A program made the position numbers and the translations under genes. The notes below the pieces were generated by a model. It searched no databases. It was not told the DNA's origin and saw only the letters and a program-made list of their open reading frames with translations. 64,000 bases of DNA from Bacteroidota bacterium (GTDB lineage: Bacteria; Bacteroidota; Bacteroidia; Chitinophagales; Chitinophagaceae): the NCBI GenBank assembly GCA_029573235.1, contig JAKQGX010000037.1, forward strand, positions 1-64,000. The letters are read 5' to 3'. This document shows positions 1-64,000 of the stretch, piece by piece; the first letter of the stretch is position 1, and every line of letters begins with the position of its first letter.

Positions 1-386
1 CGAGCAGTGCCTCTAAGTGCTCCTTATTCGGTTGTTAGTGACCTAAGATAATTCAAAGAACTGAAAGCAATTCACAACCCTTAGTGCCCCAGGCGTACCT
101 TCAATCGGTTGTTAGTGACCTAAGATAATTCAAAGAACTGAAAGCAATTCACAACGCTCTTTAAAAAAATGCTTAATAAAGTTGGTTGTTAGTGACCTAA
201 GATAATTCAAAGAACTGAAAGCAATTCACAACCACATACCACATTTATACATACATTATAGTTGTTAGTGACCTAAGATAATTCAAAGAACTGAAAGCAA
301 TTCACAACCGGAGAAAGAAGAAGAATTAGAATACTGGCGTTGTTAGTGACCTAAGATAATTCAAAGAACTGAAAGCCATTCAGATC
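1..386. CRISPR. CRISPR array end, type II-C-like, 5 repeats
   Basis: Five direct repeats of 48 bp start at 31, 108, 185, 261 and 339. On the plus strand each begins GTTGTTAGTGACC and ends GCAATTCACAAC. They are separated by unique spacers of 28-30 bp (79-107, 156-184, 233-260, 309-338), and a partial spacer fills 1-30. The first four repeats are identical; the fifth (339-386) diverges in its last 10 or so bases, which marks an array end. Repeats of 46-48 bp whose reverse complement starts GTTGTGAATTGC are typical of type II-C (Cas9) loci in Bacteroidota (family knowledge). By analogy the crRNA strand is the minus strand. No cas gene or tracrRNA is visible here; they should lie to the left of position 1. 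Confidence 0.95.
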
Positions 387-403
387 AGTTCCGAATGGCT
401 TTC
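371..403 (-). terminator. 11-bp hairpin between tRNA-Arg and the degenerate CRISPR repeat
   Basis: GAAAGCCATTC (371-381) and GAATGGCTTTC (393-403) form a perfect 11-bp stem with an 11-nt loop. The left arm lies inside the degenerate last CRISPR repeat. On the minus strand it starts 8 nt after the tRNA-Arg 3' end and is followed by a moderately T-rich stretch, so it may end the tRNA transcript. It could also be a relic of an anti-repeat. Confidence 0.5.
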
Positions 404-411
404 TTGAGGTG

Positions 412-483
412 TAGCCGCGCCAAGAATCGAACTTGGATCTAAAGTTTAGGAAACTTCTATTCTATCCATTGAACTACGCAGCC
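412..483 (-). tRNA. tRNA-Arg (anticodon CCU)
   Basis: On the minus strand a full cloverleaf folds: acceptor GGCTGCG with CGCGGCT (two G-U pairs), D arm, anticodon stem GAAGT/ACTTT with loop TTCCTAA giving anticodon CCU, and T arm CCAAG-TTCGATT-CTTGG. The discriminator is A at 412. CCA is not encoded. It reads AGG codons. It sits directly beside the CRISPR array end. Confidence 0.93.
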
Positions 484-564
484 ATTTTTCGGGTGCAAAT
501 ATCCATCACCACCTCCATTTATCCAACTGCCTCTTACCTGAATTCGTGTTTTCAAATAGTTGCA

Positions 565-930
565 CTAACCATCTATTTTTGCAAATGCTTTTCGCATCAG
601 TGCAGCACTCAAGGCGGCAAAGCCGCTCACTAAACCGCCCAACAAAGCGGCAACCAACATGAACAGATAACGATTGTTTAGTTTAAACAACGCTGCCATT
701 CGATCTGACAAGATATGTTCGTTTTGATAATCTTTAAATAAAGCTACCGACAACCACAATAAAAAGACCGCTACGAAGCCTGCTAAAAATGCCTTACCGG
801 ATGTCAGCTTGAAATTTAATGCGACCACGAAACATAATACTGCCGGCATCCACCACGGCATTGCCAATATTTCGTTGGAAATAAAACTGGTGAGTACCAT
901 AATGACGGTTGCTGTCCAAAATCGCTGCAT
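565..930 (-). CDS. Small integral membrane protein, unknown function
   Basis: A 121-residue hydrophobic protein. About four membrane segments can be seen (roughly residues 5-25, 27-43, 48-66, 88-112), joined by short loops; a charged loop (KDYQNEH) follows the third. The C-terminus is basic (RKAFAKIDG). I do not recognise a family. The gene is 10 bp downstream of the Mrp ATPase stop and on the same strand, so the two are probably cotranscribed; this suggests nothing firm about function. Confidence 0.75.
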   Translation of the reverse strand: MQRFWTATVIMVLTSFISNEILAMPWWMPAVLCFVVALNFKLTSGKAFLAGFVAVFLLWLSVALFKDYQNEHILSDRMAALFKLNNRYLFMLVAALLGGLVSGFAALSAALMRKAFAKIDG

Positions 931-940
931 ACGTTTTTTG

Positions 941-2038
941 TTATTGTTGCATTGCTACTACCTTGGTAGGCTCTAAGTTGGCATTGCGGATTGATACTTG
1001 TCTGGCTACAGCACCGGCAACTTCCATAAAGGCATTTTTAGAAACTTGTTCATCATCTACCATTGCCGGTATGCCGGAATCCCCGCCTTGTTGAATACTT
1101 TGTACAATGGGGACTTCGCCTAAAAATGGAATTTCAAATTGCTCTGCCATTCGTTTGGCACCGTCTTTCCCGAACAGGTAGTATTTATTTTCGGGTAGTT
1201 CTGCCGGAGTGAAGTGTGACATATTTTCTACCACACCGAGGATAGGCACATTTATCTGTGGTTGTTTCAGCATAACGATGGCTTTGCGCGCATCAGCAGC
1301 AGCTACCGCTTGTGGTGTTGATACCACTACTGCACCGGTCACAGGTATGGTTTGCACCAAGGTGAGGTGGATATCTCCGGTACCGGGTGGCATGTCTATT
1401 ACCAAATAATCTAAGTCATCCCATTTTACATCTGAAATAAACTGACGAAGTGCAGAACTGGCTTGTGGCCCGCGCCAAATAACGGCTTGCTTTTCATCTA
1501 TCAACAACCCGATAGACATTGCTTTGATTCCGTATTTTTCGATGGGCACTATCATTCCTTTGCCATTTACATCTGTCATCAGTGGGCGCTCGCTACGTAT
1601 GCCCAACATGATGGGTACTGAAGGTCCATAAATATCAGCATCCAACAACCCTACTTTAGCACCCTCAGCAGCCAAGCCCAGTGCAAGATTCACCGCAACG
1701 GTGGATTTACCAACACCGCCTTTCCCTGATACTACAGCAATAATGTTTTTTACTCCGGGTAATACCACTTTATTGTCTTTTCTGTTGGAGTTGACCCTCG
1801 ATGATAAATTTACTTTTACGATAGCTTCTTTATCCACCAACATATGGATGGCATTGATGCAAGCCTTCTCAATCATCTCTTTCAGAGGGCAAGCAGGAGT
1901 AGTCAGGATTACCGTAAAGGCTACGTTCTTTCCCTCTATTTGAATATCTTCTACCATGTTTAATGTCACAAGATCCTTTCCTAAATCAGGTTCTTGCACA
2001 TTGCTTAGGGCATTGAGTACTTGTTCTTTTGTAATCAT
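941..2038 (-). CDS. Mrp/NBP35-family Fe-S cluster carrier P-loop ATPase
   Basis: Mrp (ApbC) proteins bind and transfer 4Fe-4S clusters in the cytoplasm. The 365-residue product has an N-terminal MIP18/DUF59 domain (about 5-80) and a ParA/MinD-type ATPase domain with deviant Walker A GKGGVGKST (105-113), the switch motif DADIYGPSVP and Walker B-like DMPPGTGD. This is the usual two-domain layout and length of bacterial Mrp. I chose the ATG at 2038: an in-frame start further upstream (2074) overlaps the -7 box at 2072-2079. The usual CxxC near the C-terminus is replaced by a region reading ENMSHFTPAELPENK, so cluster ligation may differ from E. coli Mrp. Confidence 0.93.
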   Translation of the reverse strand: MITKEQVLNALSNVQEPDLGKDLVTLNMVEDIQIEGKNVAFTVILTTPACPLKEMIEKACINAIHMLVDKEAIVKVNLSSRVNSNRKDNKVVLPGVKNIIAVVSGKGGVGKSTVAVNLALGLAAEGAKVGLLDADIYGPSVPIMLGIRSERPLMTDVNGKGMIVPIEKYGIKAMSIGLLIDEKQAVIWRGPQASSALRQFISDVKWDDLDYLVIDMPPGTGDIHLTLVQTIPVTGAVVVSTPQAVAAADARKAIVMLKQPQINVPILGVVENMSHFTPAELPENKYYLFGKDGAKRMAEQFEIPFLGEVPIVQSIQQGGDSGIPAMVDDEQVSKNAFMEVAGAVARQVSIRNANLEPTKVVAMQQ

Positions 2039-2071
2039 ATAAACCTTTGTTAAATCAACTATTGTGCGTCG

Positions 2072-2079
2072 CAAAAGTA
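2072..2079 (-). promoter_or_regulatory. -7 box of the mrp promoter
   Basis: Minus strand TACTTTTG matches the Bacteroidota -7 consensus TAnnTTTG, 33 bp before the chosen ATG at 2038. No clear -33 TTG at the usual distance. Confidence 0.5.
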
Positions 2080-2178
2080 CAACTTAGTGCTGTTCTTTGT
2101 AAGGAATAATAAAACAAAAGACGTTATAGTCTTATTATCGCAGGCTATAGCCGCAATTTATTCCAAAGACCAGTGAAG

Positions 2179-2186
2179 TAACTTTG
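2179..2186 (+). promoter_or_regulatory. -7 box almost touching the start codon at 2192
   Basis: TAACTTTG matches TAnnTTTG and ends only 5 nt before the ATG at 2192. Transcription would start at or very near the A of the ATG, giving a leaderless or near-leaderless mRNA. Confidence 0.45.
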
Positions 2187-2191
2187 CTTTT

Positions 2192-2833
2192 ATGAGATTT
2201 TCGGTTGTTCGATTACTAACATTCTTGTCCTTAATTTTTCTTCCTTTCGTTATATTAGCACAAGGTGTTTATGATAATGTGGTGCAAATAAGCGGTGTAA
2301 CCATGACGGCAGACAGCCTTAGAGCCGTACCCGGTGTGGTGGTAGAAGTGAAAAACAAAGAAAGAGGCGTCATCAGTAATGGGCAAGGTGTGTTTTCCAT
2401 TGTAGTATATAAAGGAGATACGTTGCTGTTCTCTTCGGTGGGTTTTAGAAGTAAAGAATATGTAGTACCCGCCGGCATTCAAGGGAATTATGTTTCGTTG
2501 ATACAACTCATGGTGCAAGATACTTTTTACCTCCCCGAAACCATCGTAAGGCCCTATCTTTCCAAAGAAGAACTTCAATATGCCTTTCGGTACGAAAAAA
2601 TACCGGATGATAAATACGAAATAGCACGCAAGAATACCGACGAGCAAACGATGAAAATACTTGCGTACATGCTGCCTCGTGATGGGCGTGAAAGTCAAGC
2701 TAACTACCAATCTATACAAGCCAATAATGCCGTGTACTACGGTGTTCAGAAGCCCATGAATATTTTCAATCCATTGGCGTGGGCAGAGTTTTTTGAAGCG
2801 TGGAAGCGAGGTGATTACCGAAAGAAAAAATAG
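2192..2833 (+). CDS. Secreted protein with carboxypeptidase-regulatory-like domain
   Basis: 213 residues. Residues 1-23 form a signal peptide (hydrophobic core, cleavage after ILAQ). Residues about 30-115 look like a CarboxypepD_reg-like Ig fold, with the typical GVISNGQGVFSI and GDTLLFSSVGF strands known from Bacteroidota TonB receptors and periplasmic proteins. The C-terminal half (DTFYLPETIVRPYLSKEEL onward) is charged and ends in a basic RKKK. Free-standing proteins of this kind are common in Bacteroidota, with no proven role. It is divergently placed from mrp and convergent with the methyltransferase gene. Confidence 0.85.
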   Translation: MRFSVVRLLTFLSLIFLPFVILAQGVYDNVVQISGVTMTADSLRAVPGVVVEVKNKERGVISNGQGVFSIVVYKGDTLLFSSVGFRSKEYVVPAGIQGNYVSLIQLMVQDTFYLPETIVRPYLSKEELQYAFRYEKIPDDKYEIARKNTDEQTMKILAYMLPRDGRESQANYQSIQANNAVYYGVQKPMNIFNPLAWAEFFEAWKRGDYRKKK

Positions 2834-2853
2834 CAACGATACAAACGGTAGTA

Positions 2854-3462
2854 CTACTTTTTCAGTTTGTACACATACACGTGCATACCTGTCAGGAAGG
2901 CTCGGATACCATCTTCAAAAATAATATGGAGTCCTTGTTTTTTAAACTCGTTGAGGTAATGCTTATGTGATCGGAAGTTTAATGGTACCGGTACTCCAGT
3001 TTTGAGTTTGTTGAGCAACCAATCTTGTGATGAAATCCAAATACGGTCTAACTGGTGGATATACATTTCTTCGATAAGAATAATGTATCCGGAGGGTTTT
3101 GTGACCCGTTTTAATTCGGAAAGATAGAATTCGGGATTATCGGTATGATGTAGTACGGCTAATGCGAAGGAAACATCAAATTGGTTATCCTCAAAGGGGA
3201 GTTCTTTTGTGGTGAGCAGCTTAAAATCTAATCGTTTGTCTTCAAAAAACTGAGCATCGAGATTTTGGTCTTGTATTACATCGATACCGGTAATATGAAG
3301 ACTTGGCTGTAGGTTCAGAATTTCTTTGGAGGTAAACATATTGCCACAACCAAAATCCAACACCTTGCTACCCTCAGGGATATGACGGCTTAAGTACCGG
3401 GCAAAATTAAGGGAGCGCTGACGGGTAAGCTTTTTATAAATAGGTAAGTTGGCAATGAACAT
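2854..3462 (-). CDS. Class I SAM-dependent methyltransferase
   Basis: 202 residues with a Methyltransf_11-type Rossmann fold: motif I VLDFGCGNMFTSKEIL (about 34-49), the acidic residue in GIDVIQDQN for SAM ribose binding, and motif IV-like FDVSFALAVLHHTDNPE. Such proteins methylate small molecules, lipids or quinone precursors; the substrate cannot be read from the sequence. It is transcribed from a good -7 box at 3484-3491, divergently from the membrane glycosyltransferase, which suggests an envelope or glycan role at most. Confidence 0.88.
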   Translation of the reverse strand: MFIANLPIYKKLTRQRSLNFARYLSRHIPEGSKVLDFGCGNMFTSKEILNLQPSLHITGIDVIQDQNLDAQFFEDKRLDFKLLTTKELPFEDNQFDVSFALAVLHHTDNPEFYLSELKRVTKPSGYIILIEEMYIHQLDRIWISSQDWLLNKLKTGVPVPLNFRSHKHYLNEFKKQGLHIIFEDGIRAFLTGMHVYVYKLKK

Positions 3463-3483
3463 AGTGCTGTTTCAAAATGTGTG

Positions 3484-3491
3484 CAAATATA
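3484..3491 (-). promoter_or_regulatory. -7 box of the methyltransferase gene
   Basis: Minus strand TATATTTG, a full match to TAnnTTTG, 22 bp upstream of the ATG at 3462. Confidence 0.55.
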
Positions 3492-3556
3492 AGTCTTCGC
3501 ATTATGATGATGTCAATAATCCTTTATTTTTACGTCGCTTAATAATAAAACTATAC

Positions 3557-5515
3557 ATGCAAAAAGCAAACACCTCGAGCCACGATAAACTGATGCGATA
3601 TCTCTTCATAGCTATCAGCGCACTCCTGCTCATCATCATGCCACTCATCAGCAAAGATTACGGACAAAGTGGTGACGAATGGTTACAAATTTTTTATGGA
3701 CAAGATATATACAACTATTTTTTCAATGGTGATAAACAAGCCTTAGACTACAGCAATAAAACCCTGCAATACCAAGGCATCGAATACTACGGTGGCTTAT
3801 TTGATTACGCTATGGAAATATTGCATCGTTGGATGCCCTCCATTGCCTTGTTGCATTTACGCCACTTCTTCAACGCGCTTACCGGTGCCTTCTTGATGAT
3901 ATTTACAGGGCTGTTTGCCTATCGCATCAGCAACCGCAATTGGCTCACCGGCGTTATGGCTTTATTGTTGATCGCCTTTTCTCCACGCATCTTTGGAGAA
4001 AGTATGAACAACCCCAAAGACATACCATTTGCCTGTGGATTCATTGTGGCGGTGTATTCTTTGCTGGCGTTAATACAAGATATTCCTGCTAAAATTTGGA
4101 AGCATACCATCGGTATTGCCATCGGTTTTACATTGGCATTTGGGGTTCGCCCGGCGGGTGGTTTATTACTAATAGTAACCATGATAGTGCTTGTCGGATT
4201 GTACTATTTCTTACAATCCGGCTTTAAAGAAAACATTACCGCTCACCAGAACAAGCTACTGAAACGTACGGTGCTGATGGTAATTGGAGCCTTGATAGTA
4301 GGCTATATCATTGGGTTGTTGGCATGGCCATGGGGACTACAAGAGCCGTTCACGCGCCCACTGGAGTCGTTGAAACAAATGACGAATATTAAGATTACCA
4401 TTCGTGTATTTTTCGAAGGAGTCTTTCGCCCCAATAATAACATGCCCTGGTACTACGAACTCAAATGGATTGCAATTTCCAGCCCACTTATTGTAATAGC
4501 CGGAGTCTTATTATACTTCCTTTTGGGCATGAAAGGAAAAAACAAATATGGTTGGGCGGCGTTTTTATTTGTTGCTTTCGCTGCATTCTTTACACCGCTG
4601 TATATGATTTATAAAAAATCCAGTGTGCATGATACATGGCGGCATTTATTTTTCATTTATCCTTTTTGGGTCACCATGGCGGCTATGTCTATTACCCTCA
4701 TTGGTGATTATATAAAAAATGAAAAACTCCGCTGGTTGCCATTAGGCATCAGCGTTGCCGGCTTATTGCCGGCTATCATTTGGACATTCCAATCGCACCC
4801 CAATCAATATGTATATTTCAATGAATCGGTAGGTGGCGTAAAAGGAGCTTTTGGCTATTATGATATCGACTATTACCAAAACAGTGGCTTGCAAGATGGG
4901 AAGTGGATTATGGCAAATGGTGTAAAACCTGATACCTCTAAAAAAATATTAGTAGCATCCAACATGTTGGGCTTCGAGCAATATTTCGCAAAAGACACCA
5001 ATCGACTTGCGTTTTATTATGTGCGCTACAACGAACGTCACAAAAAAGACTGGGATTATTATGTAACCTACTCACGGTTTATCTCTCCGGAGCAATTACA
5101 AAATGATAAATGGCCGCCTGCAAATGTTGTCTATGAAGTAAAAGAAGATGATGTAGTATTATCAGCAGTACTTACCCGTAAGAGCAAAGCCGGCATTATA
5201 GCCGCCGAAGCTTTGGAAAGAAAAGATTTTGCTACAGCCGTGCAACAATATGAAGCTTTCTTAAAAACCGATAACTCAGACGAGACTGCCTTTGCTAATT
5301 ATGGTATTGCATTAGCTTCTATCGGCAACATAGACGGTGCTATCGGTGCTTTGTTGAAAGCTTCTGAGCTCGATCCGGGCAATCCGCAGTTTTATTCCAT
5401 ATTGGCACAACTGTACAATGCTAAAGGGGATGCCGCCAGTGCGCAAAAAGCCACCAACCAGGCAAACGCTATTATGATGCGCGAACAAGAGTTGATGGCA
5501 CCACCGGAAGAATAG
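3557..5515 (+). CDS. GT-C type membrane glycosyltransferase with C-terminal TPR
   Basis: 652 residues from the ATG at 3557 (an earlier in-frame ATG at 3449 would overlap the divergent gene). The first membrane span is followed by a periplasmic DYGQSGDEW motif; an acidic DE after the first span is the catalytic signature of GT39/GT83-like enzymes using polyprenyl-phosphate sugars. About ten further hydrophobic segments follow up to residue ~410, then a soluble part with two or three TPR units (about 555-640: FATAVQQYEAFLK, AFANYGIALASIGN, AQLYNAKGDAASA). Likely role: sugar transfer to a lipid or protein at the outer face of the inner membrane. Substrate unknown. Confidence 0.82.
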   Translation: MQKANTSSHDKLMRYLFIAISALLLIIMPLISKDYGQSGDEWLQIFYGQDIYNYFFNGDKQALDYSNKTLQYQGIEYYGGLFDYAMEILHRWMPSIALLHLRHFFNALTGAFLMIFTGLFAYRISNRNWLTGVMALLLIAFSPRIFGESMNNPKDIPFACGFIVAVYSLLALIQDIPAKIWKHTIGIAIGFTLAFGVRPAGGLLLIVTMIVLVGLYYFLQSGFKENITAHQNKLLKRTVLMVIGALIVGYIIGLLAWPWGLQEPFTRPLESLKQMTNIKITIRVFFEGVFRPNNNMPWYYELKWIAISSPLIVIAGVLLYFLLGMKGKNKYGWAAFLFVAFAAFFTPLYMIYKKSSVHDTWRHLFFIYPFWVTMAAMSITLIGDYIKNEKLRWLPLGISVAGLLPAIIWTFQSHPNQYVYFNESVGGVKGAFGYYDIDYYQNSGLQDGKWIMANGVKPDTSKKILVASNMLGFEQYFAKDTNRLAFYYVRYNERHKKDWDYYVTYSRFISPEQLQNDKWPPANVVYEVKEDDVVLSAVLTRKSKAGIIAAEALERKDFATAVQQYEAFLKTDNSDETAFANYGIALASIGNIDGAIGALLKASELDPGNPQFYSILAQLYNAKGDAASAQKATNQANAIMMREQELMAPPEE

Positions 5516-5572
5516 TATTTCCCATAGGCTATATTTTTTTCGATGTGGTAAGTATCTTTTTTTGATTTGGGT

Positions 5573-5580
5573 TATTTTTG
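5573..5580 (+). promoter_or_regulatory. -7 box of the yebC-like gene
   Basis: TATTTTTG fits TAnnTTTG and lies 27 bp before the ATG at 5608. Confidence 0.5.
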
Positions 5581-5607
5581 CGCCCAAAATAAATTCTTAG
5601 TAATACA

Positions 5608-6318
5608 ATGGGTCGCATATTTGAAGTAAGAAAAGCCACTATGTTTGCTCGCTATGATCGCATGGCGAAGCAGTTTAGCCGTATCGGTAAAGAAATAGCT
5701 ATAGCCGTAAAAAAAGGTGGGCCAGATCCTGATACCAACCCTCAACTACGTCGTGTAATACAAAACGGTAAAGCCGTAAACATGCCCAAAGATCGTATCG
5801 AAGGGGCTATTAAAAACGCATTAGGAAAGGACACCAGCAACTACGACGAGGTCTTGTATGAAGGATACGCGCCTCATGGCATTGCTATCCTGGTAGTTAC
5901 CGCTACTGATAATACCACACGAACGGTTGCCAATGTTCGTTCGCACTTCAACAAAGGCGGTGGCGCATTAGGCAATAGCGGCTCGGTAGGTTTTTTGTTT
6001 AAACACATGGGCATGTTTAAGCTAAAAAATGAAGGTATCGACATGGAAGAAATGGAGTTGGAATTGATTGACGCCGGCTTGGAAGAAATCGGTGAAGACA
6101 GCGAAGGAAATGTCATTATTCGTTGCGCTTTCAACGACTTTGGCACTTTGCAAAAAGCTTTAGATGAAAAAAATATCACTCCTATTTCTACAGAGATAGA
6201 ATGGATACCCTTAAACACCGTTACGGTTTCAGAGGAACAAGCCAACGATGTTATGAAACTAATAGCAAGAGTGGAAGAAGATGACGACGTGCAGCAAGTG
6301 TTTCACAACATGGCGTAA
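5608..6318 (+). CDS. yebC: YebC/PmpR family DNA-binding transcriptional regulator (TACO1-like)
   Basis: 236 residues, the normal family length. The N-terminus carries the family pattern (RKATMFARYDRMAKQFS, then KKGGPDPDTNPQLRRVI) and NMPKDRIEGAIKNA; the middle has YEGYAPHGIAILV and NKGGGALGNSGSVGFLF. YebC proteins were long called transcriptional regulators; recent work ties them to translation of proline-rich stretches. The N-terminus reads MGRIFEVRKAT instead of the common MAGHSKWANIKH, a variant I believe occurs in Bacteroidota. Single-gene unit with its own promoter and terminator. Confidence 0.95.
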   Translation: MGRIFEVRKATMFARYDRMAKQFSRIGKEIAIAVKKGGPDPDTNPQLRRVIQNGKAVNMPKDRIEGAIKNALGKDTSNYDEVLYEGYAPHGIAILVVTATDNTTRTVANVRSHFNKGGGALGNSGSVGFLFKHMGMFKLKNEGIDMEEMELELIDAGLEEIGEDSEGNVIIRCAFNDFGTLQKALDEKNITPISTEIEWIPLNTVTVSEEQANDVMKLIARVEEDDDVQQVFHNMA

Positions 6319-6353
6319 TGCATTTTCTCGACGAACGTTTTTTGTCATTAAAC

Positions 6354-6392
6354 ATACAAAGAGCGGCTGCCTTCGGCAGCCGCTCTTTGTAT
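6354..6392. terminator. Bidirectional terminator, 18-bp stem
   Basis: Arms 6354-6371 and 6375-6392 are perfectly complementary (18 bp) around a TTC loop; core GAGCGGCTGCC/GGCAGCCGCTC flanked by AAA/TTT. It lies between the convergent yebC-like and ABC-F genes and can serve both. Confidence 0.88.
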
Positions 6393-6415
6393 ATCACTAT
6401 ACCGTGGTTCGTATC

Positions 6416-8047
6416 TTACGATACGACTTCACCATACATTTCGCTGCGTAGCTGTGCAACACGGGTATCTTCACGATAATCATCAAAACTCATTTCGCGG
6501 TCTATAAGCCCGTTGGGAGTCAACTCCAATATTCTGTCAGCAACCGTTTGTGCCAATTCGTGGTCACGAGTGGTAAAGAGAATGGTACCTTTAAAATCTT
6601 TCATTCCATTGTTCAATGCGGTAATGCTTTCAAGATCCAAGTGGTTGGTGGGCTCGTCCATCATCAGCAAGTTCCCTTTTAGCATCATCATACGGCTCAG
6701 CATACAACGCACCTTTTCGCCTCCGCTCAGTACGGTACACTTCTTCAATGTCTCCTCTCCTGAAAACAACATTCTACCTAAGAACCCACGAATAAAGGTC
6801 TCGTCTTTTTCTTCCGAATATTGTCGTAGCCAGTCAATCAGGTTCAGGTCTTTACCCACAAAAAATTCACTGTTGTCGTTGGGCAAATAAGTAGGTGTAA
6901 TGGTTACACCCCATTTATACAATCCGCCGAAATCGGTATCTTCTCCGGCAAGCATTTGATAAAAAGCGGTAGTAGCAAGCGAATTGTGGGAAACGATGGC
7001 TACCTTTTGTCCTCGTTTTATATCAAACGAAATATTCTTAAATAATACCTCGCCATGCAACGTTTTGGACAAATTTTTTACCTCCAAAATTTGGTCGCCG
7101 GCTTCTCGTATTTGGTTGTTGAAAAGAATGGCAGGGTACTTCCTGTTGGAAGGACGCATCTCATCTAATTTAATTTTATCCAACGCCTTTTTACGGCTGG
7201 TTGCTTGCTTCGATTTAGACGCATTGGCAGAGAAGCGAGCAATAAATTCTTTTAATTCAGCAATCTTATCTTCCGCTTTTTTGTTCGCATCGGCACGCTG
7301 TTTCAACATCAACTGGCTACTTTCGTACCAAAACGAATAGTTACCGGTGAAGATGGTAATTTTTCCAAAATCAATATCAGCAACATGGGTACATACCGCA
7401 TCCAAGAAGTGACGATCGTGCGATACCACCAACACCACCTTATCATAATCTGCTAGGAAATTTTCTAACCAACTGATCGTTTCTAAATCCAAATCGTTGG
7501 TAGGCTCATCCAACAACAATATATCCGGATTGCCAAACAGGGCTTGCGCCAAGAGCACACGCACTTTCTGGTTACCATCCAATTCTTTCAATTGTTTATA
7601 ATGCAAATCTTCTTTAATGCCCAAGTTGCTCAATAAGGTAGCCGCATCACTTTCCGCATTCCAACCTTCCATTTCGCCAAAGATACCTTCCAACTCACCG
7701 GCTTTTATGCCATCTTCTTCTGTGAAATCTTCTTTCGCATACAAAGCATCTTTCTCTTGCATCACGGCAAACAACTTGTCATTACCACGGATAACGGTTT
7801 CCAAAACCGGAATCTCATCAAACTCGTGGTGGTTTTGTTTAAGCACGCTCATCCGCTGGTCTTTCGATATTTCTACAGCGCCGGTGGTGGGGTCTATTTC
7901 GCCCGACAAAATTTTGAGAAACGTAGATTTCCCGGCACCATTAGCTCCAATAACACCATAGCAATTACCCTCCGTAAACCGAACATTGACATCCTCAAAT
8001 AAGACGCGCTTTCCATACCGAAGCGATAGATTTGAAACTGATAACAT
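6416..8047 (-). CDS. ABC-F family ATPase (YbiT/Uup-like)
   Basis: 543 residues, two ABC domains without membrane spans, joined by a charged linker (about 245-320) as in ABC-F ribosome-associated ATPases. Domain 1: Walker A GANGAGKST (35-43), a degenerate signature (LDGNQKVRV instead of LSGGQ), Walker B LLLDEPTNDLD. Domain 2: a degenerate Walker A (SHNSLATT, lacking the GK[ST] lysine), a good signature LSGGEKVR, and Walker B LMMDEPTNHLD. ABC-F proteins act on the ribosomal E site, in translation or antibiotic protection. The complementary defects (signature in one half, P-loop in the other) would leave one composite ATP site intact. A long leader precedes it (see 8048-8291). Confidence 0.92.
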   Translation of the reverse strand: MLSVSNLSLRYGKRVLFEDVNVRFTEGNCYGVIGANGAGKSTFLKILSGEIDPTTGAVEISKDQRMSVLKQNHHEFDEIPVLETVIRGNDKLFAVMQEKDALYAKEDFTEEDGIKAGELEGIFGEMEGWNAESDAATLLSNLGIKEDLHYKQLKELDGNQKVRVLLAQALFGNPDILLLDEPTNDLDLETISWLENFLADYDKVVLVVSHDRHFLDAVCTHVADIDFGKITIFTGNYSFWYESSQLMLKQRADANKKAEDKIAELKEFIARFSANASKSKQATSRKKALDKIKLDEMRPSNRKYPAILFNNQIREAGDQILEVKNLSKTLHGEVLFKNISFDIKRGQKVAIVSHNSLATTAFYQMLAGEDTDFGGLYKWGVTITPTYLPNDNSEFFVGKDLNLIDWLRQYSEEKDETFIRGFLGRMLFSGEETLKKCTVLSGGEKVRCMLSRMMMLKGNLLMMDEPTNHLDLESITALNNGMKDFKGTILFTTRDHELAQTVADRILELTPNGLIDREMSFDDYREDTRVAQLRSEMYGEVVS

Positions 8048-8291
8048 AACGCTGAATAACTATATTTTTATAACTCTTTATGAAAACTGAATCGAAAAAA
8101 TGGATGAGATTTTTTGTTGTCCCGGCTTGCGGAAATCGATGTTACAACTGTGGCGATGGCACCGTTCATCGGCATCTTTCTATGAAGCATTTTTACCGCC
8201 ACTACGCTTGCTTCAGCTATTTACGAAAGCAGCTTCATCCTCCTCTTCATCGATTTTTATAACCCTTTTCTTTTTTCGAGGTGCAAAGGTA
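8048..8291 (-). promoter_or_regulatory. Promoter and ~230-nt leader of the ABC-F gene
   Basis: Minus strand TACCTTTG at 8284-8291 matches the -7 consensus, so the leader would be about 230 nt. It contains a possible 9-codon open frame on the minus strand (8250 to 8221: MKRRMKLLS, with two AGG codons). No other gene is convincing in 8048-8431; short plus-strand frames here have no family resemblance. A long leader before an ABC-F gene recalls attenuation seen for some resistance ABC-F genes, but no terminator/antiterminator pair is obvious to me. Confidence 0.4.
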
Positions 8292-8431
8292 CAAATAAAA
8301 AAATGCTATCATCATTAAAATAATCTATCGAAACAACTACAACTCTGAACTCAAAAAATATCATCTCCTCACAACGTTCATAAAATTCGGGCATTGTATA
8401 ATTTGCAGCTCCCAATAGCAACACACCCCAC

Positions 8432-9058
8432 ATGACCATACAATATGTTTTTGAACTATTAGGTACATCCCTCTTCGCTATCTCCGGTGCTCTTATTGCC
8501 AATGAAGAGTCCAAGCCCGATTGGTTTGGGGTTACGTTTATCGGGTTTGTAACCGCCATCGGTGGGGGTAGCCTCAGAGACATGCTCTTGGGTAGTTATC
8601 CGCTGGTTTGGGTGAGCGATGTTACTTTTTTGTATGCCATTCTCGCGGGTATTTTCTTGTCCAGCATATTTTATTCCTTGTTGCTGCGACTGCCCAAAAC
8701 ATTACTGTTGTTCGATACACTCGGAATTGCCCTGTTTACCATATTAGGTACGGAGAAGGCATTGGGTTTTGGTATTCATCCTGTCGTAGCTTCTATGATG
8801 GGCATGTTTTCAGCGGTTATGGGAGGTGTTATCCGAGATGTACTCACCAACCGTGTGCCGGTACTTTTTCAAAAAGAAGTATATGCCACTGCTTGCCTGG
8901 CCGGTGGGCTGCTCTTCGTATGGTTGGAACACCTCGGGCTCAACAGAGATTATAATTTTATCTTGTCCGGCAGCTTGATTGTTGCCATTCGCATCATTGC
9001 CGTCAATTATGGATTGAGTCTTCCGAAATTTATCCGTGAACAGCCTTCAAAAAAATAG
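8432..9058 (+). CDS. TRIC/UPF0126 family membrane channel
   Basis: 208 residues, seven hydrophobic segments formed by two repeated three-helix units. The family hallmarks are both present: GGGSLRDMLLG (about 44-54) and GGVIRDVL (about 130-137), the re-entrant GGGxxRD motifs that line the pore of prokaryotic trimeric intracellular cation channels (YadS/YicG). Likely an inner-membrane cation or small-solute channel. Single gene between two minus-strand units. Confidence 0.93.
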   Translation: MTIQYVFELLGTSLFAISGALIANEESKPDWFGVTFIGFVTAIGGGSLRDMLLGSYPLVWVSDVTFLYAILAGIFLSSIFYSLLLRLPKTLLLFDTLGIALFTILGTEKALGFGIHPVVASMMGMFSAVMGGVIRDVLTNRVPVLFQKEVYATACLAGGLLFVWLEHLGLNRDYNFILSGSLIVAIRIIAVNYGLSLPKFIREQPSKK

Positions 9059-9089
9059 CTTCCTTCTTGTGACAACACCACAAAAAAAA

Positions 9090-9110
9090 CTCAACAATAA
9101 TCATGTTGAG
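9090..9110 (-). terminator. Probable terminator of the isomerase gene
   Basis: CTCAAC (9090-9095) and GTTGAG (9105-9110) form a 6-bp stem; on the minus strand it is followed by eight T residues, as expected for the end of the gene at 9141-10124. The stem is short. Confidence 0.55.
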
Positions 9111-9140
9111 GTAAAAAATGGATGGGAAAAATTATTGGTG

Positions 9141-10124
9141 TTAAACCTTGGCTAATGACCCTTTTAAGAAGTCGATTACCTTTACTTCCATATCATCCAC
9201 TTCTCTGGCGGCAGCTAAATATACCGATACCCAATCGGTGAGATGAATGATGTAAAAGGCTCTTTCGAAATAGGTTTTACCCTTCGACCAAAGCTCTGTA
9301 ATAGAAGTTGTGTATTTTTTGATGATGGTTTTGTTCAGTTCAATGCGAGCCTGTGTTCTTTTATAATCTTCCTGGTTTCGGATAAAGATAACGGCTTTGG
9401 TATTGTCTTTTTCGCGCCAGCCCACCAGTTCATTGTGGTTCATTTCCGGAACAATGTGATGCCAGCAAAGCATTTTGCTATTCTCATTTATTTGCTGACG
9501 AAAGCGTACGGCAACCCCTTCAAATTCGGGAGCTGCATACAAGATGGGAGTTTTTCCAATCAGTTTTTTGGCTAAGGCTTTTGCTTGTTTTTGAATGTCT
9601 TTAATATCCGTTTCGATGAGCTTAATGGCAGCGTTTATTTCTTTTTTAAAATCCGTTTTCAACAAACCGAAATGATCGAATACAAATAAGCTTTGCACCA
9701 ATGAGTATCCCAAGCAAGAACGTGGTGGCATGCCTCCCGGCACCAAGATGCAATCAAAACCCTTCTTTTGAGCAATAGCAGCTACTTGCCCACCGGAGGT
9801 AACACATACAACAGTGGCGCCCGACTTGATGGCTTGATTCATCGCCATCAGGGTTTCTTCGGTATTGCCGGAGTAGGAGGAAACAATCACCAGTGTGTCT
9901 TTACCCACAAAGGCAGGAAGGTGATAGTCTTTATTTACCAAAAAAGGAATGGACAGCTTGTCGAAGACATAGTTTTGAATGATGGAACCGCCGATGCCAC
10001 TGCCGCCCAGTCCGGTAAGAAGGACATTACTAAACGTACGCTTTGCCGTTTTAAACGTATAACTTTGACCGATTTGGAGGGCTTCGCGTAATTGATTAGG
10101 AAAGGCAGCAACAAGTTGTTTCAT
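9141..10124 (-). CDS. Bifunctional phosphoglucose/phosphomannose isomerase
   Basis: 327 residues; the SIS-fold N-terminal domain has LLTGLGGSGIGGS and the sugar-phosphate motif IVSSYSGNTEETL, and a bact-PGI_C domain follows (PEMNHNELVGW). This is the pattern of the archaeal/bacterial bifunctional enzymes that interconvert fructose-6-P with glucose-6-P and mannose-6-P in the cytoplasm. The ATG at 10124 was chosen because an in-frame start at 10154 would overlap the divergent yraN start. Own terminator downstream. Confidence 0.9.
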   Translation of the reverse strand: MKQLVAAFPNQLREALQIGQSYTFKTAKRTFSNVLLTGLGGSGIGGSIIQNYVFDKLSIPFLVNKDYHLPAFVGKDTLVIVSSYSGNTEETLMAMNQAIKSGATVVCVTSGGQVAAIAQKKGFDCILVPGGMPPRSCLGYSLVQSLFVFDHFGLLKTDFKKEINAAIKLIETDIKDIQKQAKALAKKLIGKTPILYAAPEFEGVAVRFRQQINENSKMLCWHHIVPEMNHNELVGWREKDNTKAVIFIRNQEDYKRTQARIELNKTIIKKYTTSITELWSKGKTYFERAFYIIHLTDWVSVYLAAAREVDDMEVKVIDFLKGSLAKV

Positions 10125-10146
10125 TAGATTGTTATAAAGTAAATTA

Positions 10147-10503
10147 ATGAGCAAACATAAACAAACAGGTGCAAAAGGTGAACAAATTGCTGTGGACTTT
10201 TTAAAAAAGCAACAGTATGAAATTCGCTATACCAACTGGTATTCGGGCAAAAAAGAAGTGGACATCATCGCCACCCTTGGAGATTTGCTTGTTTTTGTAG
10301 AAGTGAAAACACGCTACGATTACACCTTCGGTTTTCCGGAAGAATCTGTAACTCCTCAAAAACAGCAGTACTTGAAAAGCGCAGCCGATGCCTTTTTGGA
10401 AGAGCACCCTACCTATACCCACTTGCGATTTGATATTATCAGCATCATCCTACAAGGTGATACGGTAAAAGAAATCAAACATTTCGAAGACGCTTTTTTC
10501 TAA
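10147..10503 (+). CDS. YraN family (UPF0102) endonuclease-like protein
   Basis: 118 residues with the restriction-nuclease-like fold of UPF0102: GAKGEQIAVDFLKKQ at the N-terminus, then the catalytic pattern E-V-D-I-I (KKEVDIIATLGD), VFVEVKTR (ExK) and the C-terminal sheet. YraN/UPF0102 proteins are commonly linked to Holliday-junction or DNA-processing activity but are poorly characterised. The starts of this gene and the isomerase are only 22 bp apart and divergent. Confidence 0.92.
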   Translation: MSKHKQTGAKGEQIAVDFLKKQQYEIRYTNWYSGKKEVDIIATLGDLLVFVEVKTRYDYTFGFPEESVTPQKQQYLKSAADAFLEEHPTYTHLRFDIISIILQGDTVKEIKHFEDAFF

Positions 10504-10606
10504 GTAGGATAACCCTTTATCAACATCACTATGGAAAAGGATAATAAATGCGCAACTTCAACGTTTCGTATTACGTTGTAGTCAATTTTTATTCTTTTAT
10601 TTTCAA

Positions 10607-10614
10607 TAGGTTTG
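10607..10614 (+). promoter_or_regulatory. -7 box of the DUF3347/TonB receptor operon
   Basis: TAGGTTTG matches TAnnTTTG, 15 bp before the ATG at 10630. A TTG codon in frame at 10612 overlaps this box and is therefore an unlikely start. Confidence 0.6.
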
Positions 10615-10629
10615 CACAAAAATTTTACG

Positions 10630-11226
10630 ATGTCACGTATTGTCTATTCCATCTTACTTTGTTCCGGCGTACTCTTTAGCGCTTGCGGCAACGAAAGCAC
10701 TACTAACAACACTGCTGAAACAACAACAGAAGAAACCTCGCTGCCACCTACGACACCTGCCGAGAAACCACAAAGCAATTTGGGCGAAGCAGGCACCGAA
10801 AAATTGATGCAAACATTGCAACAATATTATGCATTAAAAGACGCTTTGGTAGCTTCGGACGCTGCTCAAACAACAACGGTTGCTACGGCATTCATTACTA
10901 CAGTCGAAGGATTGGAACAAGCCCTAAACGACCCCAAGCATGCCTTGTCTGCATCTCTAACAACACTCAAAACTGAAGCAAAAGCGATCGTGGCTGCCAA
11001 AGATGATGTAGAAAAACAACGTATTCCTTTTGAAAAAGTATCCGATGCGATGTATCAACTGGTTTCAGATGCAGCCTTAAAACATGTCGGTATCTATCGC
11101 CAGTACTGCCCCATGGCATTTAATGACAAAGGCGCTTATTGGCTGAGCCATGAAGAGCACATTCGCAATCCTTATTTTGGCAAAAAGATGCTCACTTGCG
11201 GTGAAGTAACCGATACCCTACAATAA
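10630..11226 (+). CDS. DUF3347 domain lipoprotein
   Basis: 198 residues from the ATG at 10630. A lipobox (LFSAC, Cys at residue 19) marks it as a lipoprotein, followed by a Thr/Pro-rich linker. The DUF3347 domain spans about 55-195 and ends with the typical motif series: QYCPMAFNDKGAYW, then LSHEEHIRNPYFGKKML and CGEV. In Bacteroidota such domains occur in copper-handling efflux adaptor proteins (CusB-like) and near heavy-metal genes, with the Cys/Met/His residues as plausible metal ligands; that role is inference here. The TonB-dependent receptor starts 3 bp after its stop, so they form one operon. Confidence 0.87.
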   Translation: MSRIVYSILLCSGVLFSACGNESTTNNTAETTTEETSLPPTTPAEKPQSNLGEAGTEKLMQTLQQYYALKDALVASDAAQTTTVATAFITTVEGLEQALNDPKHALSASLTTLKTEAKAIVAAKDDVEKQRIPFEKVSDAMYQLVSDAALKHVGIYRQYCPMAFNDKGAYWLSHEEHIRNPYFGKKMLTCGEVTDTLQ

Positions 11227-11229
11227 TTT

Positions 11230-13584
11230 ATGAGATACCTACCTACGACCTTGATGCTGCTCTTACTGTTTGTTACTGCTACGGTTTCGGCGCAAAAAAA
11301 AGTTACACTCAGCGGTTATATTAGAGATGCACAATCCGGCGAAAGCCTTATCAGTGCCAATGTTTACATCAAAGAACTAAACCTTGCTGTACAAACCAAC
11401 ACCTATGGTTTTTACTCAGTGAGTATGCCACAGGGTAGCTATACAGTACTCTATAACTACACCGGATATGCGAATATAGAAGAGCCGATGCAGATGATAG
11501 AAAGCCGTACGTATAATGCCGAACTGAGAAGTATCACCACCTTTGAAGAGATAGAAGTAAAAGCCCATAAAGAACAAGATAATGTCCAATCTACCGACAT
11601 GGGAACGGTGGCTCTTTCGGTAAATGATATTAAGAAATTGCCCGTTGTCTTTGGCGAAGTAGATATCTTGAAAGCCCTGCAACTCATGCCGGGGGTGCAG
11701 TCTTCGGGAGAAGGGAACTCCGGTTTTTATGTACGCGGTGGCGGGCCGGATCAAAACCTCATATTGCTGGATGATGCAGTGGTGTACAACCCCGGTCATC
11801 TTTTCGGATTCTTTTCTGTATTTAATTCGGATGCAGTAAAAAATATCACACTGATAAAAGGAAGTATGCCATCTCAATACGGCGGACGGCTCTCATCCGT
11901 GGTAGATGTAACCATGAACGAAGGCAACACCAAAGAGTATCATGCGAAAGGAGGTATTGGGCTTATCGCTTCTCGCCTCACGTTAGAAGGTCCCATAAAA
12001 AAAGAGAAAGGATCCTTTATGCTCTCCGGTAGAAGAACGTATATAGATGTATTGATGAAACCCTTTGCCCAAGGCAGTTTATCCGGTTCGGGATACTTTT
12101 TTTATGATGCCAATTTAAAAGCCAATTATACCCTTGGCAAAAAAGATCGATTATACCTTAGTGGCTATTTTGGTAGGGATAAGTTTACGTTCAAAAGCAG
12201 CGCAGGCAACTTTAATGCAAACATCCCTTGGGGTAATGCAACAGCGACCCTTCGTTGGAATCATTTATTCAACGACCGGCTTTTCATGAACGCTTCTGCC
12301 ATTTACAACGATTATCATTTTGAATTTGGCGGCAAACAAAGTGATTTTGCTATACGAATGGCGTCCGGTATTAGGGATTGGAATGGCAAAGTAGATTTTG
12401 ACTATTACGCCGGCAATAACCATCATATCAAAACAGGTATCAACTATACACATCATAAGTTTATCCCCAATCAAGTATCGGGCAATAGTGGCGAGCTGGA
12501 ATTTAAGCCCAACAATAGTTTGATACGTTATGCCCACGAAGCGGGTGTGTATGTAGGTGATGAATTTGAAGTAGCTGGTTTTATGAAAGTGAATGCCGGT
12601 TTACGCTATTCTTATTTTGCTCAAACAGGTCCGTACAAGCAGTACAAGTATAACCTTAACGAAGAAAAAATAGACAGTACCCAATTCGGCTCCGGCGCCA
12701 TTGTGAAAACATACGGCGGATGGGAACCCCGATTGAACCTGCGTTTCGAACTCAATGAAAATGCTTCTGTCAAATCCAGCGTCGTAAAATCGTACCAATA
12801 CATCCACCTCATCACCAACAACGGTACAACCCTACCCACCGACCTTTGGGTGCCCAGCACGTATTACGTACAACCGCAGTCGGCTTGGCAATATTCTTTA
12901 GGTTATTTCCAAAATCTGTTTAACAACTCGTATGTAACCAGTGTTGAGGTCTATTATAAAAAGATGAAACACCAAATTGAATACCGTCAAGGCTATACAC
13001 CCACCAACATTACCAGAGACCAAGAATTGGATTTTGTTTTTGGAAATGGAGAAGCCTACGGCGCAGAATTTTTTATCAATAAAACCAAAGGGAAATTTAC
13101 CGGATGGATTGGCTATACACTGTCGTGGACGTATCGCACCTTCCCGAAATTAAACAACGGCGAAAGATACCCCGCAAAGTACGACCGTCGCCACGACCTA
13201 TCGGTAGTACTTACCTATGAGCATAGCAAGAAGTGGACATTCTCCGGTGTCTTTGTATATGGCTCCGGCAATGCCATCACCTTGCCCACCAGTTATTATT
13301 TTATCGAACAACAATTGGTACCGGAATACAGCAAACTCAATGCCTATCGCTTGTTTGCCTATCATCGCCTCGACTTAGGAGCTACCTACACCCCAAAACC
13401 AGAAAAAAAGAAAGGACTACGGGGCAGTTGGACCTTTTCTATCTACAATGTGTATAGCCGTCAGAATCCCTATTTCTTGTACGTGGACTCTCGCGGAAAT
13501 ACATCACAAGGTTTAGAAATGTCGGTAAAGCAAGTATCTATTTTTCCGATACTGCCGAGCATAACGTATAATTTTGCTTTATAA
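11230..13584 (+). CDS. TonB-dependent receptor with carboxypeptidase-regulatory domain
   Basis: 784 residues. Signal peptide 1-21 (cut after VSAQ), CarboxypepD_reg-like domain about 25-110 (GYIRDAQSGESLISANVYI), plug domain about 130-235 (FYVRGGGPDQNLILLDDAVV, MPSQYGGRLSSVVDV), then a 22-strand barrel to the C-terminal aromatic/hydrophobic end. It imports a ligand across the outer membrane using TonB-ExbBD energy. Tandem with the DUF3347 lipoprotein, so a metal or metal-chelate substrate is a reasonable guess only. Confidence 0.93.
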   Translation: MRYLPTTLMLLLLFVTATVSAQKKVTLSGYIRDAQSGESLISANVYIKELNLAVQTNTYGFYSVSMPQGSYTVLYNYTGYANIEEPMQMIESRTYNAELRSITTFEEIEVKAHKEQDNVQSTDMGTVALSVNDIKKLPVVFGEVDILKALQLMPGVQSSGEGNSGFYVRGGGPDQNLILLDDAVVYNPGHLFGFFSVFNSDAVKNITLIKGSMPSQYGGRLSSVVDVTMNEGNTKEYHAKGGIGLIASRLTLEGPIKKEKGSFMLSGRRTYIDVLMKPFAQGSLSGSGYFFYDANLKANYTLGKKDRLYLSGYFGRDKFTFKSSAGNFNANIPWGNATATLRWNHLFNDRLFMNASAIYNDYHFEFGGKQSDFAIRMASGIRDWNGKVDFDYYAGNNHHIKTGINYTHHKFIPNQVSGNSGELEFKPNNSLIRYAHEAGVYVGDEFEVAGFMKVNAGLRYSYFAQTGPYKQYKYNLNEEKIDSTQFGSGAIVKTYGGWEPRLNLRFELNENASVKSSVVKSYQYIHLITNNGTTLPTDLWVPSTYYVQPQSAWQYSLGYFQNLFNNSYVTSVEVYYKKMKHQIEYRQGYTPTNITRDQELDFVFGNGEAYGAEFFINKTKGKFTGWIGYTLSWTYRTFPKLNNGERYPAKYDRRHDLSVVLTYEHSKKWTFSGVFVYGSGNAITLPTSYYFIEQQLVPEYSKLNAYRLFAYHRLDLGATYTPKPEKKKGLRGSWTFSIYNVYSRQNPYFLYVDSRGNTSQGLEMSVKQVSIFPILPSITYNFAL

Positions 13585-13611
13585 GAAAAAGGATGTTCAG
13601 AAAAAAAGAGG

Positions 13612-13717
13612 AAAAAAAAAAGCAGAGTCTAGAAAAACTCTGCAAAAAATCCAACCTCTAAATAGTTTCCATAGTGATAGGATTTATCTTTTGTTAGGAG
13701 TAAATAGGTGAACTATC
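13612..13717 (-). ncRNA. Candidate small RNA of about 105 nt
   Basis: On the minus strand a perfect -7 box TATCTTTG (13724-13731), with TTTTG 15 nt upstream of it, is followed about 95 nt later by an intrinsic terminator (stem 13637-13643/13622-13628 followed by nine T). The stretch between has no reading frame longer than a few codons (an ATG is followed by a stop after three more codons). This is the layout of an independent small RNA. The region 13585-13930 holds no convincing gene on either strand. Confidence 0.5.
13622..13643 (-). terminator. Intrinsic terminator of the candidate small RNA
   Basis: GCAGAGT (13622-13628) pairs with ACTCTGC (13637-13643), loop 8 nt. On the minus strand it is followed by nine T residues, so it is oriented to end minus-strand transcripts; no minus-strand protein gene lies upstream for several kb, which is why a small RNA is proposed. 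Confidence 0.7.
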
Positions 13718-13723
13718 TTGACA

Positions 13724-13731
13724 CAAAGATA
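13724..13731 (-). promoter_or_regulatory. -7 box of the candidate small RNA, within an inverted repeat
   Basis: Minus strand TATCTTTG. The box overlaps CTATCTT (13713-13719) / AAGATAG (13726-13732), an inverted repeat that spans the predicted transcription start. Confidence 0.5.
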
Positions 13732-13775
13732 GGGTGCAGTTTGGGTCAAAATGATACGTATAAACACGTATTTTA

Positions 13776-13795
13776 TTATCCGTGCTAGTACGGAT
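13776..13795. repeat. Near-palindrome shared with 55067-55083
   Basis: ATCCGT (13778-13783) and ACGGAT (13790-13795) flank GCTAGT. The 17 bases 13776-13792 match 55067-55083 at 16 positions; both lie in intergenic DNA. Function unknown. Confidence 0.4.
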
Positions 13796-13930
13796 GAAAA
13801 ATGCAAAAGCAATAAATACGCTTACAAAAAATGCATCGTCAACCACTGCTAACAAGTACAGAACATCTATTAACACAGCCACTCACAAAGGTCTTTCGCG
13901 GACTACTATTTTTTTATTAAAACTACTACC

Positions 13931-15139
13931 TTGAAAATAGCAATTATTGGTGCCGGAGCAGCCGGATGTTTTGCTGCTGCTAATATTCCAAAAAGGAATG
14001 ATAGAGAAGTAGTCGTATTTGAGAAGGCGGCAAAAGCATTGCAGAAAGTAAAAATTTCCGGTGGTGGGCGATGCAATGTCACCCATCAGTTATTTGATGT
14101 AAAAGAATTGCTACAGAAATACCCTCGAGGAAAAAACTTCTTAAAGAAAACCCTACATTCATTTTCACCTGCGGAAACTTTACAATGGTTTGCCGCAAAA
14201 GGCGTATCCATCAAAGCGGAAGCCGATGGCAGAATGTTTCCGGATACCGACGATTCGCAAACAATTATCGATTGCTTATGGACTGCAATGCGGCAAAACG
14301 GAGTCACAGTTCAGTTTCAAAAATCATTGCAGCGTATAGAGAAAGTAAAAGAACAATGGTATTTATCTTTTGCTGATGGCAGCCAATATATTGCTGACAA
14401 GGTGCTGATAGCTTGTGGTGGTTACCCTAAAGAAGAACAATACCATTGGTTGCGTTCTTTAGGGCACACTATTCATGCGCCGGTACCTTCTTTATTCACG
14501 TTCAATCTTCCCCATCATCCTATCACCGCGCTTATGGGGCTCAGCGTATCCAATGCTCAAGTAAAAATTGGTTCGACTAAAATTGTAGAGCAAGGTCCGA
14601 TACTGATTACCCACTGGGGACTCAGCGGACCGGCTATATTGCGTGCATCCGCTTGGGGAGCGCAAGAAATTCATCAACTCCAATACCAATTTACGGCACG
14701 TATCAATTGGCTGGGCACTACTACCGACCACGAGCTTTCCACTTGGATTCAAGACAAGCGGCAATATGAAGGTAGCCGATTTATTCATGAACGAAACGAC
14801 TGGGGATTGCCCAAACGGCTGTGGGAATACCTAATGGACGAAGCAGGTATTGCCGATAACACAAAATGGGGTGAACTCAAATCAAGCAATCAACACAAAC
14901 TGATAGAGCTGCTCTTACGACATAACTATAATGTTTCGGGCAAAACCACACACAAAGATGAATTTGTAACTTGTGGTGGTGTAGCTACCAATGAAATAAA
15001 TCCGGAAACGATGGAGAGCAAACTAGCACCGGGTCTATACTTTGCAGGCGAAATATTGCATGTAGATGGCATTACCGGAGGTTTTAATTTTCAACATGCT
15101 TGGAGTAGTGGTTTTTTGTTCGCTAAAAATTTTCAATAA
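13931..15139 (+). CDS. BaiN/HI0933-family FAD-dependent flavoprotein
   Basis: 402 residues. N-terminal FAD-binding Rossmann motif IIGAGAAGCFAAANI (4-18), then the family signature KISGGGRCNVTH (about 43-54), PDTDDSQTI, and the C-terminal TGGFNFQHAWSSGF that contacts FAD. This is the YhiN/HI0933/BaiN family, NAD(P)/FAD oxidoreductases; one member acts in bile acid 7-dehydroxylation, the physiological role in most bacteria is unknown. The reading frame starts at a TTG (13931); the Rossmann motif begins at once after it and no upstream ATG fits, so a TTG start is real or the start has mutated. Confidence 0.92.
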   Translation: MKIAIIGAGAAGCFAAANIPKRNDREVVVFEKAAKALQKVKISGGGRCNVTHQLFDVKELLQKYPRGKNFLKKTLHSFSPAETLQWFAAKGVSIKAEADGRMFPDTDDSQTIIDCLWTAMRQNGVTVQFQKSLQRIEKVKEQWYLSFADGSQYIADKVLIACGGYPKEEQYHWLRSLGHTIHAPVPSLFTFNLPHHPITALMGLSVSNAQVKIGSTKIVEQGPILITHWGLSGPAILRASAWGAQEIHQLQYQFTARINWLGTTTDHELSTWIQDKRQYEGSRFIHERNDWGLPKRLWEYLMDEAGIADNTKWGELKSSNQHKLIELLLRHNYNVSGKTTHKDEFVTCGGVATNEINPETMESKLAPGLYFAGEILHVDGITGGFNFQHAWSSGFLFAKNFQ

Positions 15140-15239
15140 CTCCTTTTAGTACCCACAGATATTTACAACAATAAACACCGTATGTTTTCGCAATTATTTC
15201 TTCCCCGATAACGAGGATTCAGAGCACCATAAAAGAAGA

Positions 15240-15602
15240 TTACCAATGACGGCGAATACGTTGACGGGGTGGCATCACCTTATACCGACGAGGATAATAA
15301 TGGTGTACCCGAACCTGGTGGCGTGGTCCATCGTGATAAGCTTCTCCACGATGCCACCTTCTACCACGGTAACGATAGTCATGGGAGTAATATGGTGCAT
15401 CGTGCCTACGGTAATGGTTATGATGATGGTGACGTTGACGACGGTTGTAATACCGTTCTTGTCCGTAATACGGTTGCTCGTTACGCCCTTCTATATTCAC
15501 TTCTTCATAGGGTGATTGCACCCAGACTTGTTGCGCATGTGCTTTAGCATTTGTAGCCAAAACAATTACTACGACAACTATCCCATAAATAACTTGCTTC
15601 AT
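15240..15602 (-). CDS. Secreted His/Arg/Tyr-rich small protein
   Basis: 120 residues from the ATG at 15602. Residues 1-24 are a signal peptide (hydrophobic VVVVIVLATN, cut near AHAQ). The mature part is extremely rich in His, Arg and Tyr, with runs such as RRQRHHHHNHYRRH and RVHHYYPRRYK, and almost no hydrophobic core, so it is probably disordered, very basic, and able to bind metals or anionic polymers. No family recognised. A composition-biased artefact is possible, but the clean signal peptide argues for a real gene. Confidence 0.7.
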   Translation of the reverse strand: MKQVIYGIVVVVIVLATNAKAHAQQVWVQSPYEEVNIEGRNEQPYYGQERYYNRRQRHHHHNHYRRHDAPYYSHDYRYRGRRWHRGEAYHDGPRHQVRVHHYYPRRYKVMPPRQRIRRHW

Positions 15603-15688
15603 AACCCAAATATTTTTTGAAGTGAACGAATAGTCTGTACGTTTCAAATACTTTGCCAAAACAAAAGGAATCCATTTATTTTGTGAAG

Positions 15689-16126
15689 ATGAGCCCCAAG
15701 GAAGCAATCATAGAAAAACTCTCCAAATTCCGATTGGTGGATAAGTATCTTTCCTTTCATGAAATTATGCCCGGCACCTTTCATGCCGATAAGCAGCAGC
15801 AACTCATCGTTTCCGATATATTAGACAATTGCGCTAAAGAGCTTATTTACCTCTATAAAGAAGCTAAAAAAAATCCCTTAAAATCGCATTTAAAAAAGGT
15901 CATCTTTTTGCACATGGAGCTCATCACCCATTCTGTGCTTGATACCGCCAATAAGGAGTTTGCCTTTCGACTCTGTTGGTTTTTAGCCGAAAAAACCGCT
16001 ACTCATTTGCCCAAACAAACTGCGAAAAAATACTGGGGATATTGGCAAGTAGAAAAAAATGAAGTGCGTACTGTGATGTATCGGAAACCACAAACCAAGA
16101 TGGGTAGCAGTAAAAAAACACATTAA
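15689..16126 (+). CDS. Hypothetical cytoplasmic protein, DUF4844-like
   Basis: 145 residues from the ATG at 15689; a TTG in frame at 15653 would extend it by 12 residues and is less likely. Mostly alpha-helical and soluble, with a basic C-terminus (PQTKMGSSKKTH). The segment LDTANKEFAFRLCWFLAE resembles the C-terminal motif of small DUF4844 proteins of Bacteroidota, but I cannot confirm membership. No neighbour suggests a function. Confidence 0.6.
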   Translation: MSPKEAIIEKLSKFRLVDKYLSFHEIMPGTFHADKQQQLIVSDILDNCAKELIYLYKEAKKNPLKSHLKKVIFLHMELITHSVLDTANKEFAFRLCWFLAEKTATHLPKQTAKKYWGYWQVEKNEVRTVMYRKPQTKMGSSKKTH

Positions 16127-16248
16127 TAATACTGATGTAACCCTTGTCGGCTTCTATTTGAAATACGGAAACTTTTTTTGTAGGACAGAAAGCTAACATT
16201 GATATTTATATGTATGATTACAGTCAATGGCAGTTAGATGGGTATCCT

Positions 16249-16256
16249 TATCTTTG
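16249..16256 (+). promoter_or_regulatory. -7 box of the aldehyde dehydrogenase gene
   Basis: TATCTTTG, perfect TAnnTTTG match, 27 bp before the ATG at 16284. It rules out an in-frame start at 16227, which lies upstream of the box. Confidence 0.6.
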
Positions 16257-16283
16257 CCTGATTTTTCTAAAAAAGAATATTGT

Positions 16284-17816
16284 ATGAATATGAATAACAT
16301 ATTGAAGACACTCGGTATTGAAAAGATAAACGAGGGTGCCTTCACCGGTACAAAATCCATCAAATCTTCCGGCGAAAAAATCGCGTCGTACTCTCCTGTA
16401 GATGGCAAGCTGATTGCAAGTGTTATCAGCGCCACCGAAAAGAACTACGATGCTGTTGTAAGGCAAGCAGAAAAAGCCTTTGAAGAATGGCGAATGATAC
16501 CGGCACCGAAGCGTGGTGAAGTAGTAAGACAAATTGGAGAAGCGCTTCGGAAATACAAAGAACCATTAGGCAAGCTTGTGTCTTATGAAATGGGTAAAAG
16601 CTTACAAGAGGGCTATGGCGAGGTACAGGAAATGATAGACATTGCGGACTTTGCAGTGGGCTTATCTCGCCAACTACACGGATTGACCATGCACAGCGAA
16701 AGACCTTTGCATCGTATGTACGAACAATGGCATCCGTTGGGTGTGGTAGGCATTATCAGTGCCTTCAACTTTCCGGTGGCAGTATGGAGCTGGAACGCCT
16801 TTATAGCCTGGGTTTGCGGTGATGTATGCGTGTGGAAACCTTCCGAAAAAACACCTTTAACCGCTCTCGCTTGCCAGCATATTGTTAGTGCTGTATTAAA
16901 AGCAAACAAAGTACCTGAAGGCATCAACGGATTGGTGATTGGCGGAAGAGATATTGGCGAACTCATGAGTGCCGATACGCGCGTGCCATTGGTATCAGCA
17001 ACTGGCTCTACCCGTATGGGAAAAGCAGTAGGAGCAACCGTAGCGGCGCGTCTGGGAAGATCGTTGTTGGAGTTGGGTGGTAACAATGCCATCATTATTT
17101 CAGAACATGCCGATTTGGATATTGCCTTGCCGGCAGCTTTGTTTGGTGCCGTGGGTACGGCAGGTCAGCGCTGCACTACAACCCGCCGCCTCATCATTCA
17201 TGAAAAAGTATATGATGTCTTTAAGAAAAAATTAGTGGCAGCCTACAAACAATTGAATATTGGCAATCCGCTGGATGAAAAAAATCATGTGGGTCCATTG
17301 ATAGATAAAGATGCAGTAGCAGCATATGAACATGCCATTAAAGAAGTGAAAAGAGAAGGAGGCAAGCAATTGGTAGCCGGCGGTGTATTAGAAGGCAAAG
17401 GCTATGAAAGTGGTTGTTATGTAAAACCATGCATCTACGAAGCGTCACCTGATTTTGCCATTGTACAACACGAGACCTTTGCGCCTATTTTATACCTCAT
17501 GAAGTACCAAACATTGAACGAAGCAATGGCTATTCAAAACAACGTACCACAGGGGTTGTCTTCGGCTATCATGACCTTAAACTTACGTGAAGCAGAACAA
17601 TACTTATCCTGCGCCGGCAGCGACTGTGGTATTGCCAACGTCAATATCGGTACGAGTGGTGCTGAAATTGGTGGTGCCTTTGGCGGAGAAAAAGAAACAG
17701 GGGGCGGCAGAGAAAGTGGCAGCGATAGTTGGAAAGCCTATATGCGCCGACAAACTAATACTATCAACTACAGTACACAATTGCCCCTCGCACAAGGCAT
17801 CAAGTTTAATATATAA
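16284..17816 (+). CDS. Aldehyde dehydrogenase, ALDH7/antiquitin type
   Basis: 510 residues from the ATG at 16284. Family signs: SAFNFPVAVWSWN, WKPSEKTPLTA (NAD ribose binding), SATGSTRMGKAV, the general base in LLELGGNNAIII, and catalytic Cys297 in GTAGQRCTTTRR. The GGNN and RCTTTRR variants are those of ALDH7 enzymes, alpha-aminoadipic (piperideine-6-carboxylate) semialdehyde dehydrogenases of lysine breakdown. In Bacteroidota this enzyme usually acts as L-aminoadipate-semialdehyde dehydrogenase, NAD-dependent and cytoplasmic. No other lysine catabolic gene is in the window, so the assignment rests on sequence only. Confidence 0.9.
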   Translation: MNMNNILKTLGIEKINEGAFTGTKSIKSSGEKIASYSPVDGKLIASVISATEKNYDAVVRQAEKAFEEWRMIPAPKRGEVVRQIGEALRKYKEPLGKLVSYEMGKSLQEGYGEVQEMIDIADFAVGLSRQLHGLTMHSERPLHRMYEQWHPLGVVGIISAFNFPVAVWSWNAFIAWVCGDVCVWKPSEKTPLTALACQHIVSAVLKANKVPEGINGLVIGGRDIGELMSADTRVPLVSATGSTRMGKAVGATVAARLGRSLLELGGNNAIIISEHADLDIALPAALFGAVGTAGQRCTTTRRLIIHEKVYDVFKKKLVAAYKQLNIGNPLDEKNHVGPLIDKDAVAAYEHAIKEVKREGGKQLVAGGVLEGKGYESGCYVKPCIYEASPDFAIVQHETFAPILYLMKYQTLNEAMAIQNNVPQGLSSAIMTLNLREAEQYLSCAGSDCGIANVNIGTSGAEIGGAFGGEKETGGGRESGSDSWKAYMRRQTNTINYSTQLPLAQGIKFNI

Positions 17817-17868
17817 CACACTTCGGTGTGCCACTGCTGCTATTCCACTGAAATAACAGAAAGAAAAA

Positions 17869-17912
17869 ACAGCCCCACATTTGTCAAAAGAATCGACAGA
17901 ATGTGGGGCTGT
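17869..17912. terminator. Bidirectional terminator between aldehyde dehydrogenase and thioredoxin
   Basis: ACAGCCCCACATT (17869-17881) pairs with AATGTGGGGCTGT (17900-17912), 13 bp, with a further inner TGTC/GACA. It is preceded by A6 on the left, giving a T tract on the minus strand. Confidence 0.85.
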
Positions 17913-17928
17913 AATTTGCTAATAAGAA

Positions 17929-18249
17929 CTATGCTAAATGCTGTTGAATTTTTTTCTCGAAAGCACTTTTCGGAGCAGCGCCTACTTGTTTATCCACTAC
18001 TTGTCCGTTTTTAATAAACAACACTGCAGGAATACTGGTGATACCGTAGTTGATAGACAATTGTGGGTTTTCATCCACATTTACTTTTCCTACGATTACT
18101 TTCCCATCATATTCTTTAGCCAAAGCTTCAATGGTTGGGCCTAAAGCCAAACAAGGTCCGCACCAAGGTGCCCAGAAGTCTATTACGGAAAGCTTATCTG
18201 CTTTTAATACTTCAGCTTCAAAATTAGAATCTGTGAATACTGCTGCCAT
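17929..18249 (-). CDS. trxA: Thioredoxin
   Basis: 106 residues, standard single-domain thioredoxin length. Active site WCGPC at residues 29-33 (Cys30, Cys33), the cis-Pro in TSIPAVLFI, and the conserved Asp in VIDFWAP. No signal peptide, so cytoplasmic; it reduces protein disulfides with electrons from thioredoxin reductase. Single gene facing the aldehyde dehydrogenase across a shared terminator. Confidence 0.96.
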   Translation of the reverse strand: MAAVFTDSNFEAEVLKADKLSVIDFWAPWCGPCLALGPTIEALAKEYDGKVIVGKVNVDENPQLSINYGITSIPAVLFIKNGQVVDKQVGAAPKSAFEKKIQQHLA

Positions 18250-18453
18250 TGTGTTGTTTTTTTTGATTTAAAATTTTTACAAGAATGTAAAGGTAATAGC
18301 AATCTTTATTCCATTCCAAATAAACTGACAGAATAGCACTATAACCTTTCCTCATTTTGAAAAAGACAAAAATATTGTATGCAGCTGCACCTACCGAAGC
18401 CCACAAAAATAGATAGCATCCAAATTCGTTATATAAGAACCATCGATAGATAG

Positions 18454-18461
18454 TACATTTG
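18454..18461 (+). promoter_or_regulatory. -7 box of the ureohydrolase gene
   Basis: TACATTTG, full TAnnTTTG match, 20 bp before the ATG at 18482. Confidence 0.6.
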
Positions 18462-18481
18462 CACCTCAAAAACAATCTGTA

Positions 18482-19525
18482 ATGGCACTCGATCTATCCC
18501 AATTTGATGCTAATAGTGTAGGCTTAAAGTCTAATAATATTTTTGGATTACCCTCTACCCAAGACAATGCCGACCTCATTTTGCTGCCGGTGCCATGGGA
18601 GGTAACCATTTCTTATAGAGATGGTACTTCCAGAGGTCCTGAAAATATTTTTGATGCATCCATGCAGGTAGATTTGTACGACCCAGATGTGAAAGACGGA
18701 TGGAAGAAGGGGTTTTATATGATGCCGGTGGATAAAAACATAAAGAAAAAAAGCGGCTACCTCCGACAGTGTGCTGAGTTGATTATTTCGCATCTAGTAG
18801 ATGGGGGCACGGTAGAAGATAATGAACAGCTTACCGGCAAACTAAATGAAGTGAATGAAGGCGGAAAGATGCTTTGCAATTGGGTGCAAGAGATGACCGC
18901 AACTCTTTTAAAACAAGGGAAAAAAGTAGGATTGGTAGGTGGCGACCACAGCACTCCACTAGGCTTTATCAAAGCATTATCGGAAATACACTCGAGTTTT
19001 GCTGTGTTGCAGATTGACGCCCATGCGGATCTTCGTGAGGCTTACGAAGGATTTACCTATTCGCATGCATCCATCATGTACAATGTATTAAAGGAAGTTC
19101 CTCAAGTAGCTCAATTAGTGCAAGTGGGCATCCGTGATTATTGCGATGAAGAAATGGAGATGATAGAAAACGATGCGCGCATCACTACTTTTTTTGACAA
19201 AGGACTGAAAGAACGAATGTATGAGGGGGAAACTTGGAAGAATATATGTGAAGACATAGTCAGCCGATTGCCTCAAAAAGTATATATCAGTTTCGATATA
19301 GATGGTCTCGACCCCAAACTTTGCCCCAATACCGGAACCCCTGTGCCCGGTGGTTTTGAATTGGATCAGATGTTTTATCTGTTTAAAATATTGAAAGCCT
19401 CCGGAAAAGAAATCATCGGCTTCGACCTAAACGAAGTATCAATGGGTACAAACAATGCAGATAGTATTGACGGTATTGTAGGGGCTAGATTGTTGTATAA
19501 ACTATGTAATTACTCGGTAGCGTAA
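18482..19525 (+). CDS. Arginase/agmatinase-family ureohydrolase
   Basis: 347 residues. The binuclear manganese site is complete: GGDHS (His ligand), DAHADLR (Asp-His-Asp) and DIDGLDP (Asp-x-Asp). Family members hydrolyse agmatine, arginine, formimidoylglutamate or guanidine. The long N-terminal part and a large insertion (about 95-140) separate it from the short classical SpeB; it fits the agmatinase-family group of Bacteroidota. Taken with the deoxyhypusine-synthase-like gene at 39310-40290, a polyamine role is plausible, but the substrate cannot be fixed from sequence. Confidence 0.85.
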   Translation: MALDLSQFDANSVGLKSNNIFGLPSTQDNADLILLPVPWEVTISYRDGTSRGPENIFDASMQVDLYDPDVKDGWKKGFYMMPVDKNIKKKSGYLRQCAELIISHLVDGGTVEDNEQLTGKLNEVNEGGKMLCNWVQEMTATLLKQGKKVGLVGGDHSTPLGFIKALSEIHSSFAVLQIDAHADLREAYEGFTYSHASIMYNVLKEVPQVAQLVQVGIRDYCDEEMEMIENDARITTFFDKGLKERMYEGETWKNICEDIVSRLPQKVYISFDIDGLDPKLCPNTGTPVPGGFELDQMFYLFKILKASGKEIIGFDLNEVSMGTNNADSIDGIVGARLLYKLCNYSVA

Positions 19526-19590
19526 GCATCGCTTACAAGCTTTTATTTGCCCACCTTTCCCAGGTGCTAATAGCAATGGTATTTATTAAA

Positions 19591-19639
19591 AATACCCTTA
19601 ATTGGGTATTGCATTGCGATGGGCATTGCAGCATATTTG
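19591..19639 (+). promoter_or_regulatory. Palindromic operator plus promoter of the TPR histidine kinase gene
   Basis: AATACCC (19591-19597), 6 nt, GGGTATT (19604-19610), directly followed by G so that TTG (19609-19611) can be the -33 element; 20 nt later comes CATATTTG (19632-19639), one base off TAnnTTTG. The same arrangement with the same spacings occurs at 55091-55139. The start codon is 27 bp after the -7 box. A transcription factor dimer bound to the palindrome would touch RNA polymerase. Confidence 0.6.
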
Positions 19640-19666
19640 TAATGTCCTCCGGATACTATCACTGCC

Positions 19667-21484
19667 ATGAACCGCCCCTATAGGATAGCTTTGTTATGGT
19701 CCGCCCTATTATCATTAATAGGCATGTCCTTCTCCTTTGCGAAAGGCTATATAAACATGGATAGTCTTTTGACCTTGGCACGTAGCACCCATCAATACGA
19801 TACAGCACGCTTACGGCTTTACCGGCAATATAGCGAGTGTAATGGCCGCTCCTATCCATTAGCACGAATTACGGCTATGAACGAAGCCATACAATTGGCG
19901 ACAAAAATTGGCGACAAAAGACAAGTAGTCTTTTTCTATTTACAAAAAGGAAGTGCCTTTCAAGTCATTGGGAAACGAGACTCCGCTTACCAATGCTATC
20001 AGGAAGCCTTGGCAATAGCAGCGCAACATAAGTATCAACGACTACAAGGTGATGCTTACAATGAGATGGCTCGATTCTTCAGAGCTAAGGAACCGAAACG
20101 TGCCATTGCTTTATACGACAAAGCAATGAATGTATTCACGGCACTAAATGATACAGAAGGTATTGCTACTATTTGGAATGAATCGGGTGTGGCATACGAA
20201 TACCTACCGAATTATTCGGAAGCACTACGGCGATACCGACAATCATTAGCCCTTCAAGAACAGCGCAAAGACAGCACCGGTATTGGCTATTCTTTAGAAT
20301 TTATAGGTGGTGTACTCACCAAAATGAAGCAATATGAAACTGCGGAAACCTATCTAAAGCGCGCCCTCACTTTTCGGGAACTATTAAAAGATAGCTTTGC
20401 TTTATCCTATAACTATTTAGCATTGGGAGAACTTTATAGCCAAATGGGTAAAGGCGCCGCTTCACAATCTGCGCTTAATATCAGCATAGCCCTTAATAAA
20501 AAAATAGACAATGACTATGGATTATTGCAAGATTACGAATCAATAAGCCGTATGTACCAACGCCTTCACCAACCCGACTCGGCATTGCTGTATCAAAGCA
20601 AACACTACGAGATAAAAGACAAAATGTTTGCCTTACAAAAAGAAGAAATCATTGAAGAGCTGCATACCCGATACGAAACAAAAGAAAAAGAACTGCTGAT
20701 ATCACAACAAGAAAAAAGCATTGCCAACCGCAACAAAAGTATTACCCTCATTATCTCTTTCTTTTTATTGCTGGGTGCCACTGCAATAGGACTCTTTAAG
20801 CGGCACCAATACCGCCAAAGAATGCACTTGGAGCAGCTAAAGGCACAACAACAAGAAGAAGCCTCTAAAGCCATTGTAGAAATAGAAGAACGAGAACGCC
20901 AGCGAATAGCCTATGAGCTGCATGATGGAGTAGGGCAAATGGTGAGTGCCGCCCATATGAACCTCTTGCACCTACAGCGGGAAGATGTAACCCAACCACA
21001 GTTTCAAAACCAACTCAACAAGGCAATAGGCATTGTAGGTGATGCCTACCAAGAGTTGCGACACATAGCCCATAACATGGCTCCCTATGCCTTGGAACGC
21101 AATGATTTTTCTACTGCGTTATTTTCTTTAATTAATCGGATAGATACCGAAGTGCTGGCTATCAATTTATACACCGAAGGACTGGATACGCCCTTTGATA
21201 AAAGCACTGCTTCGGTTTTATATCGCATTATTCAAGAAGCCGTCAACAATGTCATCAAACATGCCCAAGCCACCCGGTTTGATATTTCGTTGATAAAAGA
21301 CAGCGAAGGACTCCAGCTAACTTTGGAAGATAATGGTAAAGGGTTTGACAGCAATAGCCCAAAATACACCGAAGGTGCCGGGCTGGGAAACATTCGAAAT
21401 AGAGTGCAGTTTTTAAAAGGAGAAATAGAAATAGATTCCGCCCCAGGCAGAGGAACTCTTATAGCAGTTTTTATTCCGGTGTAA
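19667..21484 (+). CDS. TPR-containing sensor histidine kinase (HisKA_3 type)
   Basis: 605 residues: signal peptide or anchor (1-26), a periplasmic sensor of about six tetratricopeptide repeats (about 70-320), a coiled stretch, one membrane span (about 357-376), then a cytoplasmic kinase. The HisKA_3 H-box is RIAYELHDGVGQ with phospho-acceptor His419; the ATPase has the N-box QEAVNNVIKHA, G1 DNGKGFD and G2 GLGNIRNRV. Kinases of this kind phosphorylate NarL/LuxR-type regulators. No regulator gene is adjacent, so it is an orphan here. Its promoter carries the AATACCC palindrome. Confidence 0.92.
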   Translation: MNRPYRIALLWSALLSLIGMSFSFAKGYINMDSLLTLARSTHQYDTARLRLYRQYSECNGRSYPLARITAMNEAIQLATKIGDKRQVVFFYLQKGSAFQVIGKRDSAYQCYQEALAIAAQHKYQRLQGDAYNEMARFFRAKEPKRAIALYDKAMNVFTALNDTEGIATIWNESGVAYEYLPNYSEALRRYRQSLALQEQRKDSTGIGYSLEFIGGVLTKMKQYETAETYLKRALTFRELLKDSFALSYNYLALGELYSQMGKGAASQSALNISIALNKKIDNDYGLLQDYESISRMYQRLHQPDSALLYQSKHYEIKDKMFALQKEEIIEELHTRYETKEKELLISQQEKSIANRNKSITLIISFFLLLGATAIGLFKRHQYRQRMHLEQLKAQQQEEASKAIVEIEERERQRIAYELHDGVGQMVSAAHMNLLHLQREDVTQPQFQNQLNKAIGIVGDAYQELRHIAHNMAPYALERNDFSTALFSLINRIDTEVLAINLYTEGLDTPFDKSTASVLYRIIQEAVNNVIKHAQATRFDISLIKDSEGLQLTLEDNGKGFDSNSPKYTEGAGLGNIRNRVQFLKGEIEIDSAPGRGTLIAVFIPV

Positions 21485-21612
21485 AAAGCAGGAAAAGGAA
21501 CTGATAAAAATACTCTTTTGCATTGCTATCAATTCTTTGAATGTTCTTTGTCTGAAGCACATCCTAATGGGTGTGTAATTGAATCTACAAAACCTAAACT
21601 ATAGTTCTTTTC

Positions 21613-21648
21613 AAAAGAGTTACTTTCGACAAGGAAGTAGCTTTTTTT
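21613..21648 (+). terminator. Terminator after the histidine kinase
   Basis: AGTTACTTTC (21618-21627) pairs with GGAAGTAGCT (21633-21642) with G-U wobbles, loop GACAA, flanked by A4 on the left and followed by T6. It lies 130 nt after the stop codon; 21485-21612 holds nothing I recognise. Confidence 0.75.
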
Positions 21649-21702
21649 ATTTCTTACATACTGCTATTATCTTGCAAAACGTTTTGTGGGAACAACAGAG
21701 GA

Positions 21703-23655
21703 ATGAAAGTATCCGTTATCATCGTCAATTATAATGTACAATACTTTTTGGAGGTATGCCTCCATAGTGTTTTTCGTGCCTTATCGGCTACCAGTGGCGA
21801 AGTAATTGTTGTTGATAACCAATCGACCGATGGCAGCCTATCTATGATACGCGAGCGTTTCCCTGAAGTGAAGCTCATAGCCAACGAAATCAATCAGGGC
21901 TTTGGGAAAGCCAATAACCAAGGTGTAGCCATTGCGCAAGGCGACTATTTGCTTTTTTTAAATCCGGATACGGTATTGCCCGAAGATTTTTTTGAAAAGA
22001 CCTTGACGTACATGGAGGCACATCCTGAAGCAGGCTGCTTGGGCCCCAAATTACTAGATGGCAAAGGACAGTATGCACCGGAGAGCAAACGTTCTTTCCC
22101 TGCTTTGTCGGTAGCACTCTACAAAACGACCGGCATCAACAAGCTGTTTTCAAAATCACCGTATTTTAATAAGTATTATGCCGTACATATCGGAGAAGAT
22201 GAAACAGCTCCGGTAGATGTGTTGATGGGTTGTTGCATGCTGCTACGCACCCAAGTACTGGATAAAATAAAAGTGGCATTTGATGAAGATTTTTTCATGT
22301 ATGGGGAAGATATAGACCTGTCCTATCGGATTCAGAAGGCGGGATATCAAAATATCTATTTCCCGGAAACCAGCATTATTCACTACAAAGGAGAGAGTAC
22401 CAAAAAGACTACATTGTCTTATGTGAAGATATTCAATGAGGCACTATCCTTATTTGTAAAGAAAAACTACCCTGCTTCGAAAGCTAAAGTTTTTTCCTTT
22501 GTGATAAATGCCGGTATTGTATTTCGGGCAATGATTACATTGTTAAAAAACTTTCTTTCTATCATCAAAATGCCATTGCTGGATATGCTGCTGTTGCTTT
22601 GCGTATATTGGATAGTAAAAGAAGTATATCTGTTCGACATAAAAGGATACACCGAAATAAAACCATTAGCGTTAGCCATTACAGTTCCGGTTTATTTGTC
22701 GCTTTGGTTGGGCAGCATGTACTTGAATGGCGTTTATGAATTATCGTATCACCCCTTACGTGTTATAAGAGGCATGGCTGTAGGTACCGTGTTGGCCATT
22801 GCATACTATGGGTTGTTGCAAACAGAATTTCGCTACTCTCGTGTTATCATTATCTCTACGGCTTTTATAGGTACGATATTGATGTTGCTCATGCATCGGG
22901 TGTTGTATCATTTTAAGATTCTGAAGTACATTCCTTATGATAGAATATCTAAAAAGACAACCATTATTGCAGGGGTTGAAGAATATGCAGCTACGGCAAA
23001 ACTGATGCGTGACACGGAATATCCATTGCAATTATTTGGAAGAATAAGCAATGGTAGTGATAAGGAAATTGATGCCTTGAGCAATCGAAGCCATTTGTCT
23101 GAAACGCTTTACCAATCAGGTATTCAAGAGGTAGTTTTCGGTATGAATGATCTGACGTATAAAGAAGTATTTGCGATGATGCAGCAATGTGGAGCAGCAT
23201 ACGAATACAAAATTCACCTCGATGGTAGTAAGGGCTTTGTGGGTAGCAATTCACGCCATACTTCGGGAGATATTTATATTACGGCTCCCAAATACAACCT
23301 GTCGCATAGCTATCATGTACGCAATAAAAGGCTGTTTGATTGGGGTTTTTCATTCGTGTTATTAGCAGGGTATCCGATGGTGGTTTTTGTAATGAAGAAA
23401 GGGAGCTTGTTTCAAAATATACTAGCGGTGATAAGTGGAAAAAAGACTTGGGTAGGCTATGGCAAACAAACGCATTCTGAAAAATTGCCCTTGTTGAAAA
23501 AGGCAGTTATACCTACTTATTACATGATGGATGCGGTGGTGCCGAATGAAATAATCATCGAAAAAACAGACACCGAATATGCCTTGCATTATAATGTTTT
23601 TTATGACCTCAGATTAGCCATAAAAAACTTTAAATTTTTATCTCGAAAAGACTAA
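21703..23655 (+). CDS. GT2 glycosyltransferase fused to membrane and NAD-binding-like domains
   Basis: 650 residues. Residues 1-235 are a rhamnosyltransferase-like GT2 domain: VSVIIVNYNVQYF, VVDNQSTDGS, FLNPDTVLP (DxD-like) and GEDIDLSYR. Residues about 285-405 hold four membrane segments; about 415-535 look like the nucleotide-binding domain that precedes the catalytic part of polyprenyl-phosphate sugar transferases (KTTIIAGVEEYAATAKLMR, IQEVVFGMNDLTYKEVF). The last 110 residues contain one more span and WVGYGKQ, reminiscent of the sugar-phosphate transferase tail but without its catalytic core. Likely envelope polysaccharide synthesis; whether the second half transfers a sugar phosphate is doubtful. 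Confidence 0.83.
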   Translation: MKVSVIIVNYNVQYFLEVCLHSVFRALSATSGEVIVVDNQSTDGSLSMIRERFPEVKLIANEINQGFGKANNQGVAIAQGDYLLFLNPDTVLPEDFFEKTLTYMEAHPEAGCLGPKLLDGKGQYAPESKRSFPALSVALYKTTGINKLFSKSPYFNKYYAVHIGEDETAPVDVLMGCCMLLRTQVLDKIKVAFDEDFFMYGEDIDLSYRIQKAGYQNIYFPETSIIHYKGESTKKTTLSYVKIFNEALSLFVKKNYPASKAKVFSFVINAGIVFRAMITLLKNFLSIIKMPLLDMLLLLCVYWIVKEVYLFDIKGYTEIKPLALAITVPVYLSLWLGSMYLNGVYELSYHPLRVIRGMAVGTVLAIAYYGLLQTEFRYSRVIIISTAFIGTILMLLMHRVLYHFKILKYIPYDRISKKTTIIAGVEEYAATAKLMRDTEYPLQLFGRISNGSDKEIDALSNRSHLSETLYQSGIQEVVFGMNDLTYKEVFAMMQQCGAAYEYKIHLDGSKGFVGSNSRHTSGDIYITAPKYNLSHSYHVRNKRLFDWGFSFVLLAGYPMVVFVMKKGSLFQNILAVISGKKTWVGYGKQTHSEKLPLLKKAVIPTYYMMDAVVPNEIIIEKTDTEYALHYNVFYDLRLAIKNFKFLSRKD

Positions 23656-23661
23656 AAAATA

Positions 23662-23692
23662 TTTTGCCGATAAATTATCCTGATTATCTTTG
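23662..23692 (+). promoter_or_regulatory. tRNA-Asn promoter (-33 and -7)
   Basis: TTTTG (23662-23666), 18 nt, TATCTTTG (23685-23692): a canonical Bacteroidota promoter, 23 bp before the tRNA. The same elements with the same spacing precede tRNA-Ser at 44673-44703. Confidence 0.8.
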
Positions 23693-23715
23693 CAATCCCA
23701 AAAACAACGGAACAC

Positions 23716-23789
23716 TCCTCCTTAGCTCAGTTGGTTAGAGCATCTGACTGTTAATCAGAGGGTCGCTGGTTCAAGTCCAGCAGGGGGAG
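23716..23789 (+). tRNA. tRNA-Asn (anticodon GUU)
   Basis: Acceptor TCCTCCT/AGGGGGA with discriminator G, D arm GCTCAGTTGGTTAGAGC, anticodon stem TCTGA/TCAGA with loop CTGTTAA (anticodon GUU), T arm GCTGG-TTCAAGT-CCAGC. CCA not encoded. Confidence 0.97.
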
Positions 23790-23796
23790 CACCTCC

Positions 23797-23826
23797 AAAG
23801 GTTACGAACTTCGTAACCTTTTTTCT
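23797..23826 (+). terminator. tRNA-Asn terminator; nothing recognised in 23827-24134
   Basis: AAAGGTTACGA (23797-23807) pairs with TCGTAACCTTT (23811-23821), loop ACT, continuing into a T-rich tail. The following ~310 bp up to 24134 are AT-rich and show no gene, repeat or clear promoter. Confidence 0.85.
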
Positions 23827-24134
23827 TTTCTATACTTTCTAATTTGCCCATGAGGGTTGCGTAGCTTACCACTTCTAGTACATTTTTTCCTTTGTTTACA
23901 GATGTTTAATATGTATTTTTATATATACTAATGTGAGGCGACCAAATGAGTAGTAGCAAGTATGGGCTATTATAAAGGCATCATCGGATAAAAGCTTACA
24001 ATAAATAAGCAGCACCTAGTATAGAGGCGATAAAATAGCCATTGATTGTAGGGACGGAAATATTTCTACTTGAAAAAGAGTAACTATTCGGCATTCTCTA
24101 TACCCTTATTAATTCTTAAAAAAATTCCTAAGCC

Positions 24135-25409
24135 ATGAAAACAAAACCCTCATCCACCAATCGAATGGTACTCTTATTGGATACCGATTCGAAAAGCACA
24201 ATGAAAAAAGTGCAACAAGAATTGCAAGTGAAGTTGACGTCTTCTGCAGAGTTGTCTAGCAAAGTAAGTTGCAAAGAAGTACTGGAGACTGATAGTGGTA
24301 TTCTATTTAAGAATATCGGTATTGCCGTTGTAGAAAATGTAGCTATTCAACAAATGGAATATGCTGCAGCCAAGCACCCAAAAATACTTCATTGGGAAAA
24401 AGAGCGAGTCTTTACAACGGCTGATAATATTGCTGCACAGTTAGAAAAAGTAAAACAACAAATGGGTCGTTTGCAAACGGAGGTAGCCATGTTGGAATCG
24501 ATGTTAAAAGCAGCAGAAAGCAAGTCGAAAAAAAATGAATACCCTTTAACATGGGGACTCGAAAAAATGGGTTTGTCCGGCTGTGCTTATTCCGGAAAGG
24601 GAGTTGACCTATGTGTATTGGATACGGGTTTCTACCTTTCGCACCCCGACTTTAAAGGACGCAGCATTATCGGGAAGACATTCATACCCGGTGAGCCTTG
24701 GGATTATGATGGGCATGGGCATGGTACACATTGTGCAGGTACGGCTGCAGGATATTATTCCCCAACTAAAAAAATACGTTACGGCATCGCATACGAATCC
24801 AATATTTTCATCGGAAAAGTATTGTCGGATGAAGGCTCCGGAACAACAACGGGCGTAATAGACGCAATTGATTGGGCACTAGAAAAGAAGTGTGGGATCA
24901 TTTCAATGTCGTTATCTTCAATCGTTGCAAAAGGGGAAAAATCATCTCCCATTTTTGAACAAATAGGACAAAAAGCCCTGGCACAAAATACCTTGTTGAT
25001 AGCCGCTGCCGGAAATGAAAGCAAACGTCCTAAAGACATACAACCCGTTGGGAGTCCCGCCAATACGAATAGTATTATGGGCATTGGTGCCGTAGATAAT
25101 GATGATAACATTGCGCGCTTTTCGAATGGTAGCGTTAATCCTGGTGTGGGTAGCAAGATAAACTTAGTGGCTCCGGGTGTAGGAGTTTTTAGTTCCTATT
25201 CAAAAAATGCATCAGGCAAAAAAGCCTACCAAACACTAAACGGTACCAGCATGGCTACACCACATATCTCCGGATTAGCAGCTTTGTACAAGCAGGCTTA
25301 TCCTAATTTATCGGCAAAAGCACTATGGGCAAAAATGGAAAAAAACGCTTTGAAGATAAAGAATATGATGGCTAAAGATTATGGAAAAGGAATTGGAGTC
25401 TATTCATAA
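24135..25409 (+). CDS. S8 subtilisin-like serine protease without signal peptide
   Basis: 424 residues. Catalytic triad Asp163 (VLDTGF), His196 (HGTHCAGT), Ser372 (GTSMATPH), with oxyanion Asn294 (AAAGNES). No signal peptide: the N-terminus is MKTKPSSTNRM. Residues about 10-95 resemble an I9 propeptide (FKNIGIAVVENVAIQQMEY, ILHWEKERVF), then a coiled coil (about 100-130) links it to the protease domain. The lack of a signal suggests a cytoplasmic protease or export by an unusual route. The next gene (25484-25690) encodes a separate propeptide-like inhibitor, so activity may be held in check in trans. Confidence 0.92.
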   Translation: MKTKPSSTNRMVLLLDTDSKSTMKKVQQELQVKLTSSAELSSKVSCKEVLETDSGILFKNIGIAVVENVAIQQMEYAAAKHPKILHWEKERVFTTADNIAAQLEKVKQQMGRLQTEVAMLESMLKAAESKSKKNEYPLTWGLEKMGLSGCAYSGKGVDLCVLDTGFYLSHPDFKGRSIIGKTFIPGEPWDYDGHGHGTHCAGTAAGYYSPTKKIRYGIAYESNIFIGKVLSDEGSGTTTGVIDAIDWALEKKCGIISMSLSSIVAKGEKSSPIFEQIGQKALAQNTLLIAAAGNESKRPKDIQPVGSPANTNSIMGIGAVDNDDNIARFSNGSVNPGVGSKINLVAPGVGVFSSYSKNASGKKAYQTLNGTSMATPHISGLAALYKQAYPNLSAKALWAKMEKNALKIKNMMAKDYGKGIGVYS

Positions 25410-25483
25410 ACCACCATAATTATCGCACTGAAAGAAGCTTATTAATAACAATCATTTCTCCTGTAGAATCATACAACGACGTC

Positions 25484-25690
25484 ATGAAAACATACATTGC
25501 AAAGCTGGATGCTGCTGAAATAAACGATGTGATTGTAACGTACTTAGCCCGAAAGAAAATTACTATCGTAAAACAACTTCCTCAATTAGGATTGGTCATT
25601 ATCAAAAGCGAAAACTCATTGACCGGAAAGAAGATTAAGTTCCTTAAAGACATCGAAGAAGATCAGGTATTTTATACCGGAGAAGAATGA
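25484..25690 (+). CDS. Free-standing I9 propeptide-like protein, probable subtilase inhibitor
   Basis: 68 residues. The pattern YIAKLDAAEINDVIVTYLARKK, then ITIVKQLPQLGLVIIK, LKDIEEDQVF follows the beta-alpha-beta-beta-alpha-beta order of subtilisin I9 propeptides, including the terminal acidic IEED strand that docks to the protease. Known free I9 proteins (for example the yeast and Pleurotus protease B inhibitors) block subtilases in trans. It lies 74 bp after the subtilase gene on the same strand. Identification is by eye and needs a profile search; a stand-alone chaperone for folding the protease is the main alternative. Confidence 0.65.
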   Translation: MKTYIAKLDAAEINDVIVTYLARKKITIVKQLPQLGLVIIKSENSLTGKKIKFLKDIEEDQVFYTGEE

Positions 25691-25795
25691 CACCAACGCT
25701 CTTCGCCTTTAGTACACTTTATTTTTCTGTTGCCTACAATATGCCATTTTTTTGGTCTGTTTTTTGTTTTTCAGTTTTCTGAAAACATAAACAAC

Positions 25796-26431
25796 ATGAA
25801 ATACCGTTCCTTCGCGTTATTATCTTTAATAGTTGCTGTAGTCTTTTTATCGGGATGTATATACGATGATGACCATTACCAAACTACCCCAGTGGGATAC
25901 CAATATATTTTTGAAGAAACCTTTGACAATGACACACGCGGTTGGGCATTCGACGATCCTATCGACTCTGCTTATGCGCTTGTGCAAAATGGCGAGTACA
26001 AGTTTGTAGATTATTCAAAAGCGGGTGGGGTGCATATTCCGGTGGTGGCTACCGGTGCCAATGTGGACAAGAATTTTTTGGTGCAATCAAGGCTGGAGTC
26101 CAACTATGCAATGGCGCTTATTTTTGGAGCTGCTCCCGGTGTGTACGGCTATTCGTTTTATATTGATGATGCCGGTTACTTTGCCGTGTATAATGAAGGT
26201 GGAAGCAACCAATCCTTTAAGACACTTATAGATTGGACGGAAAGCAACGCCATAAAAAGTGGTGGGTACAATGATGTGGCTATAGAGCAAAAAGGCAATC
26301 GCTGGTATTTTTATATCAACAACACGGAGGTCGCTACGATATCCGCACAATACCTTTCGGGCAATCGCTTTGGCTTTATGGTGTTAGCCGGCACTACCTG
26401 CTATGCAGATGATTTAATAGTGAAGTGGTAA
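25796..26431 (+). CDS. Lipoprotein with a concanavalin-like jelly-roll domain
   Basis: 211 residues from the ATG at 25796 (an earlier TTG at 25730 is out of context). Lipobox FLSGC around residue 21, then an acidic YDDDHY stretch. The rest (EETFDNDTRGW, YKFVDYSK, VAIEQKGNRWYFYINN, RFGFMVLAGTTCYADDLIV) has the strand order and the closing ADDLxV motif of LamG/DUF1080-like laminin or glucanase folds, which bind carbohydrate or other ligands. Outer-membrane or surface location is likely. Convergent with the Nramp fusion gene; no partner gene seen. Confidence 0.83.
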   Translation: MKYRSFALLSLIVAVVFLSGCIYDDDHYQTTPVGYQYIFEETFDNDTRGWAFDDPIDSAYALVQNGEYKFVDYSKAGGVHIPVVATGANVDKNFLVQSRLESNYAMALIFGAAPGVYGYSFYIDDAGYFAVYNEGGSNQSFKTLIDWTESNAIKSGGYNDVAIEQKGNRWYFYINNTEVATISAQYLSGNRFGFMVLAGTTCYADDLIVKW

Positions 26432-26460
26432 TTCTATTATCCGTTGTAATACCCATTTTT

Positions 26461-28338
26461 TTATTTGGCAACAAACACCGGCACGGACACCAAATGACGC
26501 ACTTTATTAATGGTTTCTCCCAATAGCATATCGCGCCATCCTTCGTGTCCATGACTACCTAATATGAGTAAGTTTGCTTGATGCTCTTTTACAATGGCTG
26601 CTATGGCAACCGACCGATTCCGGTAACCCAATTGTGTTTCGGTGGTATATCCTTTTTGTTGCAGTAGGTTGGCATATTGTTCCAATATTTTCTTGTCTTG
26701 TTCTGTTTCTAAATCATCGGTTTCATCACCCCGTATTTTAGCAGAGGCACTTTCTACAATATGTATCAACAATAAAACCGTATCCGGACGTGCCAATTGC
26801 AGTGCGTATTGCAAGGCAATAATGTCTTTGTCGCTATAGTCTAAAGCTATGGCAATTTTATTGAAAGGTTGCGTTTGTAGTTGGTCTAACGCCTCCAAGG
26901 GTGGGGCATTATGAATGGTTTCGGTGACGACTTTTCTTTTAATAATAAGCGGGTAAATGATGGTTATGAGCAGCAATACGATGAGTGCTATTTCACCCAA
27001 AATGATAATCGCTTTCAAGCTAATGGACTCGGTACTTTGCAGAGCACTATAAGCGCTATCGTGTACTAATTTCAGGTTTAGCATTACGATGATACCCGCT
27101 ATTATCCATGCAGTAATTTGGGTAATCGTGTTGATTGCAAAGACGCCCATTTTTATTTTATCACTTACAAAATGAATGAGCGGAATTACAGCAAATGCCA
27201 ATTGCATACTGAGCAATACCTGACTAAATATCAGTAACTCCTCCACCTTTTCTTCTCCCGAAATCCAAATGACGATCACCGCCGGAACAATCGCTAATAA
27301 TCGCGTTAGCAATCTGCGCATCCACGGACTGATACGCATACGCAAATAACCTTCCATTACTATTTGCCCGGCAAGTGTACCGGTAATGGTAGAGCTTTGT
27401 CCGGCGGCTATGAGTGCAATGGCAAATAAGTGCGAAGCCCATTCATTGCCCAGCAAAGGCGCTAGCAATTCATGAGCGTCATTCAGTGAAGCCACTTGCT
27501 GGTTGCCGGAGGTATAAAATACGGCTGCTGCAAGGATCAGTATAGCGGCATTTACAAAGAAGGCTGCATTCAGTGCAATGGTGCTGTCTAATATGTTTAG
27601 CCGAATGGCTTTTCGAATATTTTTTTCATCACGTTTTATCTTGCGCGTTTGCACCAAGGCAGAGTGCAAATACAAATTATGCGGCATTACCGTAGCACCA
27701 ATTATTCCAATAGCAATATATAAAGCCGTATGATTGGGAATGCTGGGTATAAAGCCTTTTGAAAGTGCACCCAAGTCCGGACGGGCTAAAAACATTTCTA
27801 CCAAAAAGCAACCTCCAATAACAGCTACCAGCCCAATGATGAAAGCCTCAATTTTGCGAACCCCTAAATGTTGTAAGTATAGTAATAGCAATGTATCCAC
27901 AAAGGTGATAAGTACCCCCCATAGCAGTGGAATGCCAAACAATAAATTTAACCCGATAGCCATGCCCAGAACCTCCGCCAAATCGCAGGCTGCAATGGCA
28001 ATTTCTGCTAATGCATACAATACAAAATTGATATTGCGCGGATAGGTTTCTCGGTTGCATTGAGCTAAATCGCGCCGCCGTACTACACCCAATCTTGCAC
28101 TTAGGGACTGTAACAGCAAGGCCATTAAATTACTCATCAGTAACACCCAAATTAATTGATATCCAAACTGACTACCCCCGGCAATATCGGTTGCCCAATT
28201 GCCCGGATCCATGTAGCCCACACTTACCAAGTAAGCAGGGCCTAAAAAGGCTATGACTCGCCGCCAGGCGGATTTCTTACTGGATACATCGATGCTTTCG
28301 TTGATCTCACCTAGGGATTTTTCGGTTTCTAAACGCAT
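26461..28338 (-). CDS. Nramp divalent metal transporter fused to a universal stress domain
   Basis: 625 residues. Residues about 25-465 are an Nramp (MntH) transporter with eleven or so spans; the metal-site motifs DPGN (44-47, in GYMDPGNWATDI) and MPH (in ATVMPHNLYLHS) are intact. Residues about 490-625 are a UspA-like domain with the nucleotide-binding signature G-x2-G-x9-G(S/T) in GSHGHEGWRDMLLGETINK. It should import Mn2+ (or Fe2+) with protons; the C-terminal domain may bind ATP and regulate transport. Such fusions are known in Bacteroidota. A DtxR/MntR-like operator overlaps its predicted transcription start. Confidence 0.93.
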   Translation of the reverse strand: MRLETEKSLGEINESIDVSSKKSAWRRVIAFLGPAYLVSVGYMDPGNWATDIAGGSQFGYQLIWVLLMSNLMALLLQSLSARLGVVRRRDLAQCNRETYPRNINFVLYALAEIAIAACDLAEVLGMAIGLNLLFGIPLLWGVLITFVDTLLLLYLQHLGVRKIEAFIIGLVAVIGGCFLVEMFLARPDLGALSKGFIPSIPNHTALYIAIGIIGATVMPHNLYLHSALVQTRKIKRDEKNIRKAIRLNILDSTIALNAAFFVNAAILILAAAVFYTSGNQQVASLNDAHELLAPLLGNEWASHLFAIALIAAGQSSTITGTLAGQIVMEGYLRMRISPWMRRLLTRLLAIVPAVIVIWISGEEKVEELLIFSQVLLSMQLAFAVIPLIHFVSDKIKMGVFAINTITQITAWIIAGIIVMLNLKLVHDSAYSALQSTESISLKAIIILGEIALIVLLLITIIYPLIIKRKVVTETIHNAPPLEALDQLQTQPFNKIAIALDYSDKDIIALQYALQLARPDTVLLLIHIVESASAKIRGDETDDLETEQDKKILEQYANLLQQKGYTTETQLGYRNRSVAIAAIVKEHQANLLILGSHGHEGWRDMLLGETINKVRHLVSVPVFVAK

Positions 28339-28363
28339 TGTATGATAAAGCTAAATGTAAAAT

Positions 28364-28396
28364 TTAGATGGGTCTAATATTAATCATTCAAATGTA
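28364..28396 (-). promoter_or_regulatory. Promoter and possible metal-repressor operator of the Nramp gene
   Basis: Minus strand TACATTTG (28389-28396) is a perfect -7 box. The inverted repeat TTAGA-N4-TCTAA (28364-28377) lies about 12 nt downstream, across the predicted transcription start, a classic repressor position. DtxR/MntR-family boxes often have TTAG...CTAA arms, so metal-dependent repression is plausible. Confidence 0.5.
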
Positions 28397-28542
28397 CTAA
28401 CCATTTTTGATAAATTTATTATTGATATTATTCTTGGAGTTGCTATTCTTTTCTCCATATTATTAGTATATATTTAATGAGTTTTCGTAGCGTAAATAAT
28501 AATTGGTTCTTTTTTATTTCATTCATCTAAAACTATTGAGCT

Positions 28543-30357
28543 TTGAAACCTACTGATATAAAAGACCCCGAGTATTTTCATAAAGTGGTGGACTGCCAGT
28601 ATGCTTGTCCATCGCACACACCGGTACCGGAATATATACGGCTGATAGCTGCCGGTCGCTATACCGATGCTTATTTGGTGAATTGGGATTCAAACGTATT
28701 TCCCGGTGTATTGGGGCGCACTTGTGACCGTCCTTGCGAGCCTGCCTGTAGAAGAGGAAGGGTAGAAGAAGAACCCGTAGCTATATGCCGATTAAAACGA
28801 GTTGCAGCTGACAACAAAGAGGACGTGAAGCAATACCTTCCACAAGGTCCGTTCCCGTCGAATGGAAAAAAAATAGCCCTCATTGGTGGTGGACCTGCGG
28901 CGCTCACCGTTGCTCGCGATTTGGCACCTTTGGGTTACGACATCCATTTATACGATGAGCAAAAAGCCGGTGGTGGCTTTATGCGTAGCCAAATACCCTC
29001 TTTTCGTTTGCCCGAAGAGGTTTTGGATGAAGAAGTAGGCTTTATTCTCAACATGGGCATTCGTACACATTTCAATACCTATGTTTCTTCATTAAAAGAA
29101 ATACTTACTAAAGATTATGATGCTGTTTTCGTAGGCTCCGGAGCACCACGTGGCCGCGATTTGCCGGATTTGCCCGGAAGGGCAGAAGGTGATGCCAATA
29201 TTCATATCGGTATTAATTGGTTGGCAAGTGTAGCCTTTGAACACACCAAGCTGGTGGGCAAGAAAGTGTTGGTATTAGGCGGTGGTAATACCGCAATGGA
29301 CTGTTGTCGTACGGCAAGAAGATTGGGAGGACAAGAAGTAAAAGTATTGGTGCGCAGCCCCTTTGCAGAGATGAAGGCATCTCCCTGGGAAAAAGAAGAT
29401 GCTATACACGAAGACATTCCGATTATTGATAACCATGTGCCTAAATCGTTTGTCGTAGAAAATGGCAAGTTGAAAGGGATGACGTTTGAAAAAGTACATG
29501 CCGTGTATGAAGACGGCAAACGGAAGTTGGTGCCTACCGGCGAACCGGATGTGTTTTATGAAGCTGATGATGTACTACTTGCTATTGGGCAGGAAAATAG
29601 TTTTCCTTGGATAGAAAGAGACTTGGGAATTGAATTTAATAAATGGGGGTTGCCGATAGTGGATGAAAAAAGTTTTGTCTCGACTAATGAAAAAGTATTC
29701 TTCGGCGGGGATGCTGCTTTCGGACCCAAAAACATAATCACAGCAGTGGCACAAGGGCACCAGGCGGCTATTTCCATCCATCTGTATTGCGAAGGATTAA
29801 ACATACAAACCGACCGCCCGTCGCCGTTTGTGAACCTGCGAAATATGAAAATGGGCATTCATGAATGGAGCTATGACAACAATATTGTAAATGACCTGCG
29901 CTATATAGTGCCGCAAGCAGCCAAAGAAGAAACCTTACGAGACATCAAGAAAGAAGTGGAATTGGGCTTTGACCAATTACAAGGTTTTAAAGAAGCACAA
30001 CGCTGTTTGAATTGTGATGTACAAACCGTTTTTACCGAAAACAAATGTATAGAATGTGATGCCTGTGTGGATATCTGTCCTACTTCTTGTATCACCTTCA
30101 CCGGTAATGTAGAGCAGGAAGCAGACCTTCGAGCAAAGCTGAAAATGCCGGCATTAAATCAAGAGCAAGACCTTTATGTCTCCGACCAACTGCCCACCAA
30201 ACGCGTGATGGTAAAAGATGAAAACGTATGTCTGCACTGCGGCTTGTGTGCAGAGCGCTGCCCGACATCGGCATGGGATATGAAGCAGTTTTACTACAAC
30301 ATTACCAAAGCATATAGCATGAGTGAACACGGTGTTCCCAATCGGATGATTGTATAA
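28543..30357 (+). CDS. GltD-like FAD oxidoreductase with two 4Fe-4S clusters
   Basis: 604 residues, beginning with a TTG codon. N-terminal Fer4_20-type region with Cys residues (CQYACPSHTPVPEY, CDRPCEPACRRG), FAD motif ALIGGGPAALTVARDL (about 107-122), NAD(P) motif VLGGGNTAMDCCRTARRL (about 244-261), and a C-terminal ferredoxin part with two CxxCxxCxxxCP clusters (CIECDACVDICP, CLHCGLCAERCP). This is the small-subunit-of-glutamate-synthase type that passes electrons between NAD(P)H and ferredoxin partners. Gene order with the 2-oxoacid oxidoreductase alpha gene 112 bp downstream indicates that it serves that enzyme, not glutamate synthase. Confidence 0.9.
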   Translation: MKPTDIKDPEYFHKVVDCQYACPSHTPVPEYIRLIAAGRYTDAYLVNWDSNVFPGVLGRTCDRPCEPACRRGRVEEEPVAICRLKRVAADNKEDVKQYLPQGPFPSNGKKIALIGGGPAALTVARDLAPLGYDIHLYDEQKAGGGFMRSQIPSFRLPEEVLDEEVGFILNMGIRTHFNTYVSSLKEILTKDYDAVFVGSGAPRGRDLPDLPGRAEGDANIHIGINWLASVAFEHTKLVGKKVLVLGGGNTAMDCCRTARRLGGQEVKVLVRSPFAEMKASPWEKEDAIHEDIPIIDNHVPKSFVVENGKLKGMTFEKVHAVYEDGKRKLVPTGEPDVFYEADDVLLAIGQENSFPWIERDLGIEFNKWGLPIVDEKSFVSTNEKVFFGGDAAFGPKNIITAVAQGHQAAISIHLYCEGLNIQTDRPSPFVNLRNMKMGIHEWSYDNNIVNDLRYIVPQAAKEETLRDIKKEVELGFDQLQGFKEAQRCLNCDVQTVFTENKCIECDACVDICPTSCITFTGNVEQEADLRAKLKMPALNQEQDLYVSDQLPTKRVMVKDENVCLHCGLCAERCPTSAWDMKQFYYNITKAYSMSEHGVPNRMIV

Positions 30358-30469
30358 ACAACTCAACAGGGGTATTCGAATCAATTGAAAAAAAACTCGA
30401 ATACATTACCCACAAATAAACTCAAGACAAGCATTGTAATAATAAGCGATTCAATAAAAAAAATTCTAC

Positions 30470-32257
30470 ATGGTTAATGACTTTGTAATACGATTTGCCA
30501 ATGTAAACGGTACCGGTTCGGCAAGTGCCAATTTCCTTTTTACAAAAGCTATCTTCAGAATGGGCATACCGGTGACCCCAAAAAATATTTTTCCTTCCAA
30601 TATCCAAGGGCTTCCTACATGGTATGAAGTACGTGTGAGTGAAGCGGGGTGGTTGGGCAGAAGAGAGGGCGTTGATATCATGGTCTGTGTCAATCCGCAG
30701 AGCATGGCAAAGGACATTGCCAGTGTCAGAACGGGTGGATACTTTTTATACGACAGTACCAAGCACCTGCACGATTCTTTTTATCGCGAAGACATTCATT
30801 ACATCGGCATTCCGTTGATGGAATTGTGCAATACGGCATTCAGCGACCCGCGGCAGCGGCAGTTGTTTAAAAATGTGGTGTATGTAGGCGCCTTATCTGC
30901 TTTACTGGATATAGAGTTTCAAGTGCTGAAAGACTTGCTGAACGACCAATTCAAAGGGAAAGAAAAATTGATAACTCCCAATATTCAAGCCTTACAAATG
31001 GGGGTTGACTATATTCACCAACACTATGCTTACCCTTTAGATATTCGGGTGGAAAGACGTGATTTGATAGGCAATGCCATCATGGTGGATGGTAATACCG
31101 CTTGTGGATTGGGTGCCGTGTATGGTGGTGCTACCGTTTGTGCTTGGTATCCCATTACACCGTCCACATCAGTTGCTGAAGCTTATAATGATTTTGCCGA
31201 GCAATATCGTATAGACCCTACTACCGGAAAAAAGAATTTTACGTTTGTACAAACCGAAGATGAATTATCCGCAATCGGTATGGTCATTGGTGCCGGTTGG
31301 AATGGGGCACGCGCGTTTACAGCCACCAGTGGGCCTGGGGTTTCGTTGATGAATGAATTTTTAGGACTTGCTTATTTTGCTGAAGTTCCATCGGTATTGA
31401 TAGACGTGCAGCGCACCGGACCTTCAACCGGTATGCCTACCCGCACACAACAAAGCGATATCATGGAGGCTGCGTATGCCTCTCATGGAGATACCAAGCA
31501 GGTATTGCTTTTTCCTTCTACCCCAAAAGAATGTTTTGAAATGACAGCAGAAGCATTTGACCTTGCGGAGCAATTGCAAACACCGGTGATACTCCTTACC
31601 GACCTCGATTTGGGAATGAACGACCACATGTCACCACCCTTTGAATGGGAGGATCAACGCCGCTATAAAAGAGGTAAAATACTTTCTGCTGAAGACTTGG
31701 AAAAGATGGACCGTTTTGGACGCTATTTAGATGTAGATGGTGATGGTATTCCGTACCGTACTTATCCGGCTACACATCCCACCAAGGGAGCTTTCTTTAC
31801 CAGAGGCACCTCGCGGGATGAATATGCGATCTATACCGAAGATTCGGCGGCTTATAAACGCAATATGGATCGCCTGTTGAAAAAATGGGATACGGCTAAA
31901 ACATTGGTACCTGTACCGGAAATATATCCTTCTAAGGGAAGTACTAATGCCGGCATTTTGTTTTTCGGAACCTCTAAATATGCCGCAGAAGAAGCCGTTC
32001 ATTTGCTCGAAAAAGAAGGAATTGTGTTGGATGCCATTCGGGTGAAAGCCTTTCCTTTTAGCAAAGCCGTAATTGATTTTATGGACCAACATGAGCGTGT
32101 ATATGTAGTGGAGCAAAACCGCGATGCGCAACTGCGCAGCCTGTTGATGATAGAGCACAACATTTCACCACAAAAATTAATTTCCATATTAAACTATGAT
32201 GGAATGCCCATTACCGCCAGCGACATCATGAGCCAGTTCAAAAATGCAAGTACATAA
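30470..32257 (+). CDS. 2-oxoacid:acceptor oxidoreductase, fused gamma-alpha subunit
   Basis: 595 residues. Residues about 1-190 are the gamma (POR) domain (GTGSASANFLFTKAI); about 205-430 are the alpha POR_N pyrimidine-binding domain (AWYPITPSTSVAEAY, QTEDELSAIGMVIGAGWNGARA, TSGPGVSLM); about 490-590 are PFOR_II-like. Enzymes of this kind (KorA/OorA type) decarboxylate 2-oxoacids to acyl-CoA with ferredoxin. They need a separate TPP-binding beta subunit. None follows: the next gene is an unrelated lipoprotein 120 bp downstream and no beta gene is in the window. Confidence 0.92.
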   Translation: MVNDFVIRFANVNGTGSASANFLFTKAIFRMGIPVTPKNIFPSNIQGLPTWYEVRVSEAGWLGRREGVDIMVCVNPQSMAKDIASVRTGGYFLYDSTKHLHDSFYREDIHYIGIPLMELCNTAFSDPRQRQLFKNVVYVGALSALLDIEFQVLKDLLNDQFKGKEKLITPNIQALQMGVDYIHQHYAYPLDIRVERRDLIGNAIMVDGNTACGLGAVYGGATVCAWYPITPSTSVAEAYNDFAEQYRIDPTTGKKNFTFVQTEDELSAIGMVIGAGWNGARAFTATSGPGVSLMNEFLGLAYFAEVPSVLIDVQRTGPSTGMPTRTQQSDIMEAAYASHGDTKQVLLFPSTPKECFEMTAEAFDLAEQLQTPVILLTDLDLGMNDHMSPPFEWEDQRRYKRGKILSAEDLEKMDRFGRYLDVDGDGIPYRTYPATHPTKGAFFTRGTSRDEYAIYTEDSAAYKRNMDRLLKKWDTAKTLVPVPEIYPSKGSTNAGILFFGTSKYAAEEAVHLLEKEGIVLDAIRVKAFPFSKAVIDFMDQHERVYVVEQNRDAQLRSLLMIEHNISPQKLISILNYDGMPITASDIMSQFKNAST

Positions 32258-32378
32258 ATACAGACGTAAACGAAATAATTTTCAAATGGCTGATTCATCA
32301 TGGCTGTTAGTACGAATAATCGGAATAAAATTATCCACTGAAGTTGATACAAGATAAAAGAGATACTACTATTGTGAT

Positions 32379-33359
32379 ATGATGATGAAGGCTAATATAC
32401 GAGTAGGCTTGTGTTGTTTGTGCCTACTACTATTTATACAAAGTGCTTGTGTAACAGTGAAGAGCCAACGGTTGCAAGCACAGGTAGAAAAAAGCAATTG
32501 CAACCAAGAGAATAAGTATAGCTATACACCACAGGATATTCCAACTCCTATTTACAAATTCGAAATTGATACAGCACTCGCATCAAGGTTTAGTAGTAAT
32601 GAAATAAACGCTGCCAATGCCATTGGTATGTTGGATATGCTTACTCAATACATACAGGCATTAAAAGCTGTGCAGCAAAACAACACTTTAGAAAGGCGAT
32701 TAGCCCTTCTGGAATGGCGGCAAAAAATAAACCACAGCATCGACTTGGCATCATTGGAGATTTCAGCTGTTACTGCCGAGTTAGATTGTGAGGAAGAGAA
32801 AATTGCACAGATTGCATCTTTCTTGAAAGAAAAAGAAGACGAAACAGAATCCAAACTAACCGTGGGTTCTATCATACTCGGTGCGGTGAGTGCCATTGCC
32901 ACCGGCATAATCATAAAAGACAATGACGCTGCTAACTTAATAGGTGTTGGCGTGGGTTTGGCAGATGCCACCTTTGGTATATTGATGCTCACCAACCAAC
33001 GAAATATTGAAATACATCATTCTCGAAATGTATTGCGAGAGATATGGCAGGCTACAGAAACATCGTCTATTTATCCGCCTTCAATATGGTATTTCCTGAA
33101 CTACTACAATCCTCAAGAACCGGATAAACCATCGCTGCGAAGTCAACTCATCGAAAGTTGGAAAAGCTTCGGACAGATTAGTGCTACAAATGGAAAAACT
33201 AAGAGTAGTTCTATTGAAATCTATTTTAGCGATGGTGGCAAATACACCACTTCACAGTTGGAAAATCGTGCCAATATGTATGACCAATTGGAGTCCGCCA
33301 TTAAACTAATGAAACAAGAGCTTCGAACCCTTTCGCAAAAGATTGCTGATCTGCATTAG
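32379..33359 (+). CDS. Lipoprotein of unknown function
   Basis: 326 residues, lipobox FIQSAC (Cys near residue 24). The middle has two helices rich in Glu/Lys/Gln (LTQYIQALKAVQQNNTLERR, AELDCEEEKIAQIASFLKEKE), a Gly-rich hydrophobic hairpin (about 162-205: VGSIILGAVSAIATGIIIKD, IGVGVGLADATFGILML), and a C-terminal coiled-coil helix (ANMYDQLESAIKLMKQELR). The hydrophobic hairpin could insert into a membrane. No family recognised. Although close to the oxidoreductase genes, it does not look functionally linked. Confidence 0.78.
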   Translation: MMMKANIRVGLCCLCLLLFIQSACVTVKSQRLQAQVEKSNCNQENKYSYTPQDIPTPIYKFEIDTALASRFSSNEINAANAIGMLDMLTQYIQALKAVQQNNTLERRLALLEWRQKINHSIDLASLEISAVTAELDCEEEKIAQIASFLKEKEDETESKLTVGSIILGAVSAIATGIIIKDNDAANLIGVGVGLADATFGILMLTNQRNIEIHHSRNVLREIWQATETSSIYPPSIWYFLNYYNPQEPDKPSLRSQLIESWKSFGQISATNGKTKSSSIEIYFSDGGKYTTSQLENRANMYDQLESAIKLMKQELRTLSQKIADLH

Positions 33360-33458
33360 AGTAGCAATACACATCTCTTCATGCCCCTTTATCGCTTGCT
33401 ACTACCGTATTTGAGAATGCTTGCAGATGAAGTATATTAGCAGCTATTTGTTTTCGAC

Positions 33459-36400
33459 ATGAAGAATATTGTTCTGTTTTTTATAGCTGCCCATGTATGC
33501 TTAGCAACTTCCTTGGCGCAAGACATTGAGACTTATCGCAGCAAAAGCAACCCTCATTATTGGAAAAACAAAATGCCCGATCCGGCGTATTGGCAACAAG
33601 ATGTGGGGTATCAGATAAAGGCTCGTATTGACGAAACGAAACACCGTATAGACGCCCACCAGAGCATTACGTACTTTAATAACTCACCTGATACGTTGTC
33701 GTTTGTCTATTTTCATTTGTTTCAGAATGCCTTTGTAAAAGGCTCTTATTTGCATGGCTTAGAGTCGGCACTAAATGTTTCTTATCGATTGGGTGCATAC
33801 GAAGCTGCCGGCTTGGGTACCGTTATTGAAAACATGAAAGTGAATGGGCAAGAAGTGTCAATGGAATTAGACAATACAATTCTGAAAGTGTTTTTACCAC
33901 AGCCTTTGCCACCACACCAATCTATACAGTTTACATTAGATTTTACCACTTATTTTGATAATGGCAGCACCCGCCGACGTATGAAAATGTATCCGGCATG
34001 GGGCTTTATGCACTACAATGGCGTGCAATGGTTCCCCAAACTCTGTGTGTACGACCGCAAGTTTGGATGGGATACCTACCAGCACCTCAATAAAGAATTT
34101 TATGGAGAGTATGGCACGTATGATGTTACACTCGACTTTCCGTCAAACTACATCGTAGAGGCTACCGGGGTGCTTCAAAACCGTGAAGAAATGCTCCCAC
34201 AGCCACTTCGAGAGCAATTGGATATAAAAAACTTCGCACAAAAAAAATGGAATGAAGCTCCTTCAACCATCATCCCTTATCGCAAAGGAGAGCGAAAAAA
34301 ATGGCACTTCCAAGCTCCCAATGTGCATGACTTTGCCTTCACCGCCGACCCTTCATACCGCATTGCTACTACCTATTGGAACGGTGTAGAATGTGTGGGT
34401 TTGGCACAAGAGCCACATGCATCTCAATGGCAAAACAGTGCCGATTTGGTGGCAGATATCATTCGCACTTTTTCTGAAGATATAGGCATGTACGCTTATC
34501 CGAAAATGATAGCAGCCGATGCCGCCGATGGTATGGAATATCCGATGCTCACCTTAGACGGAGGTGGCGAACCGGGATACCGTGGATTGTTGGTGCATGA
34601 AATAGGGCACAACTGGTTTTATGGTATGGTGGGCAGCAATGAAACCTATCGTGCCGCCATGGATGAGGGTTTTACACAATTTCTTACGGCATGGGGATTG
34701 AATAAAATAGATGGCAAGTACCTCAAAGAAGGAATGCCAAAGTCGGCCTATAGAAGACGATTTTATGAACCTAAAGAGGTACGTGATACAAGGGTTTACA
34801 ATGCTTATATCGCCACCGCATTAAGGGGCAATGAGCTACCGTTGAATACACACTCGAATGATTTTAATAATGCATTGGGACACGAAGGCGGGTATGGAAT
34901 GGTGTATTACAAAACCGCTACTATGCTTTACAACCTACAATATGTTTTGGGTGATTCTTTATTCCTCGCTGCCATGCAACACTATTTCCATCAATGGAAA
35001 ATGGCGCATCCCTATTATGAAGATTTTAAAAATTCCATTATACAATTCACCCATGTAGATTTGAATTGGTTCTTTGACCAATGGTTTGAAACTACCAAAA
35101 AAATAGATTATTCCATCGAAGGGATTAGCAAAGTAAAAGGTACTACGGACAGCTTCAACATTCGCTTGAAACGAAATGGACAAATGCAAATGCCAATCGA
35201 CTTTACGGTAACGGCAAAAGATGGTAGCCAACAGACCTACTATATACCGAATACCTGGTTTCAAAAACAAACAAAGGCAACACTGTTGCCCAAGTGGTAC
35301 GGATGGGGCAAGATGAATGAAACCTATACGGCAGTAGTACAGGCACCGTCCGGTATCAAGTCGGTTGCAATAGACACCACGCATCGATTGGCAGACGTGT
35401 ATATGCCCGATAATACGTTCACTCGTGGTATTACCTTTCGTTCACCGGCACTTTGGTTGAAGTTGGACGGAGGACTGCAAGCCCCCACAGACCGTTATCA
35501 CTACCGCCTTTATGCTCGTCCGGATGTGTGGTGGAACCCGGTAGATGGCATCAAGCTGGGAGCACATTTTGAAGGAAGTTATATGAATATTATGCATCGC
35601 ATGAATGCGGCTCTGTGGTGGAATACCCATGCCTTGCAATACGATGCCTATCTCAGCACACGTAGCGAGCGCTATTATGCCAGATACCTACCGCTTAATT
35701 TTACGTTCCAATATGCTTCCCCAGTTTCATACCATCATCCCAATCATGAAGAACAAGTGAGCCTGCGCTTCTTAGATGGATACGTGTATGGTAGAATAGG
35801 ACACCAATGGAAACCACAAGAAAACATACGCGCCCAATTTTATTTTCAAACAATGGGCAGACCGGGTCGTTATGATAAAGACTATTTGCTGTACCCCAAC
35901 GAATGGAGCAGCGGCAATAAACGCCCCAATAACAGTATCAACATTGTATTGTCAAGAACCTATGCAACACGAATGGGACGAGGGTCGGCAGTGGCTACAT
36001 TCCGCGCTCCGTTACTCAACGGAAATGAAGCCAATGCTTTTAACTATAGCTACCTGCAAATGGAGTTGAAACATACACAGCGCATCGGGGGGGGGGAATG
36101 GAGAAGCCGCTTGTATGCGCGTGCCGGCATGGGTACACAAGTACCTTACGAAAGCGCCCTGTGGCTGGCGGGTGGCAATCCCGAAGAGATGATGGAAAAT
36201 AAATACACGCGAAGCAGTGGTTGGGTACCTGCGGAATGGGCATCCTTCTCACCCCTTCAAACCAACCCCTTCCAGCAGGGTGGTGGACTGAACCTGCGGG
36301 GCTATGCCGGTTATTTAATAGCCGATACGAGAGAGGGTGAGTTGATGATAGGCTATAAAGGGAGAAGCGGTGTTGCGCTAAATATGGAATTGGACTTTGA

Positions 36401-36725
36401 TGATTACATTCGTTGGAAGCCCCGCCTGACACGACAATGGTTGCACATAGATGCTTATGCTTTTGCGGATGCCGGTATGATAGAACTAAGCAAGCTTACG
36501 AATCTTAACACGTATTACGATGCCCTACCCACTACTAAAGTAAGCAACCTGAGAATAGATGCAGGGTTGGGTATCGCTGCCACTATCAAAAACTGGGGTG
36601 TGTTTGAAAAAGCCGAACCACTCACTATTCGTTTCGATATGCCATTTTTTCTGAACCGTCCACCCCATGCGACTCCACAATACTGGGATTTTAGGTATGT
36701 AATCGGCATTAATAGAGCTTTCTAA
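33459..36725 (+). CDS. M1-family metallopeptidase fused to an outer-membrane barrel-like region
   Basis: 1088 residues. Signal peptide 1-20 (cut after SLAQ). The M1 zinc site is complete: HEIGH (380-384) followed after 18 residues by Glu403 (MDEGFTQF), matching HEXXH-x18-E; the exopeptidase-like GGGEPGY precedes it. Residues about 650-1088 are rich in alternating aromatic strands (LGAHFEGSYMNIMH, LRGYAGYLIADTREGELMIGY) and end in Phe, like an Omp85-type barrel, so the peptidase is probably anchored in the outer membrane. A run of ten G (36087-36096) lies in the barrel part at residues 877-880 and may allow phase variation. Single-gene unit. Confidence 0.88.
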   Translation: MKNIVLFFIAAHVCLATSLAQDIETYRSKSNPHYWKNKMPDPAYWQQDVGYQIKARIDETKHRIDAHQSITYFNNSPDTLSFVYFHLFQNAFVKGSYLHGLESALNVSYRLGAYEAAGLGTVIENMKVNGQEVSMELDNTILKVFLPQPLPPHQSIQFTLDFTTYFDNGSTRRRMKMYPAWGFMHYNGVQWFPKLCVYDRKFGWDTYQHLNKEFYGEYGTYDVTLDFPSNYIVEATGVLQNREEMLPQPLREQLDIKNFAQKKWNEAPSTIIPYRKGERKKWHFQAPNVHDFAFTADPSYRIATTYWNGVECVGLAQEPHASQWQNSADLVADIIRTFSEDIGMYAYPKMIAADAADGMEYPMLTLDGGGEPGYRGLLVHEIGHNWFYGMVGSNETYRAAMDEGFTQFLTAWGLNKIDGKYLKEGMPKSAYRRRFYEPKEVRDTRVYNAYIATALRGNELPLNTHSNDFNNALGHEGGYGMVYYKTATMLYNLQYVLGDSLFLAAMQHYFHQWKMAHPYYEDFKNSIIQFTHVDLNWFFDQWFETTKKIDYSIEGISKVKGTTDSFNIRLKRNGQMQMPIDFTVTAKDGSQQTYYIPNTWFQKQTKATLLPKWYGWGKMNETYTAVVQAPSGIKSVAIDTTHRLADVYMPDNTFTRGITFRSPALWLKLDGGLQAPTDRYHYRLYARPDVWWNPVDGIKLGAHFEGSYMNIMHRMNAALWWNTHALQYDAYLSTRSERYYARYLPLNFTFQYASPVSYHHPNHEEQVSLRFLDGYVYGRIGHQWKPQENIRAQFYFQTMGRPGRYDKDYLLYPNEWSSGNKRPNNSINIVLSRTYATRMGRGSAVATFRAPLLNGNEANAFNYSYLQMELKHTQRIGGGEWRSRLYARAGMGTQVPYESALWLAGGNPEEMMENKYTRSSGWVPAEWASFSPLQTNPFQQGGGLNLRGYAGYLIADTREGELMIGYKGRSGVALNMELDFDDYIRWKPRLTRQWLHIDAYAFADAGMIELSKLTNLNTYYDALPTTKVSNLRIDAGLGIAATIKNWGVFEKAEPLTIRFDMPFFLNRPPHATPQYWDFRYVIGINRAF
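36087..36096. repeat. G10 homopolymer inside the M1 peptidase gene
   Basis: Ten consecutive G, the longest G or C run seen in the window. It codes for part of RIGGGEW. Loss or gain of one base would cut off the last ~210 residues of the barrel. Confidence 0.95.
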
Positions 36726-36759
36726 CACACGCCAAGAAGTTTGTTCATTGAACAAAAAG

Positions 36760-36788
36760 AAAAGTACCCGCCGAACGCGAGTACTTTT
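36760..36788. terminator. Bidirectional terminator
   Basis: AAAAGTAC (36760-36767) pairs with GTACTTTT (36781-36788), with GC-rich inner pairs; A tract before and T tract after. Between two convergent genes. Confidence 0.75.
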
Positions 36789-36814
36789 TCCTATTATATA
36801 GAGGTTGGTAATGG

Positions 36815-39205
36815 CTAAAAAGTATAGTTGAGTGTGGCTATTACTTGTCTGGGAGCTATCGGATTGACGCTATAATTTTCGTGCACATTGTAGTTTAATA
36901 CATTGGTTAGATTGGATACTTTAGCCAGAAGCGAAAACCGCTGATAGCTGTAGCCCATGCTGAAATCAAACGTAGTGTATTCGGGTACTTCAAAGTTTCG
37001 TGCATAGGTTTGTGTTTGTCCTTTGGTATTGTTGAAACCGGCATACCTACGACCGGTATAAAAGCCGGAAGCACCTATTTTAAGACGTTTTAAAAGACCT
37101 GATTGTACGGTGTAAAAGATACTGGCATTCCCCGTGCCGGCAGGGTTGTTGATGAGGCGTTCCCCTTCTACATAATTGCCTTTAGCATCCGGTGTTTGGG
37201 TATAACGAATATAGTTGTAACTCGCTCCTGCATATATATCCAGCCCTTTAATGGGGTGTGCTGCTACATCCAGTTCGATACCGTCGCTTTTGGTTTGTCC
37301 GGTCAGTTCTTTCAATGAGGTGTTGCTATTAGGTGTCACCCCATCTGCACCAAATGCAGCCACCTGTGCCAAGTTGTTGTTGATAATACGATAAACCGTT
37401 AGGTTGGTTGAAAGCATTCCTTTGAAAAAATCATTTTTGACTCCGGCTTCATATTGGTCAATGATAGAGGGGGCAAGAGCATTACCATATACATCGGTGC
37501 CGGTATTGATGTTGAAAGAATTGGAATAGCTCACGAAAACGGAAGTCGTACGAAACGGTTTGTACACCAGTCCAATTCTGGGAGAGAAGGCTTGATCGGT
37601 TTTAGTAGTACCTCTTGACTGATGCGTGTTGGTAGCAAAAAGCAACGAATCGGTTGGCAGGGCTTGTTGGTACGACCAGCGCACACCGGCAAGTACATTT
37701 ATTTTAGAGGTTATTGCAATAAGGTCTTGTACATAAATACCCAAACGGTTAACAGGAGCGGTGGTTTCCATCACTTCTTTCGTAACGGGCATGTCCGTTT
37801 TGGCAGTGTATTTATTCGGGTCTAAAATATTGATGGTATCATATATTTTAGGTTGGTTGTAGGAGGTAAGTTCGGTACGATAATGGTTGACATCAGCACC
37901 TGCCAACAACGTGTGTCGGATGCCAGCCGTATTAAAACGACCGGTAAGGTTTATTTGTGCTATATAAAATTGTTCGCTCGTTTTTTGTTTATTGATAGGT
38001 CTTGCCCAATCACCATTAGCCAAGGCTTGAATGCGCTCAGTAGAGAAATAATCACGATTGTATAGTTGATAAGAAAGCGATCCGTTTAATTGCCATTGTT
38101 CATTAAAGCTATGTTTCACACTTGCTGTAGCTGAGGTCTGCTCCGATCGGGAGTATTGCCACGGAGTACCGTAATAAGTAGCTCTCGGCACATTCGGTAT
38201 GATGGTGTTATTATACGTACCGATTCCAAAATCAGGAGCGAAGTCATGCTTCAGGTAATCGGCTTGTACCAGCACTTCTGTGTTTGCACCGGCTTTTATT
38301 AATAATGAAGGATTGATATAATATCGTTTGGAAGGCGATGGGATATCACGATAGCTACCTGCATATTCATAAGTGCCATTTACACGATAGGCTATTTTTT
38401 TAGACAGTGGTCCATAGATGTCAAAAGATGGTTTGTATAAATGATAGCTCCCAATCCGCATGGCTACTTCGCCTCCTCTTTCAAATTTGGGTTGCTTGGT
38501 TACCATGTTGATAATACCGCCTGGAGCCACATTGCCATACAAAATAGCTGAACTCCCCTTCAGAATTTCTACACGTTCCAACGAACTCATTTCGGGCATG
38601 ATGCCACTGTTCACACGCGTACCGTCTTTAAACATGTTATTGCTGGAAAAGCTATAACCACGCGCAGAAAAGTTTTCTTGTGTGCTGGCTCTGCTACTGG
38701 CAAGGTAAACACCGTTTACATTTTTGATGACATCACTGAGTCGTTGTGCTTGTTGGTCGCGCAAAACTTCTTGTCCTATGATGGCAATGCTTTGTGGCAA
38801 GTCCATAGGAGCTATCGGCACTTTGCCAATGGATACGGCACTGGTATTAATAGTTTTTCTGCCATCTACTACTACTTCATTCAAGTGTTTAGAACGATGT
38901 GTACCATTCTTATCCTTGGCTTCTTCCTCTTCACTGTTGTAGGTGGTATCGATGGGAGTAGTACGTGTTGATGAAGGCAGAGCAACATCGTTGTGTGCGT
39001 AAGAAGCGGCTGTGGCTAATACGTTGGTTGTTGCATTCTGTTGGGTACTTGTGGGGAGGTGGTCATGATTGTTTTGGGCTTGTGCCGGCACTATACAAGG
39101 CAAGGCTAAACCAAAAAGCACATAGATTTTTTTCACTGCTATTATTTTTGCCCGCAAAGGACGGATGAATAGCTTGATGGTAACTGCTGAATCGGGAAAA
39201 TCCAT
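36815..39205 (-). CDS. TonB-dependent siderophore receptor
   Basis: 796 residues from the ATG at 39205. A GTG at 39136 would place the signal peptide (KKIYVLFGLALPCIVPAQAQ) at the very N-terminus and may be the true start. Plug domain about 130-245 with the siderophore-receptor pattern MDLPQSIAIIGQEVLRDQQ, NVNGVYLASSRAS, FSARGYSFSSNNMFKDG, LERVEILKGSSAILYGNVAPGGIIN; then a barrel ending in NYTF. It takes up an iron-siderophore complex across the outer membrane. An N-terminal Asn/Thr/Glu-rich stretch (about 45-105) links signal and plug. Fur-type control would be expected but I see no clear box. Confidence 0.92.
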   Translation of the reverse strand: MDFPDSAVTIKLFIRPLRAKIIAVKKIYVLFGLALPCIVPAQAQNNHDHLPTSTQQNATTNVLATAASYAHNDVALPSSTRTTPIDTTYNSEEEEAKDKNGTHRSKHLNEVVVDGRKTINTSAVSIGKVPIAPMDLPQSIAIIGQEVLRDQQAQRLSDVIKNVNGVYLASSRASTQENFSARGYSFSSNNMFKDGTRVNSGIMPEMSSLERVEILKGSSAILYGNVAPGGIINMVTKQPKFERGGEVAMRIGSYHLYKPSFDIYGPLSKKIAYRVNGTYEYAGSYRDIPSPSKRYYINPSLLIKAGANTEVLVQADYLKHDFAPDFGIGTYNNTIIPNVPRATYYGTPWQYSRSEQTSATASVKHSFNEQWQLNGSLSYQLYNRDYFSTERIQALANGDWARPINKQKTSEQFYIAQINLTGRFNTAGIRHTLLAGADVNHYRTELTSYNQPKIYDTINILDPNKYTAKTDMPVTKEVMETTAPVNRLGIYVQDLIAITSKINVLAGVRWSYQQALPTDSLLFATNTHQSRGTTKTDQAFSPRIGLVYKPFRTTSVFVSYSNSFNINTGTDVYGNALAPSIIDQYEAGVKNDFFKGMLSTNLTVYRIINNNLAQVAAFGADGVTPNSNTSLKELTGQTKSDGIELDVAAHPIKGLDIYAGASYNYIRYTQTPDAKGNYVEGERLINNPAGTGNASIFYTVQSGLLKRLKIGASGFYTGRRYAGFNNTKGQTQTYARNFEVPEYTTFDFSMGYSYQRFSLLAKVSNLTNVLNYNVHENYSVNPIAPRQVIATLNYTF

Positions 39206-39242
39206 TTACAAAAAAGGGAGTTTCCCGGCATCATAGAATAAA

Positions 39243-39277
39243 AAAAGAACCGTTATGATGAACAAAACGGTTCTTTT
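39243..39277 (-). terminator. Terminator of the deoxyhypusine-synthase-like gene
   Basis: AAAAGAACCGTT (39243-39254) pairs perfectly with AACGGTTCTTTT (39266-39277), loop 11 nt; on the minus strand the stem runs into T7. Confidence 0.88.
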
Positions 39278-39309
39278 GAGAAATGTAAGGAATGAGTAGG
39301 AATGAAAAA

Positions 39310-40290
39310 TTACCAACCTAAAATCCAAGCAAACATTAACGGAGCTACAATGGTTGCGTCACTTTCTACAATGAATTTGGGAGTGTTGATATCCAACTTT
39401 CCCCAAGTAATTTTTTCGTTGGGTACCGCACCGCTGTATGAGCCGTAAGAGGTAGTGCTGTCGCTTATTTGGCAGAAATAACTCCAAAATGGAACATCAT
39501 GCCATTCCAAATCTTGATACATCATAGGCACTACGCAAATGGGGAAATCGCCGGCGATACCACCGCCAATTTGGAAGAAGCCCACTCCTTTGCCACCGGA
39601 GTTATTCCGATACCATTCGGTGAGCCACACCATGTATTCGATACCGCTTTTTACGGTACTGGCTTTTAGCTCGTTTTTGACTACATAGCTGGCAAAAATG
39701 TTTCCGGTGGTGCTATCTTCCCAACCCGGGCATACGATGGGAATGTTTTTTTCTGCAGCGGCTACTATCCAACTGTCTTTGGGGTCTATTTCATAGTATT
39801 GTTCCAGTTCGCCACTCAATACCGTTTTGTAAAGAAACTCATGAGGGAAGTAGCGCTCACCCTTAGCTTCAGCTTCTTTCCATTGCTTTACCAAATGTTT
39901 TTGCAAGCGACGGAAAGCTTCTTCTTCGGGGATGCAAGTATCGGTTACGCGGTTGTAATGGTTTTCTAATAAATCCCATTCTTCCTGTGGGGTAAGGTCG
40001 CGGTAATTGGGTACACGTTTATAACTGTTGTGTGCTACCAAGTTCATCACATCTTCTTCCAAATTGGCACCGGTACAGCTAATGATGTGCACTTTATCTT
40101 GACGAATCATTTCGGCTAATGAAATACCCAACTCTGCCGTACTCATAGCCCCGGCAAGGGTTATCATCATTTTTCCTCCATCTAAGAGGTGTGCTTCATA
40201 ACCTTTTGCAGCATCCATCAATGCGGCTGCATTAAAGTGGCGATAATGATGTTGTATAAACTGTGAAACTGGTCCTTTGTTCATGTCCAT
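39310..40290 (-). CDS. Deoxyhypusine-synthase family protein
   Basis: 326 residues. NAD-binding and active-site features of the family are visible: MMITLAGAMSTAELGISLAEM, IISCTGANLEEDVMNL, PIVCPGWEDSTTGNI, GGGIAGDFPI and the catalytic Lys in ITWGKLD (equivalent of the SWGK lysine of the eukaryotic enzyme). Bacteria have no eIF5A, so bacterial members are thought to make homospermidine or modify polyamines by the same aminobutyl transfer. Together with the ureohydrolase at 18482-19525 this suggests polyamine metabolism. A -7 box CAAAAGTA (minus strand TACTTTTG) at 40305-40312 fits its promoter. Confidence 0.9.
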   Translation of the reverse strand: MDMNKGPVSQFIQHHYRHFNAAALMDAAKGYEAHLLDGGKMMITLAGAMSTAELGISLAEMIRQDKVHIISCTGANLEEDVMNLVAHNSYKRVPNYRDLTPQEEWDLLENHYNRVTDTCIPEEEAFRRLQKHLVKQWKEAEAKGERYFPHEFLYKTVLSGELEQYYEIDPKDSWIVAAAEKNIPIVCPGWEDSTTGNIFASYVVKNELKASTVKSGIEYMVWLTEWYRNNSGGKGVGFFQIGGGIAGDFPICVVPMMYQDLEWHDVPFWSYFCQISDSTTSYGSYSGAVPNEKITWGKLDINTPKFIVESDATIVAPLMFAWILGW

Positions 40291-40343
40291 TTTTTATTAA
40301 GTGGCAAAAGTATAAAAATCAAATACAATAACCGGACTAATGC

Positions 40344-41123
40344 TTAACGATGGTTCATAGCCGCCGCCTTCATTTCTTGGGTTACCGAAGCTCCAAAATA
40401 GCGCTCCATGCTTCTTTCGATGAGGTATATCAGTGGTGTCAGTAAAATAGCCATCACAAATTTGTACGAATAGTTGACCATGCAAATAGCCAATACCCGT
40501 TGGTAGCTCCAGTCTTGCCCTATTTTAAAAGCAATAAATAAGACTATAAAACTGTCAACAAATTGAGAGATAAAAGTGGAACCGGTGGCACGTAACCAAA
40601 TATGCTTTTCTCCGGTGCGTTTTTTAATTTTATGAAATACCCATGCATCCAACAGTTGGCTTACTAAGAATGCCATAAGGCTACCGAAAATAATCCACAT
40701 GCTTTGTCCAAAGATGGCGGCAAAGGCTACTTGCATATCCGGTATGCCTTTGGTTTGCTGGCTACTCGTCCAAAAGTCGGTATTGGCGGGCGTACCGATG
40801 GCGGCATAAAACATCACAAATGCATAACCGATAAGCGTAACGGCAATAAAGGAAATACGACGCACTGCCTTGGGTCCGTAATATTCATTTACGATATCGG
40901 TAATGACAAACTCAAGCGGCCACAACAATACACCGCAAGTGAGGGTATAAGTAAGACCGTCTTCTCCCAAAAGACTAAAGGGATGCGGAGTGAGGTGCAA
41001 CAGTTTTTCCAATGAAAATAATTTTCCCCCGATACACTCTGCTATCAAGGCATTCGCTACAAAAAAGGAAGTGATAAAGAGGAACACTTTCGTAGGACGA
41101 TCGTTAAATATTTTAGCAATCAT
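40344..41123 (-). CDS. Queuosine-precursor transporter, YhhQ/DUF165 family
   Basis: 259 residues, about six or seven membrane segments. Family signs: NALIAECIGGKLF at the end of the first span, LWPLEFVITDIVNEYYGPKAVRR, and the C-terminal WLRATGSTFISQFVDSFIVLFIAF. YhhQ proteins import queuosine precursors (preQ0/preQ1) for tRNA modification. It lies 54 bp upstream of the deoxyhypusine-synthase-like gene on the same strand, but that gene has its own -7 box. Confidence 0.92.
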   Translation of the reverse strand: MIAKIFNDRPTKVFLFITSFFVANALIAECIGGKLFSLEKLLHLTPHPFSLLGEDGLTYTLTCGVLLWPLEFVITDIVNEYYGPKAVRRISFIAVTLIGYAFVMFYAAIGTPANTDFWTSSQQTKGIPDMQVAFAAIFGQSMWIIFGSLMAFLVSQLLDAWVFHKIKKRTGEKHIWLRATGSTFISQFVDSFIVLFIAFKIGQDWSYQRVLAICMVNYSYKFVMAILLTPLIYLIERSMERYFGASVTQEMKAAAMNHR

Positions 41124-41265
41124 GCGTTGTTGTTATTTAGATATTATACAAAACAAATAAACTTCGAGCAGAATGTATAAACGTTTATAACTGCTGTTTG
41201 CAATGCACTGAATACTGATGTTTTTTGAAAGTCTTTCATAACTTTAATGGATAAAGCCTTTCCCT

Positions 41266-42027
41266 ATGACTACTGAAATTCAACGAAAGAAAATTTGGTT
41301 ACTGCTGATAGGGATTCCCTTATTTATGCAGTTGTCATGCAACCGACATCTGTACCTGCATCGAGAGAAAAGTAACTTTTATGAGGTGAATGCCAATGTG
41401 GTAGCCGATAGTAGTATGAATGCCTTTTTGCATCCTTACAAAACCAGTGTGGACACACAAATGAAACTCGTGATTGGGCGCACGGATATCATGCTCACAA
41501 AGGCACAGCCGGAAAGTAGCTTGGGGAATTTCATGGCAGATGCACAATTGATTGCTGCACAAAAAATAGATAAAAAAGTACAGTTGTCTGTGTTGAATTA
41601 TGGAGGCATACGTCTTCCGTACATGGCGGCAGGTGCTATCACAAAAGAGAAGATATATGAATTGATGCCTTTTGACAACCGACTTACTATAGTAGAACTG
41701 TCCGGTAAAGAAGTGGCAGAACTCTGTCAATTTATTGCTGCCGCAAAGGGTTGGCCCATTAGTGGTTTTTCCTTTAAAATAAAAGACCAAACCGCCGTAG
41801 ATATACAAATAGGTGATGCTCCACTACAAGAAAACCTGATGTATAAGTTAGCCTTGAGTGATTACCTCGCAAACGGAGGAGATAAACTGGAAGTTGTAAG
41901 AAATGCAAAACGAAAAGCAACATCAATCTATATCCGAGATGCCTTGATAACCTATATCACTGACCTTACTGCGAAGAACCAACCCTTACATCCCGTAATA
42001 GAAAACCGTATCAGTTATGCAGAATAG
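41266..42027 (+). CDS. 5'-nucleotidase C-terminal domain lipoprotein
   Basis: 253 residues. Lipobox MQLSC (Cys near 25), then the substrate-binding 5'-nucleotidase C-terminal domain: PESSLGNFMADAQLIAA, LNYGGIRLPYMAAGAITKEKIYELMPFDN, YKLALSDYLANGGDKL. In UshA-type enzymes this domain follows the metallophosphatase domain in one chain; here it is a separate protein and its gene comes first. The next gene, overlapping it by 11 bp, encodes the catalytic half. The two should assemble into one periplasmic nucleotidase. Confidence 0.92.
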   Translation: MTTEIQRKKIWLLLIGIPLFMQLSCNRHLYLHREKSNFYEVNANVVADSSMNAFLHPYKTSVDTQMKLVIGRTDIMLTKAQPESSLGNFMADAQLIAAQKIDKKVQLSVLNYGGIRLPYMAAGAITKEKIYELMPFDNRLTIVELSGKEVAELCQFIAAAKGWPISGFSFKIKDQTAVDIQIGDAPLQENLMYKLALSDYLANGGDKLEVVRNAKRKATSIYIRDALITYITDLTAKNQPLHPVIENRISYAE

Positions 42028-42949
42028 AAGAACATTCATTAGAAATGCTATCACCGGAACAGGGTTGTTGGCATTAAACAGTTTTCCTTTTGATGCCTTA
42101 GCAAAGGCAACTGCCACAAAGCTGACCATCTTGCACACCAATGATGTACATAGCCGGCTAGAGCCCTTCCCGATGGATGGTGGCAAGTATGCCGGATTGG
42201 GTGGAGTGTCGGCAAGAGCTACACTCATCGAGCGTATTCGTCAAGAAGCTGAACATGTATTGCTTTTGGATGCCGGTGATATTTTTCAAGGAACTCCCTA
42301 CTTTAATTTATACAAAGGGGAACCCGAAATAAAATCTATGAGCAAGATGCGCTATGATGCCGCTACCATGGGTAACCACGATTTTGATGCCGGAGTAGAA
42401 GGCTTTGCTCGCCAGTTGCCTCATGCAGATTTTCCTATACTTATTGCCAACTATGATTTTACAGAAACACCATTAGAGCATCTTACCAAGCCATATACAA
42501 CCCTCAAAAAAGGAGATGTAAAGATTGGTATATTCGGGTTGGGCATTGAATTAAAAGGATTGGTGCCGGAAGATGCCTATGGTAAAACCAAGTACCTCGA
42601 ACCGATTCAAATGGCTCGCTCAATTTCGGAACGTCTGCGAAAAAAAGAAAAATGCGATATGGTCATTTGCTTGTCACACTTAGGATATAGCTATAATTAC
42701 CGAAAAGTAAGTGACCTGATTTTGGCTAAAGAAACCGATCATATTGATTTGATAATCGGGGGACACACGCATACTTTTTTAGACAGCCCTACCGTAATGA
42801 AAAACCGAGTTGGTAAAGAGATTGTTATTAATCAAGTAGGATGGGCCGGTATCCGATTAGGAAGGTTAGATTACACCTTTGATAGCAAAAAAAACGCCAA
42901 CCTCATGAATGCTCAATCTGTAATTCTAAGTAAACAAACAAGCGCGTAA
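42017..42949 (+). CDS. 5'-nucleotidase metallophosphatase domain protein, Tat-type signal
   Basis: 310 residues. The N-terminus NRRTFIRNAITGTGLLAL looks like a twin-arginine signal (RRxFI plus hydrophobic core), cut near ALAKA. The calcineurin-like domain has all metal motifs: LHTNDVHSR, LLDAGDIFQG, MGNHDFD, HLGYSYN and GGHTHTF. Only the catalytic half of a 5'-nucleotidase/UDP-sugar hydrolase is present; the partner half is the preceding gene. Export by Tat, if right, means it folds (and loads metal) in the cytoplasm, whereas the partner goes out by Sec as a lipoprotein. The 225 bp after it (42950-43174), including a T-rich run, hold no gene. Confidence 0.92.
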   Translation: MQNRRTFIRNAITGTGLLALNSFPFDALAKATATKLTILHTNDVHSRLEPFPMDGGKYAGLGGVSARATLIERIRQEAEHVLLLDAGDIFQGTPYFNLYKGEPEIKSMSKMRYDAATMGNHDFDAGVEGFARQLPHADFPILIANYDFTETPLEHLTKPYTTLKKGDVKIGIFGLGIELKGLVPEDAYGKTKYLEPIQMARSISERLRKKEKCDMVICLSHLGYSYNYRKVSDLILAKETDHIDLIIGGHTHTFLDSPTVMKNRVGKEIVINQVGWAGIRLGRLDYTFDSKKNANLMNAQSVILSKQTSA

Positions 42950-43174
42950 TATTTTTTTTTTTCAACGATTGTTAGCAACTTCGTTTTTACTGAATTGAAA
43001 ATTGTATTTCGAGTTTGTTGTGGTCAGATAGATAACGGAGCAGTATCATAAGATTGTTTTTTTCGGGCAAACGATTTGGCATGTTTTTTTAGTAGAGAAA
43101 CATAATGGATACCACCACCAATAAAAGATACAATTATTAATATTTTTACTTTAACAACGATTATTATTAATAGA

Positions 43175-44653
43175 ATGACCCCCACCCATTACGACACATC
43201 CGAAAAATACACGAACGATGCTGAGGCGATATGGGAAAAGTGTTTGACGATTATTAAGGACAACGTAAACCTGCGAAGTTTTCAAACTTGGTTTGAGCCC
43301 ATCAAGGCTGTTGAACTTTCTGAGCAAGTGTTGACCTTGCAAGTACCCAGTCAGTTTTTTTATGAATGGTTGGAAGAGCATTATGTAGAGCTATTAGGAA
43401 AAACGATTAAGCGATTACTCGGGAAAGGTGGACGATTAGAGTACCGCATCTTAATGGAGAGCAAATCTACTTATCGCAACCCGGCATCCATGAACATGCC
43501 TGCCAGTTTGCACTCCAAGCCGTCTAAAGACAGCAACTATGTGGATATGCCCTTGAAATGGGACGATCCTTCGAACATAAAAACACCCTATGCCATTCCG
43601 GGGCTTAAGCGCGTACAGATAGACCCTCAACTCAATGCGAAATATACCTTTGATAATTATGTAGAAGGCGATTGCAATAGGGTAGCACGCTCGGCAGGTA
43701 TGCACGTAGCACAAAAACCCGGTATTACTTCATTCAATCCTTTGGTCATATTCGGCGGTGTAGGTTGGGGCAAAACCCACTTAGCACAAGCTATCGGGAA
43801 CGAAGTGCGCAGACTACATCCCGGCAAGGTGGTGCTATACGTTAGCGTAGAGAAATTCATCAACCAATTTATTGATCACTCCAAGAATAATGAAGTGAAC
43901 GACTTTATTCACTTCTATCAGTTGATTGATGTGTTGATATTAGACGATATCCACTTGTTTATTTCTGCTCCCAAATCACAAGACGTTTTCTTTGCCATCT
44001 TCAACCATATTCACCAAAGTGGTAAGCAAATAGTACTCACCAGCGATACGCCTCCGAAAGATATGGATGGCATGCAAGAACGCTTGTTGAGTCGTTTCCG
44101 CTGGGGGTTAAATGCCGATATTCAAGCTCCAGATTTTGAAACTCGTCAGCAAATACTACGGGTAAAAATGAAACAAGAAGGATTAGAAATACCGGAAGAA
44201 GTAGTTAAGTATATTGCTTACAATGTGAACAGCAATATTCGAGATTTAGAAGGTACATTAATATCCTTGTTGGCACAATCTACACTCAATAAAAAAGAAA
44301 TTGATTTGGAGTTGGCGAAGCGCGTGATGAAAAACCTTGTACGCTCTTCAGCTCGCGAAGTAACCATTGAAAACATTCAGAAAATGGTTTGCGAATACTT
44401 CCATTTGCCGTATGATAAGTTACTGGCAAAAACCCGCAAGCGCGAAATTGTACAAGCACGTCAGATAACAATGTACCTCGCAAAAAAATTCACCAAAAGT
44501 TCTTTAAAAAACATCGGCGATCATTTCGGAGGCTTTGATCACACCACGGTAATACACTCTTGCCAAACCGTTGAAAACCTTATGGATACCGACACTGAGT
44601 ACAAAGATCATTTGTTGGAACTACAGCAAAAAGTACAATTGGCCAGCTTGTAA
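43175..44653 (+). CDS. dnaA: Chromosomal replication initiator protein DnaA
   Basis: 492 residues with all four DnaA parts: N-terminal DnaB/DiaA-binding domain (about 14-85, AEAIWEKCLTIIK), a linker, the AAA+ domain (about 150-365) with Walker A GGVGWGKTHL, Walker B LILDDIHLF and arginine-finger box ERLLSRFRWGL, and the C-terminal DNA-binding helix-turn-helix with signature GGFDHTTVIHSCQTV. It opens oriC at DnaA boxes. Walker A has Trp where Leu is usual (GGVGLGKT). No dnaN, recF or rnpA is adjacent and I see no cluster of TTATCCACA boxes next to it, so oriC is probably elsewhere. Confidence 0.97.
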   Translation: MTPTHYDTSEKYTNDAEAIWEKCLTIIKDNVNLRSFQTWFEPIKAVELSEQVLTLQVPSQFFYEWLEEHYVELLGKTIKRLLGKGGRLEYRILMESKSTYRNPASMNMPASLHSKPSKDSNYVDMPLKWDDPSNIKTPYAIPGLKRVQIDPQLNAKYTFDNYVEGDCNRVARSAGMHVAQKPGITSFNPLVIFGGVGWGKTHLAQAIGNEVRRLHPGKVVLYVSVEKFINQFIDHSKNNEVNDFIHFYQLIDVLILDDIHLFISAPKSQDVFFAIFNHIHQSGKQIVLTSDTPPKDMDGMQERLLSRFRWGLNADIQAPDFETRQQILRVKMKQEGLEIPEEVVKYIAYNVNSNIRDLEGTLISLLAQSTLNKKEIDLELAKRVMKNLVRSSAREVTIENIQKMVCEYFHLPYDKLLAKTRKREIVQARQITMYLAKKFTKSSLKNIGDHFGGFDHTTVIHSCQTVENLMDTDTEYKDHLLELQQKVQLASL

Positions 44654-44672
44654 AATAATTGCTTCAAAATTA

Positions 44673-44703
44673 TTTTGTAATCTGCACAAGAAACTTATCT
44701 TTG
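44673..44703 (+). promoter_or_regulatory. tRNA-Ser/tRNA-Pro promoter
   Basis: TTTTG (44673-44677), 18 nt, TATCTTTG (44696-44703). Identical elements and spacing to the tRNA-Asn promoter; the tRNA begins 62 bp further on. Confidence 0.8.
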
Positions 44704-44765
44704 CAATCCTTTAGAAAAAGATAGTAGCTCTTTTACACGCTGTAGGCTTGCTTACAGTAGGAACT

Positions 44766-44854
44766 GGTGAGGTGGGTGAGTGGCTGAAACCAATAGTTTG
44801 CTAAACTGTCGTACGGGTTAAACTGTACCGGGGGTTCGAATCCCCCCCTCACCG
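44766..44854 (+). tRNA. tRNA-Ser (anticodon GCU)
   Basis: Acceptor GGTGAGG/CCTCACC, discriminator G, anticodon stem ATAGT/ACTGT with loop TTGCTAA (GCU), a long variable arm typical of class II tRNAs, T arm GGGGG-TTCGAAT-CCCCC. CCA not encoded. First of two tRNAs on one transcript. Confidence 0.96.
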
Positions 44855-44897
44855 CTGGTTCTTTTTTCAAAAGTTATTGATAGCAATATCAATCGTT

Positions 44898-44972
<75 letters not shown>

Positions 44973-44976
44973 ATAC

Positions 44977-45014
44977 AAAAACGCAAATTATTTTAGGATA
45001 GTTTGCGTTTTTTT
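44977..45014 (+). terminator. Terminator of the tRNA-Ser/tRNA-Pro unit
   Basis: AAAAACGCAAA (44977-44987) pairs with TTTGCGTTTTT (45002-45012) and continues into T residues. Confidence 0.88.
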
Positions 45015-45159
45015 TTATTTGATATGTTCCCTTTGTTATGGAGGATCGTTCCCACGCTGGCTGTTCTTTAAATTCATTTACGCGGTGGTCGTTTGGGTTG
45101 TCACTTATTTGCATACAAGTATCAATTAGATGAAATCAATTGTACTTTTGTCTGCACAC

Positions 45160-46392
45160 ATGCAGCAGCTACTCTTTAACCTTACATTAGCTATCCGTTC
45201 GCTTAACAACAACCGCCTGCGGCTGATGTTGACCATATCTATCATTGCGCTGGGGCTGTGGGCATTAATCGGCATCTTGACCTGCATTGAAGTATTGAAA
45301 GCCAGTGTGAGCTCCAACTTTAGTAGAATGGGTGCTAATTCATTTCAAATAACCAATGAAGTAATCAAACGAAATAGAAGAGGACGACCAACAGAACTAA
45401 AGTTGATAAAATACGACGAGGCACGATTGTTTGCCCAACAATATACCTTTCCGAATACACTCGTTGGCTTATCGATGCGTGGCAGCATGATCGCTATTGC
45501 TCGTTATGAATCGCAGAAAACGAACCCCAATATTATGACGATGGGTGTGGACGAAAACTACCTCACTATTTCCGATACCAAATTGGAGTTGGGAAGAAAT
45601 TTTACCCCTGATGAATTAACCTCCGGTACACCGGTATGCATTATCGGCAATGGAATCACGAAAAAACTTTTTAAGAACAAACCCAAGCAAGCCATCGACC
45701 AAGTCATATCCATTGGCGATATCAAATATCGTATCGTAGGCATTGCCGCAACAAAGGGCGGTAGTATGATCATGAATGCCGACAACCTGGTGTTAATCCC
45801 CTTGCAAAATGCCCGTAATACATACGGTAATCGGCGGTCGTTAGTTATTAGTGTTATGGTGAAACACGCTACTCAAAAAAGTGTAGCGGCTGAAGAAGCA
45901 GAAGGATTATTTAGACGAATCCGAAAAATACCGCTGGGTGACGATGCCAACTTTGCTGTGGTGGAGAATGATGGACTCACACAAGACCTCTTTGAAATCA
46001 TCAAGTATATCGGCTTGGCGGCACTGGTTATTGGTATTATTACCTTAGTAGGTTCTGTGATAGGGCTAATGAATATCATGCTCGTGTCTGTTGCTGAACG
46101 CACACGCGAGATAGGTATCAGCAAAGCCTTGGGTGCGCGCTCATCTACTATCAAAAGTCAATTTCTTACCGAATCTATTTTGATTAGCTTGTTGGGCGGT
46201 ATGTTGGGTATTGCATTGGGGCTACTTACCGGCAACCTATTAGGGTTGTTATTTGATACAGGCTTTATCATACCTTGGCTGTGGATAACAATAGGTGTTG
46301 CTCTTTGTGCCATGGTGGGCATTATATCCGGACTGTTTCCCGCAATAAAAGCTTCTAAACTAGATCCCATCCAAGCCCTTCGATACGAATAA
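45160..46392 (+). CDS. MacB/FtsX-like ABC transporter permease
   Basis: 410 residues from the ATG at 45160. Span 1 (about 22-45), a periplasmic MacB_PCD domain (about 50-255), then three spans (FtsX domain) with the typical [20 protein letters not shown] and the end [14 protein letters not shown]. It should pair with a MacB/LolD-type ATPase in mechanotransmission or export across the envelope; no ATPase gene is adjacent. An ATG at 45130 is in frame, but a -7 box TACTTTTG (45143-45150) sits between the two, so the downstream ATG is preferred and its mRNA would have almost no leader. Confidence 0.88.
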
Positions 46393-46428
46393 CAGTATAA
46401 GATACAATCGTAGTGTTCCCTGATGTGT

Positions 46429-47844
46429 TTATCGCAACTGTAAGAGGACTACATTTTCGATATGGTGTGTGTGCGGAAACATATCTACCGGCTGTATGCG
46501 CGCTACCTGATACTTGGCATCCAATAGTTGTAAGTCGCGGGCTTGTGTTGCCGGATTGCAGCTTACGTAAACAATCTTGGGCGCTTCCATCTTGAGTAGT
46601 TGCTGTACCAATTTTTCGTGCATACCGGCACGTGGTGGGTCGGTGATGATAACATCCGGCTTGCCATGTGCTGCAAAAAAATCATCGGTACATATTTGCG
46701 AAACATCGCCGGCATAAAAACTACAATTGTTCAATCCATTCATTGCAGCATTTACTTTCGCATCTTCTATCGCTTCCGGAATGGCTTCGATACCGATAAT
46801 TTTCTTCGCTTGTTGAGAGCAGAAGATACCAATGCTGCCGGTGCCGCAATATAAATCGTACAACACTTCGCTACCGGTGAGACCGGCAAATTCTCTGGTT
46901 ACGCGGTACAGCACTTCAGCCTGATAACTGTTGGTTTGAAAAAATGATTTAGGTGAGATCTTGTAACGAAAATGTTCTAAGGTTTCTTCAATATATCCCT
47001 TGCCATAATAAGTAATCACCTCCAAATCGTGCAGGCTGTCGTTCACCTTTCCGTTAATGGTGTAGTGCAGCGATGTGATGCCTGGTATAGATGCCAAGAG
47101 ATGGTTGAGAATGGCTTCTCTTTCACTTTTGTTTTCTTCTTTAAACACCAGGTTTATCAATACTTCGCCTGCTTTCGAGCGGCGTAGCACCACGTTTCGC
47201 AACCAACCTTTTTGTGTGCGATAGTCATAGTATTCATAACCTTTTTGTGTAGAAAAATCACGTAGTACTTGCAGCAACTGATTTGTGGGTACCTCTTGTA
47301 AATGACATTGCTCAATCGGTACAACTTTATCAAACAGTCCCGGTGCATGAAATCCCAATGCTTTCTCTTGAGGCAACGGTGCGCCGTTGGCGGCTATTAT
47401 TTCTTCGTGTGTGCGGTAACGTTGTGACGAAAAGGTAAACTCCAGCTTGTTGCGGTAAAGCGTTTCTTTTTCACTGCCGAGTATGGGTTGTATTTCCGGC
47501 AAGGATACTTGTCCAATACGATGTAGCTGGTCGGCTACTTGCTGTTGTTTGTAGATAAGCTGTTGCGCATAGGGAAGCATCTGCCACTTGCAACCACCAC
47601 AAATACCAAAGTGTTGGCAGAAGGGGGTAATGCGAAGGGGAGATGGAGCCAACAAAGCTGTCATGCGACCTTCCGCCCAACTTTTTTTAGATTTCGATAA
47701 TCGTACCTGTACTACATCGCCCGGTACTACATTTTCTACAAAGACTACTTTGCCATCTTCTAAGTGTCCGATGCTTTTGCCTTCTGCGGCATAGGCGTTT
47801 ATTTCTAAGCGATCGATGACAACGTTTTTTTTCTTTCTCGACAA
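46429..47844 (-). CDS. rlmD: RlmD-like 23S rRNA (uracil-5-)-methyltransferase
   Basis: 471 residues: N-terminal TRAM domain (about 3-65), the 4Fe-4S Cys cluster (CQHFGICGGCKW plus an upstream/downstream Cys), and a TrmA-type methyltransferase domain with YDLYCGTGSIGIF (SAM binding), TDPPRAGMHEKLV and the catalytic Cys in VYVSCNPATQARDL. RlmD methylates U1939 of 23S rRNA; the related RlmCD or TrmA cannot be fully excluded. A -7 box (minus strand TAAATTTG, 47867-47874) lies 23 bp upstream of the ATG. Convergent with the ABC permease gene. Confidence 0.92.
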   Translation of the reverse strand: MSRKKKNVVIDRLEINAYAAEGKSIGHLEDGKVVFVENVVPGDVVQVRLSKSKKSWAEGRMTALLAPSPLRITPFCQHFGICGGCKWQMLPYAQQLIYKQQQVADQLHRIGQVSLPEIQPILGSEKETLYRNKLEFTFSSQRYRTHEEIIAANGAPLPQEKALGFHAPGLFDKVVPIEQCHLQEVPTNQLLQVLRDFSTQKGYEYYDYRTQKGWLRNVVLRRSKAGEVLINLVFKEENKSEREAILNHLLASIPGITSLHYTINGKVNDSLHDLEVITYYGKGYIEETLEHFRYKISPKSFFQTNSYQAEVLYRVTREFAGLTGSEVLYDLYCGTGSIGIFCSQQAKKIIGIEAIPEAIEDAKVNAAMNGLNNCSFYAGDVSQICTDDFFAAHGKPDVIITDPPRAGMHEKLVQQLLKMEAPKIVYVSCNPATQARDLQLLDAKYQVARIQPVDMFPHTHHIENVVLLQLR

Positions 47845-47987
47845 TTGAATAAAAGTTAAAAGCGTGCAAATTTACACTATTAAACATAGGAGACTGTAGT
47901 ATTAAATTATTTTTGGCAGTTGTTTTCCCAACGTTTGAAAGAAGGCTATAGTCTTAGAAACTGAAAACAACTAATTTCGCCAACTTT

Positions 47988-49433
47988 ATGAAGAACATTA
48001 AACTTTTGCTATTGCTCGCATTGCTGGGCGTATCAGCAACAGCATTTTCCAAACAAGGCTACCGGATAAAAGTAAACTTGAAGAACACGCAAGATACCAT
48101 GATATATCTGGTACATTATTTTGCGGAGCCCTTGCCTAAAATTTACAAATCAGACTCTGCCCGCGTCAATAAAAAAGGAGAAGCCTTGCTTGAAAGCAAA
48201 GACTCGGTATTGGGGGGCATCTACATGATACTGCCTTCCGACAGAGCCTCTTACTTTGAATTTTTGTTATTGAATGGTGCGGATATGACCATCACTGCTG
48301 ATATGAAAAACCTGCCCTATAGTGTAGCTATCAAAGGCTCTGATGAAAACACACGCTTCTATGAGTACGTACATTTCTTGAAAAACTTTGGCGCTAAACA
48401 AGAAGCGTATAAGCAAGAATTAGCGAAGGCAAAAACAACCAAAGATTCGAATGCCATCAGAGAAAGAGCCGGCGAAACCTCTAAAGAATTGACTGCTTAT
48501 CGTAGAAATTTTGTAACCCGCTATCCTAATACCTTATTGGCAAATATCTTTAATGCCATGGAGCTGCCGGAAGTACCAACGGAAAAACAATACTTGTTCA
48601 ACGGCACCTTAGACTCCAACTATGGTTATAATTTTTACAAAAATCATTATTGGGATAAATTCAATTTCCGTGATGACCGATTAATTCATACCCCCATTTT
48701 TGAGTCCCGATTAGACGAATATTTCAACAAAGTTTGCTTCCCTTATGAAGATAGCATAATCAAAGAAGCCGACCTATTTTTAGCACGGATACCCAAGAAA
48801 ACAGAGCTCTTTAAATATGCCTTGTTCTGGATAACCAACAATGCTCAAACAAGTAAGATAATGGGTATGGATCGCGTGTTTGTGCACATGGTGATGAACT
48901 ACCACATGAAGGGGGATGCATTTTGGTTGGACAATGATCAGTTGACGAAATATTATGAAGAAGCCCTTCGGAAATCTCCCAACCTAGTTGGTCAATTAGC
49001 TCCCGATTTATTATTGAAAGACTCTTCTGATAAGCCGGTGCGCTTATACGACATCAAATCAAAATATACCCTACTTGTTTTTTGGGAACCTACCTGCGGA
49101 CATTGTATGAGTGAGGTTCCTAAGATTGATTCCGCATATCAAGCAGAGCTGAAAGCAATGGGTGTAAAAATATTAGGTATTAAGACAGATGACCCACCGG
49201 AAACATGGAAAAGCGCTGTCCGTAAATACAATTTGAAGGATTGGATAAATGTGTACGACCCTGACAACAGTTCTAACTTCCGGGGGAAATATGATGTGAG
49301 AAGCACTCCTGTATTATACCTATTGGATGAAAACAAAATCATCATAGGAAAACGATTAGACCACTCTAATATTGCTACCGTTATCAATATTACAGAGCGG
49401 AAAAAAGCAGAAAAAACCTCCTCCAAAAAATAA
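47988..49433 (+). CDS. TlpA-like thioredoxin with DUF4369/DUF5106 N-terminus
   Basis: 481 residues. Signal peptide 1-21 (ATAFSKQG). A DUF4369-like beta domain about 24-125, an alpha-helical DUF5106-like middle about 130-330, and a C-terminal thioredoxin fold with CxxC active site CGHC (in WEPTCGHCMSEVPKI) and cis-Pro STPVLYLLD. Periplasmic thiol-disulfide oxidoreductases of this layout are common in Bacteroidota. The parvulin gene follows 20 bp downstream, so the pair probably serves envelope protein folding. Confidence 0.9.
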   Translation: MKNIKLLLLLALLGVSATAFSKQGYRIKVNLKNTQDTMIYLVHYFAEPLPKIYKSDSARVNKKGEALLESKDSVLGGIYMILPSDRASYFEFLLLNGADMTITADMKNLPYSVAIKGSDENTRFYEYVHFLKNFGAKQEAYKQELAKAKTTKDSNAIRERAGETSKELTAYRRNFVTRYPNTLLANIFNAMELPEVPTEKQYLFNGTLDSNYGYNFYKNHYWDKFNFRDDRLIHTPIFESRLDEYFNKVCFPYEDSIIKEADLFLARIPKKTELFKYALFWITNNAQTSKIMGMDRVFVHMVMNYHMKGDAFWLDNDQLTKYYEEALRKSPNLVGQLAPDLLLKDSSDKPVRLYDIKSKYTLLVFWEPTCGHCMSEVPKIDSAYQAELKAMGVKILGIKTDDPPETWKSAVRKYNLKDWINVYDPDNSSNFRGKYDVRSTPVLYLLDENKIIIGKRLDHSNIATVINITERKKAEKTSSKK

Positions 49434-49453
49434 ATATTAAAATCGATTACCTT

Positions 49454-51421
49454 ATGCGAAAATTGGTTCTTAGCTGTCTTACCATGACCATGATTACTTC
49501 ATTCGGTCAAGCACAGACACTATTTACGTACGGAAAAGATGCTGTTACGCAACAAGAGTTTTTAAGAAACTATGAAAAGAACAACATCAACCAAAAGGCT
49601 GATATGTCTGAGACAGCATTGAGAGAGTACATTGATTTGTATGCTCTCTTTAAGATGAAAGTAAATGAAGCAGAACAGATGAAGCTGGATACCATGCCGG
49701 CCATTCAAAGCGAACTCAGTAATTATCGTCGTCAATTAGCCAAAAACTATCTCACCGACCGACAAATAAGCGACAAGCTATTGGAAGAAGCGTATAAACG
49801 CTCTCGTGAAGACAGGCATGTTGCGCACATACTCATTTCTGCTCCATCTAACATGGCACCGGCAGATACCCTTATCCGATACAAGCGCATCGATAGTATT
49901 TACAATGCTCTTACAAAAAAGAAAGCCGACTTTGCTACGTTAGCCAAATTATACTCTGATGATGCCGGCTCAAAAAACAATGGCGGCGACATTGGCTATA
50001 TGACTGTGTTGCAAACCCTCTATTCTTTTGAGAATGCCGTGTACAATACCGAACCGGGAAAAATCTCAAAACCGTTCCGCACACCACTGGGTTATGATAT
50101 TGTAAAAGTAATAGATGCACGCCCGGCAAGAGGTGAAATAAAAGTGGCACAAATACTTATTGCTACACCTCCTTCAAAAGGAGACGAAGGGAAAGCAGAA
50201 GCCAAAAAGAAAGTGGAAATGGTATATAATGAGCTGAAGAATGGAGCTTCTTTCGAACAGATGGTGAAACAATATTCGGAAGATAGATATACCGTTAATG
50301 ATGGTGGTGTTTTACAATTTGCGGTTGGAAGCATGGTTCCCAATTTTGAGGATGCGGCTTTCGGATTGAAAAAAACTGGTGATATTTCGCAGCCCATTCA
50401 AACCGAATATGGATATCATATTATCAAGTTGATTGAAAAATTTCCTGTGAAACCTTTTGATTCTGTAAGCAATTCGCTGAAGCGCAAAATTGAAACAGAT
50501 GCACGCTCACATGCAGCTCGTGAAGCATATTTCGCCAAAATCAGACAAAGCAATGGCTATAAAGAATACCCTGCGCATTTGCAAGAGTTGAAAGACCGCG
50601 TGAATACCTTGCCGGATACCGGTAAGAATGCGGGTGTATTTAGTGCTAAAGATTTTGCTTCGATGAACAAAGTACTCTTTACCCTCAACCAAACCAACTA
50701 CACCCAAAAAGACATGATGGACTTTGCGGAAATGTTGACACGTGGCAGAATAATGGGCAATAGAGAAACAAGCATGAATGATGTTTATAAAATCTACGTG
50801 GATAAAGTGGTAAACGATTTTCAAGAGCACAAACTGGAAGATGATAATCCCGACTTTAAATACCTAATGAAAGAATATCGTGACGGTATCATGTTGTTTG
50901 AATTGATGGATAGAAGTGTATGGTCCAAAGCCTCGAGAGATACCTTAGGATTGAAGAGTTTCTACGAACAAAACAAAGCCAAATACCAATGGGATCCCGG
51001 TTTCAACGGAGCTGTGTATCGCTTCAAAGACGAAGCATTGATGAAAAAAGGTGTGAAGTTATTAGAGAGTAGAAGGAAGTTTTCGAACGATGATTTTATC
51101 AAAGAAGTAAACACTACTGGTGCACCCGATGCAGTACAAGTACAAACCGGACGTTTTGAGTTTTCTAAATTTACCGATGTGCCTCAAGCCGCTATTATTG
51201 CAGGCACTTTAACCAAAGCAATCAAAAACCAAGACGGAAGCTATACTGTGGTGAAAACAGAAGAAGTCTTCAACACACCTACTCAAAAATCTTTGGATGA
51301 TGCCAAAGGTTATGTAGTGGCAGAGTATCAAGATTATTTAGAGAAAGAATGGAATCGTACATTACGGAGCAAATACCCTGTAAAAATTGATGAAGTGACC
51401 TTGAAGAAAATGATTAAATAA
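49454..51421 (+). CDS. Periplasmic peptidyl-prolyl isomerase with two parvulin domains
   Basis: 655 residues. Signal peptide 1-20 (cut after GQAQ). Two PpiC-type rotamase domains: about 122-230 (HVAHILISAPS, DDAGSKNNGGDIGYM, PFRTPLGYDIVKVID) and about 232-340 (KVAQILIATPPSKGD, VNDGGVLQFAVGSM, IQTEYGYHIIKLIE). Helical regions before and after resemble the chaperone part of SurA/PrsA. It should assist folding of outer-membrane and secreted proteins. Same operon as the TlpA-like gene; a strong terminator follows. Confidence 0.93.
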   Translation: MRKLVLSCLTMTMITSFGQAQTLFTYGKDAVTQQEFLRNYEKNNINQKADMSETALREYIDLYALFKMKVNEAEQMKLDTMPAIQSELSNYRRQLAKNYLTDRQISDKLLEEAYKRSREDRHVAHILISAPSNMAPADTLIRYKRIDSIYNALTKKKADFATLAKLYSDDAGSKNNGGDIGYMTVLQTLYSFENAVYNTEPGKISKPFRTPLGYDIVKVIDARPARGEIKVAQILIATPPSKGDEGKAEAKKKVEMVYNELKNGASFEQMVKQYSEDRYTVNDGGVLQFAVGSMVPNFEDAAFGLKKTGDISQPIQTEYGYHIIKLIEKFPVKPFDSVSNSLKRKIETDARSHAAREAYFAKIRQSNGYKEYPAHLQELKDRVNTLPDTGKNAGVFSAKDFASMNKVLFTLNQTNYTQKDMMDFAEMLTRGRIMGNRETSMNDVYKIYVDKVVNDFQEHKLEDDNPDFKYLMKEYRDGIMLFELMDRSVWSKASRDTLGLKSFYEQNKAKYQWDPGFNGAVYRFKDEALMKKGVKLLESRRKFSNDDFIKEVNTTGAPDAVQVQTGRFEFSKFTDVPQAAIIAGTLTKAIKNQDGSYTVVKTEEVFNTPTQKSLDDAKGYVVAEYQDYLEKEWNRTLRSKYPVKIDEVTLKKMIK

Positions 51422-51444
51422 TCAAGAAAGTATCTATATGATAC

Positions 51445-51478
51445 ATGGGCGGCATCATACGATGCTGCCCATTTTTTA
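51445..51478 (+). terminator. Terminator of the thioredoxin-parvulin operon
   Basis: ATGGGCGGCATC (51445-51456) pairs with GATGCTGCCCAT (51461-51472; one G-U), loop ATAC, followed by T6. Confidence 0.9.
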
Positions 51479-51603
51479 TGAATGAAAAGATGAAGTGTGA
51501 ATAGGTATTATCATTCCGGATGAAGGCATGGCAAATAGTTCGTAAAGGCACAAACATCTCTTGAAAATATTGACTAACTTACTAAGCTAAATACACATTG
51601 CAA

Positions 51604-53010
51604 ATGAAAATTTCGTTTCATGGAGCAGCACGAATGGTAACCGGTTCCAAACACCTCATTCATGTTGGTAACAAAAAGATTTTATTAGACTGTGGCTTGT
51701 TTCAAGGGATGGGAAGAGAAACCTATTTACTCAATAGCGAATGGGGTTTCGAGCCATCTGAGATTGACTATGTTTTTATCTCGCACGCACATATTGACCA
51801 TATAGGATTGTTGCCCAAATTAGTGAAGGATGGGTATAGCGGAAAGATATATTGCACTGATGCCAGCGAAGCACTCATCAAGTTATTGTTGACAGACTCA
51901 GCCAATATTCAAGAAGCCGATGTGCAATATACCAACCAGTACAGATCCCGAGAGCATAAAGAATTACAAGAGCCATTGTACACCGTAGTGGATGCTGAAA
52001 ACGTATTCCCATTACTATTGCCATATCCTTACAACACATGGATACCGGTTGATGAGGGTATCGAATTGATGTATTCCGACAGTGGGCATATACTCGGAAG
52101 TGCAGCTATTAATCTACGATTAAAAGAAAACGGCAAGCAGGTATCCCTCACTTTTAGCGGTGATATCGGTCGGTATAGAGACACCATTCTTCGCTCACCG
52201 GATGTATTTCCGCAAGCAGATTATATCATCATGGAATCGACCTATGGAAACAAACTACACCCAACTGCCGTAGATGCCAAAAAGGAAATCTTCAACCATA
52301 TTGTTCATACCTGCTTGATAAAAAAAGGTAAGCTCATCATACCTGCATTTAGCCTGGGTCGCACGCAAGAGCTACTTTATATTTTAAATGAATTGGAAGA
52401 AGAGGGACACTTGCCACCTTTGGATTATGTAGTGGATAGCCCCCTTTCAACCAAGATTACACAAGTGGTAAAAGGGCATCCCGAATGTTTTAATAGAGAG
52501 GTACAACAACTATTGAAAAAGGATAAAGATGTTTTCAGTTTTAAAAAATTACGATTCACCAATGGGGTTGAAGACTCTAAATCGTTGAACAAAATAAATG
52601 ACGCTTTAGTAATCATATCTGCATCCGGTATGGCAGAAGCCGGAAGAGTAAAGCACCATATCAAAAACAATATTGATGAAGCAAGAAACACCATCTTGTT
52701 TGTAGGATATTGCGAACCCAACTCGTTGGGCGGGCGCTTGCGTGCCGGTGCCGAAAAGGTAACGATTTACGGTGAGCCTTATGAAGTGAAAGCGGAAATA
52801 GCAGCCATCAGCACCTTAAGTGCACATGGCGATTATGAAGATCTGTGTCAATGGTTGGCTTGCCAAGATGCTCGTCAAGTAAGGAAGCTGATATTAGTAC
52901 ATGGTGAACCCGAGGTACAAGATGAGCTAAAACAACGGCTCTTGAAAAAGGGATTCAACGATGTAATGGTGCCGGAATTGCACGAAACGATTGGGCTGGG
53001 CGAACTGTAG
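51604..53010 (+). CDS. Beta-CASP metallo-beta-lactamase-fold RNA hydrolase
   Basis: 468 residues from the ATG at 51604. Metallo-beta-lactamase motifs: HAHIDH (61-66), the SGHILGSAA His, the Asp in SGDIGRY, and later SAHGDY; beta-CASP motifs A-C (ESTYGN, PAFSLGRTQELLY, SASGMAEAGRVKHH) and a C-terminal RMMBL domain (LSAHGDYEDLCQWL, LVHGEPE). This is the CPSF73/YsiH-type family of RNA-cleaving nucleases, cytoplasmic. The exact RNA target is unknown. Single gene. Confidence 0.93.
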   Translation: MKISFHGAARMVTGSKHLIHVGNKKILLDCGLFQGMGRETYLLNSEWGFEPSEIDYVFISHAHIDHIGLLPKLVKDGYSGKIYCTDASEALIKLLLTDSANIQEADVQYTNQYRSREHKELQEPLYTVVDAENVFPLLLPYPYNTWIPVDEGIELMYSDSGHILGSAAINLRLKENGKQVSLTFSGDIGRYRDTILRSPDVFPQADYIIMESTYGNKLHPTAVDAKKEIFNHIVHTCLIKKGKLIIPAFSLGRTQELLYILNELEEEGHLPPLDYVVDSPLSTKITQVVKGHPECFNREVQQLLKKDKDVFSFKKLRFTNGVEDSKSLNKINDALVIISASGMAEAGRVKHHIKNNIDEARNTILFVGYCEPNSLGGRLRAGAEKVTIYGEPYEVKAEIAAISTLSAHGDYEDLCQWLACQDARQVRKLILVHGEPEVQDELKQRLLKKGFNDVMVPELHETIGLGEL

Positions 53011-53045
53011 CTGGATAACTTCCAATGACGGAATTATTACAGTAG

Positions 53046-53540
53046 CTACAACGTTTTAATGCGCTCAATAATGCCGGTAGTGGAGTACCCTTTTACAAAA
53101 GGGATGATAGCTATCTGCCCACCATAAGACTGAACGAAATCAGCCCCTACAATGGTATCGATAGTATAGTCGCCTCCCTTCGCCAACACATCCGGACGAA
53201 TGGTTTTTATCAGGTCTAACGGAGTATCTTCATTAAAAAGGCACACCCCATCTACCACCAACATCGAAGCAAGTTGAAAGGCGCGATCATTTTCATGTGT
53301 CAAAGGGCGCTCCTCTCCTTTTAATTTTCGTACAGAAGCATCTGTGTTAACGCCAACAATGAGGATGTTTCCCAAGCTGGCTGCTGCCGCCAAATAGCTT
53401 AGATGCCCATGGTGCAAAATGTCAAAACAGCCATTGGTAAACACTATTCTTTTGCCCATGTGCCGCCACATATTAGCTTTGTGAAGGAGTGCTTCTCGAG
53501 ACACTATTTTATCCGATATCCATTGGGCTTTTTGATTCAT
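53046..53540 (-). CDS. rfaE2: D-glycero-beta-D-manno-heptose 1-phosphate adenylyltransferase
   Basis: 164 residues from the ATG at 53540. Nucleotidyltransferase fold with HxGH (43-46, in FTNGCFDILHHGHLSYL), GVNTDASVRKLKG, and KGYSTTGIIERI (the ATP-binding STT motif). As a stand-alone RfaE2/HldE C-terminal domain it makes ADP-heptose for LPS inner core from heptose-1-phosphate. The kinase (HldA-type) half is not in the window. It overlaps the upstream UPF0104 gene by 4 bp. Confidence 0.88.
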   Translation of the reverse strand: MNQKAQWISDKIVSREALLHKANMWRHMGKRIVFTNGCFDILHHGHLSYLAAAASLGNILIVGVNTDASVRKLKGEERPLTHENDRAFQLASMLVVDGVCLFNEDTPLDLIKTIRPDVLAKGGDYTIDTIVGADFVQSYGGQIAIIPFVKGYSTTGIIERIKTL

Positions 53541-54520
53541 TTCTTTGAATTGTAAAGAGGGAGTAATACGAGTGATAGAATGCCTAATACTAAAATGGTA
53601 AGGGTTTGCGCCAACCAAGAAATCCATCCATAGGCTAGAGCAAAATTTTTGTTGATATCATACAAACTGGTCAACACACCTTGTACAGCAATGGGGTACG
53701 CTCCGATGCCGCCGGGAGTTGCTATCATACCTACGCTGCCAAATACCAATACTGAAAGCGCTTCTGTCCAACCTAAATGCTCGGTGGCAACGATGGCTTT
53801 GTACCCGATAACAATTAAAGATAAGTAGCAGAACCAAATGAGTGCTGTGTATAATAGAAACAACCCCCAGTTTTTCATTTTGAAAATGGACACAATCCCT
53901 TCACCAAGCCCTTTGATGATGGCACCTAATTTTGTGGATCGGGAACGACGATACACAAATACTACAAGCCCTGCCAATACTACCAACACTACCACCAATC
54001 CAATGATAGCCTTCCCGGATAAGTGCAGTTGCGCACTTTGTGAAGCAATGTAATTATTCGCCACCTCCATTTGCACCAAGTAGGTAATAAGGGTGATGAT
54101 CATCAGGCAAATCATGTCAAACGAGCGCTCGGCTACTATAGTACCGACTATCTTATCTACGGGTTCATTTTCGTATTTGGCCAAAATACTGCAACGTGCT
54201 ACCTCTCCCATACGAGGCAAAAGCAAATTGACCAGATAGCCAATGAGTACCGCTAACGTAATGTTGAAAGTGCGAGGCGTTAATTGCAGCGGTTTTAAGA
54301 GCAGTTTCCAACGAAGGGCGCGAAAATAATGCGATAAAAAACCTACCAACACAACCGGAATTGCCAACCACAAACGAACGTTTACTTGTGTAAAGGCAAC
54401 GGCTATTTGTGCTTTGTCCTCTTCTGTCAATTTACCATATTGCCAATAGAGAAGTGCAGCCGCTAATCCAAAGAAGAAGCCATATTGCAATAGGGTAGTG
54501 AGCGTCTTTTTAATACGCAT
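53537..54520 (-). CDS. UPF0104/LPG-synthase-like membrane protein
   Basis: 327 residues, about eight membrane spans. It shows the lysylphosphatidylglycerol-synthase transmembrane family pattern: FLSHYFRALRWKLLL after span 2, LIGYLVNLLLPRMGEVARC, VAERSFDMICL, and ATPGGIGAYPIAVQGVL near the C-terminus. Members act as flippases or are of unknown role in envelope lipid and glycan handling. It overlaps panD (1 bp) and rfaE2 (4 bp), forming a translationally coupled operon. Confidence 0.88.
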   Translation of the reverse strand: MRIKKTLTTLLQYGFFFGLAAALLYWQYGKLTEEDKAQIAVAFTQVNVRLWLAIPVVLVGFLSHYFRALRWKLLLKPLQLTPRTFNITLAVLIGYLVNLLLPRMGEVARCSILAKYENEPVDKIVGTIVAERSFDMICLMIITLITYLVQMEVANNYIASQSAQLHLSGKAIIGLVVVLVVLAGLVVFVYRRSRSTKLGAIIKGLGEGIVSIFKMKNWGLFLLYTALIWFCYLSLIVIGYKAIVATEHLGWTEALSVLVFGSVGMIATPGGIGAYPIAVQGVLTSLYDINKNFALAYGWISWLAQTLTILVLGILSLVLLPLYNSKK

Positions 54521-54864
54521 CAGAGCTTATTATCTTTTTTGGGAAAAATGATGGAGGGCTTAAATTTTTTGGCTTCTTCGAAATCCATATGAGCATAGCC
54601 GATAACAATGATAGTATCGCCCACAGACACTTTTCGAGCAGCAGGCCCGTTCATGCAAATAATGCCGGAGCCACGTGTGCCTTTGATGACGTAAGTTTCC
54701 AATCGTTCGCCATTATCAATGTTTACAATCTGTACCTTTTCACCTTCTATTAAGTTGGCGGCTTTCATCAGGTTCTCATCTATGGTAATGCTCCCAATAT
54801 AATGCAGGTTGGCTTCCGTAATTTTTACCCGGTGTATTTTAGATTTCAGAACTTCAATCATCAT
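54520..54864 (-). CDS. panD: Aspartate 1-decarboxylase proenzyme
   Basis: 114 residues, normal PanD length. The self-cleavage site Gly24-Ser25 (HYIGSITID) yields the pyruvoyl cofactor; Lys9, the Tyr in IVIGYAHM and the GPAARKV segment are conserved. It makes beta-alanine for pantothenate and CoA. First gene of an overlapping three-gene operon; the other panthothenate genes are not here. A -7-like TAACTTTA lies just upstream on the minus strand. Confidence 0.95.
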
Positions 54865-55066
54865 GACGCGGTAAAGTTATACCAATGTTTAATAAAAAAA
54901 TAGCTGCTCTTTCGTATAATTTCAGGAATACATTGGGCAATAAAAGGCTGCTATTTTGAAGCGTGTTTCTTCCTGTCAACAAGTGAGTGTGTGTTACAGT
55001 TTCAATTATGGGTGCTGCATTTCCGACCTTATCAAGAACACTATTTCCGTTTTATATGACTGTCTT

Positions 55067-55083
55067 TTATCCGTGCTGGTACG
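55067..55083. repeat. Intergenic 17-mer shared with 13776-13792
   Basis: TTATCCGTGCTGGTACG, 16 of 17 bases as in the other copy; here it lies just upstream of the AATACCC palindrome. The rest of 54865-55158 shows only this, the palindrome and the promoter. Confidence 0.4.
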
Positions 55084-55090
55084 TAGAAAA

Positions 55091-55139
55091 AATACCCATT
55101 ATCGGGTATTGTATTTCAAGGAATGCTAGGGTAATTTTA
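55091..55139 (+). promoter_or_regulatory. Palindromic operator plus promoter of the secreted protein gene
   Basis: AATACCC (55091-55097), 6 nt, GGGTATT (55104-55110), then G giving the -33 TTG (55109-55111); 20 nt later TAATTTTA (55132-55139), one base off TAnnTTTG. Palindrome, overlap with TTG and 20-nt spacing are identical to 19591-19639. The ATG is 20 bp after the -7 box. Confidence 0.6.
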
Positions 55140-55158
55140 CTATCTAAATTTTTGTAAC

Positions 55159-56154
55159 ATGAAAAAGACATTACTCCTTTTGTTGGTTTTCCTAATGGGA
55201 ACAACACAAATTTTCGCAGCAAAGTTACGTGTCAACAACCGCAGTGGTATTAATGCTAACTACACATCGTTAAGTTCAGCCATAGCAGCAGCCTCTGCCG
55301 GCGACACTATTTATGTAGAGCCTTCTTCGTCAAGTTATGGTGCTGTAAGCCTCTCCAAAAAATTGACCATAATTGGTAATGGTTATTTTGAAACACCAAG
55401 CCCAGCATTTGTTGGCAATACCACCTTGCAGGCAGATACGAATGAATCTAAAATAAGTACCTTCTCTTTTTTAGCAGGCAGTGCCGGCTCTACCGTTATG
55501 GGAGTAGTATTTAGCAGCTATGTATATCTTTATGATTCTTCCATCACACTCAAAAGAAATAGTTTTTGGTCATATTACTTGTACTTCTACACGGGAGTAT
55601 TGAATAATATTGATGTTCGTCAAAATTTCTTTTATAATGCAGCGGTCACTTATTATTCTCCATCCGTTAGCACAAACATTAATTTCCAAAACAACATTTT
55701 CTACAATTCAACTATTGGTTTGCCTAACGACTTGTCCGGGTTCGCACAGAACAATGTTTTTGTCGGCTCCTCATCCGGTATGAATTGTTACAATTTTCAA
55801 GTGAATAATAATATCATGATTACGGGTTCGTTTACACCAAATAACTGTGTTTACTTTAATAATATTGGCACCAGCACACAATTTGGCAACGCGAATAACA
55901 ACCAGCAAAATGTGGGTACTGCTACACTGTTTGCTCATTACACTACCGGTACGGAGACTCGTTATACATTAAGCCCAACCGGCCCGGGAATTGGTGCTGG
56001 TTTCAATGGAGTTGATGTAGGTATCTTTGGCGGTCCAGACCCTTATAAGTTAAGTGGTATTCCTCCGGTTCCAACTATATACTCACTTTCGGCTCCTGCC
56101 ACTACCGTTACCAATACATTACCTGTAACCATCAGCACTCGTAGCAACGACTAA
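55159..56154 (+). CDS. Secreted beta-helix-like protein
   Basis: 331 residues. Signal peptide 1-20 (IFAAK). From about 22 on it has the pattern of right-handed parallel beta-helix proteins: SLSSAIAAASAGDTIYVEP, KKLTIIGNGYFE, then Asn-rich turns (QNNIFYNSTIG, NNNIMITGSF). Pectate-lyase-like proteins bind or cut polysaccharides, but no catalytic site is evident. The C-terminus (PDPYKLSGIPPVPTIYSL to TRSND) is a motif I associate with similar secreted proteins of Chitinophagaceae. Preceded by the AATACCC operator; followed 36 bp later by the repeat protein. Confidence 0.8.
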   Translation: MKKTLLLLLVFLMGTTQIFAAKLRVNNRSGINANYTSLSSAIAAASAGDTIYVEPSSSSYGAVSLSKKLTIIGNGYFETPSPAFVGNTTLQADTNESKISTFSFLAGSAGSTVMGVVFSSYVYLYDSSITLKRNSFWSYYLYFYTGVLNNIDVRQNFFYNAAVTYYSPSVSTNINFQNNIFYNSTIGLPNDLSGFAQNNVFVGSSSGMNCYNFQVNNNIMITGSFTPNNCVYFNNIGTSTQFGNANNNQQNVGTATLFAHYTTGTETRYTLSPTGPGIGAGFNGVDVGIFGGPDPYKLSGIPPVPTIYSLSAPATTVTNTLPVTISTRSND

Positions 56155-56190
56155 TAAACCTTTTTTGTTTCACTTTTTAAACCGATACGT

Positions 56191-58281
56191 ATGAAACAGA
56201 TTGGTTTTTATATTGCTGCTCTATGGATGGTGGTCAGTAGTTTGTGTGATGTTTCTCATGCACAAACTAACATCGTAAGTGGCGAGTATTTTTATGACTC
56301 CGACCCGGGCTATGGTAATGGCAATGCCATTACTATCAATACTCCGGCAAGTAATATTAGTTCCTTATTGGTGAATGCGAACACTTCCAATATATCTAAC
56401 GGTATGCATACTTTGTTTATTCGTACCAAAGATGCCAATGGCAAATGGAGTATGACGAACAGCCTTGTGTTTGCTAAATACCAACCGGTGCAAGGCAATC
56501 CGAATGCGCTAACCAACATCAACAAGATGGAATATTTCTACGATACCGACCCAGGCTATGGGAATGGCACGAATATTCCGGTTACGGCATCAACGAATAT
56601 CAATAGCATGTTGGTGAATGTAAACGTAGCTTCTTTGTCGGGTGGTTTTCACACCTTGTACATCCGCTCCAGAGATTCAATGGGCAAATGGAGTATGACG
56701 AACAGCCTTGTGTTTGCTAAATACCAACCGGTGCAAGGCAATCCGAATTCGATTAGCAACATCAACAAGATGGAATATTTCTACGATACCGATCCGGGTT
56801 ATGGAAATGGTACGAACATTCCGGTTACGGCATCAACGAATATCAATGGCATGTTGGTGAATGTAAACGTTGCCTCATTGTCGGGCGGTTTTCACACCTT
56901 GTACATCCGCTCCCGAGATTCATTGGGTAAATGGAGTATGACGAACAGCCTTGTGTTTGCAAAATACCAACCGGTGCAAGGCAATCCGAATTCGATTAGC
57001 AACATCAACAAGATGGAATATTTCTACGATACCGACCCAGGCTACGGAAATGGCACGAATATTCCGGTTACGGCATCAACGAATATTAATGGCATGTTGG
57101 TGAATGTAAACGTAGCTTCTTTGACGGGAGGACTACACACCTTGTACATCCGCTCCCGAGATTCAATGGGCAAATGGAGTATGACTAATTCATTGACTTT
57201 TTCAAGAATCCAATTACCACTCGGGAATCCCAATAGCATTACCAACATCAACAAGATGGAATACTATTATGATTCCGACCCGGGCTTTGGAAATGGTATC
57301 AATATTCCAGTTACGCCGGCAACCAACTTGAACAATATGGTTGTAAACGTCAACGTGGCTACACTCGCCAATGGGGTACACACCTTATATATTCGCTCCC
57401 GTGATTCTGTTGGCAAATGGAGTCAGACTAATAGCCTCACTTTTGCAAAAGTACAGCCCCTATTCCCTAATCCAGATTCTATTAGCAATATCACGCAAGT
57501 GGAATATTTTGTAGATACCGACCCTGGCTTTGGCAACGCTACTAGTGTACCGCTCATACCGCCGTATTCTTCCAATTTGATGAACTTGAGTTTTAACGTA
57601 AGCATGACATCACTCAATAACGGAGCCCATGTATTATATGTTCGCTCAAAAGATGCAAGCGGCAAATGGAGCATAACTAATATTCATCCGTTTAATGGAG
57701 GTACCTTACCACCGTTATCAATAAAGCTCATAACGTTTGACGCCAGCTTACAACAAGACAATACTGTATTGTTGAAGTGGATGGTAGAAAATGAAAAAGA
57801 CGTGAGCCATTATAGGATAGAAAGAAGTATGGATGCAGGAAATTGGGTATTCGTGGGAAATCAAAAACAGAGTGCTAATAATAATAGTCGCAATGAATAT
57901 CAGATGATAGATGATAACCCCGGTAAAGGGATTGTGTATTATCGTTTGACAGCCATAGAAACATCCGGCAATCAAACCATGGCGCCCATACGCTTTGTGA
58001 AAATTGGAACCAATGAATCAGATGTAGCCACCGTATATCCCAATCCAAATGATGGTAAGCTAATCAATATTTATGCAACAATGTTTAAGCAAGCAAATGT
58101 TACAATTGATATTATCACCACAGATGGAAAGCTATACTGGAGCCAAACAGTAAATACTAAAGGTAACACTAATCTTACCCTTTCAAACCTAAACCTACCT
58201 GCGGCTACATACTATATCAATATGAGAAGCCAAAATGAAACACAAAGCATAAAGTTGCAAGTAATACCCAAAGAGAGATAG
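56191..58281 (+). CDS. T9SS-exported repeat protein (type A sorting domain)
   Basis: 696 residues. Signal peptide 1-24 (SHAQ). Six tandem units of about 81 residues fill 27-510, each with EYFYDTDPGYGNG, a middle strand (MLVNVNVASLSGG) and LYIRSRDSMGKWSMTNSL. Then a fibronectin-like domain (about 515-605) and a type A T9SS tail (about 613-696: YPNPNDGKLINIYA, GKLYWSQTVNTKG, YYINMRSQNETQSIKL), which directs export across the outer membrane and anchoring. Likely cell-surface adhesin or structural protein; cotranscription with 55159-56154 is likely. Confidence 0.9.
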   Translation: MKQIGFYIAALWMVVSSLCDVSHAQTNIVSGEYFYDSDPGYGNGNAITINTPASNISSLLVNANTSNISNGMHTLFIRTKDANGKWSMTNSLVFAKYQPVQGNPNALTNINKMEYFYDTDPGYGNGTNIPVTASTNINSMLVNVNVASLSGGFHTLYIRSRDSMGKWSMTNSLVFAKYQPVQGNPNSISNINKMEYFYDTDPGYGNGTNIPVTASTNINGMLVNVNVASLSGGFHTLYIRSRDSLGKWSMTNSLVFAKYQPVQGNPNSISNINKMEYFYDTDPGYGNGTNIPVTASTNINGMLVNVNVASLTGGLHTLYIRSRDSMGKWSMTNSLTFSRIQLPLGNPNSITNINKMEYYYDSDPGFGNGINIPVTPATNLNNMVVNVNVATLANGVHTLYIRSRDSVGKWSQTNSLTFAKVQPLFPNPDSISNITQVEYFVDTDPGFGNATSVPLIPPYSSNLMNLSFNVSMTSLNNGAHVLYVRSKDASGKWSITNIHPFNGGTLPPLSIKLITFDASLQQDNTVLLKWMVENEKDVSHYRIERSMDAGNWVFVGNQKQSANNNSRNEYQMIDDNPGKGIVYYRLTAIETSGNQTMAPIRFVKIGTNESDVATVYPNPNDGKLINIYATMFKQANVTIDIITTDGKLYWSQTVNTKGNTNLTLSNLNLPAATYYINMRSQNETQSIKLQVIPKER
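56269..57729 (+). repeat. Tandem 243-bp repeats within the T9SS protein gene
   Basis: The landmark AACATC or its variant recurs at 56269, 56515, 56758, 57001, 57244 and 57487: first interval 246 bp, the rest exactly 243 bp (81 codons). Units starting at 56515, 56758 and 57001 are nearly identical in DNA, including silent positions, so they arose by recent duplication or gene conversion; the outer units have diverged. Confidence 0.93.
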
Positions 58282-58313
58282 TGGTATAATCGACTTGCAA
58301 TTCAATTAAACCT

Positions 58314-58346
58314 CAATCCCTGTCATGTCAATGGCGGGGATTGTTG
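58314..58346 (+). terminator. Terminator after the T9SS repeat gene
   Basis: CAATCCCTGTCAT pairs with ATGGCGGGGATTG (13 bp, two G-U pairs) around loop GTCA, followed by TTGTT. The rest of 58347-58529 shows nothing I recognise. Confidence 0.75.
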
Positions 58347-58529
58347 TTGGGAGAAAGGAAATATGTCTCCTTACCTATGTTGGCAACAACACATTCTCCT
58401 GTGTTTTTAAGAAAAAAATTGCATGACCATATAAACATCACCTAAGTAAAAGTGCCTATTACAACCATTGCATGGCACATTCTTTTTAAAAATAATACTC
58501 AAAAAACGGATTTATTAAAAAACATTGTT

Positions 58530-58537
58530 TACATTTG
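58530..58537 (+). promoter_or_regulatory. -7 box of the rplR-rpsE unit
   Basis: TACATTTG, full match to TAnnTTTG, 65 bp upstream of the rplR ATG; no clear -33. Confidence 0.55.
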
Positions 58538-58601
58538 CACTCCAAAAAATCTCGGTAGCTCTTATTGAACATCATAAGAAGCCCGTAAAAATGTAATTAA
58601 A

Positions 58602-58961
58602 ATGGCAACAAATCAAAAAACATTACGTCGTCAGAAACTACGTTGGAGAATACGTAGCAAGGTGGCAGGTACTGCTGTAAAACCCCGCTTATCGGTTTTT
58701 CGCAGCAATAAAGATATTTATGTGCAATTAATTGATGATGCTACCGGCACTACTTTAGCATCCGCAAATTCCAGACAAAAGGATTTGGCAGCTGTTAAGG
58801 GCACTAAGTCAGAGCTATCTGTTGCAGTAGGTAAAGCAATTGCAGCCAAAGCATTGGCACTTGGTCTTGAATATTGTGTGTTTGATCGTGGTGGATATTT
58901 ATTTCATGGTCGTGTGAAAGCTATAGCTGACGGTGCTCGTGAAGGTGGATTGAAATTCTAA
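58602..58961 (+). CDS. rplR: 50S ribosomal protein L18
   Basis: 119 residues, the normal length. Typical N-terminus [38 protein letters not shown], the ANSRQKDL segment and C-terminal [26 protein letters not shown]. It binds 5S rRNA in the large subunit. Usually rplR sits in the spc operon between rplF and rpsE; here only rpsE follows, and upstream is an unrelated T9SS gene. Confidence 0.98.
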
Positions 58962-59012
58962 TTTATCTGAACCGCAGCGAAAACTAATATTTATTAACAA
59001 ATAACAATTCCA

Positions 59013-59050
59013 ACAGAAGCCTCCGGTCGTCAAACACCTTTCCTTCTGTT
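59013..59050 (+). promoter_or_regulatory. Hairpin between rplR and rpsE
   Basis: AACAGAAG (59013-59020) pairs with CTTCTGTT (59043-59050), 22-nt loop, followed by TTATT, 15 bp before the rpsE start. It may be a partial terminator or a ribosomal-protein binding site that sets the L18/S5 ratio. Confidence 0.4.
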
Positions 59051-59064
59051 TTATTCAAAATAAG

Positions 59065-59583
59065 ATGGCGACAAATAAATTTAATCGTATCAAAGCAAAC
59101 GATTTAGAATTACAAGAAAAAGTAGTAGCTATTAACCGCGTAGTAAAAACTACAAAAGGCGGCCGTGCCTTCAGTTTCTCTGCTTTAGTAGTAGTAGGTA
59201 ATGGTGCAGGTGTAGTAGGTCACGGTCTTGGCAAAGCAAAAGAAGTGCAAGAAGCTATTACAAAAGGTATTGATGATGCTAAGAAAAATTTAATCAAAGT
59301 ACCGGTAATGAACGGCACTATTCCGCATGATCAATTAGCCAAAGAAGGTGCTGCAAAAGTGTTGATTAAACCTGCAGCTCATGGTACCGGTGTAATTGCC
59401 GGAGGTAGCATGCGTGCTGTATTAGAAGCTGCCGGAGTTACCGATGTGCTATCCAAATCATTGGGTTCTGCTAACCCTCACAATGTGGTGAAGGCTACAT
59501 TTTCTGCATTGGGTCAATTGCGCGAACCGCTTGCTGTTGCTAAACAACGCAATATCAATTTGAAAAAAGTATTCAACGGTTAA
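59065..59583 (+). CDS. rpsE: 30S ribosomal protein S5
   Basis: 172 residues. N-terminal double-stranded-RNA-binding fold ([46 protein letters not shown]) and C-terminal domain ([40 protein letters not shown]) match S5. S5 acts in decoding accuracy near the mRNA entry. Only rplR precedes it; rpmD, rplO and secY, its usual followers, are missing and a terminator comes directly after. Confidence 0.98.
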
Positions 59584-59611
59584 TTCCTTTTACCTATTTC
59601 ATTTTTTGTAC

Positions 59612-59640
59612 AACTGCCACCATACGGTGGCAGTTTTTAC
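59612..59640 (+). terminator. Terminator of the rplR-rpsE unit
   Basis: AACTGCCACC (59612-59621) pairs with GGTGGCAGTT (59626-59635), loop ATAC, then TTT. It isolates the pair from the following genes. Confidence 0.9.
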
Positions 59641-59754
59641 TATTGCGATATAGTTCCAATTTGAGTTTTGGGTTTAGTAACAACTACTTTAGTTTACACA
59701 TCATGGGCATATTGATTCAGATTCGTATTTTTATACCCAATTTTATTGTTCGAC

Positions 59755-60213
59755 ATGAAAACAAGGACCACCATCGGGCTCGTAAGCATTTTATGCCTTT
59801 CTTTATGTTTTAATATATCCTTCCAAAAGTCTGCAACCGCACAGGAAAAAGATAATTGGACGGAAGCACAATTGATGCAGCCGGCTGCATTGGCAAAAAT
59901 TATTAAAGACAATCCTACTTCGATTTACATTTATGATATCGGACCTTCGGGGGTGATAAAAGGAGCCATCCCCATAGGAGAGGGGAGTGAACCTCAAAAC
60001 ATTCAAAAGATGCGTGGTATTATTAGGCGTCTTCCCAAGAATACACCTATTGTTGTATATTGTGGATGTTGCCCTTTTAAGAATTGTCCCAACATTCGCC
60101 CTGCTTTGAGCCTGCTAAGTGAGCTTTCTTTTACCAATTATAAATTACTCAATTTACCCAACAATCTTAAAAAAGACTGGATTGATAAAGGTTATCCGAT
60201 GAGCAGTAAATAG
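59755..60213 (+). CDS. Rhodanese-like domain protein, exported
   Basis: 152 residues from the ATG at 59755 (a TTG at 59746 is in frame). Signal peptide or anchor 1-30 (IGLVSILCLSLCFNIS, then ATAQ). Rhodanese domain with the active-site loop VVYCGCCPFKNCPN, which has four Cys close together rather than the single Cys of sulfurtransferases, and SLLSELSFTNYKLLNLPNNLKKDWIDKGYP. Periplasmic role in sulfur transfer or thiol chemistry is possible; the extra Cys may bind a metal. Confidence 0.85.
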   Translation: MKTRTTIGLVSILCLSLCFNISFQKSATAQEKDNWTEAQLMQPAALAKIIKDNPTSIYIYDIGPSGVIKGAIPIGEGSEPQNIQKMRGIIRRLPKNTPIVVYCGCCPFKNCPNIRPALSLLSELSFTNYKLLNLPNNLKKDWIDKGYPMSSK

Positions 60214-60226
60214 CTTTCTATTGCAC

Positions 60227-60784
60227 TCAATAGCTGGGGTGTCTTTCCGGAAGTACCATGCAGAATTGGTGTGCCTTGTTGGTGTGATGGGGAGCCATTT
60301 GTCCACACCATATTTGATACTCTTCTATCACTTGTATAAAGGCATCGCTCCACTGTGCAGTAGGGTTGAACGAAGATCTTGGTAAGATGTCTATTCCAGC
60401 TCCCCAAGCATGCACGGATAATACGTTATTGCTGTCTGAAGTTATTTGGTGACATTTTACCACTTGACCAATTTCGTATTGTAGCCCTAGCAACTCTATT
60501 TTTTTGAAAGCTTTTTCGAGCGCAATTTTAAACTGTTGGTGCAAGTATAATTGGGCACTTGGAAACCAATCAAATTGTTTTTGAACAGCCCAATCCGTCA
60601 TCCAACGCTGCGCCCATCCAGACTTTCGTGGATCGCCGTATCGAAGGTATAGTATGAGCTGAGCCGTACCGGAAAAACTGGGTGGAAGTTGAATATCGTT
60701 TCGCATGTCGCCCCCTATTTCGTTCAAACGATACCTTAAAATTAAGTATTCTTCACCAATGCTAATGGGTAATTTCGACAGCAC
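60227..60784 (-). CDS. M15-like (VanY-type) peptidase domain protein
   Basis: 185 residues if the GTG at 60784 is used; an ATG at 60706 is the alternative. The segment LSVHAWGAGIDILPRSSFNP matches the SxHxxGxxxD metal motif of M15 D-Ala-D-Ala/L-Ala-D-Glu peptidases (cf. LSNHAWGIAIDINP of endolysin-like members), and AHQF may stand for the third ligand motif (xHF). The helix LHQQFKIALEKAFKKIELLGL fits the family too. No signal peptide, which is odd for a peptidoglycan enzyme and recalls phage endolysins, but no phage genes are near. Confidence 0.65.
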   Translation of the reverse strand: MLSKLPISIGEEYLILRYRLNEIGGDMRNDIQLPPSFSGTAQLILYLRYGDPRKSGWAQRWMTDWAVQKQFDWFPSAQLYLHQQFKIALEKAFKKIELLGLQYEIGQVVKCHQITSDSNNVLSVHAWGAGIDILPRSSFNPTAQWSDAFIQVIEEYQIWCGQMAPHHTNKAHQFCMVLPERHPSY

Positions 60785-60903
60785 TTCTTGTTATTACCAT
60801 TGACCGCGTTCTAGAGTATGATGATGCGAAAATTGGAGATTGGAATTTTACATTAATTACAACCTATTATAATGAGTGATTCTGGTATTTATCGTACCTA
60901 GGA

Positions 60904-61569
60904 TCACACAATGATAGAAGACGTTTTGGCACCCAATTCGGTAAGATAGCCCGTAATATCCGTTACAAAATCGGTTGGTCCACAAACATAAAATCGAGAG
61001 TCGAAATCACGAATGGTTTCTATTAAAAACTTGCGATCAATACGTTTTTCTGCAAAGCCCACTACTCCTTCTTTGGTGAACACATTGGCGTAGGCATTAC
61101 CTAACATTTGCGAGAGTTCTTGGTGCAAAATCACATCTTCGTGGTAGTGGTTGGAATATATCAATCCTACATTGCGCATATTGCCACTAAAAAATAATGC
61201 TCTGAAGATGGCTATGAATGGCGTAATGCCTGCACCACCTGCTAAAAAGATGCCTGGCCCGCGATAAGTAATCGTGCCGAACACATCTTTCATCAAAATC
61301 GTCGCCCCTGCATTTAGTTTACCCAATTGTTTTGTAACCCCATCATGAGCATCGTAAATTTTGATGATAAATTCTATATATTCCCAATCATTTAATGAAG
61401 TAAAAGTAAAGGGTCGCCATTGATCCTCCCATCCGGGAAGGTTCACGGCAAGATGTGTGGCTTGCCCGGGAGTATAGCTCCAATCTTTGGGTTTTTCAAC
61501 CACAAATCGTTTTACATTATGCGTTAGGTATTCCGTGTTTAGTATCTTAAGTACATTTATACCAGACAT
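60904..61569 (-). CDS. Ferredoxin/flavodoxin-NADP reductase-like flavoprotein
   Basis: 221 residues: a beta-barrel FAD domain (about 1-100) with RPFTFTS (the RxYS-type FAD motif) and GVTKQLGKL, then an NAD(P) domain (about 105-215) with FLAGGAGITPFIAIFR, YSNHYHEDVILHQEL and the C-terminal YVCGPTDFV. No ferredoxin domain is attached. Role: transfer of electrons between NAD(P)H and a partner. No partner gene is adjacent. Divergent from rpoB. Confidence 0.9.
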   Translation of the reverse strand: MSGINVLKILNTEYLTHNVKRFVVEKPKDWSYTPGQATHLAVNLPGWEDQWRPFTFTSLNDWEYIEFIIKIYDAHDGVTKQLGKLNAGATILMKDVFGTITYRGPGIFLAGGAGITPFIAIFRALFFSGNMRNVGLIYSNHYHEDVILHQELSQMLGNAYANVFTKEGVVGFAEKRIDRKFLIETIRDFDSRFYVCGPTDFVTDITGYLTELGAKTSSIIV

Positions 61570-61678
61570 ATATCTCTATTGACGGCTAAAGGTAATCGTA
61601 ATTGCCATAAAATGAATTTCCAATTTCTTGCAAAAGCAAAAAACAATTTTTATTAACAAACCGTTTTTTGGAATATTT

Positions 61679-61710
61679 TTTGATATTTAGTCTAATTCTT
61701 TCTATATTTG
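61679..61710 (+). promoter_or_regulatory. rpoB promoter
   Basis: TTTG (61679-61682), 20 nt, TATATTTG (61703-61710), a full -33/-7 match. It gives a leader of about 130 nt before the rpoB ATG. Confidence 0.7.
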
Positions 61711-61779
61711 CACTCCCTTTTGGGGAACCGGCTGTGCACAAAATCTTATTGAATTTATTTTAGTAATAATAAAAATGAA

Positions 61780-61816
61780 CCTACACCTTAGGCAGGGCCT
61801 TTCGTGTGGGGTTTTG
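61780..61816 (+). promoter_or_regulatory. Attenuator-like hairpin in the rpoB leader
   Basis: CCTACAC (61780-61786) pairs with GTGTGGG (61804-61810), one G-U; inside it AGGC (61790-61793) pairs with GCCT (61797-61800) around AGG, with a 3x3 internal loop. GTTTTGT follows. The form is that of an intrinsic terminator, 37 nt before the ATG. Confidence 0.5.
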
Positions 61817-61846
61817 TCGTTTGTAAAAAAGGAGTAATAAAATACT

Positions 61847-64000
61847 ATGGCTATACCTAAAAAAAAGACGGCTACAGGTCGTCATAATTTCGGAAAGTTA
61901 CATGATGTAGCAGAAACACCGGATTTATTGGCGATACAGTTGCAATCGTTCAAGGATTTCTTTCAATTGGAAACAACACCGGACAAGCGTAACAACGAAG
62001 GCTTGTTTAATGTGTTTAATGAGAATTTTCCTATTACAGACACTCGAAACATCTTTGTATTGGAGTTTTTGGACTACTTCGTAGATCCGCCTCGCTACAC
62101 GATAGATGAATGTATGGATCGTGGTCTTACCTACTCAGTACCCTTGAAAGCTAAGCTGAAACTGAGCTGTAATGATGAAGAACACGTTGACTTTGAAACG
62201 ATCGTTCAGGATGTGTTCTTAGGTAATATCCCTTACATGACTCCCCGTGGTACCTTTGTAATTAACGGTGCTGAGCGTGTGGTAGTGTCCCAATTACATC
62301 GCTCACCAGGGGTATTCTTTGGACAAAGTGTACACCCTAACGGAACCAAAATTTATTCTGCTCGCGTTATTCCTTTTAAAGGCGCATGGATGGAGTTCGC
62401 TACTGATATCAACAATATCATGTATGCCTACATCGATCGTAAGAAAAAATTCCCTGTAACAACGTTGTTGCGTGCCATAGGTTACGAGACGGATAAAGAT
62501 ATCCTAGAGCTATTTGGTATGGCGGATGAAGTGAAAGTAGATAAGAAAACACTTTCACAACACATCGGCCGTCGTTTGGCTGCACGTGTATTACGCAGTT
62601 GGACGGAAGACTTCGTAGATGAAGATACCGGTGAAGTAGTAACCATCGAGCGTAATGAAATAGTATTAGATCGCGATAATATTCTTGATGAAGAAAATGC
62701 TTCGATGATTATGGAAATGGGTATTCAAACCATATTCCTTCAAAAAGAAGAAGTGAGTGGCGACTATTCGATCATCTATAATACCTTAAACAAAGATACC
62801 TCTAACTCTGAACTGGAAGCGGTACAACACATCTATCGCCAGTTGCGTGGTAGTGATGCCCCTGATGATGAAACTGCGAGAGGTATTATTGACAAACTTT
62901 TCTTCTCAGATAAACGTTACGATTTGGGAGAAGTGGGTCGTTATAAAATCAATCGTAAACTCAACCTTGATTTCCCGCTTACCAAGTCGGTATTAACCAA
63001 GCAAGATATTATCTCTATCATTTCGTACTTAGTACATCTTACCAATGGTAAAGCAGAGATAGATGATATCGACCACTTGAGCAACCGTAGAGTGCGCACC
63101 GTAGGAGAGCAGTTATTCGCTCAATTTGGTGTAGGGTTGGCACGTATGGCACGTACCATCCGGGAACGCATGAATGTGCGCGACAATGAGGTGTTCACGC
63201 CTATTGATTTGATTAATGCCCGTACCCTTTCTTCGGTTATTAACTCCTTCTTTGGTACCTCGCAGCTATCTCAATTCCTTGACCAAACCAACCCTCTCTC
63301 TGAGATTACGCACAAGCGCCGTATCTCAGCACTCGGACCAGGTGGTTTGAGTAGGGAGCGTGCCGGCTTTGAAGTACGTGACGTACACTACTCACACTAT
63401 GGTCGTTTGTGTACTATCGAAACTCCGGAAGGTCCGAACATTGGGCTTATCTCCACACTTTGTGTACACGCACAAATCAACGATATGGGCTTTATCGAAA
63501 CACCATATCGTAAAGTAAAAGAAGGCAAGGTGGATTTGAAACATCAATACTTCCTCAGTGCCGAAGAAGAAGATGAAGCTAAAATCGCTCAGGCAAACGT
63601 ACCATTGGATGACCACGGTAAGTTTGTAGAAGAAAAAATTAAATCTCGTCAGACCGGCGACTTCCCAATACTCGAACCTCATGAAGTAGAGTACATGGAC
63701 GTAGCGCCGAACCAAATTGTAGGCTTATCAGCATCGTTAATTCCGTTCTTAGAGCATGATGATGCCAACCGTGCCTTGATGGGCTCGAACATGCAGCGTC
63801 AAGCTGTACCGTTGATTCGTCCTCAGGTGCCGATAGTAGGTACCGGTTTGGAAGGCAAAGCCGCCCGTGATGCCCGTATTCAAATACATGCTGAAGGAAA
63901 TGGTGTGGTGGAATACGTAGACGCCAATGAAATACATGTACGCTACAATCGTAACGACAGAGACCGCTTGGTATCTTTCGAAGACGACTTGAAAGTGTAC
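61847..64000 (+). CDS. rpoB: DNA-directed RNA polymerase beta subunit (cut by window end)
   Basis: First 718 codons; the gene runs off the right edge. A strong Shine-Dalgarno (GGAG at 61831-61834) precedes the ATG. The protrusion and lobe regions are present ([44 protein letters not shown]), then the rifampicin-binding region [47 protein letters not shown] and the catalytic-region [10 protein letters not shown]. The rif residues visible are wild type. It is separated from rplKAJL, with its own promoter and leader; the next gene is expected to be rpoC. Confidence 0.98.

Follow-up and report, generated by a model that had tools for sequence, protein, structure and literature searches.

Response regulators of the NarL type recognize heptamers with the consensus TACYYMT. 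In E. coli, the engineered site TACCCCTAAAGGGGTA is bound by NarL (PMC4549865), and NarL activates transcription from position -44.5 at ogt1052 (PMC9314961), as given in the available parts of these two reports. For F. psychrophilum promoters, the available text of PMC9723704 places the -7 box at -12 to -5, and the stem "palindrom" is absent from the main text of that paper. No description of the site reported here was found among the open-access papers searched, which were covered by titles and the starts of abstracts, with subscription papers mostly outside the scope.

The DNA analyzed here (the window) is the whole 64,000-nucleotide stretch of a Chitinophagaceae contig. An earlier, sequence-only reading of the window had claimed that one palindrome occurs at two promoters, and AATACCC-N6-GGGTATTG was indeed exact at both 19591 (AATACCCTTAATTGGGTATTG) and 55091 (AATACCCATTATCGGGTATTG). 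In both copies the right arm overlaps the TTG, and a -7-like box follows 20 nt past the TTG with one deviation from TAnnTTTG, at the positions that reading had given. The features of the two loci are as follows.

19591-19610, + strand: palindrome copy 1 (core TACC-N8-GGTA at 19593-19608), inferred centre -43.5
19609-19611, + strand: TTG of the -33-like element, overlapped by the right arm of copy 1, read from the sequence
19632-19639, + strand: -7-like box of copy 1, CATATTTG, deviating once from TAnnTTTG
19667-21484, + strand: TPR-HisKA_3-HATPase_c histidine kinase, 605 aa, no adjoining regulator
55070-55085, + strand: palindrome A, TCCGTGCTGGTACGTA, 23 bp ahead of the TACC of copy 2 (start to start)
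55091-55110, + strand: palindrome copy 2 (B), core at 55093-55108
55132-55139, + strand: -7-like box of copy 2, TAATTTTA, one base off TAnnTTTG
55159-56154, + strand: 331-aa protein with a signal-peptide-like start and no Pfam match
56191-58281, + strand: next gene, 696 aa, T9SS C-terminal sorting domain (Por_Secre_tail), presumed to belong to the same operon

Within the window, the palindrome alone with up to three mismatches was not enriched (6 matches against a shuffle mean of 3.25, with 10 of 100 shuffles reaching 6); the composite pattern with up to two mismatches gave 6 matches against a shuffle mean of 0.31, a number reached by none of 100 shuffles. Across the whole assembly (2,147,074 bases, 81% complete), the exact palindrome was found 3 times and the reversed pattern not at all; with one mismatch allowed, the counts were 8 and 1. 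The exact palindrome occurred at 20 places in 59 genomes, compared to 3 control places. TACC-N8-GGTATTG-N24-TTTR gave 25 matches in 35 relatives (3 for the reversed control), and TACC-N8-GGTAT-N22-TAnnTTTG gave 161 matches in 294 genomes of the family, 92 of which had a match, compared to 14 for the reversed control. The shared operator-promoter module of the first reading is supported by the sequence evidence. As a class, the module is beyond chance: it is a real feature found widely in the family, with an activator-like character. The motif AATACCC-N6-GGGTATTG as first written was too narrow, and the conserved core reads as TACC-N8-GGTA, a 7-2-7 inverted repeat.

The kinase at 19667 has an arginase-family gene and a glycosyltransferase gene as its neighbours, and the idea of an orphan HisKA_3 kinase holds, with no regulator next to it. 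At a cutoff of E 1e-90, kinase homologues were found in 29 of 314 genomes of the family, the window's included. Four of the 29 have the module immediately upstream, namely those of this genome, of G070 and G159 (another genus) and of G215, where the -7 box is weaker; in G155 the palindrome is present but lacks a clear -7 box, and no module was found directly upstream of the other 24. Many of these 24 closely trail another gene and could share its promoter. In G334 the palindrome close to the kinase falls within upstream coding sequence and was left out of the module count. Conservation before kinase orthologues, proposed as a check on the module, was therefore found in G070, G159 and the weaker G215 and was lacking for most homologues. 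A second related kinase was noted at G000:C30:64809-65930 (L033), related to the window's kinase at 36% over about 374 residues, on a contig without a listed GerE regulator.

Homologues of the gene at 55159 were read at 17 loci, the query itself left out. The same check succeeded at five of them (G006, G005, G001, G002 and G017), where TACC-N8-GGTAT and TTTR stand at an unchanged distance, and failed at the other 12, where the module was absent. Might the two window copies be chance palindromes at two ordinary promoters? The lack of enrichment of the palindrome alone in the window and the absence of the site before most kinase homologues would fit, but the assembly and family counts exceed their reversed controls, the spacing is kept in five promoters of copy-2 homologues, and the site precedes the kinase in both G070 and G159, so we regard coincidence as very improbable. 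Copy 1 alone could still be inactive.

The distance between palindrome and promoter was determined by a variable-gap search (gap 11 to 33) in 107 genomes. Among the 143 matches listed, 77 had a spacing of 21-22, 8 of 23 and 13 of 32, and 45 were spread over the other 19 spacings. The TTG at -33 was kept in only 27 of the 77 matches at spacing 21-22 and was present in 52 of 143 distinct palindromes, as would be expected of class II promoters, in which the -35/-33 element is poor or missing. In relatives, TAnnTTTR lay 23-25 nt past the TTG position, on one side, at 9 of 15 exact-palindrome loci. The sigma-A box TAnnTTTG was found throughout, but it was required by the search patterns, and each window copy is one base off. 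As the -7 box of F. psychrophilum spans -12 to -5 (PMC9723704, available text), the palindrome centre is predicted at about -43.5, within the range of about -40 to -45 that a class II activator would occupy at a fixed spacing, which 77 of the 143 matches share. This spacing test is the strongest evidence on the mechanism: the distance is held while the TTG decays, as predicted of a class II activator, and an activator is favored. The expectation of an activator site in the first reading is in line with this result.

Repressor sites are often palindromes that lie on promoters. An operator of this kind, bound for example by a TetR-like protein and overlapping the -33 element so as to shut these promoters, would explain why the right arm overlaps the TTG in both window copies, and the fixed place of the site would then merely reflect promoter overlap. 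This is an unlikely explanation, given that the spacing is fixed within 1-2 bp, that the site persists where the TTG is gone (27 of 77 with TTG), and that no repressor family appears among the 25 commonest of the 86 Pfam families of the targets.

The family of the presumed activator was approached through the arms of 143 distinct class II palindromes. Inner pair 1 was complementary in 63 palindromes, compared to 42.8 expected (p = 0.0004), inner pair 2 in 71 compared to 39.1 expected (0 of 5000 shuffles), and inner pair 3 in 50 compared to 38.1 expected (p = 0.016), whereas the central pair was complementary less often than expected (31 compared to 47.9). Covariation is seen in pairs 1-3 but is lacking at the centre, so the palindrome consists of two inverted heptamers around a 2-bp gap, which is the NarL arrangement. 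The TACC of the heptamer is present by choice of the pattern, and the inner positions vary among the 143 palindromes. The covariation of the arms also points to several related regulators whose inner contacts differ. The regulator of the module is most likely of the NarL/LuxR type, and the 7-2-7 geometry lends support to the same proposal in the first reading. NarL-type regulator genes adjoin module promoters in G282, G315, G001 and others, and genes behind the module encode, among others, a NarL-type regulator (L166), two small GerE proteins (L093 and L053) and TPR-HisKA_3 kinases.

Activators of the CRP/FNR type bind sites of about 16 bp and act from around -41.5. The length of the palindrome and its class II position would thus fit a CRP/FNR-type activator as well; the covariation, however, marks heptamers around a 2-bp centre, the regulators among the targets are GerE or receiver-domain proteins, and NarL-type genes adjoin module promoters in G282, G315, G001 and others, in a comparison that covered the NarL-type genes. 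We consider a CRP/FNR-type activator quite unlikely.

The autoregulation of the kinase suggested by the first reading has indirect support. In its favor, the module precedes the kinases of G070 and G159, kinase-regulator operons stand behind it in G127 and, although the -7 box there is weaker, in G215, and the regulator L166 is itself a target; against it, only 4 of 29 kinase homologues carry the module. Conserved autoregulation of the L166/L079 class of regulators was dropped as a candidate, as the module was present at none of 21 related loci (the Bacteroidota-looking loci read out of 80 fetched).

Target genes were read at 158 sites, from loci chosen by hand among the matches listed, for spread over genera and not at random. 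A downstream frame was present at 120 sites, and 88 of the 120 frames looked exported. Among class II sites, 104 of 114 frames started within 150 nt, and 82 of these 104 near targets looked exported by a home-made hydrophobicity rule, compared to 87 of 260 control genes (p = 3e-21). Only 8 of 148 class II sites lay inside a long frame. The gene picker misses starts; it reported no ORF at G159, where the kinase follows. A Pfam scan took in 107 of the 120 frames, with 13 doubtful or repeated ones left out, and the 25 commonest families included the T9SS sorting domain (13), SprB (3), FGE-sulfatase (3), TIR_2 (3), HisKA_3 (2) and GerE (2); in G021 the site is followed by a further small GerE-like protein of 76 aa, as judged by its sequence. 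The module looks like a shared switch of a surface-remodelling programme. In genus g2 (L129, L130 and L134), similar-looking proteins without a signal-peptide-like start were also seen behind the module, that of L129 with a TIR_2 domain. In other families of the order (L063, L064, L065, L070 and L074), a TTTAGAATTAATCTAAAT-like palindrome, which we take to resemble a Fur box, lies near the start after some module promoters.

The window holds a third promoter of this type, on the minus strand, ahead of a putative small RNA.

13779-13794, - strand: palindrome A of the third promoter, TCCGTACTAGCACGGA, starting 24 bp ahead of B
13755-13770, - strand: looser B palindrome, TACGTGTTTATACGTA (TAC-N10-GTA)
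13724-13731, - strand: -7 box of the third promoter, TATCTTTG
13612-13719, - strand: putative small RNA of about 107 nt, start inferred, with an intrinsic terminator (hairpin 13622-13643 and T-run)

This promoter (13794-13724) and palindrome A at 55070 lay outside the finding of the earlier reading. Palindrome A has the consensus TCCGTRC-YR-SYACGKA, which gave 39 strand matches in 36 genomes, a perfect palindrome counting twice, compared to 6 for the reversed control. At 21 of 23 loci read, a B-type palindrome (TAC-N10-GTA) follows it at a start-to-start distance of 23-24 bp, and palindrome A was found in four genera (g1, g64, g72 and g116) and as single matches in G125 and G009. In the window, A precedes copy 2 and does not precede copy 1.

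The putative small RNA of the window had no Rfam match at the gathering score, and the scan of the window gave only four tRNAs. Terminator-like hairpins came after 21 of the 44 class II sites that lack a near frame, compared to 10 of 72 that have one. Three candidate RNA families were recognized, whose link to the module is partly built in because the loci were mostly fetched for the module. Family i comprises GGATATTGGATTTT and a terminator at seven loci (L017, L088, L254, L291, L292, L296 and L310), and its hairpin showed no two-sided changes. Family ii comprises AGCTACTAATCAGAGCCTTAACC, the same in all 10 sequences aligned, and behind it a terminator hairpin with some compensatory changes, both sides having changed in 4 of its 17 pairs in an alignment of 10 of the 11 sequences. 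It occurs at 11 loci (L112, L113, L114, L294, L323 and L325-L330), with a variant in L324; the module stands at spacing 21-22 in four, at 32 in six others and farther off in L329, its presence there being a matter of selection since these loci were fetched for it. Family iii occurs at six loci, with the module just upstream in three, one of them the window's own diverged copy, and absent in three. Rfam 15 at the gathering score gave no matches in 20 loci and 10 loci, which covered families i and ii in full and four of the six loci of family iii. A reading of the spacing-32 peak as a class I position was dropped: of the 10 loci read at this spacing, 8 have RNA family ii or its variant, so the peak mostly reflects one RNA.

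Six GerE regulators were found in this genome; none has the module upstream, and each appears, read by eye, to adjoin its own kinase. A likely partner regulator of the window's kinase was not found in this 81%-complete genome, where mfd is present without it. Among the 29 kinase homologues, 14 have a NarL-type regulator farther downstream in their locus, and a close relative lies about 2-3 kb away in G111, G187, G239, G283 and G155. A second clade of 11 regulators (G001, G002, G004, G006, G070, G159, G163, G222, G269, G290 and G307) adjoins these kinase-adjacent regulators in a tree with long branches elsewhere, and its members are their genomes' best match to a kinase-adjacent regulator, with the exception of G307 (second). 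The window-type kinase (E 1e-90) is present in 9 of the 11 genomes, none with a regulator in the kinase locus, and Mfd is in the locus of 9 of the 11 regulators. An A-B promoter starts 30-110 nt past the regulator in nine members, in strict TACC-N8-GGTA form only in G001 and in the looser TAC-N10-GTA form in the other eight; in G004 it lies about 0.8 kb downstream, and none was seen in the shorter locus of G006. Palindrome A was found in all 11 clade genomes, compared to 2 of 15 others in both searches (this genome and G125), a count that ignores kinship. The clade regulators are only candidate partners of the window-type kinase, because in G269 another TPR-HisKA_3 kinase directly precedes the proposed partner. 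In G282 and G315, a TPR-HisKA_3 kinase/regulator pair is directly followed by the module and an FGE-sulfatase-like gene (Pfam run on the G282 gene). The Mfd-linked regulator of G001 aligns almost end to end with VraR (E 5e-35) and NarL (E 6.7e-32).

On these data, we think it probable that the palindrome is bound by dimeric response regulators of the NarL/LuxR type, which would activate sigma-A promoters from the class II position at about -43.5 and so compensate for a weak or absent -33 element, with TPR-HisKA_3 kinases as partners and exported proteins and small RNAs as targets. Kinases like that at 19667 would sense a signal and phosphorylate their NarL-type partners, and the phosphorylated partners would turn on the genes of exported and T9SS-secreted proteins and of putative small RNAs, as well as, in some genomes, that of the kinase itself. 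The common outer TACC/GGTA and the variable inner bases fit what a family of related regulators would bind. More tentatively, it is possible that in several genera a split pair, a TPR-HisKA_3 kinase and an mfd-adjacent NarL-type regulator, runs a surface-remodelling regulon that includes undescribed small RNAs through the A-B double operator, with outer TACC/GGTA contacts in common and divergent inner specificity. If true, a sequence rule would predict members of two-component regulons in a family rich in kinases and regulators of unknown target; such kinases would be linked to exported and T9SS-secreted proteins, and RNA families would be named. The DNA specificity of related NarL-type regulators could then be compared, because the inner bases differ between genera and the outer bases stay.

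Compared to described systems, the module resembles the E. coli NarL site in its inverted heptamers, 2-bp gap and outer TACC/GGTA (TACCCCTAAAGGGGTA; PMC4549865, available part) and in its position, with a predicted centre of -43.5 here and activation from -44.5 at ogt1052 (PMC9314961, available part). VraR and NarL are the closest solved structures to the Mfd-linked regulator of G001. With promoters SM4-SM6 of F. psychrophilum it shares the TAnnTTTG sigma-A -7 box and surface/T9SS genes under dedicated promoters; the available text of that paper credits alternative sigma factors (PMC9723704), whereas the palindrome described here lies on what appear to be ordinary sigma-A promoters. The module would differ from E. 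coli NarL in its Bacteroidota sigma-A promoter, its variable inner bases and its targets, which are mostly exported proteins together with putative small RNAs.
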